This document shows positions 1 through 64,000 of a stretch of DNA of 64,000 bases, piece by piece. This DNA comes from Armatimonadota bacterium (GTDB lineage: Bacteria > Armatimonadota > Fimbriimonadia > Fimbriimonadales > Fimbriimonadaceae). Numbering within the stretch: the first letter of the stretch is position 1; each line of letters starts with the position of its first letter. The notes under the pieces are model-generated. The model made no database searches, had not been told where the DNA came from, and saw nothing but the letters and a program-made list of their open reading frames with translations. Made by a program: the position numbers and the translations under genes. The stretch spans positions 1 through 64,000 of the forward strand of contig JAKOXK010000001.1 of NCBI GenBank assembly GCA_029781035.1, in the 5' to 3' direction.

Positions 1-948
1 GAACATCCCGTACCGGTGCGGGATCACTGTGGCGTAGTAATCGGTGACACCTTCAAGCCACCAGAGCGCGCCCGTGCGCGGCAGTTGCGTGTAGTCGAAC
101 GGTCCAAGGACGCTCGAACGGATTCGCTTGACGTTCCAGGCGTGGAAGTGTTCATGGGCCAACACGGACTTGGTCAGGTTGCCCAACCCGGTGGCGATGC
201 CGATCTCAGTGCTCGACAGGTGCTCAAGCCCCCATCCACCATCGGGCCTGTCCACCACGATGAAGTGCCAAACATACTTCTTGTAAGGGAGGCCGCCAAA
301 GAAATCGCCTTCAGAGTCGCTCACGAACTGACACGCGGCGGCCACTTTCTTCCGGTCGATCTTCTTGGGATTGCCTCCTGAGTAAACGATCGTGCACGGG
401 ACGCCGTGAGACGTATAGCTGTCCGTTTCCAAGAGACCGATACTGACTGGGTTGTCAGCGAGGACATCGTAGTTGGGCGCTGTGTACTTGTCGGGGCCAG
501 CAGCATCGAGTCCACAGTACGACTTCCAGTTGGCAGGCAGAACGAGTTCGAGGTTGCACTTCTCCTCCTTACGGTCGGTCACGTACACATAGGTGGAGGG
601 ACCGCTGAAGTGAACCCTTTCGTCTGTGACCGGTGTATCCAGCGTGTAGCTGACGGTGACTCGCTTGGCACCCCCGTTTGGAAACGACCAGTTCGAGGAG
701 CCGTTGTGCGAGACCGGCCCAGGTGCCCCCGTCACGGTCAAGTCTCTGATCCGGACTCCACCTTCGTTGATCCCGTAGGATCCTGGCGCCCACCTTGGCA
801 TGTAGAGAGAAGTCTCTGTTCCCTTTGGGGCGAACGAGACCTCGACCTTGAGCTTAGCGTTCGCCCGGTCCATCGTCACCTTGTAGTCGATCTGGGCGAC
901 GGCACAGGAAGCCAAGCACACCAACGGCAAGACGTGAAGTCCACGCAT
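1..948 (-). CDS. M61-family glycyl aminopeptidase-like protease, C-terminus beyond the window (partial)
   Basis: Not in the ORF track because it runs off the edge. My translation of the reverse strand gives MRGLHVLPLVCLASCAVAQIDYKVTMDRANAKLKVEV...WAPGSYGI...GGWGLEHLSSTEIGIATG...LAHEHFHAWNVKRIRSSVLGPFDYTQ...LWWLEGVTDYYA. It has the HExxH-type HEHFHAWNVKRIR motif, the downstream E (WWLEGVTDYY) of M61 peptidases, and a signal peptide. Confidence 0.93.
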   Translation of the reverse strand, partial: MRGLHVLPLVCLASCAVAQIDYKVTMDRANAKLKVEVSFAPKGTETSLYMPRWAPGSYGINEGGVRIRDLTVTGAPGPVSHNGSSNWSFPNGGAKRVTVSYTLDTPVTDERVHFSGPSTYVYVTDRKEEKCNLELVLPANWKSYCGLDAAGPDKYTAPNYDVLADNPVSIGLLETDSYTSHGVPCTIVYSGGNPKKIDRKKVAAACQFVSDSEGDFFGGLPYKKYVWHFIVVDRPDGGWGLEHLSSTEIGIATGLGNLTKSVLAHEHFHAWNVKRIRSSVLGPFDYTQLPRTGALWWLEGVTDYYATVIPHRYGMF

Positions 949-1003
949 GCCTACGTATACCTGCTGACCAGACCGTCGTTGTTCCGAACACGCCGATAGA
1001 CTG

Positions 1004-2197
1004 TCAAGAGGAGCCGGGTATCACTTGGAACTGCGCTTGATCGAGGAGCGTCCGAGCAGCCATCTTCATGCCGTCGAGATCGCCCTTGGACAAAGCTTGC
1101 ACGACAGTGGCCGGGTCGATCGAGGCACCCGTCATCATGAGCGTCAATCCGGCCCAGGAACACCGGTCTTCCACCGAATAAGAGTAGGGGCCAGTCGAAC
1201 CTGTCCAAAAGGGGCAGAGCGGGTTGTCACCGCTCAGAGACGAGGCGGCCATCGCCTTGGCCCGAGTCAGCGTGCCTTCGTCCCAAGTGTCGACGTCTTT
1301 CAGAAGTGCGTCTTTGGCGGTCACAGCCAGTCCGAGTTCCTGATCGCTTGCCTTTCGGGCGAACACAAACCGAGGCAGCCACCCGGTGGTAGTCGGCCAG
1401 AGGACAGCCTCTTGACGGTACGTCAGACCCATCGCTTCGCGCAGCACGCGGTGCATCGCCCCCGACTTGCCGACTCCGAGAGCGAAGACAGCGAGCAACC
1501 GGTCGGCGTCTGTCGCCTGTGTCAGCGTCAACGGAGACGCACGGAGTTCGAAAGTCGTGACTGGTGCCAGATGGCGCAAGCGGGACCGCGGAGCGAAGTC
1601 CCAACGTGTCCGACGTGGTGGCTTCGATGACGGTTCTGCAAACCGTTCCTTGACTTGAGCGGTACCTTCTCCGGACTCTATCTGGCCGCCGAAGACGAGC
1701 GTCAGGTTCTCGGTGCGAAAAGCCTGCGCATAATCGTTGCGAACCTGCTCGAAGGTCACTTTGTCGTACGCCAAGTTAAGATCGTCCAGAGCCTCATTCC
1801 AGACTCCGGGGTTGCGGCTCGTCAGCGCATGGACGGCTTCGGTGATGGCTTCATCGGTGAGGGTTGCACGCAGGCACAGCGACTCGACAATCTGGGAGGC
1901 GACCTTAAGTCCGCCCTTGGGTTCTACGACCTGGATCTTGATGAAGTCCGTGAAGGCTTGGATCGACAAAGGGACGCCAGCTTGGCTTCCGTACTGGATC
2001 AACCGATCGCGCGAAAACTCCTCTGATCCGTCGTAGAGAGCTTCGGCCAAGACGCGCCAGGCAGCGGCCTCCTTGTCCGACATGTTGGGTGGCGCCGGCA
2101 CAAAGGCTTCGACCACCACCGTGTGGGCCCTGGGGTCGGGAACTTCCACCACTCGTGGCCCCGAAGCCAAGGCCAAGAAGGCGACCCAACTGATCAC
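1004..2197 (-). CDS. M16-family (insulinase-like) protein lacking the HxxEH zinc motif
   Basis: 397-aa ORF with M16-like fold segments (VRNDYAQAFRTENLTLVFGGQI; GKSGAMHRVLREAMGLTYRQEAVL). Adjacent to and overlapping a catalytic M16 gene. Confidence 0.75.
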   Translation of the reverse strand: MISWVAFLALASGPRVVEVPDPRAHTVVVEAFVPAPPNMSDKEAAAWRVLAEALYDGSEEFSRDRLIQYGSQAGVPLSIQAFTDFIKIQVVEPKGGLKVASQIVESLCLRATLTDEAITEAVHALTSRNPGVWNEALDDLNLAYDKVTFEQVRNDYAQAFRTENLTLVFGGQIESGEGTAQVKERFAEPSSKPPRRTRWDFAPRSRLRHLAPVTTFELRASPLTLTQATDADRLLAVFALGVGKSGAMHRVLREAMGLTYRQEAVLWPTTTGWLPRFVFARKASDQELGLAVTAKDALLKDVDTWDEGTLTRAKAMAASSLSGDNPLCPFWTGSTGPYSYSVEDRCSWAGLTLMMTGASIDPATVVQALSKGDLDGMKMAARTLLDQAQFQVIPGSS

Positions 2198-3333
2198 TGG
2201 GATCCTCCCGATGCCAGGGTGCAGACCGCGCGGATTTCGCCGAGGATCTGCTCCTCGGAGACATCGTCTGCCATGTGGCTGACACGGCTCGGATCAAAAC
2301 CAGGTCGCAACGGCAAGATCGTGGCCGACAGTTCAGACAGACGGACCGGGTCGGACGCCGTCTCCGTCAGCCACTCTTTCAGCTGCTGCATTCCAGTGCG
2401 GGCGACCAGGGCTTCCCTACCTTTGAGCCGGTCAGCAGCCTGCTTCCAACTCCTGCCAGTGCGCAACGAGACGGTCACAAGTCCGGGACGGGCGGTCGGC
2501 GTGTACACCATGAACGAACCGGTCAGCCATCCTTGAAGTCCAAAGCCGGCACCGATCGAAGCCAACGTGGCTGACTCTGAAAAACCTGAAACGGGAATAC
2601 AGGCGGCTTCGCCGTCGCTCGAGCCGACGAGAGCGGGGTCGGTCGCTTCGGGCCGTGACCATGGAGTCACGTCGGTCGCGGTAAGTCCACCCAGAACCTC
2701 TCGGGCCTGCTGGACGACAGATTCCGGGTCAATGTCACCTGCGACACACAAGCAGAGCTTCTTGGGGTTGGCCAACGACTGAAACCCTGCTTTGACCGCT
2801 TCGGTGGTGAAGTTCGTCATCTTCGCCGGATCGCCAAATGGATCGAGGGCGTCAGCTCCATACACCTTCCGCCACCCGTCCGCGACAAGGAGGAGGTTCC
2901 AGCTCCTCAGCACCATCTCCTGGTCAAGGATCCCAACCTCTTTCCTGAGTTCGGACTCATTGACGTCAAATCGAGACACCAGTTGGCCGAGGACCGTGAC
3001 GGCCATCGATGCCGTGTCTTTGGGACCATGGAGCGAGAACGTGACGGAGTCGCGTGTCGTCTCTGCGAGCAAAACCATCCCTCTGCCCTCGACCCCCTTG
3101 TCAACGTCCTTGTCTGGCCCTTTGGCGACGAGGTGCTCGAGAAGGTGCCGCATTCCATGGGAGTCCGCCGTTTCAGGCTGATCCTTGGAGACGGACGCGA
3201 GCGTCGCGGCCATCTGGGTCGTGCCTTCGATGCGCTGCGCATAGACGATGACCCCGTTCGGCAGTGTTTCCTTGATGGCTACACGTGACTGATGTCCAAG
3301 ACAGGCGCCGAGAAAAATGGCTGCGCTGATCAC
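2194..3333 (-). CDS. M16-family zinc peptidase (HLLEH motif)
   Basis: 379-aa ORF. GMRHLLEHLVAKG matches the inverted zinc motif HxxEH of M16 peptidases. 4-nt overlap with the next gene. Confidence 0.85.
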   Translation of the reverse strand: MISAAIFLGACLGHQSRVAIKETLPNGVIVYAQRIEGTTQMAATLASVSKDQPETADSHGMRHLLEHLVAKGPDKDVDKGVEGRGMVLLAETTRDSVTFSLHGPKDTASMAVTVLGQLVSRFDVNESELRKEVGILDQEMVLRSWNLLLVADGWRKVYGADALDPFGDPAKMTNFTTEAVKAGFQSLANPKKLCLCVAGDIDPESVVQQAREVLGGLTATDVTPWSRPEATDPALVGSSDGEAACIPVSGFSESATLASIGAGFGLQGWLTGSFMVYTPTARPGLVTVSLRTGRSWKQAADRLKGREALVARTGMQQLKEWLTETASDPVRLSELSATILPLRPGFDPSRVSHMADDVSEEQILGEIRAVCTLASGGSQ

Positions 3334-4073
3334 CTGAGGTAGCTCGCTCCATTGATGTCGATGACGGTCCCGCTCAGATAAGCGGCTTCGTCGCGGAGGA
3401 GGAAGGCGACGGCGGCGGCGCAGTCCTCCGGCTTCGCCATCCTTCCCAACGGTATGTCGCGCAGAATCTCTGGCAACCTGGTCTCCATTCCTTCACGAGC
3501 CATCGACGTCTCGACCCAACCCGGCGCAATCGCGAAGTGTTGAATGTTCAGCCCGGCATGTTCGACCGCTAAGGCTCTCGTCAGGTTTAAGAGGGCCGCT
3601 TTGCTCGCGCTGTAAGCGCTAGCTCCCGCTTCACCGCGATGGCCGACGCGACTGGCCACGTTGACGACCTTCCCCCCGCCTTGACGTACATATTCGGTAC
3701 ATGCGGCTCGAACCAGTCGTGCAGGCGAGTAGAAGTTCACAGCCATCGTTCTTGTGAAGGTAGAGGTGAACTCGGCAGCCGTCGATTCGATGAAATCCAA
3801 CTTCGTGTAGATGCCAGCGTTGTTCACGAGCGCGTGGACCGGGCCATCGGCCAAGGCCTGTTCAAACAAACGTTCCGCTTTGTCGGGTTCGTGCAAGAGG
3901 GCCTTGTAGACGCCTGCGCACGACGCTCCGAGCTTCTTCGCCGTTTCCTCGGCCTCGCTTCTGGCGGCAGCGTAGTGAAGGGCTACCTTCCATCCGTCGG
4001 CAGCGAGCCTGAACGCGATAGACCGGCCGATTCCCCGGGAGGATCCCGTGATCAAGACCCGTTTTGTGGACAT
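3330..4073 (-). CDS. Short-chain dehydrogenase/reductase (FabG-like)
   Basis: MSTKRVLITGSSRGIGRSIAFRLAADGWKV (TGxxxGIG), NNAG, YSASKAALLNLTRALAVE (YxxxK), GTVIDINGASYLR. The listed ORF start at 4193 is probably too far upstream. Confidence 0.93.
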   Translation of the reverse strand: MSTKRVLITGSSRGIGRSIAFRLAADGWKVALHYAAARSEAEETAKKLGASCAGVYKALLHEPDKAERLFEQALADGPVHALVNNAGIYTKLDFIESTAAEFTSTFTRTMAVNFYSPARLVRAACTEYVRQGGGKVVNVASRVGHRGEAGASAYSASKAALLNLTRALAVEHAGLNIQHFAIAPGWVETSMAREGMETRLPEILRDIPLGRMAKPEDCAAAVAFLLRDEAAYLSGTVIDINGASYLR

Positions 4074-4131
4074 TGACCAAACTGTGGCACACTCAGGCGC
4101 GTATCTTCCTGTACCTTGGGTTCGAGGCCTT

Positions 4132-5859
4132 ATGAAAGCAGCGACGTTCTTCTTTGGATTCCTGACTATGAGCGGGGCTCTCGTGGCCTTCAAGGCGACG
4201 TCGCCAGGCGCCGCTCAGCGCGCGACCGTCGTGTTCTACATGGGCACCGAGTGCACCGTCACGGCGTCGTACACGTCTCGGATTCAGAGCCTCGTCAAGC
4301 AGTATGAGCCTCGCGGGATCTCGTTTGAAGGCCTCTTTCCTCAAGCCAGCGACGACGAGCAGAAGGTGATTGAGTTCGCCAAGGAGCGAGGCTTTGCGTT
4401 TCCGTGCCGGCTTGACCACTCCGGAGTACAAGCCAAGAAGGACCACATCGAGACCGTCCCGACCGTGGTCGTCCGGGACACCTCAGGCAAGGAGCTTTAT
4501 CGCGGAGCAATCGACGACAACGCGACGACCGACCTCGTCAAGAAAAAGTATCTGTCGGACGCGCTCCAAGCGATCGTGTCGGGGCGACCAGTCACAGTCA
4601 CGAAGACTGACGCTTTCGGATGCGTCTTCACTCCCGGCCACGAGGTGCGGCCCGTCATCCAGCCGACCTATGCCGACCAGGTCGCATCAATCCTCAACCA
4701 ACATTGCGTCAGTTGCCATAGGCCGGGCCAAGTCGCGCCCTTCTCATTGATCGGCTATGAGAACGCCAAGAACTGGGCCCCGACGATCGCGAAGTTCACT
4801 CGTGAAGGGCGCATGCCTCCCTGGAAGGCCATTGCCGGAGTCGGCGACTTCAAGAACGACAACAGACTGTCCTCTGAAGAGTTGGAAGTCCTTCAACTGT
4901 GGGCGAAAACTGGCGCCCCGCGTGGCGACGCTGCGAACGAGCCGAAGCCACCCACTTTCCCGACGGGTTGGGCTCTCGGCGAACCCGACGAGGTTCTTCA
5001 GATCCCCAAGCCTTTCGCCATTGCCGCCGATGGACGCGACGAGTATTGGCACTTCGTCTTGACTCCCCAGATCACCGAGCCGGTCTATGTCCAGGCCATC
5101 GACGTGCATCCCGGCAACCGGAAGATCGTTCACCACGTCATCCTCTGGCTCGATGAGAAGGGTCAGTCTGACAAGATCCTTGCACGAGAGGGCAAGAACG
5201 GCGCCTACTTGAGCTTCGGGTCTCCTGGCTTTATGCCTGACAATTCGCTAGGCGGCTGGGCACCGGGGCTCCAACCTGCGCGGCTGCCGGATGACGCCGG
5301 CATCCTCCTCAAGCCCGGCACGCGTGTTGTTCTGGAAGTCCACTATCACAAAGACGGCAAGCCCGAGACCGATCAGACCAAGGTCGCGCTGTACTATGCC
5401 AAGGACACCCGGTCCGTCAAGAACCCAGTCCGAATCGCGTGGCTTGCCAACCTGGGGATCGACATCAAACCGGGCCTGCCCGATCAAAAGTTCGTCCAGA
5501 CGGTGCCGATACCGGTGGACGTGAAGCTGTACGGACTGCTTCCGCACATGCATCTTCTCGGCCGCAAAATGAAGGCCACCTGGGTGAAACCTGACGGGAC
5601 AGAGCAGCCGTTGATCCAGGTCGATGACTGGGACTTCAATTGGCAGTTCATGTACTCGCTCAAGCAACCCCTTCTCCTGACGCGGGGCTCCAAGGTTCGG
5701 ATCGAGGCGGTTTACGACAACTCGTCGAACAACCCGAACAATCCGAACGACCCTCCGAAGGAAGTCCGCTGGGGCGAGCAGACCACTGATGAAATGATGC
5801 TGCTCGTGGCGGCGATTTCGATACCTGGCAGGCCACAGGCCCGTTGGGGTGGGTTCTAG
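4132..5859 (+). CDS. Secreted fusion: thioredoxin-like domain, c-type cytochrome (CVSCH), copper type II ascorbate-dependent monooxygenase-like domain
   Basis: MKAATFFFGFL signal; thioredoxin-like N-terminus (VVFYMGTECTVTASY...TVPTVVVRDTSGKELYRG); NQHCVSCHRPGQVAPFSL haem site; HHVILWLDEKG, VHYHKDGK, HMHLLGRKMKATW histidine motifs. Confidence 0.8.
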   Translation: MKAATFFFGFLTMSGALVAFKATSPGAAQRATVVFYMGTECTVTASYTSRIQSLVKQYEPRGISFEGLFPQASDDEQKVIEFAKERGFAFPCRLDHSGVQAKKDHIETVPTVVVRDTSGKELYRGAIDDNATTDLVKKKYLSDALQAIVSGRPVTVTKTDAFGCVFTPGHEVRPVIQPTYADQVASILNQHCVSCHRPGQVAPFSLIGYENAKNWAPTIAKFTREGRMPPWKAIAGVGDFKNDNRLSSEELEVLQLWAKTGAPRGDAANEPKPPTFPTGWALGEPDEVLQIPKPFAIAADGRDEYWHFVLTPQITEPVYVQAIDVHPGNRKIVHHVILWLDEKGQSDKILAREGKNGAYLSFGSPGFMPDNSLGGWAPGLQPARLPDDAGILLKPGTRVVLEVHYHKDGKPETDQTKVALYYAKDTRSVKNPVRIAWLANLGIDIKPGLPDQKFVQTVPIPVDVKLYGLLPHMHLLGRKMKATWVKPDGTEQPLIQVDDWDFNWQFMYSLKQPLLLTRGSKVRIEAVYDNSSNNPNNPNDPPKEVRWGEQTTDEMMLLVAAISIPGRPQARWGGF

Positions 5860-6851
5860 GCTTCGAACTCGGCTGCGCGCACGGAATCGGCCATCGCCAG
5901 CGTTTTCACGACGATCGGCTCCACATCAAGGTCCGGACGGTGGATCGGCCAGCGACCTGCAGACCTGATGTTGGCCGCCGTCGACTCATTGAATTGAGAC
6001 CTCTCTGTTTCGGTGAGCTCTCGAAAACTCCAACTCAGTCGCGCCGCATCGTCGAGCCCGATGACGACGTAGTCGCGGCCCAGTCGCGACAAGAACGTGG
6101 CCACATTTGCTAGGCTTTTCGCGTAGACGTCGTCAGGCAGCCGTTCGACGAACTCCGGTTCTGTCGGCGTCCGTCCTCCCGAGTAGGACTTGTCCCAGAA
6201 CTCACAGTGTCGAAACTTCGTCGGGTGGCCGATGAAGACTCCAAGCCAAGGTCGCCTCGACGCGTTGATACCGTTGAACACACCTTCCGCCGCACTTTGG
6301 GCTCGGCAGTCATCGGCCCAGTCGAGTTCTGATATGGCAAAGTCCTGCGGAAAGCACAAGACACCACCGAACTGGTGCACTCCGCTGGCGACTTCGGTCA
6401 GGGCATACACCGTTGCAGCGATGCCCAGCGTTTGCACGGCATAAGCAATCTCGGGCGACCACGTGTTCCCCGCTCCGCCCCAGAAAGATGGGTTTCTCCC
6501 GAAACACTGCGTGAACGCCTCGAACCCTCGCCTTTCCGCCTCGAGGGCTGCGCGACAACCCGTCTCGTAATCCAGGCTAGCCAGGAGTTCCATGGTCGTC
6601 GGGTGCTGGGAGTGCTTGTCGGTGTGGAGGCCCAGGCAGTGGACTGACAGCGCGTCAACGACGTCGTAGCGCCGCCTTGCGACAAGGCTTCTGCACTTCT
6701 CACCCGTCACGCAGAAGCTGCCTCGGACCCCTCTCTCCGAGACGAGACGGGCGAGTTCGAGCGCCGCCTGGTCGGCCTCGAGATTGATCGGATCCTCCAC
6801 GTCGAAGAACACGGAGACGGCCTTCACGGTCGCTCCTTGCCGTTTGACCAA
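5856..6851 (-). CDS. Polysaccharide deacetylase-like protein
   Basis: 331-aa ORF with a NodB-like pattern (SVFFDVEDP...RGVRGSFCVTGEKCRSL...VHCLGLHTDKHSQHP). Confidence 0.65.
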   Translation of the reverse strand: MVKRQGATVKAVSVFFDVEDPINLEADQAALELARLVSERGVRGSFCVTGEKCRSLVARRRYDVVDALSVHCLGLHTDKHSQHPTTMELLASLDYETGCRAALEAERRGFEAFTQCFGRNPSFWGGAGNTWSPEIAYAVQTLGIAATVYALTEVASGVHQFGGVLCFPQDFAISELDWADDCRAQSAAEGVFNGINASRRPWLGVFIGHPTKFRHCEFWDKSYSGGRTPTEPEFVERLPDDVYAKSLANVATFLSRLGRDYVVIGLDDAARLSWSFRELTETERSQFNESTAANIRSAGRWPIHRPDLDVEPIVVKTLAMADSVRAAEFEA

Positions 6852-8896
6852 GCCGAGACGCCCGCGAGCAACTTCGACAACCGGTACCTGGGCAATACAA
6901 GTTGGATGTCCCTGGGCTCTGTCCAGCTGGGTCCATACCAGCCTTCAAACGGTGGACGATTGGCGCGCTGCAACTCGGTCTGGAGTTCGTCGAGATAGAC
7001 AAGCGCACGGCGGCAACGCTCCATCGTCTCCGCCTTGTCCTTAGCCGATAGCGCCTCGACCAACTGCACAGCCGCCAACGTCGGCAGACGGTCCATGGCA
7101 GCGGCGAGGCTGAGGTTTTCGAACAGGAATCGACGCTCTACAGCATTCCTGACCATCGTCTCCGCCTGGTAACAAACTCGTTGGACGCTGGCCTGCATCT
7201 CGGTCCTTTCAATCAAAGTCGGCAGAGTCTCCGGCATGGCCGGCGTGAACGGCTCGTTCCTGAGTTTCTTCTCCAGAGACGAAAGGGCGCCCAAACACTT
7301 TGCTGCCCCATATCCGAAGTCAGGCGTGTTCGGTACTGAGGCGAAATACGACTTATAGGCTTGAGCCACAGTGGCCGCCGCGCCAGCGCCAAAGTACTCG
7401 GTGCACCAGAAGTTCAGAAACCGGTCCGCAGCGTCGGGTCGGGAGAAGCCTTGTTCGCCATTCCAGCAGATATCGGCAAGGAACCGTGCTCCCATGACGT
7501 ATTCACGCAGTTCAGAGACATTCACAAGCATGAACTCGGTGGCTCGGGCACGAAACACCTTCCGAAATTCTGATTCGATCCGGTTGAGCGGGACGACCTG
7601 GTGGCTCTGCTTCGAGATGTTTCCACCCAAGTAGGCGAGGTGATAGTAGACACCGTGTCTGTGCGTGTCATCTGGGGAGGGCAGTCCTCGCATGTGGCCG
7701 TCGTTATCGTCAGGCCAAACGATGATCACGTCGTCAGGCACATGAAGACGTCCCGTTTGATAGTACGGGAGCATCTCCGTGTACATCGTAAAGTGGAACA
7801 GCCGGGGCCGATCCGGCCCAACCTGCGACTTGACGAGTTGAGTCTGCGTCCTAATGGCGTCTTCGTACTCACGTAGAATCTGGTCCTGAGTGAAATTGAT
7901 GGGCCACTTGTACGAATAGTCGTTCGTGCCGCGCAGTCCAACGGGCCAAATGCAGTCGAGAGAGTGGTTCTCATCCACCCCTCCTTTCCAGAACCGGATC
8001 ATTCCGTCGCGGTTCTTGACGAAGTCCCATTCTGGTCGCACCTGGCGCAGCGTGGATAGAGCAGGCTTCGCCGGCGTCAGGGGTGTCTTGGGTTGAGGGC
8101 GTGTGAAGTGGTAGGGATCGGAAAGCAGGGTGTCGTAGTGGTGCGACGTCACGAACAGCCCCCACTCGCTGGCCGTCTTTTGAACCTCAAAGTACCTGTT
8201 GGTCCGAACCCAAGGGGCCACCATGTTCAATTTGAGGCGGAGCGCCGTCTCAAAGTAGCGCTTATAGTCGGCAAGAGACACGGTTCCGTTGATGGCAGGT
8301 GCCATGAGCCCGTCAGCGGCGGCAGTGCGTTCTAACGGTCTCGGAAGCACGTCTTCGTCGTCATGAAAGAACCCCCGGAAGCGGACTGCAGGGGGAGGCT
8401 GGTGGAAGTGGACTTCCTTGAGGATCAATGGCGTGTGCCGCTGGGGAACGACGCCCGTGTACCGATACAGGGGGTCTATGCCGAGCCGTTCGGATAGTTC
8501 GTAGACGCCAAACGCGGTGCCCCTTGGATTGGATCCCGTGATCTTGATGTGGCCAGCAGCGGCGTCGACCGAGTATGACTCCCACTCGGAACTCCGTGTT
8601 GCGGGAAGGGTCCGGAGCTCGATGGTCGAACCTGAAAAAGGTCGTTTCCGGACGATCAACGGGCGGGCACCCGTCAAAGTCTGGATGTCTGCGGCCAGAA
8701 ACCGGGCCGCTTGCATAACATTGGAGGGTTCAGTGCGGCCAACCACAATGTTGACCCTGGAACCTCGACTCCGAACCAGCGTGAAGTCACCTTCATGTCG
8801 GCCCTTGGTCTCGACCCACGAACCCCGTCTCGGAGCGATCCACGGGTCGCCGGAAGTTCTGAGGGCGGCCAGACAGCACACGAGCCCTGTCATCAA
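6824..8896 (-). CDS. Glycoside hydrolase family 115-like (xylan alpha-1,2-glucuronidase type)
   Basis: 690-aa secreted ORF. GVYELSERLGIDPLYRYTGVVPQRHTPL...VRFRGFFHDDEDVL, LNMVAPWVRTN and VVWPDDNDGHMRGLP resemble GH115. Confidence 0.8.
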   Translation of the reverse strand: MMTGLVCCLAALRTSGDPWIAPRRGSWVETKGRHEGDFTLVRSRGSRVNIVVGRTEPSNVMQAARFLAADIQTLTGARPLIVRKRPFSGSTIELRTLPATRSSEWESYSVDAAAGHIKITGSNPRGTAFGVYELSERLGIDPLYRYTGVVPQRHTPLILKEVHFHQPPPAVRFRGFFHDDEDVLPRPLERTAAADGLMAPAINGTVSLADYKRYFETALRLKLNMVAPWVRTNRYFEVQKTASEWGLFVTSHHYDTLLSDPYHFTRPQPKTPLTPAKPALSTLRQVRPEWDFVKNRDGMIRFWKGGVDENHSLDCIWPVGLRGTNDYSYKWPINFTQDQILREYEDAIRTQTQLVKSQVGPDRPRLFHFTMYTEMLPYYQTGRLHVPDDVIIVWPDDNDGHMRGLPSPDDTHRHGVYYHLAYLGGNISKQSHQVVPLNRIESEFRKVFRARATEFMLVNVSELREYVMGARFLADICWNGEQGFSRPDAADRFLNFWCTEYFGAGAAATVAQAYKSYFASVPNTPDFGYGAAKCLGALSSLEKKLRNEPFTPAMPETLPTLIERTEMQASVQRVCYQAETMVRNAVERRFLFENLSLAAAMDRLPTLAAVQLVEALSAKDKAETMERCRRALVYLDELQTELQRANRPPFEGWYGPSWTEPRDIQLVLPRYRLSKLLAGVSAWSNGKERP

Positions 8897-8917
8897 ACGA
8901 GGTTACCCAGGCCTCGA

Positions 8918-9712
8918 CTAGAGTCCGATCGGGTGCCACACGGTCTTGGTCTCCTGGAACGTCGAGATAGCTGCCAGGCTGTCCCTTGCCTCACCGACCG
9001 GCCAGAAGGAGACGCGTTTGAGGTTCTCAGCGGCCTCTGCCAGGAGTCCGTTTGACCGGGCGTCCTCTGAGTGGACGGCCAGGGCGTTGACGTCCATGTG
9101 CTGAGCAAGGTGAGGCAGAGTTTCGCCCTGTATGCCGGTCAGGATGTTCAAGACCCCGGCCGGAACATCGCTTGTTGAAACGACCTCGGCGAAGACACAC
9201 GCCATCACGGGAGTCTGGTCTGAGGCCAGCATGACGCAAGTGTTCCCTCCTGTCAGGACGGGCGCCACCGCCCCAACCATGGACGTGAGCGTCGTTCCTC
9301 CACAAGCGACACCCACCACTCCCATCGGCTCAGCAAAACTGAAATTGAAGTACGGAGCGGCGACCGGGTTCACAGTCGCTAGGCACTGCTGGTACTTGTC
9401 CGCCCACCCTGCGTAGTGGACAAGAAGGTCGATGGAGTTTTCGACGTCCTGAAGCGCCGTCACGTCGCTGAAGTCTTGACTCCTTGCCTCGAGCATCTCG
9501 GCCATCCGATAGAGGATCTGGCCGCGATTCATGGCCGTTTTGGCCGACCAACCGCTGCACGCTGCTCGGGCAGCTTTGACCGCGTCCCGCACGTCCTTTC
9601 GCGATGCATGGCAGACGTTGACGCCTCCAACCTCCAGCGACCGCCCGCTCTCTGACCGGACGAACTGCCCGCCGATCAGCATTTTGTACGTCTTCCTCAC
9701 CACCGTGCGCAC
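8918..9712 (-). CDS. Truncated aldehyde dehydrogenase-family protein (N-terminal domain only, no catalytic Cys)
   Basis: 264-aa ORF with the ALDH NAD-binding half (GWSAKTAMNRGQILYRMAEMLE..., FNFSFAEPMGVVGVACG). The catalytic half is absent. Confidence 0.8.
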   Translation of the reverse strand: MRTVVRKTYKMLIGGQFVRSESGRSLEVGGVNVCHASRKDVRDAVKAARAACSGWSAKTAMNRGQILYRMAEMLEARSQDFSDVTALQDVENSIDLLVHYAGWADKYQQCLATVNPVAAPYFNFSFAEPMGVVGVACGGTTLTSMVGAVAPVLTGGNTCVMLASDQTPVMACVFAEVVSTSDVPAGVLNILTGIQGETLPHLAQHMDVNALAVHSEDARSNGLLAEAAENLKRVSFWPVGEARDSLAAISTFQETKTVWHPIGL

Positions 9713-9715
9713 GGC

Positions 9716-11260
9716 TCAACTCACCTCCAGGTAGCTTGCGAGCCCTTGCAGGCCACCTTCCCTTCCGTAACCGCTCTCCTTGTACCCACCAAAGGGTGAC
9801 GAAGGGTCGAACTTGTTGAAAGTGTTCGCCCAAACGACTCCAGACTTCAGTTTGGACAGCACCTTGTACGTCTTCGACCCCTTGTCGGTCCAGACTCCAG
9901 CGCTGAGGCCATAGGGGGTGTTGTTGGCTTTCTCGATGGCTTCTTCCGGTGTCCGAAAACTCATGGCTGCGAGTACCGGGCCGAAGATCTCTTCCTGAGC
10001 GATCCTATTCGTCTGGGCGACCCCCTTGAACACGGACGGCCGGAACCAAAATCCCCGCTCAGGTAGACCACAGCGTGTCTGAATGAGGTCGCATCCGTCG
10101 TCAAGGCCGCTCTGGACGAGTTCCTCGATCTTTCTGAGCTGCGCGGCCGAGTTGATGGCACCGATGTCGGTGTTCTTGTCGAGCGGATCACCGACCACCA
10201 ACGTCTGCATCCGGTCCTCGAGCTTCTGCATGACCGTCCCGAAAACGCTCTCCTGCACGAGCAAGCGCGAACCGGCACAGCACACGTGCCCCTGGTTGAA
10301 GAAAATGCCGTTGACGATGCCTTCGACGGCCTGGTCGATGGAAGCGTCCTCAAAGACGATGTTGGCCGCCTTGCCACCGAGTTCGAGGGTCAAGTGTTTG
10401 GCTCTGGCTGTCCGCTGGATGAGCTTCCCGACTTCAGTGCTGCCCGTGAACGCGATCTTGTCGACTCCTTCGTGGGCGACCAACGCAGCTCCGGTCTCGC
10501 CCGCGCCCGTCACGATATTGACGACCCCAGGTGGAAGTTCTGCTTGCACTAGGACATCGGCCAACAAAAGCGCGGTGAGGGGTGTGGTTTCGGCCGGCTT
10601 GAGGACGCAGGTGTTGCCTGTCGCTAAGGCCGGCGCCAGCTTCCAAGCGGCCATCAGCAGGGGGAAATTCCACGGGATGATTTGGCCGGCGACGCCCAGG
10701 GGTCGTACCGATCGTCCCGGGAACGCATAGGGAAGTTTGTCCGCCCAGCCGGCATAGTAGAAGAAATGGGCTGCGGCCAAAGGTACGTCGACGTCCCGGC
10801 TCTCTCGTATCGGCTTGCCGCCGTCCAAGCTCTCGAGGACAGCGAACTCTCGAGCCCGCTCTTGCAGGATCCGCGCGATCCGGAACACGTACTTCGCCCT
10901 GTCGGAAGCGGGCATCCCAGACCAACCCGGCAGGGCCGAGCGCGCGGCCCGGACGGCTTGATCTACGTCTTCCTGGCTGCCGACTGCGACTTCACCTAAG
11001 ACTTCTTCCGTAGCGGGATTGATCGTCGCGAAGTACTGGCCCGAGCGCGGCTCGACGAACCTGCCGCCGATAAAGTGACCCTGGCGGCTTGGCACTGAGA
11101 CGATCTCCTTCGACTCTGGTGCCGGGGAGTAGGGCCACTTGCCTCCAAACTTCAGAGTCGGCCGTTGGCCCGCTGTCGGCACGACCTCAGCGCCACTCGG
11201 GTCGAGCCCGTTTTCGACGAGTGCTGTGAGTGTCTTTCTCGACGCCTTTGTGCTGCTCAT
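9716..11260 (-). CDS. Aldehyde dehydrogenase, full length
   Basis: 514 aa. PLGVAGQIIPWNFPLLMAAWKLAPALATGNTCVLKPAE, FTGSTEVGK, LELGGKAANIVFEDA, FFNQGHVCCAGSR (catalytic Cys), EEIFGPVL. Confidence 0.95.
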   Translation of the reverse strand: MSSTKASRKTLTALVENGLDPSGAEVVPTAGQRPTLKFGGKWPYSPAPESKEIVSVPSRQGHFIGGRFVEPRSGQYFATINPATEEVLGEVAVGSQEDVDQAVRAARSALPGWSGMPASDRAKYVFRIARILQERAREFAVLESLDGGKPIRESRDVDVPLAAAHFFYYAGWADKLPYAFPGRSVRPLGVAGQIIPWNFPLLMAAWKLAPALATGNTCVLKPAETTPLTALLLADVLVQAELPPGVVNIVTGAGETGAALVAHEGVDKIAFTGSTEVGKLIQRTARAKHLTLELGGKAANIVFEDASIDQAVEGIVNGIFFNQGHVCCAGSRLLVQESVFGTVMQKLEDRMQTLVVGDPLDKNTDIGAINSAAQLRKIEELVQSGLDDGCDLIQTRCGLPERGFWFRPSVFKGVAQTNRIAQEEIFGPVLAAMSFRTPEEAIEKANNTPYGLSAGVWTDKGSKTYKVLSKLKSGVVWANTFNKFDPSSPFGGYKESGYGREGGLQGLASYLEVS

Positions 11261-11479
11261 GCGGTGATCCCCGTACCGGTGCCTGGCCTGGAATTTACCT
11301 CTGGGACGACTCTGGACCCGTCGACGCTTGCGTACCGGCCCTTATGCCTGACTTTGGACACAACCGGCTCGGGAATGACGGGAGTCATCTTTGAAACCGG
11401 ATAGAACCATCCAGACTCGTTCTCATGGGCCCGCAGCCCGAACCCTGAACAGCGCTGAGGGAATCCCAGGAAGGAGACA

Positions 11480-12766
11480 ATGTCCGCAACCGCCTTGTTG
11501 ATCGCATCCACCGTCCTCGGACAGATTTCGGGGCAACCGAACCTGCGCCCAAAGCCGCCAATACAGTCGGTCACAGAACACGAGCGGGGACTTTACGAAC
11601 GGCTTGTCTATCCCCTGCTGAGAAACCCCGAGTGGAAGGAGGGGTTCGCCTATCCTGCAGGCCACTTCCTGATGGTGCCCCTTCATGCAGCTTACTGGTT
11701 GCACCAGCCGGATTGGCAAGCCGCCTTTCGTGACCAGTTCACTCGCATGTTGGCGGCACCGCCCGAGGATTTCACCACCAATCCCCTGGCCCGCAGCCAA
11801 TACTTCTACTTGGCCAGTGAGTTCCTAGTCCTCGAACTTGAGACCAACGGCCGCAGTCAGCTGACCCGCCGGCTGGAAACGTTCCTGACGCGTGAAATCT
11901 CCAACCGCTGGACTCGACAAGACGCCATCGCGTTCGACCACAAGCCGTTTACCGGGGTGAAGGCGCGTCTCGACCACAAGCTGTCCCTGTCAAGGTCTGC
12001 TGTCTCGTACTACAGAGCGATCACGGACGAAGAGATGTTCCTCTTCGCCATAGCATCGGACTTGGCTCATGCAGCACGGATTCAGGGAACGCTCTCGTCC
12101 CTCAACAAGAACGTCGATGAAATGGGGGACTACCTGCAGGCAGTGATCGCCGACCGGGGTTCAGACACATCGGGCGGAGGTTGGTCTTTCGACACAGGCG
12201 TTTGGGCAGACCACCCGGACGACGCCTATGCCCAACACCTCGCTGCTTACTCCGGGATGAAACCGCTCAAGCGTCCTCAGGTCGCTTGGGACAGCTCGCA
12301 CTTCCACCGCTTCGGGCTGTTCGTTGTCTCCTATCGAGACGCCTTCGCGATCGGATCGGCTCCGTACAAGCGGTTCGAGTCCATTCGACTTCAGTTGGCG
12401 ACTCAGTTCAAGTCCCAAGTCTTGCTGCCGCCTTCAGACGGGTTCCCCAACTTCAGGACGAAGAACTACATGGACGGTTGGAACGGCCTTTATCGCTATG
12501 GAAGTGACCCGCAACTAGGCGCGCACAAGGGTTACGGCGGATACCAGCTATCCGGAACCTTCTTTTTGGGATGGTGGGCCTTTCTCAACGACCCCGGCAT
12601 CCTCGGAGCCTACCAGCGTGCGAGCCGTCTCTTCCCTCTCTCCGAAACGGTGTTGCGGACCTATCTCGGACCGCTGTATACGGTCAACCGCTCGAAGAAG
12701 ACATGGTACGAGACGGGCATGGCAGAGCTGCTCACGAGTCTCAGCTCCAAATTCAGCCGAGATTGA
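11480..12766 (+). CDS. Secreted protein of unknown function, possibly an (alpha/alpha) toroid
   Basis: 428-aa ORF with N-terminal signal (MSATALLIASTVLGQISGQ), preceded by AAGGAG. No family recognised with confidence. Confidence 0.6.
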   Translation: MSATALLIASTVLGQISGQPNLRPKPPIQSVTEHERGLYERLVYPLLRNPEWKEGFAYPAGHFLMVPLHAAYWLHQPDWQAAFRDQFTRMLAAPPEDFTTNPLARSQYFYLASEFLVLELETNGRSQLTRRLETFLTREISNRWTRQDAIAFDHKPFTGVKARLDHKLSLSRSAVSYYRAITDEEMFLFAIASDLAHAARIQGTLSSLNKNVDEMGDYLQAVIADRGSDTSGGGWSFDTGVWADHPDDAYAQHLAAYSGMKPLKRPQVAWDSSHFHRFGLFVVSYRDAFAIGSAPYKRFESIRLQLATQFKSQVLLPPSDGFPNFRTKNYMDGWNGLYRYGSDPQLGAHKGYGGYQLSGTFFLGWWAFLNDPGILGAYQRASRLFPLSETVLRTYLGPLYTVNRSKKTWYETGMAELLTSLSSKFSRD

Positions 12767-12885
12767 GCCGGACGCGCGAAAAAGTCAGCCTTTCGCCACT
12801 AAATGTGACATTGTTCACGTCGAAATCGCAGGAAGTCGGTTTATCCTGTGTTGGTGACGGGAGCGAAGCGCCTATAACCGGAACC

Positions 12886-12954
12886 ATGCGACGATTTGAG
12901 CCTCACCCATTGGAGAGGAGGCGTTTGGGGAGCCAGCGGCCCCACCGGTTTTAG
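12886..12954 (+). CDS. Possible 22-aa Arg-rich small ORF (MRRFEPHPLERRRLGSQRPHRF) inside a candidate small transcript
   Basis: ATG...TAG read directly. No convincing Shine-Dalgarno. Flanked by the AACCGG/CCGGTT inverted repeat and followed by a terminator. Confidence 0.2.
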   Translation: MRRFEPHPLERRRLGSQRPHRF

Positions 12955-12989
12955 CTCAGTCCTTCTCGGCTCAACAGATGGCTGGGCAC

Positions 12990-13024
12990 GGCGGTCGGGC
13001 AGGTTTCGACCGCCGCTTTTCTTT
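12990..13024 (+). terminator. Rho-independent terminator-like hairpin
   Basis: GGCGGTCG-ggcaggttt-CGACCGCC then GCTTTTCTTT. Confidence 0.75.
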
Positions 13025-13043
13025 AACCGCCACGTCGTCGCCG

Positions 13044-13997
13044 TCAATCCAGGCTGAAGTAGTCCGCGCTTTGATAGCGGCCAGACACTTGCTTGGCGAG
13101 CTGCATGAGGAGGTCGTTGACCAGCCCGCTGGCGCCGAACCGAAAGAGGTCAGGGGTCAGCCAGTCGTCCCCCAGCGTCTCCGCCAGCATGACCAGGTAG
13201 TGCAGCGCCTCCTTTGCCGTTCGGATCCCCCCCGCCGGCTTCATCCCGACCTTGACCCCCGTCTCGTAGTAGTGGTCTCGGATCGCTTCGAGCATCACCA
13301 AGGTGACGGGCATCGTCGCAGCGGGCTGTATCTTGCCGGTCGAGGTCTTGATAAAGTCGGCGCCGGCGTCCATCGCCAGCCTACTAGCCCTTCTGACCGC
13401 GTCGTAGTTGCCGATCTCACCTGTCTCCAAAATGACTTTGAGGTGTGCGGTGCCACAGGCAGCCTTGAAGGCCGCGATCTCCTCGAACACTGTGTCGTAG
13501 TCGCCCTGCAAAAGTGCCCCACGGTTGACCACCATATCGATCTCGTCGGCACCGCTCGACCGGGCCTCACGAACGTCTTGGAGGCGGATTTCGAGGGGGT
13601 ACTGGCCACTGGGGAACCCAGTCGCAACGGAGGCGACCTTCACTCCAGTTCCCCGTAGCTCGTCGACAGCGGTCGAAACGAGGTTGGGGTAGACGCAGAC
13701 AGCAGCGACGCTCAGCGGGGCCATCTGATAACGATCCGTCAGGATCCGTTGGAGGTCGTTGGGCACAGGTTGCCTCGCCTTCCGGCACATCTGACGAACC
13801 TTTCCCTCAGTGTCCTTGCCCTCCAGTGTCGTCAAATCGCACATGGCCAGAGCCATGCACAGACCCTGTATCTTCGATTCGTTCTTGATGGAACGCTTCG
13901 TGAACCGAGCAGCACGCTCCTCGACGTTGACTTGGTCGACCGTCCGGTCGAGGGAGCCGTATTCACGGGACGATGCTGACGGCGACATCGCCTGCAT
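13044..13997 (-). CDS. deoC: Deoxyribose-phosphate aldolase
   Basis: VAAVCVYPNLV, VASVATGFPSGQ, ADEIDMVVNRGALLQGDYDTVFEEI, LKVILETGEI, GADFIKTSTGK, VGMKPAGGIRTAKEAL are DeoC signatures. Confidence 0.97.
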   Translation of the reverse strand: MQAMSPSASSREYGSLDRTVDQVNVEERAARFTKRSIKNESKIQGLCMALAMCDLTTLEGKDTEGKVRQMCRKARQPVPNDLQRILTDRYQMAPLSVAAVCVYPNLVSTAVDELRGTGVKVASVATGFPSGQYPLEIRLQDVREARSSGADEIDMVVNRGALLQGDYDTVFEEIAAFKAACGTAHLKVILETGEIGNYDAVRRASRLAMDAGADFIKTSTGKIQPAATMPVTLVMLEAIRDHYYETGVKVGMKPAGGIRTAKEALHYLVMLAETLGDDWLTPDLFRFGASGLVNDLLMQLAKQVSGRYQSADYFSLD

Positions 13998-14009
13998 TCT
14001 ACTGGCTAG

Positions 14010-14468
14010 TCAGGCCTCCGCCACCAAGGTGACCGGACCATCGTTCAGCAGTTCGACTCCCATGTGCTCCCCGAAGGCGCCAGTTGCGACTCGTGCCCCC
14101 AGTCGCCCGAGTTCGGCGACAAATGTCTCGAACAGGGCCTTGCCGGTCTCGTACCCCGCAGCGGCGGTGAAGCTCGGCCGCCGCTGGGTGGCATCGCCGT
14201 AGACTGTGAAATTGGAGACGGCCAACACATTGGCAGCGTTCAGTCCTCCCTTATCGGCCTCAAAGTCCCTCAGATTGAGGTTCATCTTTCCTTCGGCATC
14301 AGGGAAGACGCGCATGCCCACGACACGGTCGGCCAGTTTGCGCGCTTCCGACTCGGTGTCCTCTCTGCCTGCTGCGACGAGCACGAGAAACCCCGGACCA
14401 CACGAGCCGACCACCCGGCCCTCGACCGTCACCCGGGCCCACGAGACCCTCTGAACGACTGCGCGCAT
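14010..14468 (-). CDS. dtd: D-aminoacyl-tRNA deacylase
   Basis: MRAVVQRVSWARVTVEGRVVG...NFTVYGDATQRRPSFTAAA (DTD SQFTLY/GxRPSF-like motifs), GAFGEHMGVELLNDGPVTL. Confidence 0.96.
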   Translation of the reverse strand: MRAVVQRVSWARVTVEGRVVGSCGPGFLVLVAAGREDTESEARKLADRVVGMRVFPDAEGKMNLNLRDFEADKGGLNAANVLAVSNFTVYGDATQRRPSFTAAAGYETGKALFETFVAELGRLGARVATGAFGEHMGVELLNDGPVTLVAEA

Positions 14469-14484
14469 CGTCTTGGATTGTGCC

Positions 14485-16704
14485 TCAGGCTCCCATGACC
14501 CTCAGGATCGAGATCACGTCGGTCAGGTTGCCAATTTTGTTCATGACGACTTGAAGGTGGGCAACGTCCCGGACCTCAACCGTCACGTCGATCTCAGCCG
14601 TATGGTTCGGCAAGACCTTGACATTCATTCCGGAGATGTTGGTCTTGCTCTCGCCCAGGATCACCGAGATGTCCATCAGGAGGCCCTGGCGGTTCAACGT
14701 GATGATCTTGAGCTCGACGGGGTGCGCCGTCCCGTCGGGCGGCCACTCGAGCGGGATCAAGCGCTCGCTCTCCGTCTCCATGAGCCTGAGTGCGTTCGGG
14801 CAGGCCCTCCCGTGGATGATGATCCCGCGCCCCCTGGTCACGTAGCCGGATACGTCCTCGCCGGGAATCGGCTTGCAGCATTTGGCCCGGCGGAACATGA
14901 CGTTGTCCACTCCGCCCGCCACGATCGTGGCTTCCTTCTGAGGGCCTCGGATCTTGACGAAGGCGTCCGGCTGCTGCTCTCGGACGATTCCTTTGATCCT
15001 CTCGACCGCGGCCTGGACACTGAGGATGCCCTCACCGATGCGGGCGAACACGTCTTGGGCGTTCTCGCAATGTTTGAACTCCTTGGCGAGTTCATTCATC
15101 TTATCCTCACCGATGTACTGCTTGGGGTCGACCCCGGCTGCCCGCAGACCTCGTTCCAAGGCCTCCTTGCCACGGGCGGAACTCTCGTTGCGGTTCCTTC
15201 GGCGGAAGTAAGTCCGTAGTTTCGACTTGGCATGCGCGCTAGATACGAACTCGAGCCAGTCGAGGCTTGGCTGCGCGTTGGATCTCGTGATCAGTTCGAC
15301 GACGTCTCCGTTCTGGAGCTTGGTCGCCAGGGGGACCATGACCCCGTTAACACGGGCCCCGAAAGTCTTCAGACCAAGGTCGGTGTGGACCCGGAAAGCA
15401 AAGTCGATGGTGGTGGAGTCCTTGGGCAGATCGAGAACGTCGCCTTTGGGAGTGAAGACGAAAACCTGTTCGCTGAAGAGGTCGGTCGAGACCGTCCGCA
15501 GAAAGTCGCTCGAAGTCGTGTTGTCACTCGTCCAGTCGAAGAGCTGCCGCCGGAGCATGTCGATGCCACCGGCTTCGTGCTTGGCCCGACCCTCTTTGTA
15601 GCTGAAGTGAGCGGCCACGCCAAACTCGGCCACTTCGTGCATCGCCTTGGTCCGGATTTGGATCTCGAGGGGGTCGCCGCCTGGCCCAATGACCTTCGTG
15701 TGGAGCGACTGGTAGCCGTTTGGCTTGGGCATGGCGATGTAGTCGTAGAAGAGGCCCGGCATGGGTAGCCAAAGCTCGTGGACGATACCGAGCACCAAGT
15801 AGCACTCGAACGTTTCCTCCACGATGACCCGCATCGCCTGCAGATCGTAGATCTCTTCAAACGGGATGCCCTGTTTGACGACCTTGTTGAAGATGCTGTA
15901 AAGGTGTTTCGGACGGCTCGTGATGCTGGCAGACTCGAGTCCCCGCTCGTCGAGCCGTTTGCGAAGGATCCGCGTCGCCTGGTGGAGTTCATCTTCACGC
16001 TGGTGGCGTGTCTTAGAGACTTTCTCGCTGATCTCCTGGAACTCGTGAGGGTGCAGCGTTTTGAAAGCGAGGTCCTCCAACTGCCACTTGACCTGCCAGA
16101 TGCCGAGCCTTGCCGCGAGCGGCGCATAGACGTCCAGTGTCTCGTTGGCGATGCGCGTCTGCTTGTCCGGCGGGAGGGCGTCGAGCGTCCGCATGTTGTG
16201 CAGCCTGTCGGCCAACTTGATCACCATGACCCGGACATCTTGGGCCATGGCCAGCAGCATCTTGCGCAGGCTCTCGGCGGCCCGCGTCGTTTCCGCCGCG
16301 ATCCGTTGACGGTCGCTCGCGTCGGCCTTGACGTTGAGGCTCAACTTGGTCACTCCACCGACCAGGTGGGCGACATCGTCGCCGAACTGGGCGGCGACAT
16401 CCTCGATCTTGACGGCGGTGTCCTCGACCACGTCGTGCAACAGCGAGGCGATGATGGAGTCCTCGTCGGTCCGCAAAGCGGCCACGATCTTGGCGACCTC
16501 GACCGGATGCGTGACGTACGCCTCTCCCGACCGGCGGAACTGCCCTTCGTGGGCCTTGGCGGCCACGTTGTAGGCTGCGGTCACGCGCAACTCGTCCACG
16601 TCAGGCAGGTTCGCTTTGACGACGTCGAGCAGGCCGGACAAGCCGTCAGGCGTTCCGGTCGGGCCAGACTGGTCTGAAACGACGGCCATAGTTGACGTGC
16701 CCAC
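14485..16704 (-). CDS. rel: Bifunctional RelA/SpoT-type (p)ppGpp synthetase/hydrolase
   Basis: HD domain (YVTHPVEVAKI...ASLLHDVVEDT), synthetase (MPKPNGYQSLHTKVIGPGGDPLEIQIRT), TGS and ACT C-terminal domains. Confidence 0.96.
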   Translation of the reverse strand: MGTSTMAVVSDQSGPTGTPDGLSGLLDVVKANLPDVDELRVTAAYNVAAKAHEGQFRRSGEAYVTHPVEVAKIVAALRTDEDSIIASLLHDVVEDTAVKIEDVAAQFGDDVAHLVGGVTKLSLNVKADASDRQRIAAETTRAAESLRKMLLAMAQDVRVMVIKLADRLHNMRTLDALPPDKQTRIANETLDVYAPLAARLGIWQVKWQLEDLAFKTLHPHEFQEISEKVSKTRHQREDELHQATRILRKRLDERGLESASITSRPKHLYSIFNKVVKQGIPFEEIYDLQAMRVIVEETFECYLVLGIVHELWLPMPGLFYDYIAMPKPNGYQSLHTKVIGPGGDPLEIQIRTKAMHEVAEFGVAAHFSYKEGRAKHEAGGIDMLRRQLFDWTSDNTTSSDFLRTVSTDLFSEQVFVFTPKGDVLDLPKDSTTIDFAFRVHTDLGLKTFGARVNGVMVPLATKLQNGDVVELITRSNAQPSLDWLEFVSSAHAKSKLRTYFRRRNRNESSARGKEALERGLRAAGVDPKQYIGEDKMNELAKEFKHCENAQDVFARIGEGILSVQAAVERIKGIVREQQPDAFVKIRGPQKEATIVAGGVDNVMFRRAKCCKPIPGEDVSGYVTRGRGIIIHGRACPNALRLMETESERLIPLEWPPDGTAHPVELKIITLNRQGLLMDISVILGESKTNISGMNVKVLPNHTAEIDVTVEVRDVAHLQVVMNKIGNLTDVISILRVMGA

Positions 16705-16759
16705 AACCTCGGCTCAGGCCTCGGTTCGGGTGGAGGCGCTAGTTTATCTGACTCCGGTG

Positions 16760-17506
16760 TCAGGTAGGGAGAGCGCTGGCCCGCGAAGCCAGGATCTCAC
16801 GCACGGTCGCCGCCTGTTCGGGCGTGTCGACGGCGAGCGCGGTTCCCTGAGCGGGCGACATCTTGATGCGGACTCCATGTTCCATGAACCGGAGTTGCTC
16901 GAGGCTCTCCGCCAGTTCGAGTGGGCTGGGGCCCCAACCGGAATAGGCCGTGAGGGCGTTTCGGGCGATTGCGTAGAGTCCGATGTGCTTCTTGACGGGG
17001 ACGGTCCGCCGGGCGCGCGGATAGGGCACCGGGTAGCGGGAGAAGTACAGGGCGAAGTCTTCCGCGTCGGTGACGACTTTGACCACGGCGGGATTGTCCC
17101 ACTCGTCGTCGGGGCATTCGCAATACACGCTGGCCATGGCAATGCCCGGATCCTGCTGGACAGGACCGACACAGGCCACGATCGACGACGGATCCATCAA
17201 GGGCTCGTCGCCCTGGACGTTCACATAGAGGTCGGCTTGTATGAGTCCTGCGACTTCAGCCATCCGGTCGGTCCCGGTCGCATGGTCCGGCGAGGTCAGG
17301 ACGCCTTCGGCGCCAAAACTGGCGCAGGCCCGGACAATCTCGGGGTCGGGCGTCGCGACGACGACCCTTTCGGCCACTCCCGAAGCAAGGCTCGCCTCGA
17401 AAACCCACTGGACCATGGGCTTGCCACACAGGTCGGCGAGGGGCTTGCCGGGAAACCGCGTGCTGCCCATGCGCGCGGGAATGACGATCACGGTCCGCAC
17501 GTCCAA
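16760..17506 (-). CDS. kdsB: 3-deoxy-manno-octulosonate cytidylyltransferase
   Basis: VIVIPARMGSTRFPGKPLADLCGKPMVQWVFEAS, VATPDPEI, VNVQGDEPLMDP. The exact start is uncertain. Confidence 0.95.
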   Translation of the reverse strand: MDVRTVIVIPARMGSTRFPGKPLADLCGKPMVQWVFEASLASGVAERVVVATPDPEIVRACASFGAEGVLTSPDHATGTDRMAEVAGLIQADLYVNVQGDEPLMDPSSIVACVGPVQQDPGIAMASVYCECPDDEWDNPAVVKVVTDAEDFALYFSRYPVPYPRARRTVPVKKHIGLYAIARNALTAYSGWGPSPLELAESLEQLRFMEHGVRIKMSPAQGTALAVDTPEQAATVREILASRASALPT

Positions 17507-17610
17507 AATCGTACCCTTTCGACGAGCCTAGCAAATGTGCTTGAACTCGACGTTTTTTTGCCAAGTTTTTAAGTCTGCACAGGCCCATCCGCGCCCTTTC
17601 CCCTCCGTTC

Positions 17611-17620
17611 GTGATAGCAT
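17611..17620 (+). promoter_or_regulatory. Extended -10-like element GTGATAGCAT, 10 nt before ATG
   Basis: TGATAGCAT-N10-ATG; the same arrangement occurs before the two downstream paralogs. Confidence 0.55.
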
Positions 17621-17630
17621 GAAGGGTGCT

Positions 17631-19010
17631 ATGAGACATAGCTTGAAGATTCTTATCGCATGCGCGATGATAGCGAGCTCGGTCGCTGCCATGGCGCAGA
17701 AGAGTGCAAAGCTCATTCATGGAGGGATCGGCGTCCAACCAATCCAGATAGCCAAGGCTGTCGTGCACGTTGGCACAGACGGAAAGCTCCACTATGAGAG
17801 GGTCGGCAACTGGATCCCTTACAGCAAGGGCAACGTTGGCATCCAAGAGTCCATGAACGTGGCTCACGACACATTTGAGGGCGTGGACGATGGATCGGGC
17901 GGACTAATGCCCGGCGAGATCGCGGCCTACGGCGCACCCTGCAACACAGGAGTGGGTCAAACGCCGGACTCCCGGTGGTTCTTCGGCCCGACGTGGACGC
18001 AGGGCTGGTCCTACGACGATATGCCTTACACCGCTGCCTCCAAAGGCAAGCAGTCCGACCATGTCGCTGTCGCTTGGTACCAGGCCAACAGCGCTGTTTA
18101 CGACCTGCAGGTCGCCGTCTTCACGACGGAGGACTTCCCGCAGGACACGGCCGGTGCGAACGCTGAGCTCAACGGTGGCGCCTATCCTGGCATCGTCTTC
18201 AGCTTTGGCCCCCTGGCCGCTGGCGGCTACTACTACAGCGACATCGACCTTTCCGGCCAGGGACTGACTTTCCAGATCCCGAACGGCGGACAGGGCGGCG
18301 TGCTGCAGAGCGTCGGTGACGTGGACTCCAACACCAACACCCTCTACATCGTGGGTCAGCCCATGCTTTGGGGCATGAAGTCTGGCAACCCGACTCCGCA
18401 ACAGATCGGCGCGATCTGGACGGACTACAACCCGTCCGACCTGATCTTTGAGGACGGCGAGCTTCTGGACTACACCTACGGCGTCTGCCCGGATCCGCTC
18501 GGCCTCATGATCGGCTTCTACTATCCGGACAGCGGTACGACGACTGAGACCTTGGCTCCGACGACCAACACGATCAACCTCGGCAAACTGACCGCGGGCG
18601 ACGTGACCAGCTTGAAGGCCGATGACGGCAACGTCATGACGGTCTGCAAGTTCATCGTCCCGAGCCAGACGTCCCCGATCATCCGCATGACCCAGGCCTA
18701 CACCACGACCAAGTCGAACCCGACCAACATCGAGCTCGACGTTCGTGCGAAGCTGGTCAACGCTGGTGCGTTCAAGATCCGTGGGTTCCTCCACAACTAC
18801 ACGAGCTTGAGCGACGTCCAGGTGATCGTCGACACGACGCTCACGCTGAGCTACGCCACCTACACCGGCACGGCCTCTGGCACGCTGACCGACTACGTCG
18901 GCGCGAGCAACGCCATGCAGACCAAGATCGAAGTCCAGCAGACCGGACCGTCCACGGTCACGGCCCCGTGCGTGAACTTCGAGCTGGTCAACTTGATGGT
19001 CACCGGCTAA
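17631..19010 (+). CDS. Secreted protein of unknown function, paralog A of a three-gene tandem family
   Basis: Start chosen at MRHSLKILIACAMIASSVAAMAQK. Shares RVGNWIPY, PNGGQGG, GNPTPQQ, NVMTVCKFIVPSQTSPIIRMTQAYTTTKSNPTNIELDV and KIRGFLHNY with the two downstream ORFs. Confidence 0.85.
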   Translation: MRHSLKILIACAMIASSVAAMAQKSAKLIHGGIGVQPIQIAKAVVHVGTDGKLHYERVGNWIPYSKGNVGIQESMNVAHDTFEGVDDGSGGLMPGEIAAYGAPCNTGVGQTPDSRWFFGPTWTQGWSYDDMPYTAASKGKQSDHVAVAWYQANSAVYDLQVAVFTTEDFPQDTAGANAELNGGAYPGIVFSFGPLAAGGYYYSDIDLSGQGLTFQIPNGGQGGVLQSVGDVDSNTNTLYIVGQPMLWGMKSGNPTPQQIGAIWTDYNPSDLIFEDGELLDYTYGVCPDPLGLMIGFYYPDSGTTTETLAPTTNTINLGKLTAGDVTSLKADDGNVMTVCKFIVPSQTSPIIRMTQAYTTTKSNPTNIELDVRAKLVNAGAFKIRGFLHNYTSLSDVQVIVDTTLTLSYATYTGTASGTLTDYVGASNAMQTKIEVQQTGPSTVTAPCVNFELVNLMVTG

Positions 19011-19036
19011 CTGAGCTGGCAATGCCATACAACCGA

Positions 19037-19065
19037 GCCCCGCGGATATTTCCGCGGGGCTTTTT
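19037..19065 (+). terminator. Rho-independent terminator
   Basis: GCCCCGCGGA-tatt-TCCGCGGGGC-TTTTT directly downstream of paralog A. Confidence 0.92.
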
Positions 19066-19176
19066 CTATCCGATCGGTGTCCATCAATCCGGTCGGCACA
19101 AATACCGGATGAGCCCGTTGCTTACACGGGAGTTGAAAAACGGGTGTACCGGAGCCTGACCGCCCCCCGTCCAAAA

Positions 19177-19186
19177 GTGATAGCAT
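19177..19186 (+). promoter_or_regulatory. Extended -10-like element GTGATAGCAT, 10 nt before ATG
   Basis: TGATAGCAT-gtactttcgg-ATG; same spacing as paralogs A and C. Confidence 0.55.
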
Positions 19187-19196
19187 GTACTTTCGG

Positions 19197-20579
19197 ATGT
19201 GGCAGAGGCTGGCGTGCCTCTTCTGCCTTGCTGTACTTTCAACCTCTCCAGCATGCGCACAGAAGAGCCAGGAAATCGCGCAGGGTCCCGTTCGGGTCGT
19301 CCCGATCAGGATGGCGAAAGCCGTCGTGTCTCTTGGTCTCGATGGAAGGCTCCACGCCGACCGGATCAGCGACTGGATCCCGTACCGTGACCGGGCGGTC
19401 CACAACATGGAGTCCATGTCCGTGGCGCACGACACGTTCGAAGGGGTGGACGACGGCACGGGCCATCTGATGCCGGGCGAGCGGTCTGACTACATCGACA
19501 ACTGTGGAGTCGGCAGTGGACGCTGGTACCTCGGCGACGGCTATGAGCCCGGGTGGCGCTATAACGACATGCCGTACACGCAGGATGCGCGTGGCAAGAC
19601 AGCCAACCATGTCGCCTTCTCGTTCTACTGCGAGTTCGGATCCCAGCACGACTTTCGTAACTGCATATTCACGACCGAGGACTTCCCTCTGGACGCTGCG
19701 GGTGCGAACGCGGAGATCAATGGCGGTTCGTATCCTGGAATCGTGTTCAGCTACGGCCAGCTCGCTGCCAGCAAGCCCCACTATTACTACTCGGACATCG
19801 ATCTGACGGGATCAGGGCTGAGCTTCCAAATGCCAAACGGCGGTCAGGGCGGGGTGCTCGAACTCATGGGTGACGCTGACGACGTCGCCGGGGCCTTCAC
19901 CCTTGTCGGACAGCACATGCTGTGGGGGATCAAGTCCGGGAACCCGACGCCGCAACAATCCGCGTACCAGTGGGACGACGACAACCCGCCGGACTTTGAA
20001 TTCACCGACGACATTTCGTTCGGATCGGAGTTGTACAGCTACGAATACGGCCTATGCCCGGATCCGTGGAGCATCTCCATCGGCTTCTACTACTCTGGCA
20101 GTGGCAACCAGACCGAGACACTCTGCCCACAGACGGTGTCCGTGAACCTCGGAAAGGTTACTCGGGGCGACGTCACCAGCTTGGCATCAGACGATGGAAA
20201 CGTGATGACGGTCTGCAAGTTCATCGTTCCCAGCCAGACGTCGCCGTTCGTCCGCATGACCGAATCCTATACGACGACCAAGAGTTATCCGACCGCAATC
20301 GAGCTCGAGGTGAAGGCCAAGATGGCCAACGCCGGAAGCTTTAAGATACGAGGGTTTCTCCACGACTATTCGAACCAGAGCGACACGAAGGTGATGGGAG
20401 ATTCTTCGATCAATCAGAGCTTCTCCCGGTTCTCAGGAATGGCACCAGGGCAGCTCAGCCACTACGTCGGCTATGGGGGCGCCATGCAGAGTCGGGTCGA
20501 AATCCAGCAAGTCGGGCCCTCGACCGTGACCTCTCCTTGCGCCACGTTCGAGCTCATCAATCTCGAAGTCACGGGCTGA
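19197..20579 (+). CDS. Secreted protein of unknown function, paralog B
   Basis: MWQRLACLFCLAVLSTSPACAQKS signal, then the family motifs (RISDWIPY, AHDTFEGVDDGTGHLMPGE, PNGGQGGVLE, GNVMTVCKFIVPSQTSPFVRMTESYTTTK). The ORF track starts at 19185, but the -10 spacing favours 19197. Confidence 0.83.
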   Translation: MWQRLACLFCLAVLSTSPACAQKSQEIAQGPVRVVPIRMAKAVVSLGLDGRLHADRISDWIPYRDRAVHNMESMSVAHDTFEGVDDGTGHLMPGERSDYIDNCGVGSGRWYLGDGYEPGWRYNDMPYTQDARGKTANHVAFSFYCEFGSQHDFRNCIFTTEDFPLDAAGANAEINGGSYPGIVFSYGQLAASKPHYYYSDIDLTGSGLSFQMPNGGQGGVLELMGDADDVAGAFTLVGQHMLWGIKSGNPTPQQSAYQWDDDNPPDFEFTDDISFGSELYSYEYGLCPDPWSISIGFYYSGSGNQTETLCPQTVSVNLGKVTRGDVTSLASDDGNVMTVCKFIVPSQTSPFVRMTESYTTTKSYPTAIELEVKAKMANAGSFKIRGFLHDYSNQSDTKVMGDSSINQSFSRFSGMAPGQLSHYVGYGGAMQSRVEIQQVGPSTVTSPCATFELINLEVTG

Positions 20580-20722
20580 GACAGGTACATGCCTTGACGA
20601 GTGTCCCCGTGTTCCTCCTAGGGAAAACGGTCACTGCACCCTCGTAAAAGTGCCTGAAAACAGTACTTTTAGCAGGAATCTCTAAGCCTGGACTGGCTTC
20701 CTCTTGGCATCGTGCAAATACG

Positions 20723-20732
20723 GTGATAGGAT
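20723..20732 (+). promoter_or_regulatory. Extended -10-like element GTGATAGGAT with a TTGGCA -35 at 17-nt spacing
   Basis: TTGGCA-N17-TAGGAT, then 10 nt to ATG. Confidence 0.6.
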
Positions 20733-20742
20733 AAGTATTGCT

Positions 20743-22149
20743 ATGAAAGGTAGCTCTAGAATAGTGATCTCGTTGGCCCTGCTTGCTACTAGCATGGCGG
20801 CGCTTGCCCAGGCGCCGCTCAAGCCGGTCTCAACGGCGATCCAAAAAGATCCCATTGCAATGGCTGCGGCCAAAATCATTCGTGGAGCGGACGGGAAACT
20901 GCACCCTGTGCGGGTCGGGAACTGGATCCCGTACGTCAGGAACGTCCACATCGCAGCCTCTACTGGCGTCGCCTACGACGCGTACGAGTCTGATTTCAGC
21001 GGAACAAACGGCGAAGCTGTTCCAGCCGAAGTCTACACACCCTACTGCAACTCCGCCGGCTCTAGCAACCGGTGGTGGACGTACGGCGGTGGCTACTACC
21101 CTGGATGGCGCTATAACGACCTCCCGGTGACTGCAGGAGCTGTCGGCGCCCTGAGCGACCGCGTCGCCTTTGCATTCTCGGTCGGCCCGTTGGCGCCCGT
21201 CACGAACTTTGAGGTCTTCATTTACACGACCGAGAACTACGTGAAGACTGCAGGGACGTCCACGACGGGGGCGAACGACTCCGTGGCACGCGGCGACTAC
21301 ACAGGCGTCGTGTTCAACTACGGCCTCATTCCTATCTCGAGTGGCGGCTACTACTACACCGACGCTGACCTGAGCACGGGCGGGCTCTCGCTGCAGATGC
21401 CGATGGACGGCAACGGCGGCATCCTCGCCATCATGGGCGACGTCGATGCTAACAACAACATCACGCTGTGTGGCGACTTCGTCTACTGGGGCATCAAGGG
21501 CAACAACCCGACGCCACAGCAAGACGGCACGCAGTGGGACGACGACGCTCCAGCCGACTTGGTCTTCACCGATGGCACAGGAGGCACGAACAACGAGCTC
21601 TACGACTACACCAACTGGGTGACTTGTCCGCAGATCTCGGGAATCATGATGGCCTTCTACTATCCCGGCAGTGGCACGACCACCGAGACGCTGGCCCCGA
21701 CCTCGAACACGGTCAACCTCGGCAAGCTGTCAAGTGGCAACTTGGCCAGCCTAGCCGCCGACGACAACAACGCGATGACCGTCTGCAAGTTCATCGTGCC
21801 GAGCCAGACGTCGCCGATCATTCGTATGACCCAAGGCTACACGACGACCAAGGCGAACCCGACCAACATCGAGCTCGACGTGAAAGCCAAGCTGGTGAAC
21901 GCGGGCGCGTTCAAGATCCGTGGGTTCGTCCACAACTACTCGATCTTGTCCGACGTCCAGGTCATCGCCGACACAACGTTGACGCTGAGCTATGCGACCT
22001 ACACAGGCACGGCGACGGGAACGCTCACCGACTACATCGGTGCCAGCAACGCCATGCAGACCAAGGTCGAGATTCAGCAGACTGGTCCGTCGACCGTGAC
22101 GGCCCCCTGCGTGAACTTTGAGTTCATCAACCTAAAAGTGACCGGCTGA
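20743..22149 (+). CDS. Secreted protein of unknown function, paralog C
   Basis: MKGSSRIVISLALLATSMAALAQAP signal plus family motifs (RVGNWIPY, MDGNGGILAIMGDVD, NNPTPQQDGTQWDDD, NAMTVCKFIVPSQTSPIIRMTQGYTTTK). Confidence 0.85.
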   Translation: MKGSSRIVISLALLATSMAALAQAPLKPVSTAIQKDPIAMAAAKIIRGADGKLHPVRVGNWIPYVRNVHIAASTGVAYDAYESDFSGTNGEAVPAEVYTPYCNSAGSSNRWWTYGGGYYPGWRYNDLPVTAGAVGALSDRVAFAFSVGPLAPVTNFEVFIYTTENYVKTAGTSTTGANDSVARGDYTGVVFNYGLIPISSGGYYYTDADLSTGGLSLQMPMDGNGGILAIMGDVDANNNITLCGDFVYWGIKGNNPTPQQDGTQWDDDAPADLVFTDGTGGTNNELYDYTNWVTCPQISGIMMAFYYPGSGTTTETLAPTSNTVNLGKLSSGNLASLAADDNNAMTVCKFIVPSQTSPIIRMTQGYTTTKANPTNIELDVKAKLVNAGAFKIRGFVHNYSILSDVQVIADTTLTLSYATYTGTATGTLTDYIGASNAMQTKVEIQQTGPSTVTAPCVNFEFINLKVTG

Positions 22150-22175
22150 CGTCTGTCGGCAGGTTATGTCTCATA

Positions 22176-22205
22176 GCCCCCTCCGGCAGCGCCGTGGGGG
22201 CTTTG
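22176..22205 (+). terminator. Terminator-like hairpin downstream of paralog C
   Basis: GCCCCCtCCGGCagcGCCGtGGGGGC followed by TTTG. Confidence 0.6.
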
Positions 22206-22272
22206 AGGTGTTAAGCGGCATCCACCGGGCCGTTAAACGGGGCAGCCCCCTTTTCAGGGGGCCGCCTATAAT

Positions 22273-22460
22273 CCAGGGAGACCTTGGTTCATGACGAACC
22301 TGAGTCTCAGTCATGGATCGCTAAAACCCAGGACCTCCCTGGCGTCTTTGGTTAGTAATCATTCCCTGGCACCACCTCCTGATTTGGATGAAGTACGCGG
22401 CTCTGGGAATTGTGAGCCGCGCCTGATTAAGGAACGTACCGCAAACCTGGAAAGTTTCTC
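22273..22460 (+). ncRNA. Candidate structured small RNA, possibly 6S-like
   Basis: TATAAT just upstream (CCTATAATCC). Helices CCAGGGAG/CTCCCTGG, GGTTCatgacGAACC and GCGGCTCtgggaattgtGAGCCGC. Potential 5'-3' closing pairs. No credible ORF. Confidence 0.35.
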
Positions 22461-22465
22461 AAGCC

Positions 22466-22936
22466 CTACGATTCCGCCGGCTCGATGACCTGGATCTCGT
22501 ATTTTTGCAGTCCACCCGGCGCCTCGACTTCGACGAGGTCCCCGATCGCCTTGCCCAGCAGAGCCTCGCCCAAAGGTGATGTGATGGAGATCAGGTCGTT
22601 GGCAGGGTCGGCCTCAAAGGCGCCGACCAGCGTGAAGACGAGTTGATCGCCCCATTCGACGTCTTTGACCGTCACCCGGTTGCCTAGGTGGGCCACATCG
22701 GCCGGATGTTCGCCACGGTCCACGATCTGTGCCACTTGAAGCACCTTCTCCAGATCGGCGATACGGCCCTCGAGGCGCTTCTGATTCAGCTTCGCCTCGT
22801 GGTACATGGCGTTCTCCCGAAGGTCTCCATGGGATTTCGCCTCACGAATCGCGTCAGCGACCTTCTGGCGGTCCACTGCTTTCAGCTGCTCCAACTCCTT
22901 CTTCAGCTTCTCGTATCCTTCGGGCGAAAGCAACAT
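22466..22936 (-). CDS. greA: Transcription elongation factor GreA
   Basis: MLLSPEGYEKLKKELEQLKAVDRQKVADAIREAKSHGDLRENAMYHEAKLNQ...ISITSPLGEALLGKAIGD. Confidence 0.97.
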   Translation of the reverse strand: MLLSPEGYEKLKKELEQLKAVDRQKVADAIREAKSHGDLRENAMYHEAKLNQKRLEGRIADLEKVLQVAQIVDRGEHPADVAHLGNRVTVKDVEWGDQLVFTLVGAFEADPANDLISITSPLGEALLGKAIGDLVEVEAPGGLQKYEIQVIEPAES

Positions 22937-22978
22937 AGGGCTCGTATTTTGGCACGACTTCGGGTTTACTGGACTGAC

Positions 22979-24043
22979 TTGAGCCTAAGCATCATCGTCG
23001 TCAGCTTCAACACCCGAGACCTGTTGCGACGGTGTCTCGCCTCGCTGGGACGGAACCACGAGGTGATTGTCGTGGACAACGCTTCGAGCGACGGATCTGC
23101 CGAGATGGTGAAGTCCGAGTTCCCCCAGGTCCGATTGATCGCCAACGACGGCAACTTGGGGTTCGGAGCGGCGAACAACGTTGGCCTGGATGCGATGACG
23201 GGCGACATGGCGCTGCTGCTGAACAGCGACGCTTTCGCGACTGAAGGCGCGGTCGAGACGCTACTCGCTGCCATGGAAGACGAGACCATCGTCGCGTGCG
23301 GGGGGAGGTTGCTCGATCCGGGCCGCACGAAGGTGCTTGATTACAGCGACTACGTGCAGGAGCTTTCAATGGGACGCGGCTTGATCGGCACAGAGGATTG
23401 CGTCCGAAAGCGCTGGCGAGAGGCGATCGACCTCTCCACGCAAAACTCTTGCTCCAACAGGCTCTCGGTCTGGGCCGTCTTTTGTGAGCAGACCGGACTT
23501 GAGAAGCTCCTCCCTGGCAGCCCTGTGTTCTCACCTTATTGGTGCACCCAGCGCATCCTCCAAGCGGTCTCTGCACGAGGTAACGCCAATGACCCTCGCT
23601 CGTCACCTTCATTTGACGTCGCGCAAGTCATGGGTGCCTGCCTCATGATGCGGCCGGTCGAACGGTTCGACGAGCGCTTCTTCCTGTACTGCGAAGACAC
23701 CGAGCTGTGCAGACGCCTCAGCCAGCACGGACGCATCGTCTACGTGCCTGACGCGGTCTTTGGCCATGAGCTGGGCGCCTCGAGCGCTTCAGCCCGTTGG
23801 GAGTCCGTCGCGCGCTACAACCGGGGAAAGGAGCTGTACTTCGCGATCCACCACGGTCGGTTTCAGTCAGGGCTTTGCTGGATCTTGAACCGAATGGGAG
23901 CCATTCTCCGGTTTGTCGGGGGAGGCGTGGCAACCCTGCTGACACTCGGCAGGGTGCACAGTTACCGATACAAGGCCGCCACCTTCTGGCGCGTCCTGAC
24001 CGCACCCGTCTCTGGCCCACCTGACCCACGACACGCGACATAA
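22979..24043 (+). CDS. Glycosyltransferase family 2
   Basis: LSIIVVSFNTRDLLRRCLASL...VIVVDNASSDGSAEMVK...NLGFGAANNVGL...LLNSDA...DERFFLYCEDTELCRRL. Likely TTG start at 22979; the upstream ORF extension overlaps greA. Confidence 0.92.
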   Translation: MSLSIIVVSFNTRDLLRRCLASLGRNHEVIVVDNASSDGSAEMVKSEFPQVRLIANDGNLGFGAANNVGLDAMTGDMALLLNSDAFATEGAVETLLAAMEDETIVACGGRLLDPGRTKVLDYSDYVQELSMGRGLIGTEDCVRKRWREAIDLSTQNSCSNRLSVWAVFCEQTGLEKLLPGSPVFSPYWCTQRILQAVSARGNANDPRSSPSFDVAQVMGACLMMRPVERFDERFFLYCEDTELCRRLSQHGRIVYVPDAVFGHELGASSASARWESVARYNRGKELYFAIHHGRFQSGLCWILNRMGAILRFVGGGVATLLTLGRVHSYRYKAATFWRVLTAPVSGPPDPRHAT

Positions 24044-24062
24044 TCCAGCCAGAAGGGCATCC

Positions 24063-25901
24063 ATGTTCACTAGCGCCATGTTCGCGTGCGTGGCCCTTCA
24101 AGCCACGCTTCCCGACTTCAAAGTCACCAAGGAGTTCCTGAACGACGGTCGCATCACCCAGGGCCAGTACGGACAGTTCATCGAATATCTGGCCAACCTC
24201 GTGCCCGGGATGTGGGCGGAAAAGCTGTGTGACGGCAGCTTCGAGGGCCTCAGCTCCTACGCAGTCGAGTTCATTCGCACGACCGATGACAAAGAGCATC
24301 CCTGGTTGCCTTGGGGACAGGTCGACAAGGCTTCCTTTGACTCAGATCCCTGGACCTTCGTCAGCGGCGAACAGTCTAAGAGGATCGACGCCCCTGGGCC
24401 CGCTCCGTCCGCCGTCGGCATCTACCAAGGAGGAATCGCGGTCCAGAAGGAGGTCGCCTGTGACTTCTCGTGCTACATGCGCCAAAACGGCCTCATGGGC
24501 GCGGTGTCGGTCCGGCTCGTGGACCAGGGGAGTGTCCTGGCCGAGACGGCGTTTCGGCCGGGCACCGAGTGGAGCAAGGTCAAGGGCCGCCTCGAAGCCA
24601 AAGCCACCTGCAACGATGCTCAGATCGTCGTGTCGTACACGGGACCCGGAACGCTTTGGCTCGACAACGCATCGCTCATGCCTGTCGACAACGTCGGTGG
24701 CTGGCGCAAAGACGTTGTCGAGGCCCTGAAAGCCTTGAAGCCAGGAGTCATCCGCAATGGAGGCAGCGCAGTCGACTCCAAGGGCCTGGGGCCGTTCGAA
24801 TGGGAGACCACGGTCGGCGATCCCGACCACCGAACGCCCTTCCGTGCCTGGGGTGGGCTACAACCAATGGGCGCTGGTTTGGCGGAAATCGTCGATCTGT
24901 GCCGAGCCGTGGGGGCCGAGCCGTTGTTGTGCGTCCGCTTCCGCGACAAGACGCCCGAGGACGCCACCAAAGAGGTGCAGTACTTCAACGGCAGCGTGGA
25001 CACGCCCATGGGGGCCCTGAGAGCGAGGAACGGCCATCCAGAGCCTTACCGGATGAAGTACTGGCAAGTGGGCAACGAGCAGTGGGGAGACGACTATGAG
25101 AAGCGCCTGCCCGCCTTCTGTAAGGCAATGAAGGACATGGATCCCACAATCAAGCTGTTCTCCAGCATGCCGACACCAGAGATCCTCTCTCGATCAGGCC
25201 AGTACCTGGACTACGTCTGCCCGCACCAGTACGACTGCGCGAACATTGGTGGCGAAGAGCAGGAACTCAAGGACGTAACGGCCATGATCCGGCAGTACGC
25301 ACCGGGGCGCCCGATCAAGATCGCGGTGACAGAGTGGAACACGACAGCGGGCGAGTGGGGACCGGGCCGGGCATCACTTTGGACACTGGAGAACGCCCTG
25401 CACGTGGCTCAGTACCAAAACTTGCTGCACAGGTACTGCGAAACGGTCGAGATCGCCAACCGCTCCAATCTGACGAACAGCTTCTGCAGTGGCATCATTC
25501 AGACAGACAACTGCCGACTCTTCAAGACCCCGGCGTACTACACTCAGTGGCTTTACGCGAACTTGGGAGGTGACAGACCCCTCAGAGTGGAAGGCGGCGG
25601 ACCAGGACTGGACGTGAGCGCGACACTCGAGACAAAGTCCGGATCGGCGGTCGTGTTCGTCGTCAATCTCGGCCTGCAGGACGTGAAGACGACTTTGGAT
25701 GTGTCCTCTTTTGGAACCACAAACGGCCAGGCCACGCTCTGGACTCTCAGTGACACTCGCCACGCCGGGCAGCCTGGTGTCTTCAACAGCTTCGAGGATC
25801 CAGAACGGGTCTCACCGACGAAATCGACGGTCATGACGCAGGCGGGAAGGGTCGAACACACCTTCCCCGCCCTTTCACTGACGGTCGTCAAGGTTGGCTG
25901 A
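24063..25901 (+). CDS. Alpha-L-arabinofuranosidase, GH51-like
   Basis: GQFIEYLANLVPGMWAEKLCDGSFEGL, MKYWQVGNEQWGDDYEK (catalytic acid region), KIAVTEWNTTAGEW, SFCSGIIQTDNCRLFKTPAYY. Confidence 0.88.
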   Translation: MFTSAMFACVALQATLPDFKVTKEFLNDGRITQGQYGQFIEYLANLVPGMWAEKLCDGSFEGLSSYAVEFIRTTDDKEHPWLPWGQVDKASFDSDPWTFVSGEQSKRIDAPGPAPSAVGIYQGGIAVQKEVACDFSCYMRQNGLMGAVSVRLVDQGSVLAETAFRPGTEWSKVKGRLEAKATCNDAQIVVSYTGPGTLWLDNASLMPVDNVGGWRKDVVEALKALKPGVIRNGGSAVDSKGLGPFEWETTVGDPDHRTPFRAWGGLQPMGAGLAEIVDLCRAVGAEPLLCVRFRDKTPEDATKEVQYFNGSVDTPMGALRARNGHPEPYRMKYWQVGNEQWGDDYEKRLPAFCKAMKDMDPTIKLFSSMPTPEILSRSGQYLDYVCPHQYDCANIGGEEQELKDVTAMIRQYAPGRPIKIAVTEWNTTAGEWGPGRASLWTLENALHVAQYQNLLHRYCETVEIANRSNLTNSFCSGIIQTDNCRLFKTPAYYTQWLYANLGGDRPLRVEGGGPGLDVSATLETKSGSAVVFVVNLGLQDVKTTLDVSSFGTTNGQATLWTLSDTRHAGQPGVFNSFEDPERVSPTKSTVMTQAGRVEHTFPALSLTVVKVG

Positions 25902-25919
25902 CGCCGCTGAAGCCAGCCA

Positions 25920-26966
25920 TCACTGGCCGTGTGGACCGATGGAGATCGGGAACACGGGCTTCGCCAGAAACCCGTGTGTGGCGCCATGGATCGTTCCATA
26001 TCCAACGATCCAGCCCTTGTTGTTGATCTGGCAGGCTGTCAACTGGCTCCAGCCAGACCCTGCCCAGCCCAGAAGGTCGCTGAGGTTCTTGAGTCTTCCA
26101 TTCGAGTACAGGAAAACGCCGACTTGGCCGCCTACATAGGTCTCGATGTTCCCGAGGACCTGGCCCTGGTCGTTGATCGAAACTCCGTACGTGTCGTAGG
26201 GAGGGATCGTGCCGAGGTCAGTCATGACCCCGCTGTCGTACAGGAACGCGTGGATGGCACCCGTGGCCGTCGTCGAGTAACCGGTCACTTGACGGAAACC
26301 GTTGACACCGAACGCCTCAGTGTTCGACCTGACGCCTCCACCGATCGAGCCCAGGTCGACGGTCGTACCGCCTGCGCACAGGAACCCATGCTCCACGACG
26401 TGCACGTACCCGTTCTGGATCCACGAGTAATCCAGTGAGCCCACGTAGTCGTCGGAATCGTTGATTCCCCGGGCGATCGTCACGGCGAGCGCAGAGAAGT
26501 GCCCGCCAATGTAGGTGAAACCTTGACTTCCCATGTCCCCGTTTATGGCTCGACCGACAATGTCACCCGAGCTATTGATTCCAAGCCCTTCACTGGAGCC
26601 TCCATCGATGCTGCCGAGTTTTTTGACCGTGCCGTTCCAATAACGGAGGGCGTTGTAACCCGGGCCGTAGCCTGTCGCTGAGACCTGGCCATTGTCGTTG
26701 ATCCTCAAGCCGTCCGCACCGTACGGATATCCAAGGTCGCCCAGATCCTGAAAGACGCCGTTGTTGTCGATGAAGGCGTGCAACTCGCCGGTCAAGATAT
26801 CGGTGCCCACGCCTGTAACGAGCCCACTCGGACTCACGCCGTAGGCCAACGCGTCGGGAAACGGACTCCCTATCGTGATATCCCGAATAGTGTACGGCTG
26901 GGCCAAGGACCAGGCAGAGAATGTGAGTGCGAGCGACAAGGCTACCGATCTTCCGGCGACTCTCAT
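25920..26966 (-). CDS. Secreted HAF-repeat protein
   Basis: Repeated units such as GINSSGDIVGRAINGD, GVNGFRQVTGYSTTATGAIHAFLYDSGVMTDLGT and SINDQGQVLGNIETYVGGQVGVFLYSNGRLKNLSDL. Confidence 0.82.
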   Translation of the reverse strand: MRVAGRSVALSLALTFSAWSLAQPYTIRDITIGSPFPDALAYGVSPSGLVTGVGTDILTGELHAFIDNNGVFQDLGDLGYPYGADGLRINDNGQVSATGYGPGYNALRYWNGTVKKLGSIDGGSSEGLGINSSGDIVGRAINGDMGSQGFTYIGGHFSALAVTIARGINDSDDYVGSLDYSWIQNGYVHVVEHGFLCAGGTTVDLGSIGGGVRSNTEAFGVNGFRQVTGYSTTATGAIHAFLYDSGVMTDLGTIPPYDTYGVSINDQGQVLGNIETYVGGQVGVFLYSNGRLKNLSDLLGWAGSGWSQLTACQINNKGWIVGYGTIHGATHGFLAKPVFPISIGPHGQ

Positions 26967-27120
26967 AGGGTTCTTCCTTGAGTGCAACCGGTTTCCTGGA
27001 TCAAGGCCATCCCGTGCACTTTGCTCACGATTCTATCGCGGTTCCTGATGCTTTCGTATAGATTCCTCTAATGTCCACATCAGGTTCCGATCCGTCTTGG
27101 GTGATGTTCGCCGTCGACGT

Positions 27121-28905
27121 CTAGCCGTAAAGCGGTCCGTAGGCCGCACACGCCCGGAAGTCTGCGCCCTGAGGATCGAGGGTGCCAAAACGAGACCAAG
27201 ATGCCGGCCGGAACAAGGTGTCACAGTTGTGCATATCGACGGGAATTCGGAGCATCGAAGCGAGCGCGACAAGGTCGTGACCGTTGTGGCCGTACGAGAT
27301 CGCTCCGTGGTTGGCACCCCAGGCCGCCATCACGTCGTACACGCTCGTGAACGGCCCGACCCCGGTCAGTCTGGGCACGAACCAGGTTGTCGGCCAAGTT
27401 GGGTTCGTCCGCTCGTCCAAAGCGTTGTGCACATCGACCGGAAGGTCTACTGTCCAACCTTCCGCAATCTGCAGCACCGGGCCCAAGCCTTGCACCACGT
27501 TGACGCGGCACATCGTCACCGGCATGTCGCCCTTGGTCAGGAAGTCCGAAGACCAACCACCTCCCGGGAAATACTCGGTCATTGAGGGGCACCAGACCGT
27601 AGCCCCGAGGCAGGCTTGGACGTCGGTCTCGGTCAAATCCCACCACGGCTTGACGCAAGGCTGACCTCCGTGGTTCCGGGCTTCCCCCGTCCAGTCCACC
27701 GCGCTTGGGCCCGAGTTGATCAAGTGAATAAATCCATCCGCTGTTCTCCCGGTCGGGGTCCAACCTGTGACTCTCTGGACCGCAGGAGCACTCCAGTAGG
27801 TCCGCACATCGGAAAATAATTGTGCTGCCCCTGTCATCAGGTGTCCAAATAACATGGATACCGCATTGAGGGAGTCGTTCTCCGTGGCAAAAACGAATGG
27901 TTGCCGAATGCCGTTCCAGTCAAAACTCGACGTGAGGATCGCCTCCATGAAGTCACCGTTCGGACGATGATCGGTCCACTGCCTCTGGCCCTGGAACCCT
28001 CCCGCTATCGCATTGTGTCCATGAGCGGCTTCAGGGTGACCCATCTTCGAGAGATTTGGATTCCCAATCATCAGGTCTCTCGCAATAAGGGCCATCTTGA
28101 CCGATGTCTCCCAATCTTCGTCCAGACGCATGCGGGAGCGCTTCTTGTCGGGAGCATTCCAATCCTTGCCTTCAGGGCAGTTCGCCCGAGTCCACAAGAC
28201 AGCTCTTTCGTACTCGTCGACGTCAAAGATGCCATTGTCCAACCTTCGCTGGACTTCGCTCATGTCGACCGATTCGACCCGGACTCCCAAGTATCGCTCG
28301 AAGAAAGGTTGATCGACGATAGAGCCGGCGATGCCCATGCTGACGCCACCGATCGCCAAATAGCTGGTGCCGCGAAGAGTCGCGACGGCGACTCCTGCCC
28401 TCACGAACCGAAGCAGCTTCTCCTCGACATCGAGGGGGATCGCGTCATCTCCGGAGTCCTGGACGTCGTGCCCATAGATGGCGAAGCAAGGCAGGCCTTT
28501 CTGAGCGTGGCCGGCGAGTGCGGCAGCCAGGTAGACCGCTCCGGGCCGCTCGGCACCATTGAATCCCCAGATCGCCTTGGGCCGCGTCGGATGCATGTCG
28601 ATCGTTTCACTGCCATAGCACCAGCAAGGAGTGACAGTGATGCTGAGGCCAACGTCTTCCCGGCTGAACTTGTCCTCGCAGGAAGCGGCTTCAGCGGCTC
28701 CACCAATACAAGTGTCGGCAACGACACACTCGACGGGCAGGCCACAAGCGTGGCGGCAGTTCTCCGAGACCAACTTCGCCGTCCGTTGGGCCATGCCCAT
28801 CACCTGACCTTCAAGCGATTCACGGATGCCGCCGTACCGTCCGTCCACGACCGGACGGATCCCGATTTTGGGTAGGTGGCCACGCAGGCGGTTGACTGGG
28901 TTCAT
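27121..28905 (-). CDS. fucI: L-fucose isomerase
   Basis: [108 protein letters not shown]. Strong full-length resemblance to FucI. Confidence 0.97.
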
Positions 28906-28939
28906 GCTGACCGAGTTTTACCGCCGGACGGTGAGATGC

Positions 28940-30103
28940 TCAGGCCTTGGACAGGGCGCTGTCGAGGTCTGCGATCAGATCCTCCACATCCTCAATGCCC
29001 ACAGAGACCCGGATCAGTCCGTCACCGATTCCCACCGCGTGCCGGACTTCCTTCGGCACGGAGGCGTGGGTCATCGAAGCGGGGTGGTTCACGAGGCTCA
29101 TGACGCATCCCAGTGACTCGGCCAAAGTGAAGAGCTCAAAGGACGAGAGGACGCGGCGCGCTCCCTCTTCCCCGCTATCGACCTCGAACGACAACATGGC
29201 TCCGAAATCCTTCATCTGCCTCTTGGCCACAGCGTGACCGGGGTGTGTCGCAAGTCCGGGGTAGTAGACCTGGGTCACCCGGGGATGTCCTGAGAGCCAT
29301 TCCGCGATCCGACGCGCATTCGCGCAGTGCCGCTCCATTCGCAGGCCCAAAGTCTTCAGACCCCGCAGTATCAGGTAGCAGTCCTGCGGTCCCGGCACGA
29401 GCCCACACGCGTTCTGAACATACTTGAGCTTGTCCCAGAGCTCCTTCTTGTCAGTCAAGAGCGACCCGTTCACAACGTCGCCATGGCCATTCAAATACTT
29501 CGTGGTCGAGTGGAGGACGATGTCGGCTCCCAGTTTAAGGGGTTGCTGAAGGACGGGAGTCGCAAACGTGTTGTCCACTAAAGCTAGTGCTCCCGCTTGG
29601 TGTGCCAGTTTACAGGCACCCTCGATGTCGGTCACATTGAGCAAGGGGTTCGACGGCGTCTCCAACCACAGTACGGTCGTGGGTTTCTCAAGGGCCGTGG
29701 CGACACACGAGAGGTTGGTCGTATCGACGAACTCAAACTCGATGCCGAGCTTCGCGTACACCTGCGTGAAGAGCCGGTAGGCACCGCCATAAAGATCGTT
29801 GCAGGCCACGACCCGGTCTCCCGCCTGGAGCGTGTTCACGACGGCGGTGATAGCGGCCAAGCCCGTCGCAAAGGTCAGACCGTACTTCGCCTCTTCGATG
29901 TCCGCCAATGTCTCTTCCAGGACGGTGCGCGTGGGGTTCTCGGTCCTGCCATAACTGAGTTTGCGGCCAAGATACTCGGTAGGATCGCCCGGCGTCTCCT
30001 GGCCAAAGGTCGACGTTTGGTAAATCGGGAACGCCACAGCTTTGGAGGCTTGATCCTTGTGTCCGGCTTGGTGGACCGCCCTCGTCGTGAAGCCCTTGCG
30101 CAT
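28940..30103 (-). CDS. Trans-sulfuration PLP enzyme (cystathionine gamma-synthase/lyase family)
   Basis: YQTSTFGQETPGD, YGRTENPTRTVLEETLADIE, VDNTFATPVLQQPLKLGADIVLHSTTKYLNGHGDVVNG. Confidence 0.95.
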   Translation of the reverse strand: MRKGFTTRAVHQAGHKDQASKAVAFPIYQTSTFGQETPGDPTEYLGRKLSYGRTENPTRTVLEETLADIEEAKYGLTFATGLAAITAVVNTLQAGDRVVACNDLYGGAYRLFTQVYAKLGIEFEFVDTTNLSCVATALEKPTTVLWLETPSNPLLNVTDIEGACKLAHQAGALALVDNTFATPVLQQPLKLGADIVLHSTTKYLNGHGDVVNGSLLTDKKELWDKLKYVQNACGLVPGPQDCYLILRGLKTLGLRMERHCANARRIAEWLSGHPRVTQVYYPGLATHPGHAVAKRQMKDFGAMLSFEVDSGEEGARRVLSSFELFTLAESLGCVMSLVNHPASMTHASVPKEVRHAVGIGDGLIRVSVGIEDVEDLIADLDSALSKA

Positions 30104-30172
30104 GACCCAAGAGTTTAGCTTGACGGGATTGGGTGGATAAGTCCCCGCTGCCCCGTCCGACCTAGGAACGGC

Positions 30173-30538
30173 CTAGTCCGGCTGCTTCGGCCCTTTGTCG
30201 GCCCTGTCGGCGTAGAGCGACGGGTTCTCCTTGAATTTGGGAGGGCACATGTCGCAGCAGAAGTAGTAGCGCACCCCGTTGTAGTCCTGGTATCCCACGG
30301 CTTTGTCGGGGCTCTCGATCAGAGTACCCATGACGGGACAAGCCACTTTCCCTTCCTTGTTCTTGTGGATCTTGATGTTTGTCGGCCAAGCTGCCGCCAC
30401 TGCCTTGGTATCGTCTTTCTTTGCCGATGAGGCCATCTCTTGGGGCGTCTTCAGGTCGTCGCTCGTGCTCGACTGGCTGTTCGTGCCGCAGCCGACTACG
30501 AGGAGGCCCACGAAAGCGAGAAGGGGCAGTCGTCGCAT
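30173..30538 (-). CDS. Lipoprotein with YHS/TRASH-type metal-binding domain
   Basis: Lipobox LLVVGCG; KVACPVMGTLIESPDKAVGYQDYNGVRYYFCCDMCPPKFKENP. Confidence 0.85.
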   Translation of the reverse strand: MRRLPLLAFVGLLVVGCGTNSQSSTSDDLKTPQEMASSAKKDDTKAVAAAWPTNIKIHKNKEGKVACPVMGTLIESPDKAVGYQDYNGVRYYFCCDMCPPKFKENPSLYADRADKGPKQPD

Positions 30539-30729
30539 GAAGGGATTCTAACACGGGCCCGCGGATTGGAAGCGGCTCTTGGGGCCAACACTAGTGAATT
30601 CGAACAATCGGCCGTCAGACTGCGGGATCGTCGTCAGCGTCACCCGCCGTTCATTCGTCGGCTAGGAGCTGCAAGGCACATCGGCTGACCCTCGGCCCTG
30701 TCTGACTCGTTGAGTATCCTCAAACCACC

Positions 30730-31938
30730 ATGCCAGGACTTTCTCAGCGCGCCAAAGCGATGCCGGCGTCACCCATTCGGCGTCTCATGCCATTTGCGGA
30801 AGCTGCCGCCGCCCGTGGCGTGCGCATCTACCACCTCAATATTGGTCAGCCTGACGTTGCGAGCCCGGCCGAGTTCTGGCAGGCGATCCACAGCACCGAA
30901 CTCAAGGTGCTCGAATACACCCACTCCGCCGGCCTGGCCGAGTTGAGGAAGAAAGTCGCCCAGAAGTACTGCGAGATGGGGATCGAAGTGACCTGGGACC
31001 AGGTCTTGGTCTGCACGGCCGGATCAGAAGCCCTGTGGGTCTCGATGATGACGTGCCTGAATCCAGGCGACGAGATCGTCGTGCCTGAGCCCCTGTACGC
31101 GAATTACCTGGGGTTTGCTAGGGCCGCTGACATCTCGGTCGTGCCGCTCAAGACCCACATCGAAGACAGTTTCATGCTTCCACCAGTGGCCGAGTTCTCC
31201 AAAAAGATCGGGCCGAAGACGAAAGCGATTCTGATCAACAACCCGGGCAATCCAACGGGAACCATCTACACGGACGAACAGCTCGAAGGACTGCGTCAGC
31301 TGGCGCTGGACCACGATATATTTGTCATAGCCGACGAGGTGTACCGCGAATTCAACTACACCGACCGGCCCGTGCGCTCGATCCTCCAGCTCTCCGGTAT
31401 GGAGAAGAACGCGGTCATGGTCGACTCGGTCTCGAAGCGCTTCTCCTTGTGCGGCGCACGCATCGGGTTCCTGGTCTCTCGGAACGCCGACTTCAACGCG
31501 GCCGCCCTCAAGTTCGCCCAGGCGAGGCTGGCCCCCCCAATGCTCGAACAGCTCGGCGTCATTGGCGCCCTCGACGCACCGCAGAGCTACTTTGACGGCG
31601 TCCGCAAAGAGTACATGGCCAGGCGCGACCTTCTCGTTTCCCGGTTGCGGGCCATGTCGGGAGTCGTTTGCCCGAACATCGATGGTGCCTTTTATGCCAC
31701 CGTCCAGTTGCCTGTGGACGATGCGGACCGGTTCTGCCAGTGGTTACTTGAGTCGTTCGACCACAACGGCGAGACCGTGATGTTCGCCCCGGCTTCAGGG
31801 TTCTACTCCGATCCCGCCGACGGCAAGCACCAGGTTCGGATCGCCTACGTCCTGGAGTGTCCCAAGCTTGACCGGGCCATGGATTGCCTCGAAGCGGCGT
31901 TGGCCGCATATCCCGGTCGCCTGACGCCTGTGGCCTAA
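30730..31938 (+). CDS. Class I/II pyridoxal-phosphate aminotransferase
   Basis: YHLNIGQPDV, YTHSAGLAELRKKVA, NNPGNPTGTIYTDEQLEGL, VIADEVYREFNY, DSVSKRFSLCGARIGFLV. Confidence 0.95.
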   Translation: MPGLSQRAKAMPASPIRRLMPFAEAAAARGVRIYHLNIGQPDVASPAEFWQAIHSTELKVLEYTHSAGLAELRKKVAQKYCEMGIEVTWDQVLVCTAGSEALWVSMMTCLNPGDEIVVPEPLYANYLGFARAADISVVPLKTHIEDSFMLPPVAEFSKKIGPKTKAILINNPGNPTGTIYTDEQLEGLRQLALDHDIFVIADEVYREFNYTDRPVRSILQLSGMEKNAVMVDSVSKRFSLCGARIGFLVSRNADFNAAALKFAQARLAPPMLEQLGVIGALDAPQSYFDGVRKEYMARRDLLVSRLRAMSGVVCPNIDGAFYATVQLPVDDADRFCQWLLESFDHNGETVMFAPASGFYSDPADGKHQVRIAYVLECPKLDRAMDCLEAALAAYPGRLTPVA

Positions 31939-31943
31939 AACTC

Positions 31944-31980
31944 GAAGAGCCGCGACATCGTTGTCACAGCTCTTCTCTAT
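31944..31980. terminator. Terminator-like hairpin between convergent genes
   Basis: GAAGAGCcgcGACAtcgtTGTCacaGCTCTTC then TCTAT. Confidence 0.45.
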
Positions 31981-31998
31981 ACGATCCCTATCGCAGTG

Positions 31999-32268
31999 TC
32001 AAATCCCGTAATCGACCTTGCGGAGCCAAGCCTTGGGCACGGGCTTGAGGCCGCAAAGGACTGAGGCGAAATCGGGGCTCTTAAGGACGTCGGTCGCCAC
32101 CGTCAACCTCACTTTGCCGTTGGGCGTGTTGATCGTCACGCGCTGTAAATTGGCTGCCTGGGTGCGGTTCTTCTTCGGGGCTCTGAATTTCCACTGACCT
32201 GAGTGGCGGTGACGGATGTGCTTGGCGTTGTTCGCCTTCTTACCGCTGACTTGACAGACTCTTGCCAT
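31999..32268 (-). CDS. rpmB: 50S ribosomal protein L28
   Basis: MARVCQVSGKKANNAKHIRHRHSGQWKFRAPKKNRTQAANLQRVTI; strong Shine-Dalgarno GGAGGAG. Confidence 0.95.
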   Translation of the reverse strand: MARVCQVSGKKANNAKHIRHRHSGQWKFRAPKKNRTQAANLQRVTINTPNGKVRLTVATDVLKSPDFASVLCGLKPVPKAWLRKVDYGI

Positions 32269-32335
32269 AGAAAACTCCTCCCTGGGATGACCCGGGCGAA
32301 CGGAGATGATACCCGATCGTCTCGTCGCGGTGGGT

Positions 32336-33478
32336 CTAGAAGAACTCCATGCAGACGACCGGACTGGGGCTCAAAAGTGCCGATGCTCTGACCACATGCT
32401 GCGAGTCGATCGGGTCTAGGCATCCGTGACCGGCCAGTTCGGTGAAAGATGGCTGACCCATCAAGGCTTGGCTGAGCGTCGCTGCGTCGCACTCGAAACC
32501 AGCGTTTCCGCCCGGCGCCACCTCCACGTGGTCCGGGTCGAACGTCACTGTCCAGACGCCGTCGTTCCACGGGCACGCCTCGTCGTGGAGGCGGAAGCAG
32601 AACTGGCCCTCAGAGTCCGACCGCATCGATGTCATGGCTGACTTCACGTCCAGGACACGGAACATGGTCTGGCGGTTGAGGGTGGCGGTCACACCTTGAT
32701 CTAAATGGCGGGCGATGAAGGGGCTGTCCGGCGGCTCGCACCACACCAGGTTCGCCTGGTTGGAACAACACTCACGCATCAAGGCCATGGCACTGTCGTA
32801 GCCGCGGCGGGTGGACCACGCCAATTCACCGACCTGGACGTCGCCCCAGAATTTCTCCAGGGAAATCCAGAAGTAGGCTTCAGCGGGATCGCCCAACGCA
32901 TAGACCTGGGGGCTCGTCTTGCCCAACCTCTGTCCCCACATGCGAGGATCTCTCCTGGGAGAACCCGACCGTTGGCGGATGAAGGAGGTGTAGACGGGAT
33001 CGAGGCTGGCGACCTCATCGCTCGGCACAAGCCGGCCGGGAAGGTCTTGCTTTACCGCGGGGAGCCTGTTCTGCGGACACCGGAGCTGCCACCTCCAACC
33101 GCATACAGCGTATCCGAACCGTGCGTAGTAAGACTCTCGGTAAGCATAGAGGGCGGCGATCGCGAATCCGGTCTCCCTCATGTCCTGGAGGGTGCGCCGC
33201 ATCAGCGCTCCTGCTGCCCCTTGACCCCTTGCTTCGGGAACGGTCGCGACGGCGGCCACGCCCCCACACCGCAGGTCGCTTTCGCCGCGGGCGACCGAAT
33301 AGTCGATCACGACGCAAGCCGCGGTCGGTCTCCCGTCCGACCGTAAGAGATACCCTGTCTCTCCTGTCTGCGGCGGATCGATGAGGTCGTCCGGATTGTG
33401 GGCACGGTATACGCGCCCCAGCACATTTTGCCACTCCGAGAAGGACTCGGGGCCAACACGGACGATCTCGTGGTTCAT
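32336..33478 (-). CDS. GNAT N-acetyltransferase, Eis-like
   Basis: VAAVATVPEARGQGAAGALMRRTLQDMRETGFAIAALYAYRESYYARFGYAVCGW and C-terminal SCP2-like region. Confidence 0.85.
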   Translation of the reverse strand: MNHEIVRVGPESFSEWQNVLGRVYRAHNPDDLIDPPQTGETGYLLRSDGRPTAACVVIDYSVARGESDLRCGGVAAVATVPEARGQGAAGALMRRTLQDMRETGFAIAALYAYRESYYARFGYAVCGWRWQLRCPQNRLPAVKQDLPGRLVPSDEVASLDPVYTSFIRQRSGSPRRDPRMWGQRLGKTSPQVYALGDPAEAYFWISLEKFWGDVQVGELAWSTRRGYDSAMALMRECCSNQANLVWCEPPDSPFIARHLDQGVTATLNRQTMFRVLDVKSAMTSMRSDSEGQFCFRLHDEACPWNDGVWTVTFDPDHVEVAPGGNAGFECDAATLSQALMGQPSFTELAGHGCLDPIDSQHVVRASALLSPSPVVCMEFF

Positions 33479-33960
33479 ACAGGCAGAGCCGTCGTGTCCT
33501 TGTTCACCGCAAGGACAAAACTGCTCTGTATCTTACCGACACCTTGGATCGTGCTCAAGCTCTCCCGGACTAACCGCTCGTAGGCGGCCATGTCCTTGAC
33601 GACGATCTTCAGGAGGAAGTCGAAGTCCCCACTGACGTGAAGGCATTCGAGCACCTCAGGAATGTCGGCCACGGCTTTGCGAAAGCCTTCGATCGGCTGC
33701 TCTTGGTGCAGGGCCAGACTCACCATGGCCACGACCAGCAACTGATAGCCCATCAGTTGGCTGTCGAGAACCGCTGTGTACGCCGAAATAATCCCGCTCT
33801 GTTCAAGCTTGCGCACCCTCTGGAGCACAGAGGGAGGCGACAGTTTGACGTGCCTGGCTAAGTCTGCGTTGGTGATCCTTCCGTCCCGCTGGAGCAAGCG
33901 GAGTATCTCAAGATCCACCTCGTCGAGGCGGTCTCTTGTCTTGGTTATCGGGTTTTTCAT
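33475..33960 (-). CDS. Lrp/AsnC family transcriptional regulator
   Basis: LDEVDLEILRLLQRDGRITNADLARHVKLSPPSVLQRVRKLEQSGIISAYTAVLD; C-terminal RAM domain. Start uncertain (33960 or 33993). Confidence 0.93.
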   Translation of the reverse strand: MKNPITKTRDRLDEVDLEILRLLQRDGRITNADLARHVKLSPPSVLQRVRKLEQSGIISAYTAVLDSQLMGYQLLVVAMVSLALHQEQPIEGFRKAVADIPEVLECLHVSGDFDFLLKIVVKDMAAYERLVRESLSTIQGVGKIQSSFVLAVNKDTTALPV

Positions 33961-34060
33961 GACGAGACAAGAACCTGGAATCGCATTCGCCATCCATGAT
34001 CGGATAGCACTCTTATATTTTGTCTCATAGAGCGGTCACGTGTCATGATTTTGGATAGCA

Positions 34061-35860
34061 ATGACATCAATTTCCGAGACCAGTGCGAACCATTTGCCCC
34101 GCTGGAACGTCCAATCCTTCTTTCCGGGACTTGATTCAGCTGATTATTCAAACTTTCGCACGTCTTTTGAGGGAAAACTCAATGATTTCGAAGGCTCTCT
34201 GGAGAATGTTGCACTTCGTCCAGGTTCGGACGCTGGCTTTGGATCTTCCTTAGGCGCGGCTCTGGAGCGTTCAGTCCTAGGACTAAACGCAGCTATGGCC
34301 GACGCCCGATTGCTCCGGACTTACGTGGCTGCGTTCACTCGGGTGGACTCCCGCGACGCGTTGGCCCTCGCCCGCCAAAGTGAGCTCGCCGCTCCCCTAA
34401 CGAGGCTGAGCAAGCTGACGACTCGGTTTACGGCCCTGCTCGGGGCCCTGGATCTCGATGTGGCTCTGTCGGCGTCAGCAGTCTGCCGCGAGCACGAGTT
34501 CCCCCTTCGCCAGTTGCAGGAATCGGCACGCCATCTCATGCCCCCGGACCAGGAAGCGCTCATCGCCGACCTTCATGACTCTGGAACCGGCGCCTGGGGC
34601 CGGTTGCACATGGCTGTCACCAGCCAGATCGAAGTTCCCTTCGACGGACAGGCCCGGAGTATGAGCGCAGTCCGTACCTTGGCCTATGACCCCGATTCCT
34701 CGACAAGGCGCAGGGCATACGAGGCTGAACTCGACACCTGGGGCCTTCACGAGGTGCCCCTGGCAGCGAGCCTCAACTCGATTAAGTGCCAGACTTCCCT
34801 TCTCGCCAAGAAGCGGGGATGGGGCGCGCTCTTGAACGAGTCTCTGTTCGACGCTCACATCGACCGTCTCACCTTGGACGCCATGATGTCGGCAGCGCAC
34901 GCGGCCTTTCCCGTGTTCCGCCGATACTTGAGGGCCAAAGCCAAAGTTCTGGGGCACCAGGGCGGACTGCCTTGGTACGACATCTTTGCTCCGATTGGGA
35001 GCCAAGACACCTGGAGCTACTCCGATGCCGCCGACGTCGTCTCCAGGCGGTTTACAGCCTTTTCCAAGCGCTTGGGCACCATGGCCGACCGAGCATTCCG
35101 AGAGGACTGGATCGACGCCGCACCGATGCCTGGCAAGGTCGATGGAGCTTTCTGCATGGGTGTGCGCAAGGACGAATCACGGATACTCATGAACTTCAAG
35201 CCCTCCTTCGGTTCCGTGTCCACGTTGGCGCACGAACTGGGGCACGCCTATCACAACGTTTGCCTGGCCGATCGATCGGAGTTGCTCAAACAGACGCCGA
35301 TGACACTGGCCGAGACCGCCAGCATCTTCTGTGAGACCATCATCAAGCGTGCGGCCATTGCCGAATCCTCTGGCGACGCCCGACTGGCCATGCTGGATGC
35401 GTCGCTCCAAGGGAGCTGCCAGACCGTTGTCGACATAACGTCGAGGTTTCTGTTCGAGAACGAAGTCGTCGAACGTCGAGCCGACCGAGAGCTGAATCCC
35501 GACGAACTTTGCGACGCCATGCTGCGGGCTCAAGAGGCCACTTACGGGGACGGGCTCTGTGAGTCGGCACGACACCCATACATGTGGGCGGTTAAGAGCC
35601 ACTACTACTCGCCAAGGCCTTTCTACAACTATCCCTATATGTTCGGGCTGCTCTTCGGACTCGGATTGTACGCCGTCTTTCAGAAGGAGCCCGATGGATT
35701 CCAGGCACGGTACGACCAACTGCTTTCCGAGACGGGCATGGACACTGCGGCGAACCTAGCCTCGCGGTTCGGCATCGACATCCGATCTCGCTCGTTCTGG
35801 GAGGGATCGCTGCTCGTCATTTCCGAGGACGTCGACGACTTCGTCCGGCTGGTCGGTTAA
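34061..35860 (+). CDS. M3-family oligoendopeptidase (PepF-like)
   Basis: SVSTLAHELGHAYHN (HExxH), ETASIFCETI, YYSPRPFYNYPYMFGLLFGLGLYAVFQKEP. Confidence 0.92.
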   Translation: MTSISETSANHLPRWNVQSFFPGLDSADYSNFRTSFEGKLNDFEGSLENVALRPGSDAGFGSSLGAALERSVLGLNAAMADARLLRTYVAAFTRVDSRDALALARQSELAAPLTRLSKLTTRFTALLGALDLDVALSASAVCREHEFPLRQLQESARHLMPPDQEALIADLHDSGTGAWGRLHMAVTSQIEVPFDGQARSMSAVRTLAYDPDSSTRRRAYEAELDTWGLHEVPLAASLNSIKCQTSLLAKKRGWGALLNESLFDAHIDRLTLDAMMSAAHAAFPVFRRYLRAKAKVLGHQGGLPWYDIFAPIGSQDTWSYSDAADVVSRRFTAFSKRLGTMADRAFREDWIDAAPMPGKVDGAFCMGVRKDESRILMNFKPSFGSVSTLAHELGHAYHNVCLADRSELLKQTPMTLAETASIFCETIIKRAAIAESSGDARLAMLDASLQGSCQTVVDITSRFLFENEVVERRADRELNPDELCDAMLRAQEATYGDGLCESARHPYMWAVKSHYYSPRPFYNYPYMFGLLFGLGLYAVFQKEPDGFQARYDQLLSETGMDTAANLASRFGIDIRSRSFWEGSLLVISEDVDDFVRLVG

Positions 35861-36243
35861 TCCGGTTTCGCGTACCACGCTCTGACGTCAGGATGGAACC
35901 ACGCGATCAGCAGCGGGACGGCCAAGGGCGTCAGGAAGCACGTCCCGATCCCGACGGCGATGTTGGACATATGGACTTGCCAGGCGTTCTTGATGTTCTT
36001 GGCCGTTCCCAGCCACGCGTTGAGAAAGGCCATGGCCAAAGCCAGCGGCGCGCAGACGAGACCGGCTATCAAGACGACCTGTGCCGTCAAGAACTCGTTG
36101 GCCAACTCGTCATGTTTCACGATGAACCAGAGGGACAGCCCGAACAGGGCGAGGTTCATCGCCGCTGCCGAGCCACAGAACACGCCATACCAAAGGACCG
36201 CCTTCGGTCGCTGTGGCACCTGCAGTCCGGAATACTGATCCAT
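35857..36243 (-). CDS. Small multi-pass membrane protein, unknown function
   Basis: MDQYSGLQVPQRPKAVLWYGVFCGSAAAMNLALFGLSLWFIVKHDELAN...; several hydrophobic helices. Confidence 0.65.
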   Translation of the reverse strand: MDQYSGLQVPQRPKAVLWYGVFCGSAAAMNLALFGLSLWFIVKHDELANEFLTAQVVLIAGLVCAPLALAMAFLNAWLGTAKNIKNAWQVHMSNIAVGIGTCFLTPLAVPLLIAWFHPDVRAWYAKPD

Positions 36244-37834
36244 GACGGTGAAGATTCCCTTTGACAGTTTGACTCTCGCAGCGGTTGTGGCGGAAGCCCA
36301 GGGCCTCATCGGAGCGCGCCTCGAGAGGATCATCGGGATCAACGAACTCAGCGTGGTCTTTGGTTTCTACAGTGGGAAGGAACAGTGGCTGCTCATCTCA
36401 GCCGACCCTCTTTACTCGCGGGCGCACCTCGTATTCCGGCGCCCCGAAGGCGTCAAGCCGCCGCCGTCCTTCGTCGTCGACCTCAAGCGTCACCTTCAAG
36501 AGTCACACGTCGCGTTCGTGAGGCAACGGGGTCTCGACCGGATTCTGGAGATGGGGCTGGTCGCCAACACGGGGACGTACCAACTTGTCGCCGAACTCAT
36601 GGGCAAGCATGCGAACATCATCCTTGTCCGAGAGGACACGACGGTCGTCGCGTCAGCCAAGAGAGTGGGACCAAGCCAAAGCAAGCGTCCAGTTCTTCCC
36701 GGACGGCCCTATGAACCGCCGCCCTTCGAACCCATGCCCAGTCTGCTCTCAGCCCGGGCCGACGACGACTTGGCCGGGTTTGAGGGCGCGTCTCCGTTTC
36801 TGAGAAAGCTCATTGAAGCGGGCTGTCCCTTGACCGAGGTTCAAGAAGCTGTCCGCTATGGACGCTATCATCCCGTGTACTCGCCAGGGAACGGTGCCTA
36901 CCCCTTGTCTCTGGAACCGCTCGGCATCCCCACGGTCCGGAGGGAGACCCTGAGCGTCGGTCTGGAGCAGCACTTTGAGGACCGGATCGCTGAAGACCGG
37001 CTGTACCAGTCGAGGCGCGCCCTCGAATCCCAACTACAGCGCGTTCTTCTGGCCCGTGAAGTTGCCCTTCAAGACGTGGACGAAGCGCTCGACGCCGCCA
37101 AGAACGCGCGATCGATCCAACAACGTGCCGAGCTCGTCTTGGCATATCAGGGACTCATCAAACCGGGAGACACCGCACTCGAGGCTTGGGACTACGAAGG
37201 AAGCCCCGTCAGCATCCCTCTCAACCCCGAGCTCAATGCGTCTCAGAACGCAGACAAACTGTTCGCCAAAGCGAAGAGGGCCAAGGCCCGTGCTCAGGAG
37301 ATGGCTGAGCAGCACCATCGACTCTTGGCCGATCACCAGGACCTTCTCACCGCGCTGGCATCCTTGGCGAAAGCTACAGCACTAGCAGAGGTTCAAGAGG
37401 TCCAAGCTCTGGCCGACTCTCGCAAGTGGTCGATGAAGCATGGCCAGGCCCTCCCCAAGGAGGAACGCCCCTTCCAGGGTTTTGCCATCCGCGAGCTTCT
37501 GTCACCCGCGGGATGGCGCGTGCTTTACGGTGAGAACGCTACGTCGAACGACCATCTGACCACGAAACTGGCCAGGCCAAGCGATCTTTGGTTCCACGTC
37601 CGAGGCGCGCCGTCGGCTCATGTCGTACTGTGTACGAACAACCAGCCACTGCGCGTCCAACGAACTGACCTCGAGTTCGCCGCAAAGCTCGCAGTCCGGC
37701 ACTCTCCATCGAAACACTCGGGTTATGTGTCGGTGGACTACACACAAAAGCGCTATGTCCGTAAGCCCCGGGGAGCGGCGCCAGGCTTTGCGCTGTACAC
37801 GCACGAGAAGACCCTCCATGTGTCGGAGCCATGA
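36242..37834 (+). CDS. rqcH: NFACT/Rqc2 homolog RqcH
   Basis: IPFDSLTLAAVVAEAQGLIGARLERI...LTTKLARPSDLWFHVRGAPSAHVVL...KHSGYVSVDYTQKRYVRKPRGAAPGF. Confidence 0.93.
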   Translation: MTVKIPFDSLTLAAVVAEAQGLIGARLERIIGINELSVVFGFYSGKEQWLLISADPLYSRAHLVFRRPEGVKPPPSFVVDLKRHLQESHVAFVRQRGLDRILEMGLVANTGTYQLVAELMGKHANIILVREDTTVVASAKRVGPSQSKRPVLPGRPYEPPPFEPMPSLLSARADDDLAGFEGASPFLRKLIEAGCPLTEVQEAVRYGRYHPVYSPGNGAYPLSLEPLGIPTVRRETLSVGLEQHFEDRIAEDRLYQSRRALESQLQRVLLAREVALQDVDEALDAAKNARSIQQRAELVLAYQGLIKPGDTALEAWDYEGSPVSIPLNPELNASQNADKLFAKAKRAKARAQEMAEQHHRLLADHQDLLTALASLAKATALAEVQEVQALADSRKWSMKHGQALPKEERPFQGFAIRELLSPAGWRVLYGENATSNDHLTTKLARPSDLWFHVRGAPSAHVVLCTNNQPLRVQRTDLEFAAKLAVRHSPSKHSGYVSVDYTQKRYVRKPRGAAPGFALYTHEKTLHVSEP

Positions 37835-37884
37835 GGGGTGTGGGTGCCAAGGCACCAGAGTCCTGAATCCGTCACAATCATAAC

Positions 37885-38583
37885 GTGCTGCCGCTCTGGA
37901 GACTGGACCAGGAAGCTTTTCGCGCCATTCACGTGGGCCTGCACCGAGACTGGCTGGATCCGTTGATGTTGGCTTTGAGTGCGTCGGGACTTGGGTACGG
38001 TCAGGTCAGCGGCCTCGTGGCAGGTGGCCTGCGGAGCCGGTTCGGACGGGCTCCGGTGTGGGTTGCGGCCATTCTGCTGGGAGGGCTGACCGCCGCACTG
38101 TCCGAAAGATCCGTCGCTGCCACTCTCGTGGCCGTCATAGTGGCTCTATGCCTGGCTTGGATGCCTCGGACCATCGCCTGGTGCTCTCTCGCTTCGCTTG
38201 TGGTCGCCGGCCTCGCCCGCCTTGCGGTCGTCCCTTGGGTTGGTCGAGACCGTCCAAGCAACCTCGGCTTTGCGCACCCGCTTGAACCACCCATGGGCAG
38301 CACGAGCTTTCCGAGCGGACATGCCACGACCACGTTCGCCATTGCAGCGGTCTTAGTCTGGGCGTACTGCCGCATGGAAGACCACTGGATCGCCTGGACG
38401 GGCCTTGGCTGGGCGGTGTTCGTAGGATTGGCTCGTGTCTACGTCGGCGTCCACTACCCGTTGGACGTCGTCGGTGGTGCGGCCCTGGGCACAGCCTCGG
38501 GCAGCGTCTTCTACTGGATCTGGTTGAAACGGGGTTGGCTCGATCAGGCCAGGAACGCACCCATTGAGCGGAACCTCGAGTAG
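37885..38583 (+). CDS. PAP2-family membrane phosphatase
   Basis: GRDRPSNLGFAHPLEPPMGSTSFPSGHATTTFAIAAVL...ARVYVGVHYPLDVVGGAALG; GTG start. Confidence 0.93.
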   Translation: MLPLWRLDQEAFRAIHVGLHRDWLDPLMLALSASGLGYGQVSGLVAGGLRSRFGRAPVWVAAILLGGLTAALSERSVAATLVAVIVALCLAWMPRTIAWCSLASLVVAGLARLAVVPWVGRDRPSNLGFAHPLEPPMGSTSFPSGHATTTFAIAAVLVWAYCRMEDHWIAWTGLGWAVFVGLARVYVGVHYPLDVVGGAALGTASGSVFYWIWLKRGWLDQARNAPIERNLE

Positions 38584-39491
38584 CGGTGGGCTTTGACCTC
38601 TTGGGGACTCAGCCTGTCCAGTTCGGACAGCGCCTCCAGGATGCCGTCCTTGACAGTCTCTGCAGCTTCCAGTGGATTCCGGTACGCGCTGCCTCTTGGT
38701 TCGGGGAGCACCTGATCGACAAGGCCGAGTTCGAGCGCTGACTTCGAAGTCAACCTCAGGGCGGCTGCCGCCTTGTCCTTCTTTGCCGGATCGCGCCAGA
38801 GGATCGCCGCACAACCCTCCGGAGGGATCACAGAGTACACGGCGTGCTCCTGCATCAAAACCTTGTTCGAAGCGGCTATGCCGATCGCTCCTCCACTGCC
38901 GCCCTCTCCAATGATCACGCTAACAGTCGGGACCGTGAGTTTGAACATGGCGAGCATGCTGGCCGCAATGGCTTCGCTGATGCCACGGCTCTCGCTCTCG
39001 ACGCCGGGGTCTGCCGCTGGAGTGTCCACAAACGTGACAACGGGCAGACGGAACCGCTCCGCCATCTCGAACAACCGGATGGCCTTGCGGTAGCCCTCCG
39101 GTTTGGCCATGGCGAAGTTTCGGAACGTCCTCTCCGTGAGGTTTCTTCCCTTCTGGTGACCGAGCAGCATCACCGGCCGGTCCTCGAGCATCGCCGGCCC
39201 AGCCACGATCGCATGGTCGGCCCCTGCCCTCCGGTCTCCGTCAAGTTCGATGAAGTCGGTGAAGATGGCCGAAACGTAGTCGAGCGTGTAAGGTCGAGGG
39301 TCGGCACGGGCGAGAAGCACCTCTTCCCACGGTCCCAACCGGCTGAACATGATGTCCAGCACGTTGTCTCGCCGCTTCTCGTATCCCTCGATCCGGCCCT
39401 GATACTCCTCCTGCTTGCCGGGCTCGGTCTCGCGAACGATCGCCGACTTGAGCTGTGCGATCGCCTCTTCCAGATCAAGGAGCGGCTTCAT
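38544..39491 (-). CDS. accA: Acetyl-CoA carboxylase carboxyltransferase subunit alpha
   Basis: MLLGHQKGRNLTERTFRNFAMAKPEGYRKAIRLFEMAERFRLPVVTFVDTPAADPGVESESRGISEAIA. Confidence 0.97.
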   Translation of the reverse strand: MKPLLDLEEAIAQLKSAIVRETEPGKQEEYQGRIEGYEKRRDNVLDIMFSRLGPWEEVLLARADPRPYTLDYVSAIFTDFIELDGDRRAGADHAIVAGPAMLEDRPVMLLGHQKGRNLTERTFRNFAMAKPEGYRKAIRLFEMAERFRLPVVTFVDTPAADPGVESESRGISEAIAASMLAMFKLTVPTVSVIIGEGGSGGAIGIAASNKVLMQEHAVYSVIPPEGCAAILWRDPAKKDKAAAALRLTSKSALELGLVDQVLPEPRGSAYRNPLEAAETVKDGILEALSELDRLSPQEVKAHRYSRFRSMGAFLA

Positions 39492-39551
39492 CCATTCCCG
39501 CCACGAGTTGTAGGCTATGGCGCACCTCCCGCAGTGTCCGGTTCTGAGACG

Positions 39552-40373
39552 TTAGGCAAGTTTCTCCTCCAAGCCCCTCAGGTGGGCACCCAGCATACGG
39601 ACCAATGATCCCAGGGTCGCCCGCATGTCCCGCCGCTCCACGATCCGGTCGAGCATGCCCGACCGCAAAACCCATTCGGCTTGCTGGAAGTCGTCTGGCG
39701 CCTTCACGACTTGGGCTTGTTTGCTGACCCTCGCACCCGCGAACCCAACGAGAGCCTTTGGTTCGCTCAGGATCACGTCGGCCACGCTGGCGTAGCTCGC
39801 CAAGACGCCAGCCATAGTGGGATCGGTGAAGACGGCGATATACGGTACACCCTCGCGTTGACAGCGTTCCACCGCCGCTGTCGATTTGGCCATCTGCATC
39901 AGGCTCAGAAGACCTTCCTGCATACGGGCACCACCGCTTGCGCAGAAGATCACGACTGGAATCCGCTCGTCGCAGCCACGCTCCAGGGCCCTGGTGACCT
40001 TTTCGCCGGCGACCGATCCCATCGAGCCGCCCATGAAATGGAAATCGGAGATCGCGATGCTAACGGGGACGCCCTGGATGGTCGCTCGCCCCGTCACCAC
40101 GCTGTCGGCCATGCCCGTCTTCTCCTGAGCGGCCAAGTGCTTGGGTTGATAGTCCGGAAACTGCAACGGATCTCCGGAAACGAGCTCCGTGTCGGTCTCG
40201 ACGAAGCTGCCCTCGTCGAACGTCCAGTCAATCCTTTCTCGCCATGTGAGCCGGTGGTGGTGACCGCAATAGGCGCAGACTTTGAGGTTGCTCGCGAAGT
40301 CGGTGGCGAACAAGGTCTTCTTGCAGTTCTGGCACTGCACGAATCGGCTTGCTGAGGCGTCCCCGGTCCGCAT
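39552..40373 (-). CDS. accD: Acetyl-CoA carboxylase carboxyltransferase subunit beta
   Basis: CQNCKKTLFATDFASNLKVCAYCGHHHRLTWRERID (zinc ribbon), FMGGSMGSVAGEKVTRALE, GGARMQEGLLSLMQMAKSTAAV. Confidence 0.97.
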   Translation of the reverse strand: MRTGDASASRFVQCQNCKKTLFATDFASNLKVCAYCGHHHRLTWRERIDWTFDEGSFVETDTELVSGDPLQFPDYQPKHLAAQEKTGMADSVVTGRATIQGVPVSIAISDFHFMGGSMGSVAGEKVTRALERGCDERIPVVIFCASGGARMQEGLLSLMQMAKSTAAVERCQREGVPYIAVFTDPTMAGVLASYASVADVILSEPKALVGFAGARVSKQAQVVKAPDDFQQAEWVLRSGMLDRIVERRDMRATLGSLVRMLGAHLRGLEEKLA

Positions 40374-40521
40374 CGGGCACCCAGGATACCAGGGCCCAGG
40401 GACGAAAAGAAGGCTCGGCGGGACAACGCGCCGACCAGCTATTCGGGAACGGGACGGGACCTGAAGAGGCGACTCGCTATCATTCGCTCAGAGGGCGGAT
40501 CTGGCTTTCCGCTGACTCGAT

Positions 40522-40932
40522 ATGAAGACCCACACGGCCTACCTTTGGTTTGAGACGCGTCAGCGCGAGGAGTTCCTCCGCATCACCGACGAAGTCGAAT
40601 CGATCGTCGAAGAGTCGGGGATTCAGGAGGGCATGGTGCTGGTCAGCGCCATGCACATTACGGCCGCCGTCTACGTGAACGACTGGGAGAACGGCCTCAT
40701 CGAGGACATCAAGGAGTGGCTTCACGGCCTTGCTCCACGAAAGGACTACCGCCATCACCGGACGGGCGAGGACAACGGCGAGGCCCACCTCAAGAACCTC
40801 CTGTTACACCACCAAGTCCTGTTGCCCATAACGGACGGCTCTCTCGACCTTGGACCCTGGCAGCAGGTCTTCTACGCCGAGTTTGACGGTCGACGCCGCA
40901 AGAGGGTGGTCGTCAAGGTGATGGGAGCATAG
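40522..40932 (+). CDS. YjbQ/UPF0047 family protein
   Basis: [31 protein letters not shown]...[51 protein letters not shown]. Confidence 0.93.
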
Positions 40933-40940
40933 TCTGGTTC

Positions 40941-40979
40941 AAGGAAAGGACGCCCGCCCTCGGGTGAGAGCGAGCGTCC
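40941..40979 (-). terminator. Terminator-like hairpin for the downstream end of the 41003 gene
   Basis: Minus strand GGACGCtcgCTC...GAGggcGGGCGTCC then TTTCCTT. Confidence 0.55.
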
Positions 40980-41002
40980 GGACAGCCTCGAAAGTCGACG
41001 GT

Positions 41003-41791
41003 TTATTTGCGACGACGTCGGGCCAAGGCGACGAGCCCGACACCGAGAGCGATCATGCTCACAGGCTCAGGAACCGTCTTGAACGCCAGACCATCGAACG
41101 AACCAGGAGCGGTGCCCCAGTTGGTCATGGCCCAGCCATTGGCGACGTCGAACCGGAGGATCTGTCCGCTCCAATCGATCGTGTACGCCATGTTGCTCCC
41201 CGCGTCCCAAGCGATGCCACCATTGTTGATGAAGCCACTGCCACCGATCGGGGTGACGCTCCCGTCGGTCGTGCTGACACTGTAGATCGTGCCCGGCCCC
41301 GCCTCGAAACCGACCATCTGCTTGGTGGAGCCGACAAATGTCAGTCCGTCCAGGGAGTGACCCGGGTCTCCGACGGCTGAAGCGGCGCCGGTAGAGCGAT
41401 CGATCTTATAGAAACCGGAACTGAGCGTCGACGAGCTTGCATAGAGGGTGTCCGTGGCCACATCGTAGCCAAGTCCGAACAAGCTGCTCGCGCCCGTGCT
41501 ACCGATCAACGAGGCGGCGCCGGTGTTCAGATTCACGGAGTACAAGTTGTTGACGGCGCCGAAACCGTCGCCCCAACCGTTGACCATGTACATCACACCG
41601 TGAGCCGAGTCGTAGGCGAGGTCGCCAAAATCGTAGCTGACGCCCAATGCCCCGACGGCGTTGAACGTGTTGGTGCTCAGATCGACCGTGTACAACTGGC
41701 CCGTGCCAGGTTGGACGGTGTAGGCGACCTGTGCCATGGACGCCGCCGAGAGGACGGTCATTGCAGACAGGATGGCAATACGCATTCTCAT
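41003..41791 (-). CDS. PEP-CTERM-anchored secreted protein
   Basis: Signal MRMRIAILSAMTVLSAASMAQ; C-terminus VPEPVSMIALGVGLVALARRRRK. Confidence 0.9.
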   Translation of the reverse strand: MRMRIAILSAMTVLSAASMAQVAYTVQPGTGQLYTVDLSTNTFNAVGALGVSYDFGDLAYDSAHGVMYMVNGWGDGFGAVNNLYSVNLNTGAASLIGSTGASSLFGLGYDVATDTLYASSSTLSSGFYKIDRSTGAASAVGDPGHSLDGLTFVGSTKQMVGFEAGPGTIYSVSTTDGSVTPIGGSGFINNGGIAWDAGSNMAYTIDWSGQILRFDVANGWAMTNWGTAPGSFDGLAFKTVPEPVSMIALGVGLVALARRRRK

Positions 41792-41924
41792 TGACTTCAA
41801 TCTCCTGTACCTAGAGAGAACTTCAGAGCCCGGAACCCACGCGAACACGGATTGGGACTTGAAAGAATAGTATCACTCCAGAAATCCATGACAGACGCTG
41901 GCAAATGTGCTGGCTTCGGCATGC

Positions 41925-42548
41925 CTAAGACAAGTCTATCGAGTCCAGACTCCGGACGACACGGTGTGCCGCCGACACGTTCCCTCGGTCGTGGCGGTCG
42001 ATCCCGAGCACCGTGCAACCAGCGGCCAGTCCCGCGAGGATGCCGTTGGGAGCGTCCTCGACGACCCAGCAGTCTTGTGGTGGGAAACCGAGCCTCTTGG
42101 CGGCGAGCACGTACGGCTCTGGCTCAGGCTTGCCCCGAACGACGTCCGCCTCGCACACGACGCCCTGGACCGCCCTCCTGATCTCGGGAAACCGCTCAAG
42201 CACGGCTTCGACGTACCAGTCCATCGAGGACGTGACCAGCATGGCAGGCGTCCCGTTCAGGCGCCCCAGCAGTCGGGCGGCATCCTCGAACAACGGCACG
42301 TCGTTGGCGACATGCGCGATCATCTGGGGCTTGTAGTCGCTCAGGAACTCCTCGACTGTCAACGACTTGCCGAATCGTTCGTCGATCTTCTCCAACCAGA
42401 CCGGTAGTGTCAGACCGGTGAACTCTTCCATCTGCTCCAGGGTGATCGGCACACCGAAGTCGTTCAGGGCGGCCACCTCGGTCTTCTTGTACCAAGGCTC
42501 GGAATCGATCAACGTGCCGTCGAGGTCCAAGAGAAGTGGCGTGGGCAC
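41925..42548 (-). CDS. HAD-family phosphatase
   Basis: LLLDLDGTLIDSEPWY...AMLVTSSMDWYVEAVLERF...KPEPEPYVLAAKRLGFPPQDCWVVEDAPNGILAGLAAG. Confidence 0.95.
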   Translation of the reverse strand: MPTPLLLDLDGTLIDSEPWYKKTEVAALNDFGVPITLEQMEEFTGLTLPVWLEKIDERFGKSLTVEEFLSDYKPQMIAHVANDVPLFEDAARLLGRLNGTPAMLVTSSMDWYVEAVLERFPEIRRAVQGVVCEADVVRGKPEPEPYVLAAKRLGFPPQDCWVVEDAPNGILAGLAAGCTVLGIDRHDRGNVSAAHRVVRSLDSIDLS

Positions 42549-42617
42549 GACGGGTGATTATTCCCCGCCGACTGGTGCCACCGGCTTGTAAGACCTATGC
42601 TGACCCTTGCTCGGATC

Positions 42618-43601
42618 TCAGTCCTTGGCCCAGAACATCGCTCCCGCGGGCTCCTGGATGACGGCTTGCTTGAGGACATCGATAGCCTTCCTCAGGCCCT
42701 CCATCGGCGACATCAGACCGTCTTCGTGCTCGATGCTGAGCACCTTGTCATAGCCGACCACACGGAGGTTGCTGACGAAGTCCTTCCACCACTCGACGCC
42801 GTGGCCGTAGCCCACGCTCCGGAACACCCACGAGCGCTTGGCGATGTCACCGTAGCTCTTGGTGTCCAAGTTGCCGTTCCTGCCCGAATTTGCAGTGTCA
42901 ATGCGCGTGTCCTTGGCGTGGACATGAAAAACCGCGCCCTCCTCTCCCAACTCTCTGACAGCGGCGATCGGGTCGATGCCCTGCCACCACAAGTGGCTTG
43001 GATCGAAGTTCGCACCGATCCATTCCCCGTCTCGCCCCACACCTTTCCGAAGCTTGAGGAGCGTGTCGTTGCTATAGCAAACGAATCCAGGGTGCATCTC
43101 GATGCCGAATCTGACCTGGTGCTCTTTGAGCAACTTGGCTTGTGCGCGCCAGTAAGGGAGGACGCTGCGCTTCCACTGCCACTCAAGGATCTCTCGGAAC
43201 TCGTCGGGCCAAGCACAGGTGACCCAGTTCGGATTCTTGGCGCGTGGCCCGTCGCCAGGGCAACCGCTGAACCCGTTCACGCACTCCACACCCAACGCGC
43301 TCGCCAGTTTCACGGCGTTCACGAAGACCTCGTGGTGCTCCTGGGCAATGACTTTGTTGGGGTGGAGCGGGTTGCCATGGACGCTCAGCGCCGTGAGCAC
43401 CAGCCCGCGCCGCTCAATCGCCTTCATGAGTCGATCCCGCTCGGCCTTGCTCTCCAGCAACTTCGGCACGTCGATGTGCGGCGAACCAGGGTAGGCGCCG
43501 GCCCCGATTTCGACCGCTTGGATCCCTTCCGCGACCGCAGCATCGAGCGCGTCTTCCAGTTTCTTGTCCCCAAACAGGGCGATGAATAGTCCGATTCGCA
43601 T
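42618..43601 (-). CDS. Sugar phosphate isomerase/epimerase (xylose isomerase-like TIM barrel)
   Basis: MRIGLFIALFGDKKLEDALDAAVAEGIQAVEIGAGAYPGSPH...VRFGIEMHPGFVCYSNDTLLKLR...NFDPSHLWWQGID. Confidence 0.92.
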   Translation of the reverse strand: MRIGLFIALFGDKKLEDALDAAVAEGIQAVEIGAGAYPGSPHIDVPKLLESKAERDRLMKAIERRGLVLTALSVHGNPLHPNKVIAQEHHEVFVNAVKLASALGVECVNGFSGCPGDGPRAKNPNWVTCAWPDEFREILEWQWKRSVLPYWRAQAKLLKEHQVRFGIEMHPGFVCYSNDTLLKLRKGVGRDGEWIGANFDPSHLWWQGIDPIAAVRELGEEGAVFHVHAKDTRIDTANSGRNGNLDTKSYGDIAKRSWVFRSVGYGHGVEWWKDFVSNLRVVGYDKVLSIEHEDGLMSPMEGLRKAIDVLKQAVIQEPAGAMFWAKD

Positions 43602-43980
43602 GGACGAAGTTTGCCATAGGGCCGACTCGGAGTGAAAGGCAGAACCCGGCCTCAAGACCATTCGGCCTCCAACCGCACCCACGGTGTCCATCTGGCGACG
43701 GCGTCCCCGGCGTCACCAGTCCGCCGAACATTGCTCCGAACCACAATCGTAAGACTAATGCAATGTACAAATCAACGGTTGCACACATCCAACCGTCGTG
43801 CAGCCCTTGACGGTTAGCCTGCCATGGTCTGTCGCGGCGATTTACCCCCGTATTTATGCCTGTTATCAATAAGTACATTTTATATATAGATAGTCTTGCA
43901 ATAGAATTTCCTATAGATCAGTGACTGGCGCCTGGTGTCTTCCGGAGCGTCTCTGGACTGGTCGGAGAGGGCTATCTCAC

Positions 43981-44715
43981 ATGACCAAAAAGGTTCTCAT
44001 CATCCTGGGACTGGCGGCCGTCGTCGGCGCCAACGCGCAGTCCCTCTACAACAACGCGACCCCTGCCGGACTGACGCTTGAAGGCTTGCGGACCGGTCCT
44101 CGAACGGGTGGAGGCGACTACAGCGAAGTCCAGCTCGGCAACACCACAGCTGGTTCGACCGTCATCGACTCGCTCTATCGAATGGGTGACGACTTCACCT
44201 TCAGTGGCAACAACTGGCAAGTGAACAAGATCACGATCTTCGCCTATCACACGGGCGCGACCGTCGCTGACTTCAACGGCGGCACGATGGAGATCCGAGC
44301 TGGTTCAGCGACGGGCAGCGTCGTTGGCACGGGCACGTTTGGATCCTCGGTGTTCACGGACATCTACCGGATCTTCAACGGCACTCCCGGCGATACCCGA
44401 CGCGTCCAGCAGGTGACCTTCAACTTCAACACGCAGTTGACGGCAGGAACGTATTGGATCACCTATGGCCTGACGAACTCGGCCAGCAGTGGGTTCAACC
44501 CGTTCCTCACCAAGGTCGGCAGTCTCACGACCCCGGGAGCGAACGCCATGCAGTACACAGTGAGCTCGGGAACTTGGGCAGCCGTCGTCGATACGGGATC
44601 ACTACAGCCTCAGGATCTGCCGTTCTGGATCGACGGTCAAGTCGTTCCTGAGCCGGCCACGTTGGTCGCGCTCACGCTCGGCCTTGCCGCGTTCGCCCGC
44701 AAGCGACGCAGGTAG
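43981..44715 (+). CDS. PEP-CTERM-anchored secreted protein
   Basis: Signal MTKKVLIILGLAAVVGANAQS; C-terminus VPEPATLVALTLGLAAFARKRRR. Confidence 0.9.
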   Translation: MTKKVLIILGLAAVVGANAQSLYNNATPAGLTLEGLRTGPRTGGGDYSEVQLGNTTAGSTVIDSLYRMGDDFTFSGNNWQVNKITIFAYHTGATVADFNGGTMEIRAGSATGSVVGTGTFGSSVFTDIYRIFNGTPGDTRRVQQVTFNFNTQLTAGTYWITYGLTNSASSGFNPFLTKVGSLTTPGANAMQYTVSSGTWAAVVDTGSLQPQDLPFWIDGQVVPEPATLVALTLGLAAFARKRRR

Positions 44716-44757
44716 CGATTCGATCTGAGCCGTCGTAAACGAGTCTGAACTACCGCC

Positions 44758-44799
44758 GGACGCCCCTCGCTAACCATGCCGAGGGGCGTCCGCTTCTTT
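44758..44799. terminator. Strong terminator hairpin between convergent genes
   Basis: GGACGCCCCTCG-N10-CGAGGGGCGTCC then GCTTCTTT. Confidence 0.8.
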
Positions 44800-44813
44800 C
44801 TGGACGGTCGATC

Positions 44814-45392
44814 TTAGCCGTGGGGCCCAATCTGACCTGGGATCGTCATAACGGGTGTCCCGGTCAGGTTGCCCGTGATGTTCTTGTTGGCCTGATCTCC
44901 GCTATAGACGGCGGTCGCGTACCCATTGAGCGTGGCGGGAAGGCCGACGAACGTGGGGTGTCCCAGTACGCACGCCCTGCGCGCCGTGAACTTCAGTGTC
45001 GTCAGGATGTTGCCCTGAGACGTTGCCACGAATGGGGTCAGAAACTGACCGAGCCCAGTCCACATCGCGTCCCCGTCGGACAAACTGTCGTTCAAGTGGG
45101 CCGGATTGATGAATCCGGACGAAAACCACGCGTAGCCGCCGTTGGCGTCATGAGCCCTGGAGTCGTAGGAGCTGATGGGATTGATGACGGCGGGATCCCA
45201 CTGAATGATGACGTCGAGGGCACCGATGGTCTCCGTGGGATTGTCGGAAACGGCGACGATGTCCACGTTGACGACCTCACCGACCTTGTAACTGTTCTTG
45301 AGTGGCCTCAGCTCCAGATTCACATTGGCCTTGGCCGCTCCGGTCAGAAGGAGGGCTGGCAACACTACGCACACATACTTTATCATGTTCAT
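44814..45392 (-). CDS. Secreted cohesin-like domain protein
   Basis: Signal MNMIKYVCVVLPALLLTGAAKA, then VNLELRPLKNSYKVGEVVNVDIVAVSDNPTETIGALDVIIQWDPAVINPISS...GNILTTLKFTARRA. This is a cohesin-fold pattern. Confidence 0.7.
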   Translation of the reverse strand: MNMIKYVCVVLPALLLTGAAKANVNLELRPLKNSYKVGEVVNVDIVAVSDNPTETIGALDVIIQWDPAVINPISSYDSRAHDANGGYAWFSSGFINPAHLNDSLSDGDAMWTGLGQFLTPFVATSQGNILTTLKFTARRACVLGHPTFVGLPATLNGYATAVYSGDQANKNITGNLTGTPVMTIPGQIGPHG

Positions 45393-45521
45393 CTCCAGAT
45401 CCACGGCACGGTGTCGCCACCGGCATCAATTCAGCATTCACCCATTGTATTAGCCACGAGAGCCAGGAGAGGCTCTACCAGACAAAGTCAGGCAATAAAC
45501 TCACTTATTGCCAGGTTCAAA

Positions 45522-45547
45522 GGGCCCCGTCCCGAAGGACGGAGCCC
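45522..45547 (-). terminator. Terminator-like hairpin downstream of the 45566 gene
   Basis: Minus strand GGGCTCCGTCC-ttcg-GGACGGGGCCC then TTT. Confidence 0.6.
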
Positions 45548-45565
45548 GATGTTTCCCTGCTTTTC

Positions 45566-48500
45566 TTATCCGCGGGCACCCGGCTTGATGTGGAGTTTTG
45601 CGTCCAGCCACCGGGTGACCTCGTTGACGGTAATCCAACCGTCCTTGTCCGCATCCATGGCACGGGCCACGCTCTCCGCAACCCCTGCCTTGACCATGTC
45701 CTTGACCGTGCACTTGACTTGCGGCGTCCTGCCCGGGCCAGCGAAGTTGCCCGGCTCAGAATCGCCGACGCTGAGGAACCCATTTTGAAGGAAAGTGAAG
45801 TCCTCGGTACCGACACCATGATCGCAACTGAAGTCGGCATTGGTGTCCGACTCCCCTATATAAGAGTTGGGAGAGCCTGCGGGATTGGTGCCGTACTGGT
45901 AGGCGAAGACGCCAAAGTCCAAGATGTCGATCACATTGTCCCTGTTGGCATCGCCGCCCTTCAGCGAGAGCAAGCCGCTTCCTGTGTACTGGTTGCCCAC
46001 ATGGTTCATTGCAACGTTCGCACGAAGCGTGTGGAGCGGATCGACAGCACTTACCTCGTCAAACGAGGCTGGTCCGTTGGCGGGCAACGTTTCGGGCCCA
46101 TCGTACGCGTTTAGCACCACAGTCTGCGGGTTAGCAGTGAACGTCACGAGTTTGTCGATGTGGACTGGTGAGTTCGCGCCGGAACCGTCGCCACCCAAGA
46201 CGAAGTGGACCCACCTCGTGGGAGAGGCGCCCACCGATGCCAGTTCCACGCTGAGGGTCACGGTCGTCGTGTTCACACCACCCGTCGATTCGGTCTGAGA
46301 CACACTGTTGCCCGCATCATCGATCGCACTGACGATGATCTCGGCAGGACCACTCGGTGCACTGGCCGTCACGTTGTACTCGGCGCGGAACTTGTTCCCC
46401 GTCCAGGAATACGTGTCCAGCACCACATCTTCCGGCCCTGTCCCGTTGTTGCTGGTCGGCGAGAAGTTCAAGACAATCTTCGGCCGTTCCGCAAGTCCTG
46501 AGCCCTCATTGCTTCCTCCCTGACCGAAGTCCCGGGCATTGACCTCAACGAGCAAGTTCCCCAGCACGATCGGATGAGTCGTCGCATCCACGGCCCCTTG
46601 AGTCGCCGAGAACTGCGTGAGAACCGGAAGTGTGTCGTCAACGACGACGATGTTGGAGTCCAACCGCGCTGGAGTCACCGGTTGAGCCAGCGAGTCGCTA
46701 AAGCGGGTCGGGATTCCCGAACCGTTGTCCGCGTTGACGCCGACCCAGGCGGTGCCTTCGCCAGTCGGCGTGAACCGCAAGTCAGCAAGTTTGGCGATCT
46801 CTGAGGCGGGAGCGGCGGGTTGTCCTGTCGCGACACCTGCAGACAGTTGCAGGCTCGAGTTCATCGGGAGCAGGATTGTCGGGAACAGGCCCTGATCGGC
46901 ATAGGTGTACACGCTCGTGCTGTCATAGGTCTGGACACCGTGGCTCTGCAGAAACGCCTGGTAACCCAACACGCTCTGCTGCAAGCCGGTCATCGTGAAG
47001 CGATAGTCGGCTCGGCCGGAAGACTTGATGTACGGGTTGTCGGCCGTGACGTAGAGATTGTTGGCGACCGCGTTCGTCTCGAAATTACGGACACGCACAG
47101 CCCCGTTGGGCTTGGTCACACCAACCTCGGACGTGAACCCTGCCGTGAACACGACTGGCCCGGAGATCGAACCAATCGTCGGCGCATAAGTTCCTAGATC
47201 GTGTTCAGTGCCCGCTTGGGCTCCATTCAGCGGCCAGACCTTCCCTGACAGCTGTCCCAGCGAATCGACGGACACCTGGACACGAAACGCTGTTTCATCA
47301 GACGCCGCCGTGTACGCCGTGCCTCCCGACTCGATAGTGTAGGGAGGACCGGCCATTCGGCCAGTCAACCCGACGACATACGACGATCCTGACTTCGTGA
47401 GCCTCACACCAGCGCTCAGGGTCGAGTTGCTGACGGCGACACCGAAGGCTTCATCGTTCGCAACCCAGGTCCCTGTGGCATCGATGTCGGCGACAAAGGT
47501 GGTCCCGCTCGATGACACGCTCATGGCACGTGGTGGCTTCACAGCGTCTGAGAAGGGCGTGTACGTCCCTTCGACCGCATTGGGATCCCAAGCGTTGATC
47601 GACCCGTCGCGGCTGCGTTCGATCACTTGACCGTAGGTGGGGTCGGCTCCGGTAGCAGCGATCGACAGACCCGGATAAGTCTGGGCTGCCGCCGCGAAGT
47701 ACCGTCCATTCAGATCGACGGGAGTCCATCCGTTCCCATGAACGATGTCATGACTGAAGTAGTAATTGCCAGCAGGCAGAGTGACCGGGTTCTTGAGCTT
47801 GAACGTCACCTTCCAGATCGGATCGGGCACCCCAGAAGGAGGGATCCGGTTGATGCCCGTCGGTTCGACTGTGACTGTGCTGTCCACGGTATCGCTGGAG
47901 AGCACGTCGCCTGTGAACTTGCCTGTCGCAGTCGGCAACAACGAGCCGTCTTCAGTCCAGATGTTGAACCGGTACCGCACGTTCCGCGAAAGGGGCTGGA
48001 ACCGCTCGATGCCGTCGCCGTCGAAGTAGCCGACGATCGTGTCGAACGTGGTCGGACCAACGACCGGAAAGTATCCCGCATAGATCCAGTCCCAATCGTT
48101 CGACATCGCAAAGCCGCGATAGCAGCCGGCGTCGCTAGGAGGACCTCCGAGGGACGTGTTCCAGTAGTACTTCCCCGAGTAGGGAATTGTGTTGTCGGGG
48201 ATCCCGGTGTCGTCGAACACCAGGGTCGACCCGTTCAACAGGCTGAGGCCAAAACTGAAGTTGTAGGTGAACCAGTCGTCCTTCTGCCAGACGTCGACTG
48301 GATAGTAAAGATAGGCGGGCGAGTCCGTCACGAACCGGAACGTGCCTCCCGACGCATTGTCGCCATTCCGCGTTCCGCCGTAGCCGAGGGGCGTCTTGCC
48401 GCCCGTGATGATGTAGTACCAGCCGAACGCGTTGGTTCCGTTGTCTTCCACGCCGTTGTAGAGGGGCGATATCCCCGGCAACGAGGTGACCCCGACTCCC

Positions 48501-48637
48501 TGGCCGTTGTGTGTCACGGGCCCGCCCTTCAAGGGAAACGCAAACGGGTCGTGGGACGAGTGCTGAGCGAACGCAGAGCTACCGACGAGGCTCATGCCTA
48601 CTGCGAGAGCGGCTCCTGCCATGCGCGAATGCTTCAT
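45566..48637 (-). CDS. Large secreted protein with C-terminal dockerin-like repeat and EF-hand (array member 4)
   Basis: Signal MKHSRMAGAALAVGMSLVGSSAFAQ; C-terminal GGDANRDNVIDILDFGVFAYQYG...SDTNADFSCDHGVGTEDFTFLQ...CTVKDMVKAGVAESVARAMDADKDGWITVNEVTRWLDAKLHIKPGARG. Confidence 0.88.
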   Translation of the reverse strand: MKHSRMAGAALAVGMSLVGSSAFAQHSSHDPFAFPLKGGPVTHNGQGVGVTSLPGISPLYNGVEDNGTNAFGWYYIITGGKTPLGYGGTRNGDNASGGTFRFVTDSPAYLYYPVDVWQKDDWFTYNFSFGLSLLNGSTLVFDDTGIPDNTIPYSGKYYWNTSLGGPPSDAGCYRGFAMSNDWDWIYAGYFPVVGPTTFDTIVGYFDGDGIERFQPLSRNVRYRFNIWTEDGSLLPTATGKFTGDVLSSDTVDSTVTVEPTGINRIPPSGVPDPIWKVTFKLKNPVTLPAGNYYFSHDIVHGNGWTPVDLNGRYFAAAAQTYPGLSIAATGADPTYGQVIERSRDGSINAWDPNAVEGTYTPFSDAVKPPRAMSVSSSGTTFVADIDATGTWVANDEAFGVAVSNSTLSAGVRLTKSGSSYVVGLTGRMAGPPYTIESGGTAYTAASDETAFRVQVSVDSLGQLSGKVWPLNGAQAGTEHDLGTYAPTIGSISGPVVFTAGFTSEVGVTKPNGAVRVRNFETNAVANNLYVTADNPYIKSSGRADYRFTMTGLQQSVLGYQAFLQSHGVQTYDSTSVYTYADQGLFPTILLPMNSSLQLSAGVATGQPAAPASEIAKLADLRFTPTGEGTAWVGVNADNGSGIPTRFSDSLAQPVTPARLDSNIVVVDDTLPVLTQFSATQGAVDATTHPIVLGNLLVEVNARDFGQGGSNEGSGLAERPKIVLNFSPTSNNGTGPEDVVLDTYSWTGNKFRAEYNVTASAPSGPAEIIVSAIDDAGNSVSQTESTGGVNTTTVTLSVELASVGASPTRWVHFVLGGDGSGANSPVHIDKLVTFTANPQTVVLNAYDGPETLPANGPASFDEVSAVDPLHTLRANVAMNHVGNQYTGSGLLSLKGGDANRDNVIDILDFGVFAYQYGTNPAGSPNSYIGESDTNADFSCDHGVGTEDFTFLQNGFLSVGDSEPGNFAGPGRTPQVKCTVKDMVKAGVAESVARAMDADKDGWITVNEVTRWLDAKLHIKPGARG

Positions 48638-48745
48638 GTCTTTCTCCTGATCCAATGCCCAGTCCTGGCGATCGCCAAGACTGGGTCTTGTCCGTGGGGC
48701 CCTGAAACGTCACAGTTCAGGGCCCCGAATGTCTTGTCTTCGGGA

Positions 48746-51700
48746 TCAGCCCCTCGCGGAAGTTGCCTTCCGCTTGATGTCCAACCAGCGAGAGACCTCG
48801 TTGACTGTGATCCATCCGTCCTTGTCGATGTCCATGGCTTGGGCTACGCCCTCGGGGACGCCGGTCGCAGTCATCTCCTTGACCGTGCACTTCTCCTTCG
48901 GGCCGTTCTTGGGTTGGTTGTAGCCACCGGGATCGGCCGCGTCCGAACTCAAGAAGCCCGTCGATATGTACGAGAAGTCCTCGGTGCCAACGGTTCCATT
49001 GCACGAGAAGTCGGCATTGCCGTTCGGCTCGCCGATCGCGCTGTTCGCCGAAGGGTGAGAGCCCCACTGGAAAGCGAAGACGCCATAGTCGAGGATGTCG
49101 ATCACGTTGTCTTCGTTGGCGTTGCCCCCGTACAGCGTAACCGTGCACGAGTACTGGTGGTTGGCGTCCATCGAGAGGCCGACCTTGTTGCCCAACGTGT
49201 GGACCGGATCCTTGGCCCACAGTTGTGTCAGAGTGTGGGTGCAGTCCGGGACACCGTCCGTTGCATCCAGCACGACCGATCCGGATCCGGCGGTAAAGGC
49301 GACCTGCTTGTCGACTTCGATCACCGGGTTGCTGCCTCCTCCGCCACCGAGCTTGATGTGGACCCAACGATTGACATTGGACGACACCCCATCGAGCACG
49401 ATCGTCGCCGAAACCTGCACCTTGTTGATGGTGAGCGTGGCGCTGGTCGTCGCCGTGTTGCCCGCGTCGTCTGCCGCTCCGATCGTGATGTGGGCCGTGC
49501 CACAAGGGCTCGCTGCTGAAACGACCGCGTCATAGCTGAACGTGTTCCCCGTGTCGGCTGACATCAGGGCGCCAGAGACACCCAGTTCTGGGATGTCGAT
49601 CGTCGGGAAGCCAGCCAGTCCAGCTTCGAGGTCGCGAGCGTCCACCGTGATGTGGACCGTGCCCTGAACCGTGACGTGGGCTCCGTTCAGCACGTCCGTC
49701 GCCCCCTGAGTCGCTGAGAGCGACGAGAGGACCGGCGCGGTGTTGTCGACCACGGTCGTGTTGGAGTCGAGCCTCGTCGCCGTTACGGCCGAGCCGAACT
49801 CATCCGAGAATCGAGTGACCAGACTTCCGTTACTGGCGTCAATTCCCAGAGCTGCCACCCCTTGCACTGGCGGGGCGGCGAAGGTCAAGTCACTCAGAGT
49901 GGCCCAAGTCTGGAGCCCCGAGTACAGGTTAATGTACGTGACGCCACCGTCGAGCAACAGACCGAACCCGAGGAAGTGAGACGTGAACGGCGAAACCGTA
50001 TAAGTGCGTCCGTCGAGGTTCCCTTGCACGGCCGGAACCATGTTGTTCAAGGCAGCCTGGAAGCCAGCCAATGGCCGGTCCACGTTCGCCATGCCCAGTC
50101 GGTAGTCAAGAGCGCCCGAGGACTTTGCGAACGGGCTGTCGCAGAAGGCGTACATGACGTTCAGAGGCCCACCGGTCGTGACGAAGCCTGACACTGTCAT
50201 CGAGGCCGTCGAGGATCCGGCAACCCCGCCACCGTCGGCTTCAACGATGAACCCGGCGTTCGTGTCGATGGTCGTACTGATGTTGCCGAGCGCGTAGGTC
50301 GTACCGGGGTGCGAGCCATTTAATGTCTGTGCCGTCGCCGAGGCAGCGCCCAGAGAGTCGACGTCCATGTGGAGGAGGAACCGGCTGGCCCCTGTCGTTT
50401 CGGTGACCGGGCTTGTCGTCAGCGTGCCGTCTGTGCTTCTCAGCGAGAGCACCAGGCTCGCGCCGGACTTAGCGATCGAGACGAGCGCGCCCTTCGTGCC
50501 CGTGTCACCCACTGCCGTGCATCCAATCTTGTAGGCGCTTCCAGAGACCTGGCCGCCACTGAGCCCGACGATGCATGACCAAGAAGCATCGGTGAGCATG
50601 ACCTCTTGGATCTTGGGCAGCTTGCCAAATGCCGAGTCAAAGGGAGTGTACGTGCCGTTGAGCGCAGATCCGCCGTTGCTGGACTCGGACACTTGGGTCG
50701 CACCGGTCGTTGCGGCGGAAGCCATATCCTTTTCCGGCATCATGTACGTTCCGTCGAGATCGACTGGGATTCCCTGTTCACCGACAGCCGCAACGAGGAC
50801 CGGAGACGTCGTGACCAGGCCGTAGACCCCGTCCCCTCCGGAAGGGCCTGATGACGAGCCAAAGAAGTTGTCAGCAGCGTCGGTGGGCACCGTTGACGAC
50901 TCGTTGTCGATCGCTACGCCCAAGACGCCCGTCGAATGACCCGGCCAGTCGTAGTATCCGTTGCCGGCAAAAGTGTTGTAGCGCAGGGTTGCTGTCGTTG
51001 TGTCGTTCGTCAGATAGCCGATGGCGACGCCAACTGTGCAACCCGTGAAGGTGTTGTACTGGGCCGTCAGGCCGGTGCCACCCAAAAAGTACGTGGTGGC
51101 CAAGATCCCCGCCGAGCTCGATCCGTCTGAATAAGCTACACCACGGCAATCACTGAACACGTTGTGGTCCACTTCGACCTGCGCTCCGCCCTCAAGCTCG
51201 ACGCCATAGTCCAGGGAATCAACGTCTCCCTTTCCCATGAAGCGACACCCGATAACGAGCGAACCGACGGTGTTGCCGTAGAAGTACGAATGAATGCGTC
51301 CTATGTTCTTGAACGTGCAGTTGTTGACCGTTCCGACCGCATCGATCGTGACGACTCCCCTACCGTCGTAGCCGGGGTAGGCGACGTTCTGGAACGTGCA
51401 CCCGAAGTACAGGCCCTTGCCGTACGATCGGATGACTTGGCCGATCTGGAAGCCAGACCCGTCGAAAGTCAAGTTCTTGACGATGATGTCGACGCCCGCG
51501 TCCACGAGGATCCATCCTCGAGCATCTCCTGATCCGCCGGTGTTGGCGGTCGGCACGATCGTGCTTGATGGATCATCGCCGATGATAGACAAGTCTTTTG
51601 TGACTTCGACTTGGTACGTGGCCGGATGCGAGCCAGCCCCGACTCGAATGACATTGCTCGCATCAGAGTTGGTGTTGGCCATCGCCACAGCGTCTTTCAA

Positions 51701-51820
51701 GTCGGAAAAGTCTCCAGGCACGTGGTACGTGGCAGACCATCCGAAGACGGACAACGCGGCCATGACCGCTACGCCCGTCGCTTTGGCCAGTTTGAACCTG
51801 GCCATCAGTTGTTTCCTCAT
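48746..51820 (-). CDS. Large secreted protein: N-terminal parallel beta-helix, C-terminal dockerin-like repeat and EF-hand (array member 3)
   Basis: ADNFFGSSSGPSGGDGVYG and repeated N-x-F/L beta-helix rungs; C-terminal GGNANEDNVIDILDYGVFAFQWG...GNADFSCNGTVGTEDFSY...DIDKDGWITVNEVSRWLDIKRKATSARG. Confidence 0.88.
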   Translation of the reverse strand: MRKQLMARFKLAKATGVAVMAALSVFGWSATYHVPGDFSDLKDAVAMANTNSDASNVIRVGAGSHPATYQVEVTKDLSIIGDDPSSTIVPTANTGGSGDARGWILVDAGVDIIVKNLTFDGSGFQIGQVIRSYGKGLYFGCTFQNVAYPGYDGRGVVTIDAVGTVNNCTFKNIGRIHSYFYGNTVGSLVIGCRFMGKGDVDSLDYGVELEGGAQVEVDHNVFSDCRGVAYSDGSSSAGILATTYFLGGTGLTAQYNTFTGCTVGVAIGYLTNDTTTATLRYNTFAGNGYYDWPGHSTGVLGVAIDNESSTVPTDAADNFFGSSSGPSGGDGVYGLVTTSPVLVAAVGEQGIPVDLDGTYMMPEKDMASAATTGATQVSESSNGGSALNGTYTPFDSAFGKLPKIQEVMLTDASWSCIVGLSGGQVSGSAYKIGCTAVGDTGTKGALVSIAKSGASLVLSLRSTDGTLTTSPVTETTGASRFLLHMDVDSLGAASATAQTLNGSHPGTTYALGNISTTIDTNAGFIVEADGGGVAGSSTASMTVSGFVTTGGPLNVMYAFCDSPFAKSSGALDYRLGMANVDRPLAGFQAALNNMVPAVQGNLDGRTYTVSPFTSHFLGFGLLLDGGVTYINLYSGLQTWATLSDLTFAAPPVQGVAALGIDASNGSLVTRFSDEFGSAVTATRLDSNTTVVDNTAPVLSSLSATQGATDVLNGAHVTVQGTVHITVDARDLEAGLAGFPTIDIPELGVSGALMSADTGNTFSYDAVVSAASPCGTAHITIGAADDAGNTATTSATLTINKVQVSATIVLDGVSSNVNRWVHIKLGGGGGSNPVIEVDKQVAFTAGSGSVVLDATDGVPDCTHTLTQLWAKDPVHTLGNKVGLSMDANHQYSCTVTLYGGNANEDNVIDILDYGVFAFQWGSHPSANSAIGEPNGNADFSCNGTVGTEDFSYISTGFLSSDAADPGGYNQPKNGPKEKCTVKEMTATGVPEGVAQAMDIDKDGWITVNEVSRWLDIKRKATSARG

Positions 51821-52060
51821 CTCATTTCTCCTCGTCCTGCCGCCAAACCGGCGTTACAGTCCTGCTGTCTTTTCGATCCCTGGCCCGAGAGCAGTGCTCT
51901 CGAACACTCTTCTGCCCGTCCCGTTTCCGTGACGGCGGCCCGCGATCCTTCGAATGGCACCTTTCCCCGCGACAATCGTTGCCCCGGTCTGGTTGTCGTG
52001 TTCAGGGAGCCAGGGAACCCCGCCCTCATGAAACGGGGTTCCTGTATTCCCTGATCTGTA

Positions 52061-54994
52061 TTAGCCGCGGCTTCCTGACTTGATCCGTCTCTTGGCGTCG
52101 AGCCAGCGAGCCACCTCGTCTGTCGTGATCCAACCGTCCTTGTCGGCGTCCATGGATTGGGCGACCGTCTCCGGCACGCCGGTACCGACCATCTCCTTCA
52201 CTGTGCATCTCTGCTTCGGTGTGGGCGAAGGTCCGGAGTAGTTGCCGGGCAGCGCGTCGTCGGACTGCAGGAAGTAGCTGCCAAAGAACGTGTAGTCCTC
52301 GATTCCGACCGACCCGTTGACTGAGAAATCAGCGTTGCCGCTCGGTTGGTTGATCACGCTGTTCAGCAGTTGGCTCGAGCCCCATTGGTAAGCGAAGACA
52401 CCAAAGTCGAGGATGTCGACGACTGAGTCTTCATTGGCATTGCCACCCCTCAGGACTACGGTCGGACCGGTGTACTGAGCGTTGCTGTCTTTGGCGAGAG
52501 TCACCTTCGTTCCCAAGGTGTGGACGGGATCCTTGGCCCACAGTTGCGTGACCGTGTGGGAGCAGTCCGGGACGCCGTCGAGCCCGTTCAACGTAACGGT
52601 TGCTGAGCCGCTGCTGAATGTGACGACCTTGTCGATCGAGACCGCGGTATTACCACCGCCACCACCGCCGATGACAAAGTGGATCCAGCGGTTGGCATTC
52701 GCCGACGTGCCCGCTAGTTGCAGCGTCACCGTGATCTGCGCTTTGTTCAGGGTGCCGGTCTGCTGTGAGGCATGGCCGACATTCAGGGCTCGGTCACTGG
52801 CCTGAGCGTCGAACTTCACCGTCCCGCAGGGAACGTTGACAGGCACGTTGTAGACGGCCTGGAACGTGTTCCCGCTGCCGGACGTCGTTGTCAGGGTCGT
52901 GGTCGAATTGTCGGCCCAAGTGATGGTGATGGTCGGACGGCCAAGCAGTCCTGTATGGTAGTCGCCTGCGTCGTCTGCCGAGACCGTGATAGTCATGGGC
53001 CCAGGAACGATGGTTCCGCTCCCGAGCAGGTTCCCTGCGCCTTGGGTTGCCGAGACGACAGACACCGCCGGGGCGGTGTTGTCAAGCAACACGACGTTCG
53101 AGGTCTGACGGATGCTCGGAATCACGTCACCGGACCCCGATGTGAAACGAGTCTTGATGCTCGAGTTTCCGTTGTCGGGATTGATCACGAGGTACGAGCT
53201 GCCCTGGCCGCTCGGTACGTAGGATCCGTTCGAATTGTCATAGGGCAGCACGGCCAATGTGGCGTTGCCCGAAGTTGGTGTCGGGTACGTGCCTGACGCC
53301 AAACCCTGCGTCAACGGGTTCAGAATGTGCTGATCGAACGGCAAGCCCGTGTAGTACGCGCCCACGACGGTGTTGTTGCTCGAGTCCTTCAGCGGATCCA
53401 GGATCTGGTAGCTGGTCGAAGTCAGGCCGCCGAAGGCCTGGAAGCCGTAGACCGGCTGAGTGAGGTTCGCCATGCCGATCCTCATCCCATAGGAACTCGG
53501 GTAGGTGACCGCGTTGTACACGTAGGAGGGCGTGAGATAGGGCATGTCGCAGTAGGCATAGACCGCGTTGACGTATGCAGACGTGGTGAAGTTGCTGACC
53601 TGGATGTTGCCCGCAGCGTTCGGCACGCCAGCCGCCGTGTACCCGGCGACAAATCCCTCACCGCCAGCGAGGGCGCTGCCAACGGTCATCGAGCCGAGGC
53701 TGACCGGTGAATAGTCGAGGGTCGCACCGTTCAACTTCACAACGCTCCCCGACAGGTTGCCGGAGCCATCGACGTGCACCCTCACTCGCACCTTGTTCAC
53801 GTCCGCGGGAACGGCGAACGCGGTTCCTCCGTCCGTGATGGTGTTTGTATTCATGTCGTCGGTCGAAAGTGAGACCTTGTAGCCGGTTCCGTCCCAATAG
53901 ACGCGGGCTCCGCGGAAGAACGTCGACCCGACGCCCAGTCCGAAGGTCTCCGTGTTCGTCGCCCAAGTACCACCGACATTCAAGTCGGCTTCGAAGTCAA
54001 AGCCAGAACTGATGTCGCCCGCACTCAGGGTGAGCGGAGTCGGCTTCTTGTATGCATCGGAGAACGGTGTGTACGTTCCCTCGTCGGTGCTGGCGACGTC
54101 TTGGCTCCGCTCGATCACTTGGTCGGAACCGTCCAACGGGAACGTCGCAGCGACGGCAGCGCCGCTGGTGCTCGATCCCGAGGAGGCCGACGTGTAACCG
54201 CCGTTGAGGTCGACAGGCAGGCCATTGAGCGGCTGTGGCTCGCTGGCTGTCTCCAAGTCGTCAAAGTAGACCGAATAGGGGTCCGTCTGGCTAAAGAGGT
54301 ACGACTCGAGCATGACGTCCCGGAAGCGCAGTGCCGGACCAAAGTAGTTCGGCGAGTTACCGACATAGCCGGTGCTGACTGTCTTCGTGTAGACGATGCT
54401 GCCGTCGATCGAGAACTCGATCATGCTGTTGGCCAAGCGCATCTGCACTGTGTGCCACGTGCCAGGAGTCGCTGGCACAGACAGGTCGATCCACCCTCCG
54501 TTCCAGTCGTCCCAGACTCGGAAGCGAGGCACAAGGCCTGAGGACGAGAAGCTGAAGATCGGATAGGCGGAGATATCGATCTCCGTGCCCGGATTGTTGT
54601 TCTTGCCGTCGTCGGCCGTCACCCAGATCGACGAGACGCGCTGCTTGGTGGCGGCGTCGGCAGGGATGTACATCTTGGCCCGGACGATCGTCGCTTCGGG
54701 ATTTTCGAGCAAGAGCGTGCGCCCTTGCCAGGAGTAAAAGCTGTTGACCGGCCCGCTTGGATCGAGAGCCAGCTCTAGCCGGTTGTCGCCGTCGAAATAC
54801 GTCTTCTGGAACTTCAATGGCGCATACCGGTCTGGTGACCAGTTCGTGTATGTCGCTGACCCGTTCGTCAAGCTCGGATCGGCGTCAAAGTGATTGACGA
54901 AGTAGTTGCTCGCCAAGGCGCCTTGGGCCAGCGCACCGGCAGCAAGTGCGCCGAACAGGGCGCGCTTGGTGTCCTTTCCTGTCCAATGTTGCAT
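52061..54994 (-). CDS. Large secreted protein: N-terminal LamG/ConA-like domain, C-terminal dockerin-like repeat and EF-hand (array member 2)
   Basis: MQHWTGKDTKRALFGALAAGALAQGALASNYFVNHFDAD; GTWHTVQMRLANSMIEFSIDGSIVYTKTV (lectin-like); C-terminal GGNANEDSVVDILDFGVFAYQWG...DADKDGWITTDEVARWLDAKRRIKSGSRG. Confidence 0.88.
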   Translation of the reverse strand: MQHWTGKDTKRALFGALAAGALAQGALASNYFVNHFDADPSLTNGSATYTNWSPDRYAPLKFQKTYFDGDNRLELALDPSGPVNSFYSWQGRTLLLENPEATIVRAKMYIPADAATKQRVSSIWVTADDGKNNNPGTEIDISAYPIFSFSSSGLVPRFRVWDDWNGGWIDLSVPATPGTWHTVQMRLANSMIEFSIDGSIVYTKTVSTGYVGNSPNYFGPALRFRDVMLESYLFSQTDPYSVYFDDLETASEPQPLNGLPVDLNGGYTSASSGSSTSGAAVAATFPLDGSDQVIERSQDVASTDEGTYTPFSDAYKKPTPLTLSAGDISSGFDFEADLNVGGTWATNTETFGLGVGSTFFRGARVYWDGTGYKVSLSTDDMNTNTITDGGTAFAVPADVNKVRVRVHVDGSGNLSGSVVKLNGATLDYSPVSLGSMTVGSALAGGEGFVAGYTAAGVPNAAGNIQVSNFTTSAYVNAVYAYCDMPYLTPSYVYNAVTYPSSYGMRIGMANLTQPVYGFQAFGGLTSTSYQILDPLKDSSNNTVVGAYYTGLPFDQHILNPLTQGLASGTYPTPTSGNATLAVLPYDNSNGSYVPSGQGSSYLVINPDNGNSSIKTRFTSGSGDVIPSIRQTSNVVLLDNTAPAVSVVSATQGAGNLLGSGTIVPGPMTITVSADDAGDYHTGLLGRPTITITWADNSTTTLTTTSGSGNTFQAVYNVPVNVPCGTVKFDAQASDRALNVGHASQQTGTLNKAQITVTLQLAGTSANANRWIHFVIGGGGGGNTAVSIDKVVTFSSGSATVTLNGLDGVPDCSHTVTQLWAKDPVHTLGTKVTLAKDSNAQYTGPTVVLRGGNANEDSVVDILDFGVFAYQWGSSQLLNSVINQPSGNADFSVNGSVGIEDYTFFGSYFLQSDDALPGNYSGPSPTPKQRCTVKEMVGTGVPETVAQSMDADKDGWITTDEVARWLDAKRRIKSGSRG

Positions 54995-55074
54995 GTGGTT
55001 ACTCTCTTCTCTCGAACTCCAGTGTTCTTTGCACGGGCTGGGGACGGACACAGCCCGTCCCCAGCGGACTGGCT

Positions 55075-57969
55075 CTAGGGTTTGCCTCCTAGAGACAGGT
55101 GCTGCTTAATGACAAGCCATTGGGCCACTTCTTTGACCGTGATCCAACCGTCCTTGTCAGCGTCCATGGCTTGTGCGATCCCCTCGGGTACACCACCCAA
55201 GACCATCTCCTTGACTGTGCACTTGTCCTTCGGCTTCTGTTGCGGGCCATCGTAATTGCCCGGAAGCGGATCGTCGGCCGAAAGGAAGTGACCGACGCCA
55301 AAGAAGGTGTAGTCCACTGTCCCGACGTGACCGGAGCAGTCAAAGTCCGCGTTGCCGGGGTCGTTGACTGCACTGTTGACCGGCTCTGGCGAGCCCCACT
55401 GAACCGCGAACACGCCAAAGTCAAGGATGTCGATGACCGAGTCGCTGTTCGCGTTGCCTCCAAGGAGATGGAGATCCGCATGGCCGGTGTACTGACCGTC
55501 CCCACTCGTGTCGAGGCTCACGAGCCTCCCCAGAGTGTGCACAGGATCCTTGGCCCACAACTGAGTGAGCGTGTGCGTACAGTCAGGGACACCATCGAGA
55601 CCATTGAGGACCAAGTTCAACGCCTGTCCGCTCGTGAAGGTCACGAGCTTGTTGATCGTCACAGGTGTGTGGTTCGTGCCTCCACCGCCGACAACGAACT
55701 GGATCCAGCGGGTCGCGTTCGCCGACGTGCTGTCCAGGTAGAGGTTGCACGAGATGGTCGCGATATTGACGTTGAAGTTCGCAACCGCTGTGTTCGTGTT
55801 GCCGGAATCGTCCACGGCCGTGGCTGTGATCGTTGCCGGTCCGCAAGGGACTGTCGAGTCCAGGTTGAATGTAGCCGTATAGTCGTCGCCTTGATTCGCG
55901 CTCATCGCCAGGTTGGTGACGGAGCTGTCTGCCCACGTGATCTTCAGGGTCGGGAATCCGCTCAATCCTGAGGGCTTGGAACCCAAGTCCATGGCGCTCA
56001 CGTGGATCGTCATGGGCCCCTGCACTGCCAGTCCGCCAATGACGTTGCCTTGCGACTGGTTCGCGCTCGTGATGGAGACCGTCGGAGGCGTGAAGTCCGC
56101 GACCACTGTGTTCGATGTCTGCAGCAGGCTCGGCAGGAGTTGTCCGCCACCGTACAGGCTGAAGCGGGTCACAAACCCATGGCCGTTGTCGGCGGCGATG
56201 CCCAACGTGTTGGTGCACTCGCCCGAGACGCTGTAGGGCAGCCAAGCGAGCGCCGCACCCGTCTGAGTCCCCGAGGCACCGTAGGGCGACTGCCCTGAGG
56301 AAAGCCCGTTCGTACGCGGATCCAGGAAGTGCGTGGCAAACGGTGAGGCCGTGTAATAGGCGTTAGCGCTACCAAGGTCGACCAAGGATTGCGCCAGCGT
56401 CGAGGTGCCGAACGCCTGGAAGCCGACGACAGGGCTGGACACGTTGGCCATGCCAACGCGATAGACCGCCTGGTCACCCGACTTCAAATAAGGGTCGTCG
56501 GCAAACGCGTATAGGACGTTGTTCGTCGCCGAGGTTGTGAAGTGGCTCACTGTCGCCGTCGCTTGACCGCCTGTGAAAGCACTGTAGTCACGATCGAACG
56601 CCGTGTAGAAGTGCGCTGTCGCCATTCCCGACCCAGCTGTACAGTTGACCGACTGCGTCGTTCCTGGGGCCGTGCCGTCGAGTGTCGTCACGGTCATGAC
56701 CGCTGCGCCACCGCCATCGATGTCGAAGCGCACGAGGAACTTCGTCGCCCCGGTCGTATCGGCAGGGATCAACTGATCGTCCGTGCGCGTCGAAGCGTCG
56801 AAGCGGAATCCCGTTCCGGGGAACGGCAGGTCCACGACCGCCTCGCACAAGTCTCCGCTCGACGGATAGTTGGCGTTGCTGTCGTGGGCACCAACGATGA
56901 AGCTGGATCCGTCCCTCCAATTAGGATAGTAGTAGCCGTGCGTCAGGCTCCAGGTGCCCCCCAGGTCGACTTCAAACTGGAAGCTACGCCCTAGCAGGTT
57001 GACTTGGAGAGGGGTTGGTGGTTTCGTGGCGTGTGAGAACGGTGTGAAGCTGCCTTGGGTGGCGGGAACGTTGTTGCTCGACTCAGTCACGTCGACGAAA
57101 GTCTCTCCGCTGTTTCCGGTCGTCGCGGCCGCGCCATCGACTTGTTGGGTCGGACAAGAAGGCTCGTAGTAGTTACCGTTGAGGTCTACGGGCAGTCCCC
57201 ACGGATCGCCGCTAGGCATTGCCGAAATGTTGTCCCAGTAGACGTCGTAGTCGGCGTTGTAGTTCTTCGAGTTCATGATGACCCCGCTGAACTTGACCGA
57301 ACCGTACGTGCAGTTGTCCGTATAGACCAACTGTCCGTCGATGTAGGCTTCATACGCTGTCGGCGTCAGACGGATCTCGAAGTGGTGCCACTTGTCGACG
57401 TCGGCGTTGGTCAAAGCCTTGATGTTGACCCAGCCGGCAGTCGCATGGGCGCCATCGCCGGGGATCTGCCTTGTATCGTTGGTCCAGAACCGGAAATCAC
57501 CTGTCGTATCAGTCGTCTGCCCCACTGTCGAGTGATCGTTCGCTACATCCAAGATGGGATAACCCTGGATTGCGTTGGACCCGTCTACGGCGACGCCCCA
57601 GATACCAGTCCTCCGTTCGTTGCTCAAGAAGCTCGAGTCGACATAGACGTCGCCCGAAATCATCGTGTAGGTGCCGTTGTCCAAGACGAGCCAACGGCCT
57701 TGAGTGTTGTAAAACCCGTCGCTCTGGTGGTCGGCTGCGGCGATCCCGATGTGAAGCCGGTTGCCACTCAGCGCGTTTACACTTTCAAACGCAGCTGGCT
57801 TGTAACGATCGATACCCCAGATCGTGGTCGTCGCCGTGTTGCCAACGGGAACACTGCTGTCGAACGGATTTACAAAGTAGTTCGAGGCTCCTGCGGCCGC
57901 GGCCAGGCTCAGCGCCAAACCTGTGGCCAGCAATCCCCTCCTTGTCTTGCTGAATGAACGTACTGTCAT
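55075..57969 (-). CDS. Large secreted protein: Tat-like signal, LamG/ConA-like domain, C-terminal dockerin-like repeat and EF-hand (array member 1)
   Basis: MTVRSFSKTRRGLLATGLALSLAAAAGASNYFVNPFDSS; DKWHHFEIRLTPTAYEAYIDGQLVYTDN; C-terminal GGNANSDSVIDILDFGVFAVQWG...DADKDGWITVKEVAQWLVIKQHLSLGGKP. GGAGGAA precedes the chosen ATG. Confidence 0.88.
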   Translation of the reverse strand: MTVRSFSKTRRGLLATGLALSLAAAAGASNYFVNPFDSSVPVGNTATTTIWGIDRYKPAAFESVNALSGNRLHIGIAAADHQSDGFYNTQGRWLVLDNGTYTMISGDVYVDSSFLSNERRTGIWGVAVDGSNAIQGYPILDVANDHSTVGQTTDTTGDFRFWTNDTRQIPGDGAHATAGWVNIKALTNADVDKWHHFEIRLTPTAYEAYIDGQLVYTDNCTYGSVKFSGVIMNSKNYNADYDVYWDNISAMPSGDPWGLPVDLNGNYYEPSCPTQQVDGAAATTGNSGETFVDVTESSNNVPATQGSFTPFSHATKPPTPLQVNLLGRSFQFEVDLGGTWSLTHGYYYPNWRDGSSFIVGAHDSNANYPSSGDLCEAVVDLPFPGTGFRFDASTRTDDQLIPADTTGATKFLVRFDIDGGGAAVMTVTTLDGTAPGTTQSVNCTAGSGMATAHFYTAFDRDYSAFTGGQATATVSHFTTSATNNVLYAFADDPYLKSGDQAVYRVGMANVSSPVVGFQAFGTSTLAQSLVDLGSANAYYTASPFATHFLDPRTNGLSSGQSPYGASGTQTGAALAWLPYSVSGECTNTLGIAADNGHGFVTRFSLYGGGQLLPSLLQTSNTVVADFTPPTVSITSANQSQGNVIGGLAVQGPMTIHVSAMDLGSKPSGLSGFPTLKITWADSSVTNLAMSANQGDDYTATFNLDSTVPCGPATITATAVDDSGNTNTAVANFNVNIATISCNLYLDSTSANATRWIQFVVGGGGTNHTPVTINKLVTFTSGQALNLVLNGLDGVPDCTHTLTQLWAKDPVHTLGRLVSLDTSGDGQYTGHADLHLLGGNANSDSVIDILDFGVFAVQWGSPEPVNSAVNDPGNADFDCSGHVGTVDYTFFGVGHFLSADDPLPGNYDGPQQKPKDKCTVKEMVLGGVPEGIAQAMDADKDGWITVKEVAQWLVIKQHLSLGGKP

Positions 57970-58325
57970 CCCCAATTCCTCCAAGGCCGGCCGAAAGGAC
58001 GAACGGCGTGCTATGAGGCCCCTGCCCCTTGTGACCACCTCCTAGCAATAAAAAACGTCGCTCATTTGAGCGGAGAACCAGCTCCAACGCCCTTACCGGA
58101 CCTGAGTCTTCCACCAGCGTGTCGGACTCTGCGTTACTCCGGATCGACCCCGAACCTTAGTCTCCGGCCAATCGGACCGGATGCATTATCCATCGTTTTC
58201 GAGCGTTTTTGCCATCCCACTTTTGCTGTCCTCTTTTTGGCGTACACGAAACGACGACACAGGCTCAAATTGGAGCGGCCACCCTAGAAGGCTCTCCAAA
58301 AAACCCCTCACCATACAGATAAGAT

Positions 58326-58377
58326 CGCTATAATGTATGCCCCAATTGGCGGGCTCAATACGCTATAACCATTGGCG
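58326..58377. promoter_or_regulatory. Duplicated motif CGCTATAA...ATTGGCG upstream of the LuxR-type gene
   Basis: CGCTATAA (58326-58333)/ATTGGCG (58345-58351) and CGCTATAA (58361-58368)/ATTGGCG (58371-58377). Confidence 0.4.
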
Positions 58378-58388
58378 ACAGGGCGGCG

Positions 58389-59024
58389 ATGCAAGGCGAA
58401 AACCTCGAATTCCTATCTGAGCGTGAAGCCGAGATCCTCCGGCTGGCCTCGGAAGGCTACACGGACAGCCAGATCGCGACCAGGATGGGAATCGGAACAG
58501 GAACAGTCAAGACTTATTGGTCAAGGCTCCGCGGCAAACTCTCGGCCAACAATCGGACAGAGGCCGTGGCCAAGGCAGCAAGATTGCTGGGTATTCGGGA
58601 GGCGCGCGCTGAGTCGAGGACCGACCCGCGAGTCGGTTGGTGGGAAGCCCTGGTCAATGTAGCGCCGCTATGCTTCGCCGTCGTTGACTCCGAAGGACTC
58701 GTCATTTCGTACAGCCAAGGTTGTCTGAAGATACGCGAGGAGTTTGTAGTGGGACGGCGGCTTACCGACCAGGTGCCACAATGGCTTGTATCCCCGTTAC
58801 GCAAAGCACTTGCTAACAATGTCGCTTCTAACTCACTTTTTCGTGCATTTTCGCAGGAATCGGATGGCAAGGAAAGTGTAGTTCAAGGCATCGTTTCGTC
58901 TGTCCTGGAAAACGGCGTTACTGTCGCAAGGGTGATCGTCTTCCTCGTCCAATCGCCCCGACATTCGCAGTTCCAAGCCTCGGTGTACGGTGCTCCAGAA
59001 CCCGAAGCCGACGGCGTCTCATGA
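58389..59024 (+). CDS. LuxR/GerE-type regulator with N-terminal HTH and C-terminal PAS-like domain
   Basis: LSEREAEILRLASEGYTDSQIATRMGIGTGTVKTYWSRLRGKLSANNRTEAVAKAARLLG, then LVNVAPLCFAVVDSEGLVISYSQG. Confidence 0.88.
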   Translation: MQGENLEFLSEREAEILRLASEGYTDSQIATRMGIGTGTVKTYWSRLRGKLSANNRTEAVAKAARLLGIREARAESRTDPRVGWWEALVNVAPLCFAVVDSEGLVISYSQGCLKIREEFVVGRRLTDQVPQWLVSPLRKALANNVASNSLFRAFSQESDGKESVVQGIVSSVLENGVTVARVIVFLVQSPRHSQFQASVYGAPEPEADGVS

Positions 59025-59237
59025 CAGTCCGTTCTTCCATGGTCTGCGGACCGTACCGTTGACCTCGTGAAGGCGCGTACGACTGCGCCATATCGCCGAG
59101 GCTCGCCCGTTGGCGACGGACGGTAGGCCCTGAGCTTCTCTCAGGAAACGAGTGTGGTCAGCCCCCCCCCGTGGCGAACCGGGGCGCCAGTACACTGGCC
59201 CGTTCGGGATATCCTTAGAACGAGCTGGCAAAGAACG

Positions 59238-60068
59238 ATGATCAGGTTCTCTCTCTCAGGATTTGGCGACGAGATCTCGGCTGACCTAGACGCCCAACTC
59301 GATGCCCTCAAAGCCCTCCGCATTTCTGCCTTGGACTTGCGGACTGCTTTCGGAAAGAACGTCTTAGCACTCACGAACGCGGAAGTGGATGAGATTGGTG
59401 CTCGTGTCCGCGGGCACGGGATGCGCGTCCAGTCGATCGGATCACCTGTCAACAAAGTGAAGTTCACACCTGAGGGAAGGAGCGATGAGCTTTCCAGGCT
59501 CCACAGGGCCAGTGAGATCGCCAAGCGTCTGGGAACGCAGAGAATCCGTGTGTTCACTCCCGAGACGGATCCCAATGGTGGACAAGAGGCGTGGCCCGAG
59601 ATCAAGATCTGGATGGCTCCACAGGTTCGCTATGCGCACGACAACTCTCTGGTGCTGCTTCACGAGAACGATGGTCGATTTTTCGGTGCGTTTCCAGGCA
59701 ACGCCCGCCTTCTGTTCCACGAGTTCGGCGGCCCACACTTCAAGGCCGTCTACGATCCCGGCAATGCGGTCCTGATCGGCACGAGGACAATGCGCGACTG
59801 GTTCCCTTGGATCCAGATCCACCTGGATACGATCCATGTCAAGGACGGCAAGCAGGCCGAAAACCGCTTTGTGAACCCTGGAACCGGGGACGGCGAGCTG
59901 AAGGAGATGTTCAGCTTTCTTGTCATGAACGGCTGGCATGGGCAACTCACGATGGAGCCGCATGCACAGATTGCCGGCGAGAATGGCGGATTCAGCGGTG
60001 AAGAGGCTTTTCGCACTGCCGTTGCTGCGCTCCGTGGCGTTCTCGACGCCGCCGGGGCCGAAGCATGA
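59238..60068 (+). CDS. Sugar phosphate isomerase/epimerase family protein
   Basis: MIRFSLSGFGDEISADLDAQLDALKALRISALDLRTAFGKNV...VLLHENDGRFFG...AVYDPGNAVL...IHLDTIHVKDGK. Confidence 0.9.
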   Translation: MIRFSLSGFGDEISADLDAQLDALKALRISALDLRTAFGKNVLALTNAEVDEIGARVRGHGMRVQSIGSPVNKVKFTPEGRSDELSRLHRASEIAKRLGTQRIRVFTPETDPNGGQEAWPEIKIWMAPQVRYAHDNSLVLLHENDGRFFGAFPGNARLLFHEFGGPHFKAVYDPGNAVLIGTRTMRDWFPWIQIHLDTIHVKDGKQAENRFVNPGTGDGELKEMFSFLVMNGWHGQLTMEPHAQIAGENGGFSGEEAFRTAVAALRGVLDAAGAEA

Positions 60069-61147
60069 CCGTCCGTTTTGGCGTCGTTGGTTGCGGCGTC
60101 ATCCACGGCACGCACGCTGATGCCTTGTGTTCGATCGAGGGCGCAAAGCTGACTGCCTTTACCGACGTCGTTCCCGAGCGGGCCAAAGCGGCCGCCGAAA
60201 GGTACGGAGCGCTCGCAGCAAGCACACTGGACGAGATGCTCGACCACGTGGACGCGGTCTGTGTCTGCGTCCCCAGTGGCTCCCATTCGGGTATCGCAGT
60301 CCAAGCGGCTCGTGCCGGAAAGCACGTCTTGTCGGAAAAGCCCATCGATGTGAACATGCAAGCCGCATGGGCGATGGTGCAAGAGTGCGAGCGGTCAGGC
60401 GTGAAGCTCGGCGTCGTCTCGCAGCACCGGTTCGCCAAGGACATACGGAGCCTGAGGGATGCGGCCCAAGCCGGCGCGCTGGGCCCCCTCGTCGCCGGTG
60501 ACTGCTACAACAAGTGGTACCGAACACAGGCCTATTACGACTCGGGCGACTGGCGTGGCACCTGGAAGTTGGACGGCGGCGGGTGTTTGATGAACCAAGG
60601 TGTCCACTACGTAGACATGATCCAGTGGATCATGGGTGGCGTGCGCTCCGTCCAGGCCACTGTCAGGACAGTGGCCCACGAACGGATCGAGGTCGAAGAC
60701 ATGGCGAACGCGCTGGTCGAGTACAGGAACGGGGCGATCGGCGTCATTCAAGGCTCGACCGCGACCTATCCCGGTCTTGCCGAACGGCTCGAGGTCCACG
60801 GGAAGTGGGGGACTGCCGTCATCGAGGCCGACCGATTCAAAGTGTGGGACGTCGACCCGGCCGCCGCTCAGGCAGGATTTTACGGACACGGAGTGCTCAA
60901 GCAGCCCGCTCCTAACCTTGCGGTCGTTTCCGCCCCATCGGGCGCCACCAGCAGCGACCCTAGTGCGGTCTGGGCCGAGCAACACCGCCTTCAGATCGAG
61001 GACTTCACGAAAGCAATCCTGGACGACCGTGACCCGGCGATCACGGGGCGGGACGCACTCAAGCCGCTCGAAGTGATCCTCGCCATCTACGAGAGCGCCC
61101 GGCAAGGAGGCAGACGGGTCGAACTGGCGGCGGATCGGTTTCCCTGA
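60065..61147 (+). CDS. Gfo/Idh/MocA family oxidoreductase
   Basis: MTVRFGVVGCGVIHGTHADAL...VCVCVPSGSHSGIAVQAARAGKHVLSEKPIDVN...GGGCLMNQGVHYVDMIQWIMG. 4-nt overlap with the upstream gene. Confidence 0.95.
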   Translation: MTVRFGVVGCGVIHGTHADALCSIEGAKLTAFTDVVPERAKAAAERYGALAASTLDEMLDHVDAVCVCVPSGSHSGIAVQAARAGKHVLSEKPIDVNMQAAWAMVQECERSGVKLGVVSQHRFAKDIRSLRDAAQAGALGPLVAGDCYNKWYRTQAYYDSGDWRGTWKLDGGGCLMNQGVHYVDMIQWIMGGVRSVQATVRTVAHERIEVEDMANALVEYRNGAIGVIQGSTATYPGLAERLEVHGKWGTAVIEADRFKVWDVDPAAAQAGFYGHGVLKQPAPNLAVVSAPSGATSSDPSAVWAEQHRLQIEDFTKAILDDRDPAITGRDALKPLEVILAIYESARQGGRRVELAADRFP

Positions 61148-61684
61148 TCCTCGCTTGTCGGCGGATCAGCGGGGCGATGCGCCGCTTGCCGTTTCAGCGG
61201 TGGAGTCCAGGCCCTCGCCGCGTCCCCCTGACGTGTACGAACTCACGTTACCGTTGGCAATTGGCCACGCTGCCATGGCCGTCTCGGAGAGTCCCAAACC
61301 CTCCGTACCCTCAGCTTCATTGAGACGCGTCCATTCGTGGTGTTCCTGGAGTTGACCCTGTGGATGTGCCCTGGCCCCCGCGATCTGGGGCGATCGACTG
61401 CCCTTAAGCCTCTAAGATCTTTCTGTTTTCAAGTTTGAACCTTTGCGGCAGTCTTCGGCGCGCCAATCTTCACGACTCTGCCTACGTTCAGCCTCAACTC
61501 ATCCAAAGATCACGACGCTTGCCAGACTCCCTTGACAGCAGTCAAATCAGGGTACTTACCCACGTTCGGCGCGCGGTGAGCCGAGTCTTCATGAAACCTA
61601 ATGGAACTCCGCAACCCGACGGCTTGTCGAAAGCACTTGGGGCCCCAATCCTGACTCGACTGTAAACGAGGAGGACATCAGAAG

Positions 61685-62233
61685 ATGACTCGGAAACTGT
61701 CGCATGGCCTCGCAAATGTTCTTGCTGGCCTCACTTTCGTCATCGTGCCGTCACTTGCCTCCGCGGCCAATCTCACGGTGAGCCCGTCCGGGCTGACTGT
61801 CAGGCTCGGCCAGGTCGTGACCGGCAACGTGAAAAGCCTCATTGGCAATGACGACAACGCCTTGGTGGTGCGTCGGTTCATCGTTCCCAGCCTGCGGAGC
61901 GATGCTATCGACATCAGAGTCTCCGGGAAGTCCACCGCTTCCCGCCTCCTTACCCCTCGGTTCACCGTCAAATCCGAATCGCTGGACAACGGTGTCTGGC
62001 AACAGTCTATCGACCTCTATGACTTCACTCGCGGAGTTTGGGTGACCTGTAGCACCAAGCAACTCGGCATTGAATACTCTATCCAGACTGCGGTCGCTCC
62101 GAAGTCCACGGACTCGTTCGTCAGTCCGACAGGAATGCTCGCGGCAAGAGTGCGGATCAGAATGGCATCAGACCCCTTGAACGCACTGCCGGCATTTGCA
62201 TTCGAGTACGCCGACTGGGCCTTGATCGACTGA
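61685..62233 (+). CDS. Small secreted protein: stand-alone version of the C-terminal domain of the 17.6-22.2 kb paralogs
   Basis: Signal MTRKLSHGLANVLAGLTFVIVPSLASA. SGLTVRLGQVVTGNVKSLIGNDDNALVVRRFIVPSLRSDAIDIRVSG aligns by eye with NTINLGKLTAGDVTSLKADDGNVMTVCKFIVPSQTSPIIRMTQAY. AGGAGG Shine-Dalgarno. Confidence 0.75.
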   Translation: MTRKLSHGLANVLAGLTFVIVPSLASAANLTVSPSGLTVRLGQVVTGNVKSLIGNDDNALVVRRFIVPSLRSDAIDIRVSGKSTASRLLTPRFTVKSESLDNGVWQQSIDLYDFTRGVWVTCSTKQLGIEYSIQTAVAPKSTDSFVSPTGMLAARVRIRMASDPLNALPAFAFEYADWALID

Positions 62234-62392
62234 CACTGACGCGGGGGCCGTCGGCCCCCTAAAAACCGGGCACCTGCGCGCGCTGAAGCGCTCAGGTGCC
62301 CCCCACTTCTCAGCGCAACAGGCAACCCAAGAAGCCGCGGTCTCTCCTTCTCCCGAAACCCTTTCAAGACAATCCAGGTATAATACTCACAC

Positions 62393-62503
62393 AGTCTAAT
62401 CTGGGCAAAGCCCAGAGCGGGGGAACCAACCCTGGGGTGAATCCCGATTCCATCGGGAGGAGTAACTTTCGGCTCTAACCCGGCAGCTAACCTCGCCGAC
62501 GCA
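62393..62503 (+). ncRNA. ydaO-yuaA (cyclic di-AMP) riboswitch aptamer
   Basis: TAATCTGGGCAAAGCCCAGAGCGGGGGAACCAACCCTGGGGTGAATCCCGATTCCATCGGGAGGAGTAACTTTCGGCTCTAACCCGGCAGCTAACCTCGCCGACGC matches the conserved ydaO core (GAGCGGGGGAaCC...TTGGGGTGAATCC...ACCCGGCAGCTAACCTCG). TATAAT at 62379-62384. Confidence 0.96.
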
Positions 62504-62539
62504 TCGAAAGAGTGCGCGATTCCGCGCCCTCACCGACCT

Positions 62540-62564
62540 GCGCAAAGGAGGTGCATTCTTGCGC
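62540..62564 (+). promoter_or_regulatory. Hairpin placing the leader-ORF Shine-Dalgarno in its loop and start codon in its stem
   Basis: GCGCAA-aggaggtgcattc-TTGCGC. Confidence 0.55.
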
Positions 62565-62648
62565 GAAGCTTATCGCAACCCTGTTGCGATCTTGGGGCTG
62601 GTCTTTGGGCAAGCCTCTCATGAACACGCCTTTCAGGAGGCCCTATGA
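62559..62648 (+). CDS. Putative 29-aa leader ORF coupled to the downstream dehydrogenase
   Basis: AGGAGG-N7-TTG; (M)REAYRNPVAILGLVFGQASHEHAFQEAL, with TGA overlapping the next ATG (ATGA). Not in the ORF track. Confidence 0.45.
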   Translation: MREAYRNPVAILGLVFGQASHEHAFQEAL

Positions 62649-63790
62649 ATCAGAACAAACGTTTTGCTGTTTTGGGGGCAGGAAATGGAGGCCAGGCCAT
62701 GGCCGCCCACCTGTCGCTCAAGGGTTTCCCCGTCAGTTTGTGGAACCGAAGCCCGGGAAGGCTGGCTTCCGTGTTGAAGACTCATTCGATCCAACTCGTG
62801 ACCGAGGTCGACGGCCTCGAAGGTGGCCGAGCGCAGTTGGAACTGGTCACAGAGGACATTGGCAAAGCCGTCCGCATGGCCGAGATCGTGATGGTCGTCG
62901 TCCCGGCGACCGGACACAATGACGTCGCACGGCAAGCCGCGCCCTACCTGACGGATGGTCAGTTGATCGTCCTGAATCCGGGACGGACGGGGGGCGCCCT
63001 TGAGTTCCTTAAAACCGTGCGCTCCTCTGGGAACAAAGCCGAGATCCTCGTTGCCGAAGCCCAGACATTGATCTACGCCTGCAGGGCTCTCAATCCAGGG
63101 CAAGTCAAGGTGTTCGGGATCAAGAACAGCGTTCCCGTCGCTGCGATCCCTGCCCATCGGACCCCCGAGGTCGTCACAGCCCTCTCTGCCGCGTACGCCG
63201 AGTTCGTGCCAGGTGACAACGTGATGAAGACGAGCCTGGACAACATCGGCGCGATCTTCCACCCCGCGGTCACGATCCTGAACACAGCCAGGATCGAGAG
63301 CACTCGCGGTGATTTCGAGTACTACATCGAGGGTATCTCCCGGTCTGTCGCACAACTGCTTGAGAGGATGGACTCTGAGCGCGTCCAAGTTGGAGCCGCG
63401 CTTGGGTTCAACTGCATTTCGGCACGGGAATGGCTGTACTTGGCCTACGGAGCCTCGGGAAAGACGCTCTTCGACGCGATCCGTGCCAATGAGGGGTACT
63501 ACGGGATCAAAGCGCCTCACACCGTGGACACGCGGTACATCACTGAGGACGTACCTGCCAGCCTGGTGCCGATTGCCTCGATCGGCGAGCAACTCGGTGT
63601 TCCCTGCCCGACGATCCGGGCGATCATCCACTTGGCCAATCTGATCCATGGCTGCGATTACTGGCAGACCGGCCGGACTGTGCGGTCGATGGGACTTGAA
63701 GGGCTCAGCCTCCGTGAGATCCAGCACCTCGTACTCATGGGATCTTCCGAGGTCAAAGAACAGGAGGTGAAAGTTGCCGAGACCGCTTGA
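62645..63790 (+). CDS. NAD/NADP octopine/nopaline dehydrogenase family protein (opine dehydrogenase-like)
   Basis: FAVLGAGNGGQAMAAHLSLKGFPVSLWNRSPGRL...VMVVVPATGHNDVARQAAPYL...DNIGAIFHPAVTILNTARIES...ISRSVAQLLERMDSERVQVGAALG. AGGAGG Shine-Dalgarno. Confidence 0.93.
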   Translation: MNQNKRFAVLGAGNGGQAMAAHLSLKGFPVSLWNRSPGRLASVLKTHSIQLVTEVDGLEGGRAQLELVTEDIGKAVRMAEIVMVVVPATGHNDVARQAAPYLTDGQLIVLNPGRTGGALEFLKTVRSSGNKAEILVAEAQTLIYACRALNPGQVKVFGIKNSVPVAAIPAHRTPEVVTALSAAYAEFVPGDNVMKTSLDNIGAIFHPAVTILNTARIESTRGDFEYYIEGISRSVAQLLERMDSERVQVGAALGFNCISAREWLYLAYGASGKTLFDAIRANEGYYGIKAPHTVDTRYITEDVPASLVPIASIGEQLGVPCPTIRAIIHLANLIHGCDYWQTGRTVRSMGLEGLSLREIQHLVLMGSSEVKEQEVKVAETA

Positions 63791-64000
63791 CCATAACGAC
63801 GTAGTGGGACTGGTCCACCCCTATCTCGATGCCCACACGCTGGGCATCAGTTCGGTCAGCCAGTTGCTGGTAGAAGCCGGATTCCGTGTCGCCGTTGCCG
63901 GGGAAAGCGCCTGTATCGCGGCACAGAACCCTCGGTCAGAAAACCTTTTTCAGCCGCTCGTCGATTGGATTCGACGCGAGCGTGTCACGGCCCTGGGCTT
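63774..64000 (+). CDS. Cobalamin (B12)-binding domain protein, probably a B12-binding radical SAM enzyme (partial, runs off the end)
   Basis: AGGAGG-N6-TTG; (M)PRPLDHNDVVGLVHPYLDAHTLGISSVSQLLVEAGFRVAVAGESACIAAQNPRSENLFQPLVDWIRRERVTALGF. DAHTLG fits the DxHxxG base-off/His-on motif. Overlaps the upstream gene by 17 nt. Confidence 0.75.
   Translation, partial: MPRPLDHNDVVGLVHPYLDAHTLGISSVSQLLVEAGFRVAVAGESACIAAQNPRSENLFQPLVDWIRRERVTALG

Follow-up and report, generated by a model that had tools for sequence, protein, structure and literature searches.

A c-di-AMP riboswitch-controlled operon linking an opine dehydrogenase to a glutamate mutase-like B12 protein: a putative compatible-solute pathway

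An osmolyte aminomutase gene is known to be regulated by riboswitches for Na+ and c-di-AMP, the latter ligand being the OFF signal, and cell-wall genes are also among the targets of the c-di-AMP class (PMC9337991). In Dehalobacter, a c-di-AMP riboswitch precedes a set of genes for modified-amino-acid osmolytes that includes a mutase gene, ablA (lysine 2,3-aminomutase), and osmolyte genes of this type are recurrently linked to alkali-metal riboswitch classes (PMC9337991). The cassette described here, found in an Armatimonadota genome, resembles ablA in both respects. However, AblA is a radical SAM aminomutase producing beta-lysine, whereas the cassette encodes a B12-dependent glutamate-mutase-like enzyme (MUT), an opine dehydrogenase (ODH) and an amidotransferase (ASN). 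N-(1-D-carboxyethyl)-L-norvaline dehydrogenase (ArODH, PDB 1bg6) and the metagenomic mODHs (PMC10787698), which share the fold and the His-Asp dyad with the cassette ODHs, have been studied as biocatalysts, and a text search of PMC10787698 found nothing on gene neighbourhood or osmotic role. Reciprocal double mutants showed that, with pyruvate as the second substrate, the amino acid preference of these dehydrogenases switches between L-Asp and L-Phe according to R111/G198 versus A111/N198 (ArODH numbering); the mODHs, carrying R111/G198 like the cassette enzymes, prefer L-Asp with pyruvate (PMC10787698).

Glutamate mutase (methylaspartate mutase S and E chains, PF06368) has a DxHxxG B12-binding domain and a TIM-barrel in common with MUT. 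MUT differs from it in being a single fused chain with the B12 domain at the N-terminus, in having no Pfam match in its long form and in keeping, tentatively, two of the four substrate-binding positions. Two known systems are comparable with ASN. In the pathway of N-acetylglutaminylglutamine amide (NAGGN), an acidic osmolyte is capped by an asparagine-synthase-like amidotransferase, as proposed for ASN, but no Ngg-type acetyltransferase or ligase was seen at the cassette, which has ODH and the B12 mutase in place of these. Beta-lactam and carbapenam synthetases (1jgt, 1q15) are AsnB relatives devoid of the N-terminal Cys1 and act on N-carboxyalkyl amino acids. Relatives of the cassette include such Cys-less partners, whereas ASN itself retains Cys1 and the glutaminase motifs, and all cassette partners are nearer to asparagine synthetase B.

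The analysed window comprised 64,000 nt, corresponding to bases 1-64000 of a contig of 116,453 bp (C58). The features of the operon were as follows.

62383..62515, + strand: c-di-AMP (ydaO/yuaA) riboswitch aptamer (RF00379, 77 bits versus a gathering cut-off of 38, E=3.9e-16, full model 1-134)
62516..62644, + strand: leader between the aptamer and ODH (expression platform)
62645..63790, + strand: ODH, opine dehydrogenase, 381 aa (PF02317, E=5.6e-49; 1bg6, E=2.6e-84)
63774..64000, + strand: window part of MUT, B12-dependent mutase-like protein with the DAHTLG motif (C58:63774-65669 in full)
C58:65654-67138, wholly beyond the window: ASN, AsnB-type amidotransferase, 494 aa, third gene of the operon

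The MUT gene starts with a TTG codon at 63774, with AGGAGG located just 5' of it, and overlaps ODH by 17 nt, in agreement with the earlier note, which had described a translationally overlapping ORF with DAHTLG after the dehydrogenase. The window contains 75 aa of MUT before its edge, and the contig encodes the complete protein of 631 aa, the 3' end of whose gene is overlapped by ASN. Since MUT overlaps both ODH and ASN, the operon was considered to consist of three genes, ODH-MUT-ASN. Its regulation and the classes of its enzymes are well supported.

The aptamer was the sole Rfam match in the window and began 10 nt 5' of position 62393, taken previously as the start of the feature. The Rfam search bore out the view of this element as a near-consensus ydaO/c-di-AMP aptamer. 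The claimed control of the operon by c-di-AMP is supported by this match together with the recurrence of predicted aptamers upstream of the relatives' cassettes, and a diadenylate cyclase (c-di-AMP synthase) is encoded in the host genome. No intrinsic terminator or terminator-like site was found in the window leader (62516-62644). A candidate hairpin formed by GCCTC (62613-62617) and GAGGC (62637-62641) spans the Shine-Dalgarno sequence AGGAGG (62635-62640) of ODH; because its folding z-score was merely -1.2, pairing over this site is treated as a possibility and not as a result.

The window ODH scored 166 bits against Octopine_DH (PF02317, cut-off 30), and its best match in the PDB was ArODH. 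It possesses the catalytic His202/Asp297 dyad as well as R111/G198 (ArODH numbering). Among the ODHs encoded in the cassettes, both R111 and the dyad were present in 75/75 sequences and G198 in 74/75, with several of these rows representing the same genome from two collections and rows with identical starts removed. The ODHs paired with a shorter form of MUT had R111 in all 10 readable sequences and G or A at position 198. In the control set of unrelated plasmid ODHs, R111 occurred in 0/6 and N198 in 5/6. Given R111/G198, the most likely substrates of the cassette ODH are pyruvate and an L-amino acid of the acidic (Asp/Glu) type. The initial annotation as an octopine/nopaline-type dehydrogenase was therefore right as to the opine-type enzyme (PF02317, 1bg6), but the signature is that of an acidic substrate and not of octopine or nopaline.

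The DAHTLG motif was conserved in 16 of 17 MUT orthologues, with DAHMLG in the remaining one. In an alignment of 47 long-form sequences, the His and Gly of DxHxxG were invariant and the Asp nearly so, and the short form retained His and Gly only. No MUT was found on plasmids. A radical SAM B12 enzyme, for which the earlier note had suggested looking past position 64000, was ruled out, as CxxxCxxC is absent from the full 631 aa; the B12-dependent step itself is supported by the B12 motif and the predicted fold. Searches of Pfam, NCBIfam and the PDB with the single sequence and with a profile gave no convincing name for MUT, so a fold comparison was needed. The AlphaFold model of the orthologue from genome G066, which is 55% identical to MUT and also riboswitch-linked, had a pLDDT of 90.2. 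Its top Foldseek match was the glutamate mutase E chain 1cb7_B (E=1.5e-11, probability 1.00, TMt 0.64), followed by ornithine 4,5- and lysine 5,6-aminomutases. Judging from this model, the assignment of MUT to the glutamate-mutase superfamily, in a branch without a curated family name, is well supported. The Met_asp_mut_E profile (PF06368) matched neither the window MUT nor any of the 47 long-form members. In the shorter sister family, which occurs in the same phylum and is also paired with ODH, the B12-binding domain was matched, and one short-form relative exceeded the Met_asp_mut_E cut-off (29.1 versus 26.6).

The nearest fold being glutamate mutase, MUT might be that enzyme proper, converting glutamate to 3-methylaspartate, which ODH would condense with pyruvate and the AsnB-like enzyme would amidate at the beta-carboxylate; the regulation and the osmolyte role would be unchanged, and both partner enzymes belong to types that use aspartate as a substrate. 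The catalytic residues of glutamate mutase, which we take to be R66, R100, R149 and E171, agree with the counted motif positions. MUT could be aligned only weakly to true MutE by hhalign, at a probability of 1.5% for the long forms alone and of 49% once short forms were included, hence the residue equivalences are tentative. In this weak alignment, made partly by eye, R66 and R149 plausibly correspond to R220 and R299 of MUT, whereas no acid was found at the counterpart of E171 and no Arg at that of R100. With two of the four glutamate-binding positions unmatched, free glutamate is probably not the substrate of MUT. Moreover, true Met_asp_mut_E proteins were encoded alongside the cassette in 4 of 20 genomes tested. 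The identity of MUT with glutamate mutase was thus regarded as improbable, and a new family of adenosylcobalamin (AdoCbl) mutases, acting more likely on the N-substituted opine, was preferred. A PduO-type cobalamin adenosyltransferase was seen in the host genome only as two complementary fragments on two contigs (G000 C24:8691-8882 and C7:102196-102393), which may represent a single gene split during assembly.

ASN starts with MCAIVG, thus keeping Cys1, contains the glutaminase motifs and matched PF00733 and NF006949 above the cut-offs and, in keeping with the NAGGN parallel, TIGR03104 below that model's cut-off. The possibility that it is the only asparagine synthetase of the genome was rejected, as other AsnB-like genes are present. 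The third enzyme of the cassette varied among relatives and was AsnB-like with Cys1, AsnB-like without Cys1, an ATP-grasp protein similar to D-Ala-D-Ala ligase or another ATP-grasp protein. As in beta-lactam synthetase, the N-terminal Cys was lost in the AsnB-like partners of nine loci (L071, L076, L084, L085, L094, L106, L117, L133 and L159), and some of these proteins lacked a large part of the glutaminase domain as well. Their nitrogen donor may be ammonia or an internal amine, with a lactam as the product. Because Cys1 is missing from the AsnB-like partner in several relatives, the formation of a primary amide is not assured. In three loci (L132, L143 and L144), the operons read ODH-MUT-Ddl-like ligase-ornithine-racemase-like protein (386 bits with the Orr model, cut-off 480), hinting at a step involving a D-amino acid.

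ODH adjoined or was near MUT in 67 of 80 MUT loci taken from the genome collection, which represent about 18 phyla as judged by record title. The earlier note had held its reading open to refutation by related genomes in which the elements were separated; they were contiguous in many genomes. The loci without ODH were mostly from Aminicenantes, from contig ends and from a few Clostridia. In seven Aminicenantes loci (L088, L096, L097, L099, L100, L101 and L121), MUT had neither an adjoining ODH nor an amidotransferase; being unpaired, it may have a different substrate in these genomes or work with partners encoded elsewhere. In a locus of Aenigmatarchaeota (L119), MUT was split into two ORFs with no ODH nearby, which could reflect a split gene, contamination or a pseudogene.

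In eight Bacteroidales loci (L087, L092, L116, L120, L125, L135, L142 and L145), the ODH-MUT pair was located within polysaccharide-type clusters also containing genes for an ATP-grasp ligase, a DegT aminotransferase, glycosyltransferases and flippase-like proteins. Glycosyltransferase, DegT aminotransferase and ATP-grasp ligase genes likewise accompany the pair in Azoarcus and some others. It is conceivable, though unlikely, that the operon product is an opine-type building block of the envelope (a polysaccharide or wall substituent) and that c-di-AMP control reflects a cell-wall role, consistent with the cell-wall genes under c-di-AMP riboswitches (PMC9337991). However, the cassettes of the window genome and of those riboswitch-controlled relatives that were inspected had no such genes next to them, and two further associations point to osmolarity and ions. 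An nhaA-I (Li+/Na+-class) RNA was located ahead of the cassette in two additional loci, from Lentisphaerae (L112) and Spirochaetaceae (L136). In 20 genomes, genes for MscS-type mechanosensitive channels formed part of the cassette or adjoined it, several of them between ODH and MUT, with a smaller channel-like protein called MscS-type on a modest Pfam match (E=2.7e-6). Between the two products put forward in the earlier note, an osmolyte is thus the likely one and an envelope compound the weaker, even though polysaccharide loci of Bacteroidales carry the pair.

In 13 genomes, the cassette was immediately preceded by a c-di-AMP riboswitch. Four of these genomes carry the long form of MUT (the window genome, G066 of the same taxonomic order, G173 and the Firmicute G323), and nine carry the short form (G220, G241, G243, G234, G233, G226, G227, G221 and G203). 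This survey was not blind, as regions upstream of known cassettes were inspected; it covered 30 short-form loci (8 with a riboswitch) and the long-form loci of 19 Armatimonadota and 50 other genomes. At the sensitivity used, no c-di-AMP riboswitch was detected at many cassettes. The riboswitch-led cassettes had the gene orders ODH-MUT-ASN, ASN-ODH-MUT, ODH-ASN-MUT and ODH-MUT, and this variation indicates that the coupling of riboswitch and cassette is not a single inherited arrangement. In G220, the operon would read riboswitch-ODH-MUT-MscS-ASN across two contigs, whose presumed joining is based on an end overlap of 138 nt at 98.6%. In G176, the riboswitch was ahead of an AsnB-like gene alone. 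Terminators were predicted 3' of the aptamer in L106, L158 and L196, in contrast to the window, and this aptamer-terminator order would fit an OFF switch. At another locus, a c-di-AMP-controlled ODH-MUT pair was followed after ~2.5 kb by a c-di-GMP-I riboswitch (L178:6752-6841).

Taken together, these data make it probable that the operon serves the osmotically controlled synthesis of an amidated opine, derived from an acidic amino acid and used as a compatible solute, with the participation of a new family of AdoCbl mutases. The substrates, reaction order, product, osmolyte role and OFF direction in the host genome are what we infer from gene content and comparison. High c-di-AMP, signalling no osmotic distress, would let the riboswitch hold the operon off, and a drop in c-di-AMP under osmotic stress would allow synthesis to begin. 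ODH would then link pyruvate by reductive condensation to an acidic amino acid (L form, Asp/Glu type). MUT would catalyse a carbon-skeleton rearrangement, either of the amino acid before this condensation or, with greater likelihood, of the N-substituted opine after it, and ASN would convert a carboxylate to an amide, thereby lowering the charge. In relatives, the co-encoded MscS-type channel could release the solute. The wider proposal, that a new AdoCbl mutase family rearranging an acidic-amino-acid opine forms the core of a widespread riboswitch-controlled compatible-solute pathway in about 18 phyla, is put forward tentatively and is slightly easier to doubt than to accept.

Opine dehydrogenase reactions are reversible, and opine formation in animals serves redox balance. 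Combined with the scattered distribution of both the long and short sister forms, this would accommodate a catabolic or redox role, in which an opine-like compound is degraded or recycled, or NAD(P)H is balanced, and c-di-AMP control is indirect. Such a role seems highly improbable, since the operon also encodes an amidotransferase or ligase that consumes ATP, which speaks for synthesis, and the osmotic partners recur.

The solute pathway, if confirmed, would link three orphans, namely an unnamed family of B12 enzymes, ODHs to which no role in the cell has been assigned and c-di-AMP riboswitches of little-studied phyla. A new class of compatible solutes and a directly testable substrate are among its predictions, and it would widen the c-di-AMP regulon. 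To our knowledge, it would also be the first osmolyte pathway requiring B12 carbon-skeleton chemistry. As stated in the earlier note, no characterised pathway with this arrangement is known: no description of an ODH combined with a B12 mutase and a c-di-AMP riboswitch was found in the literature searched, and the novelty is provisional because the riboswitch gene surveys of Nelson 2013 and Block 2010 were outside the scope of this search.

The host genome contains two c-di-AMP riboswitches, the second of which (G000 contig C83:28653-28787; L007:6653-6787) is located upstream of a gene for an MFS transporter weakly matching CntE. Together with the presence of an opine dehydrogenase, this could recall the synthesis of an opine metallophore of the staphylopine type. 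The transporter fits tetracycline-type MFS models better than CntE, being below both cut-offs, and neither a nicotianamine-synthase-like gene nor a metal uptake system was seen in the cassettes. A metallophore pathway is therefore barely credible and was rejected for the absence of its partner genes. The arrangement of riboswitch and MFS transporter was likewise found in G107 of the same genus (L061), and G105 (L060) probably carries a broken version of it.
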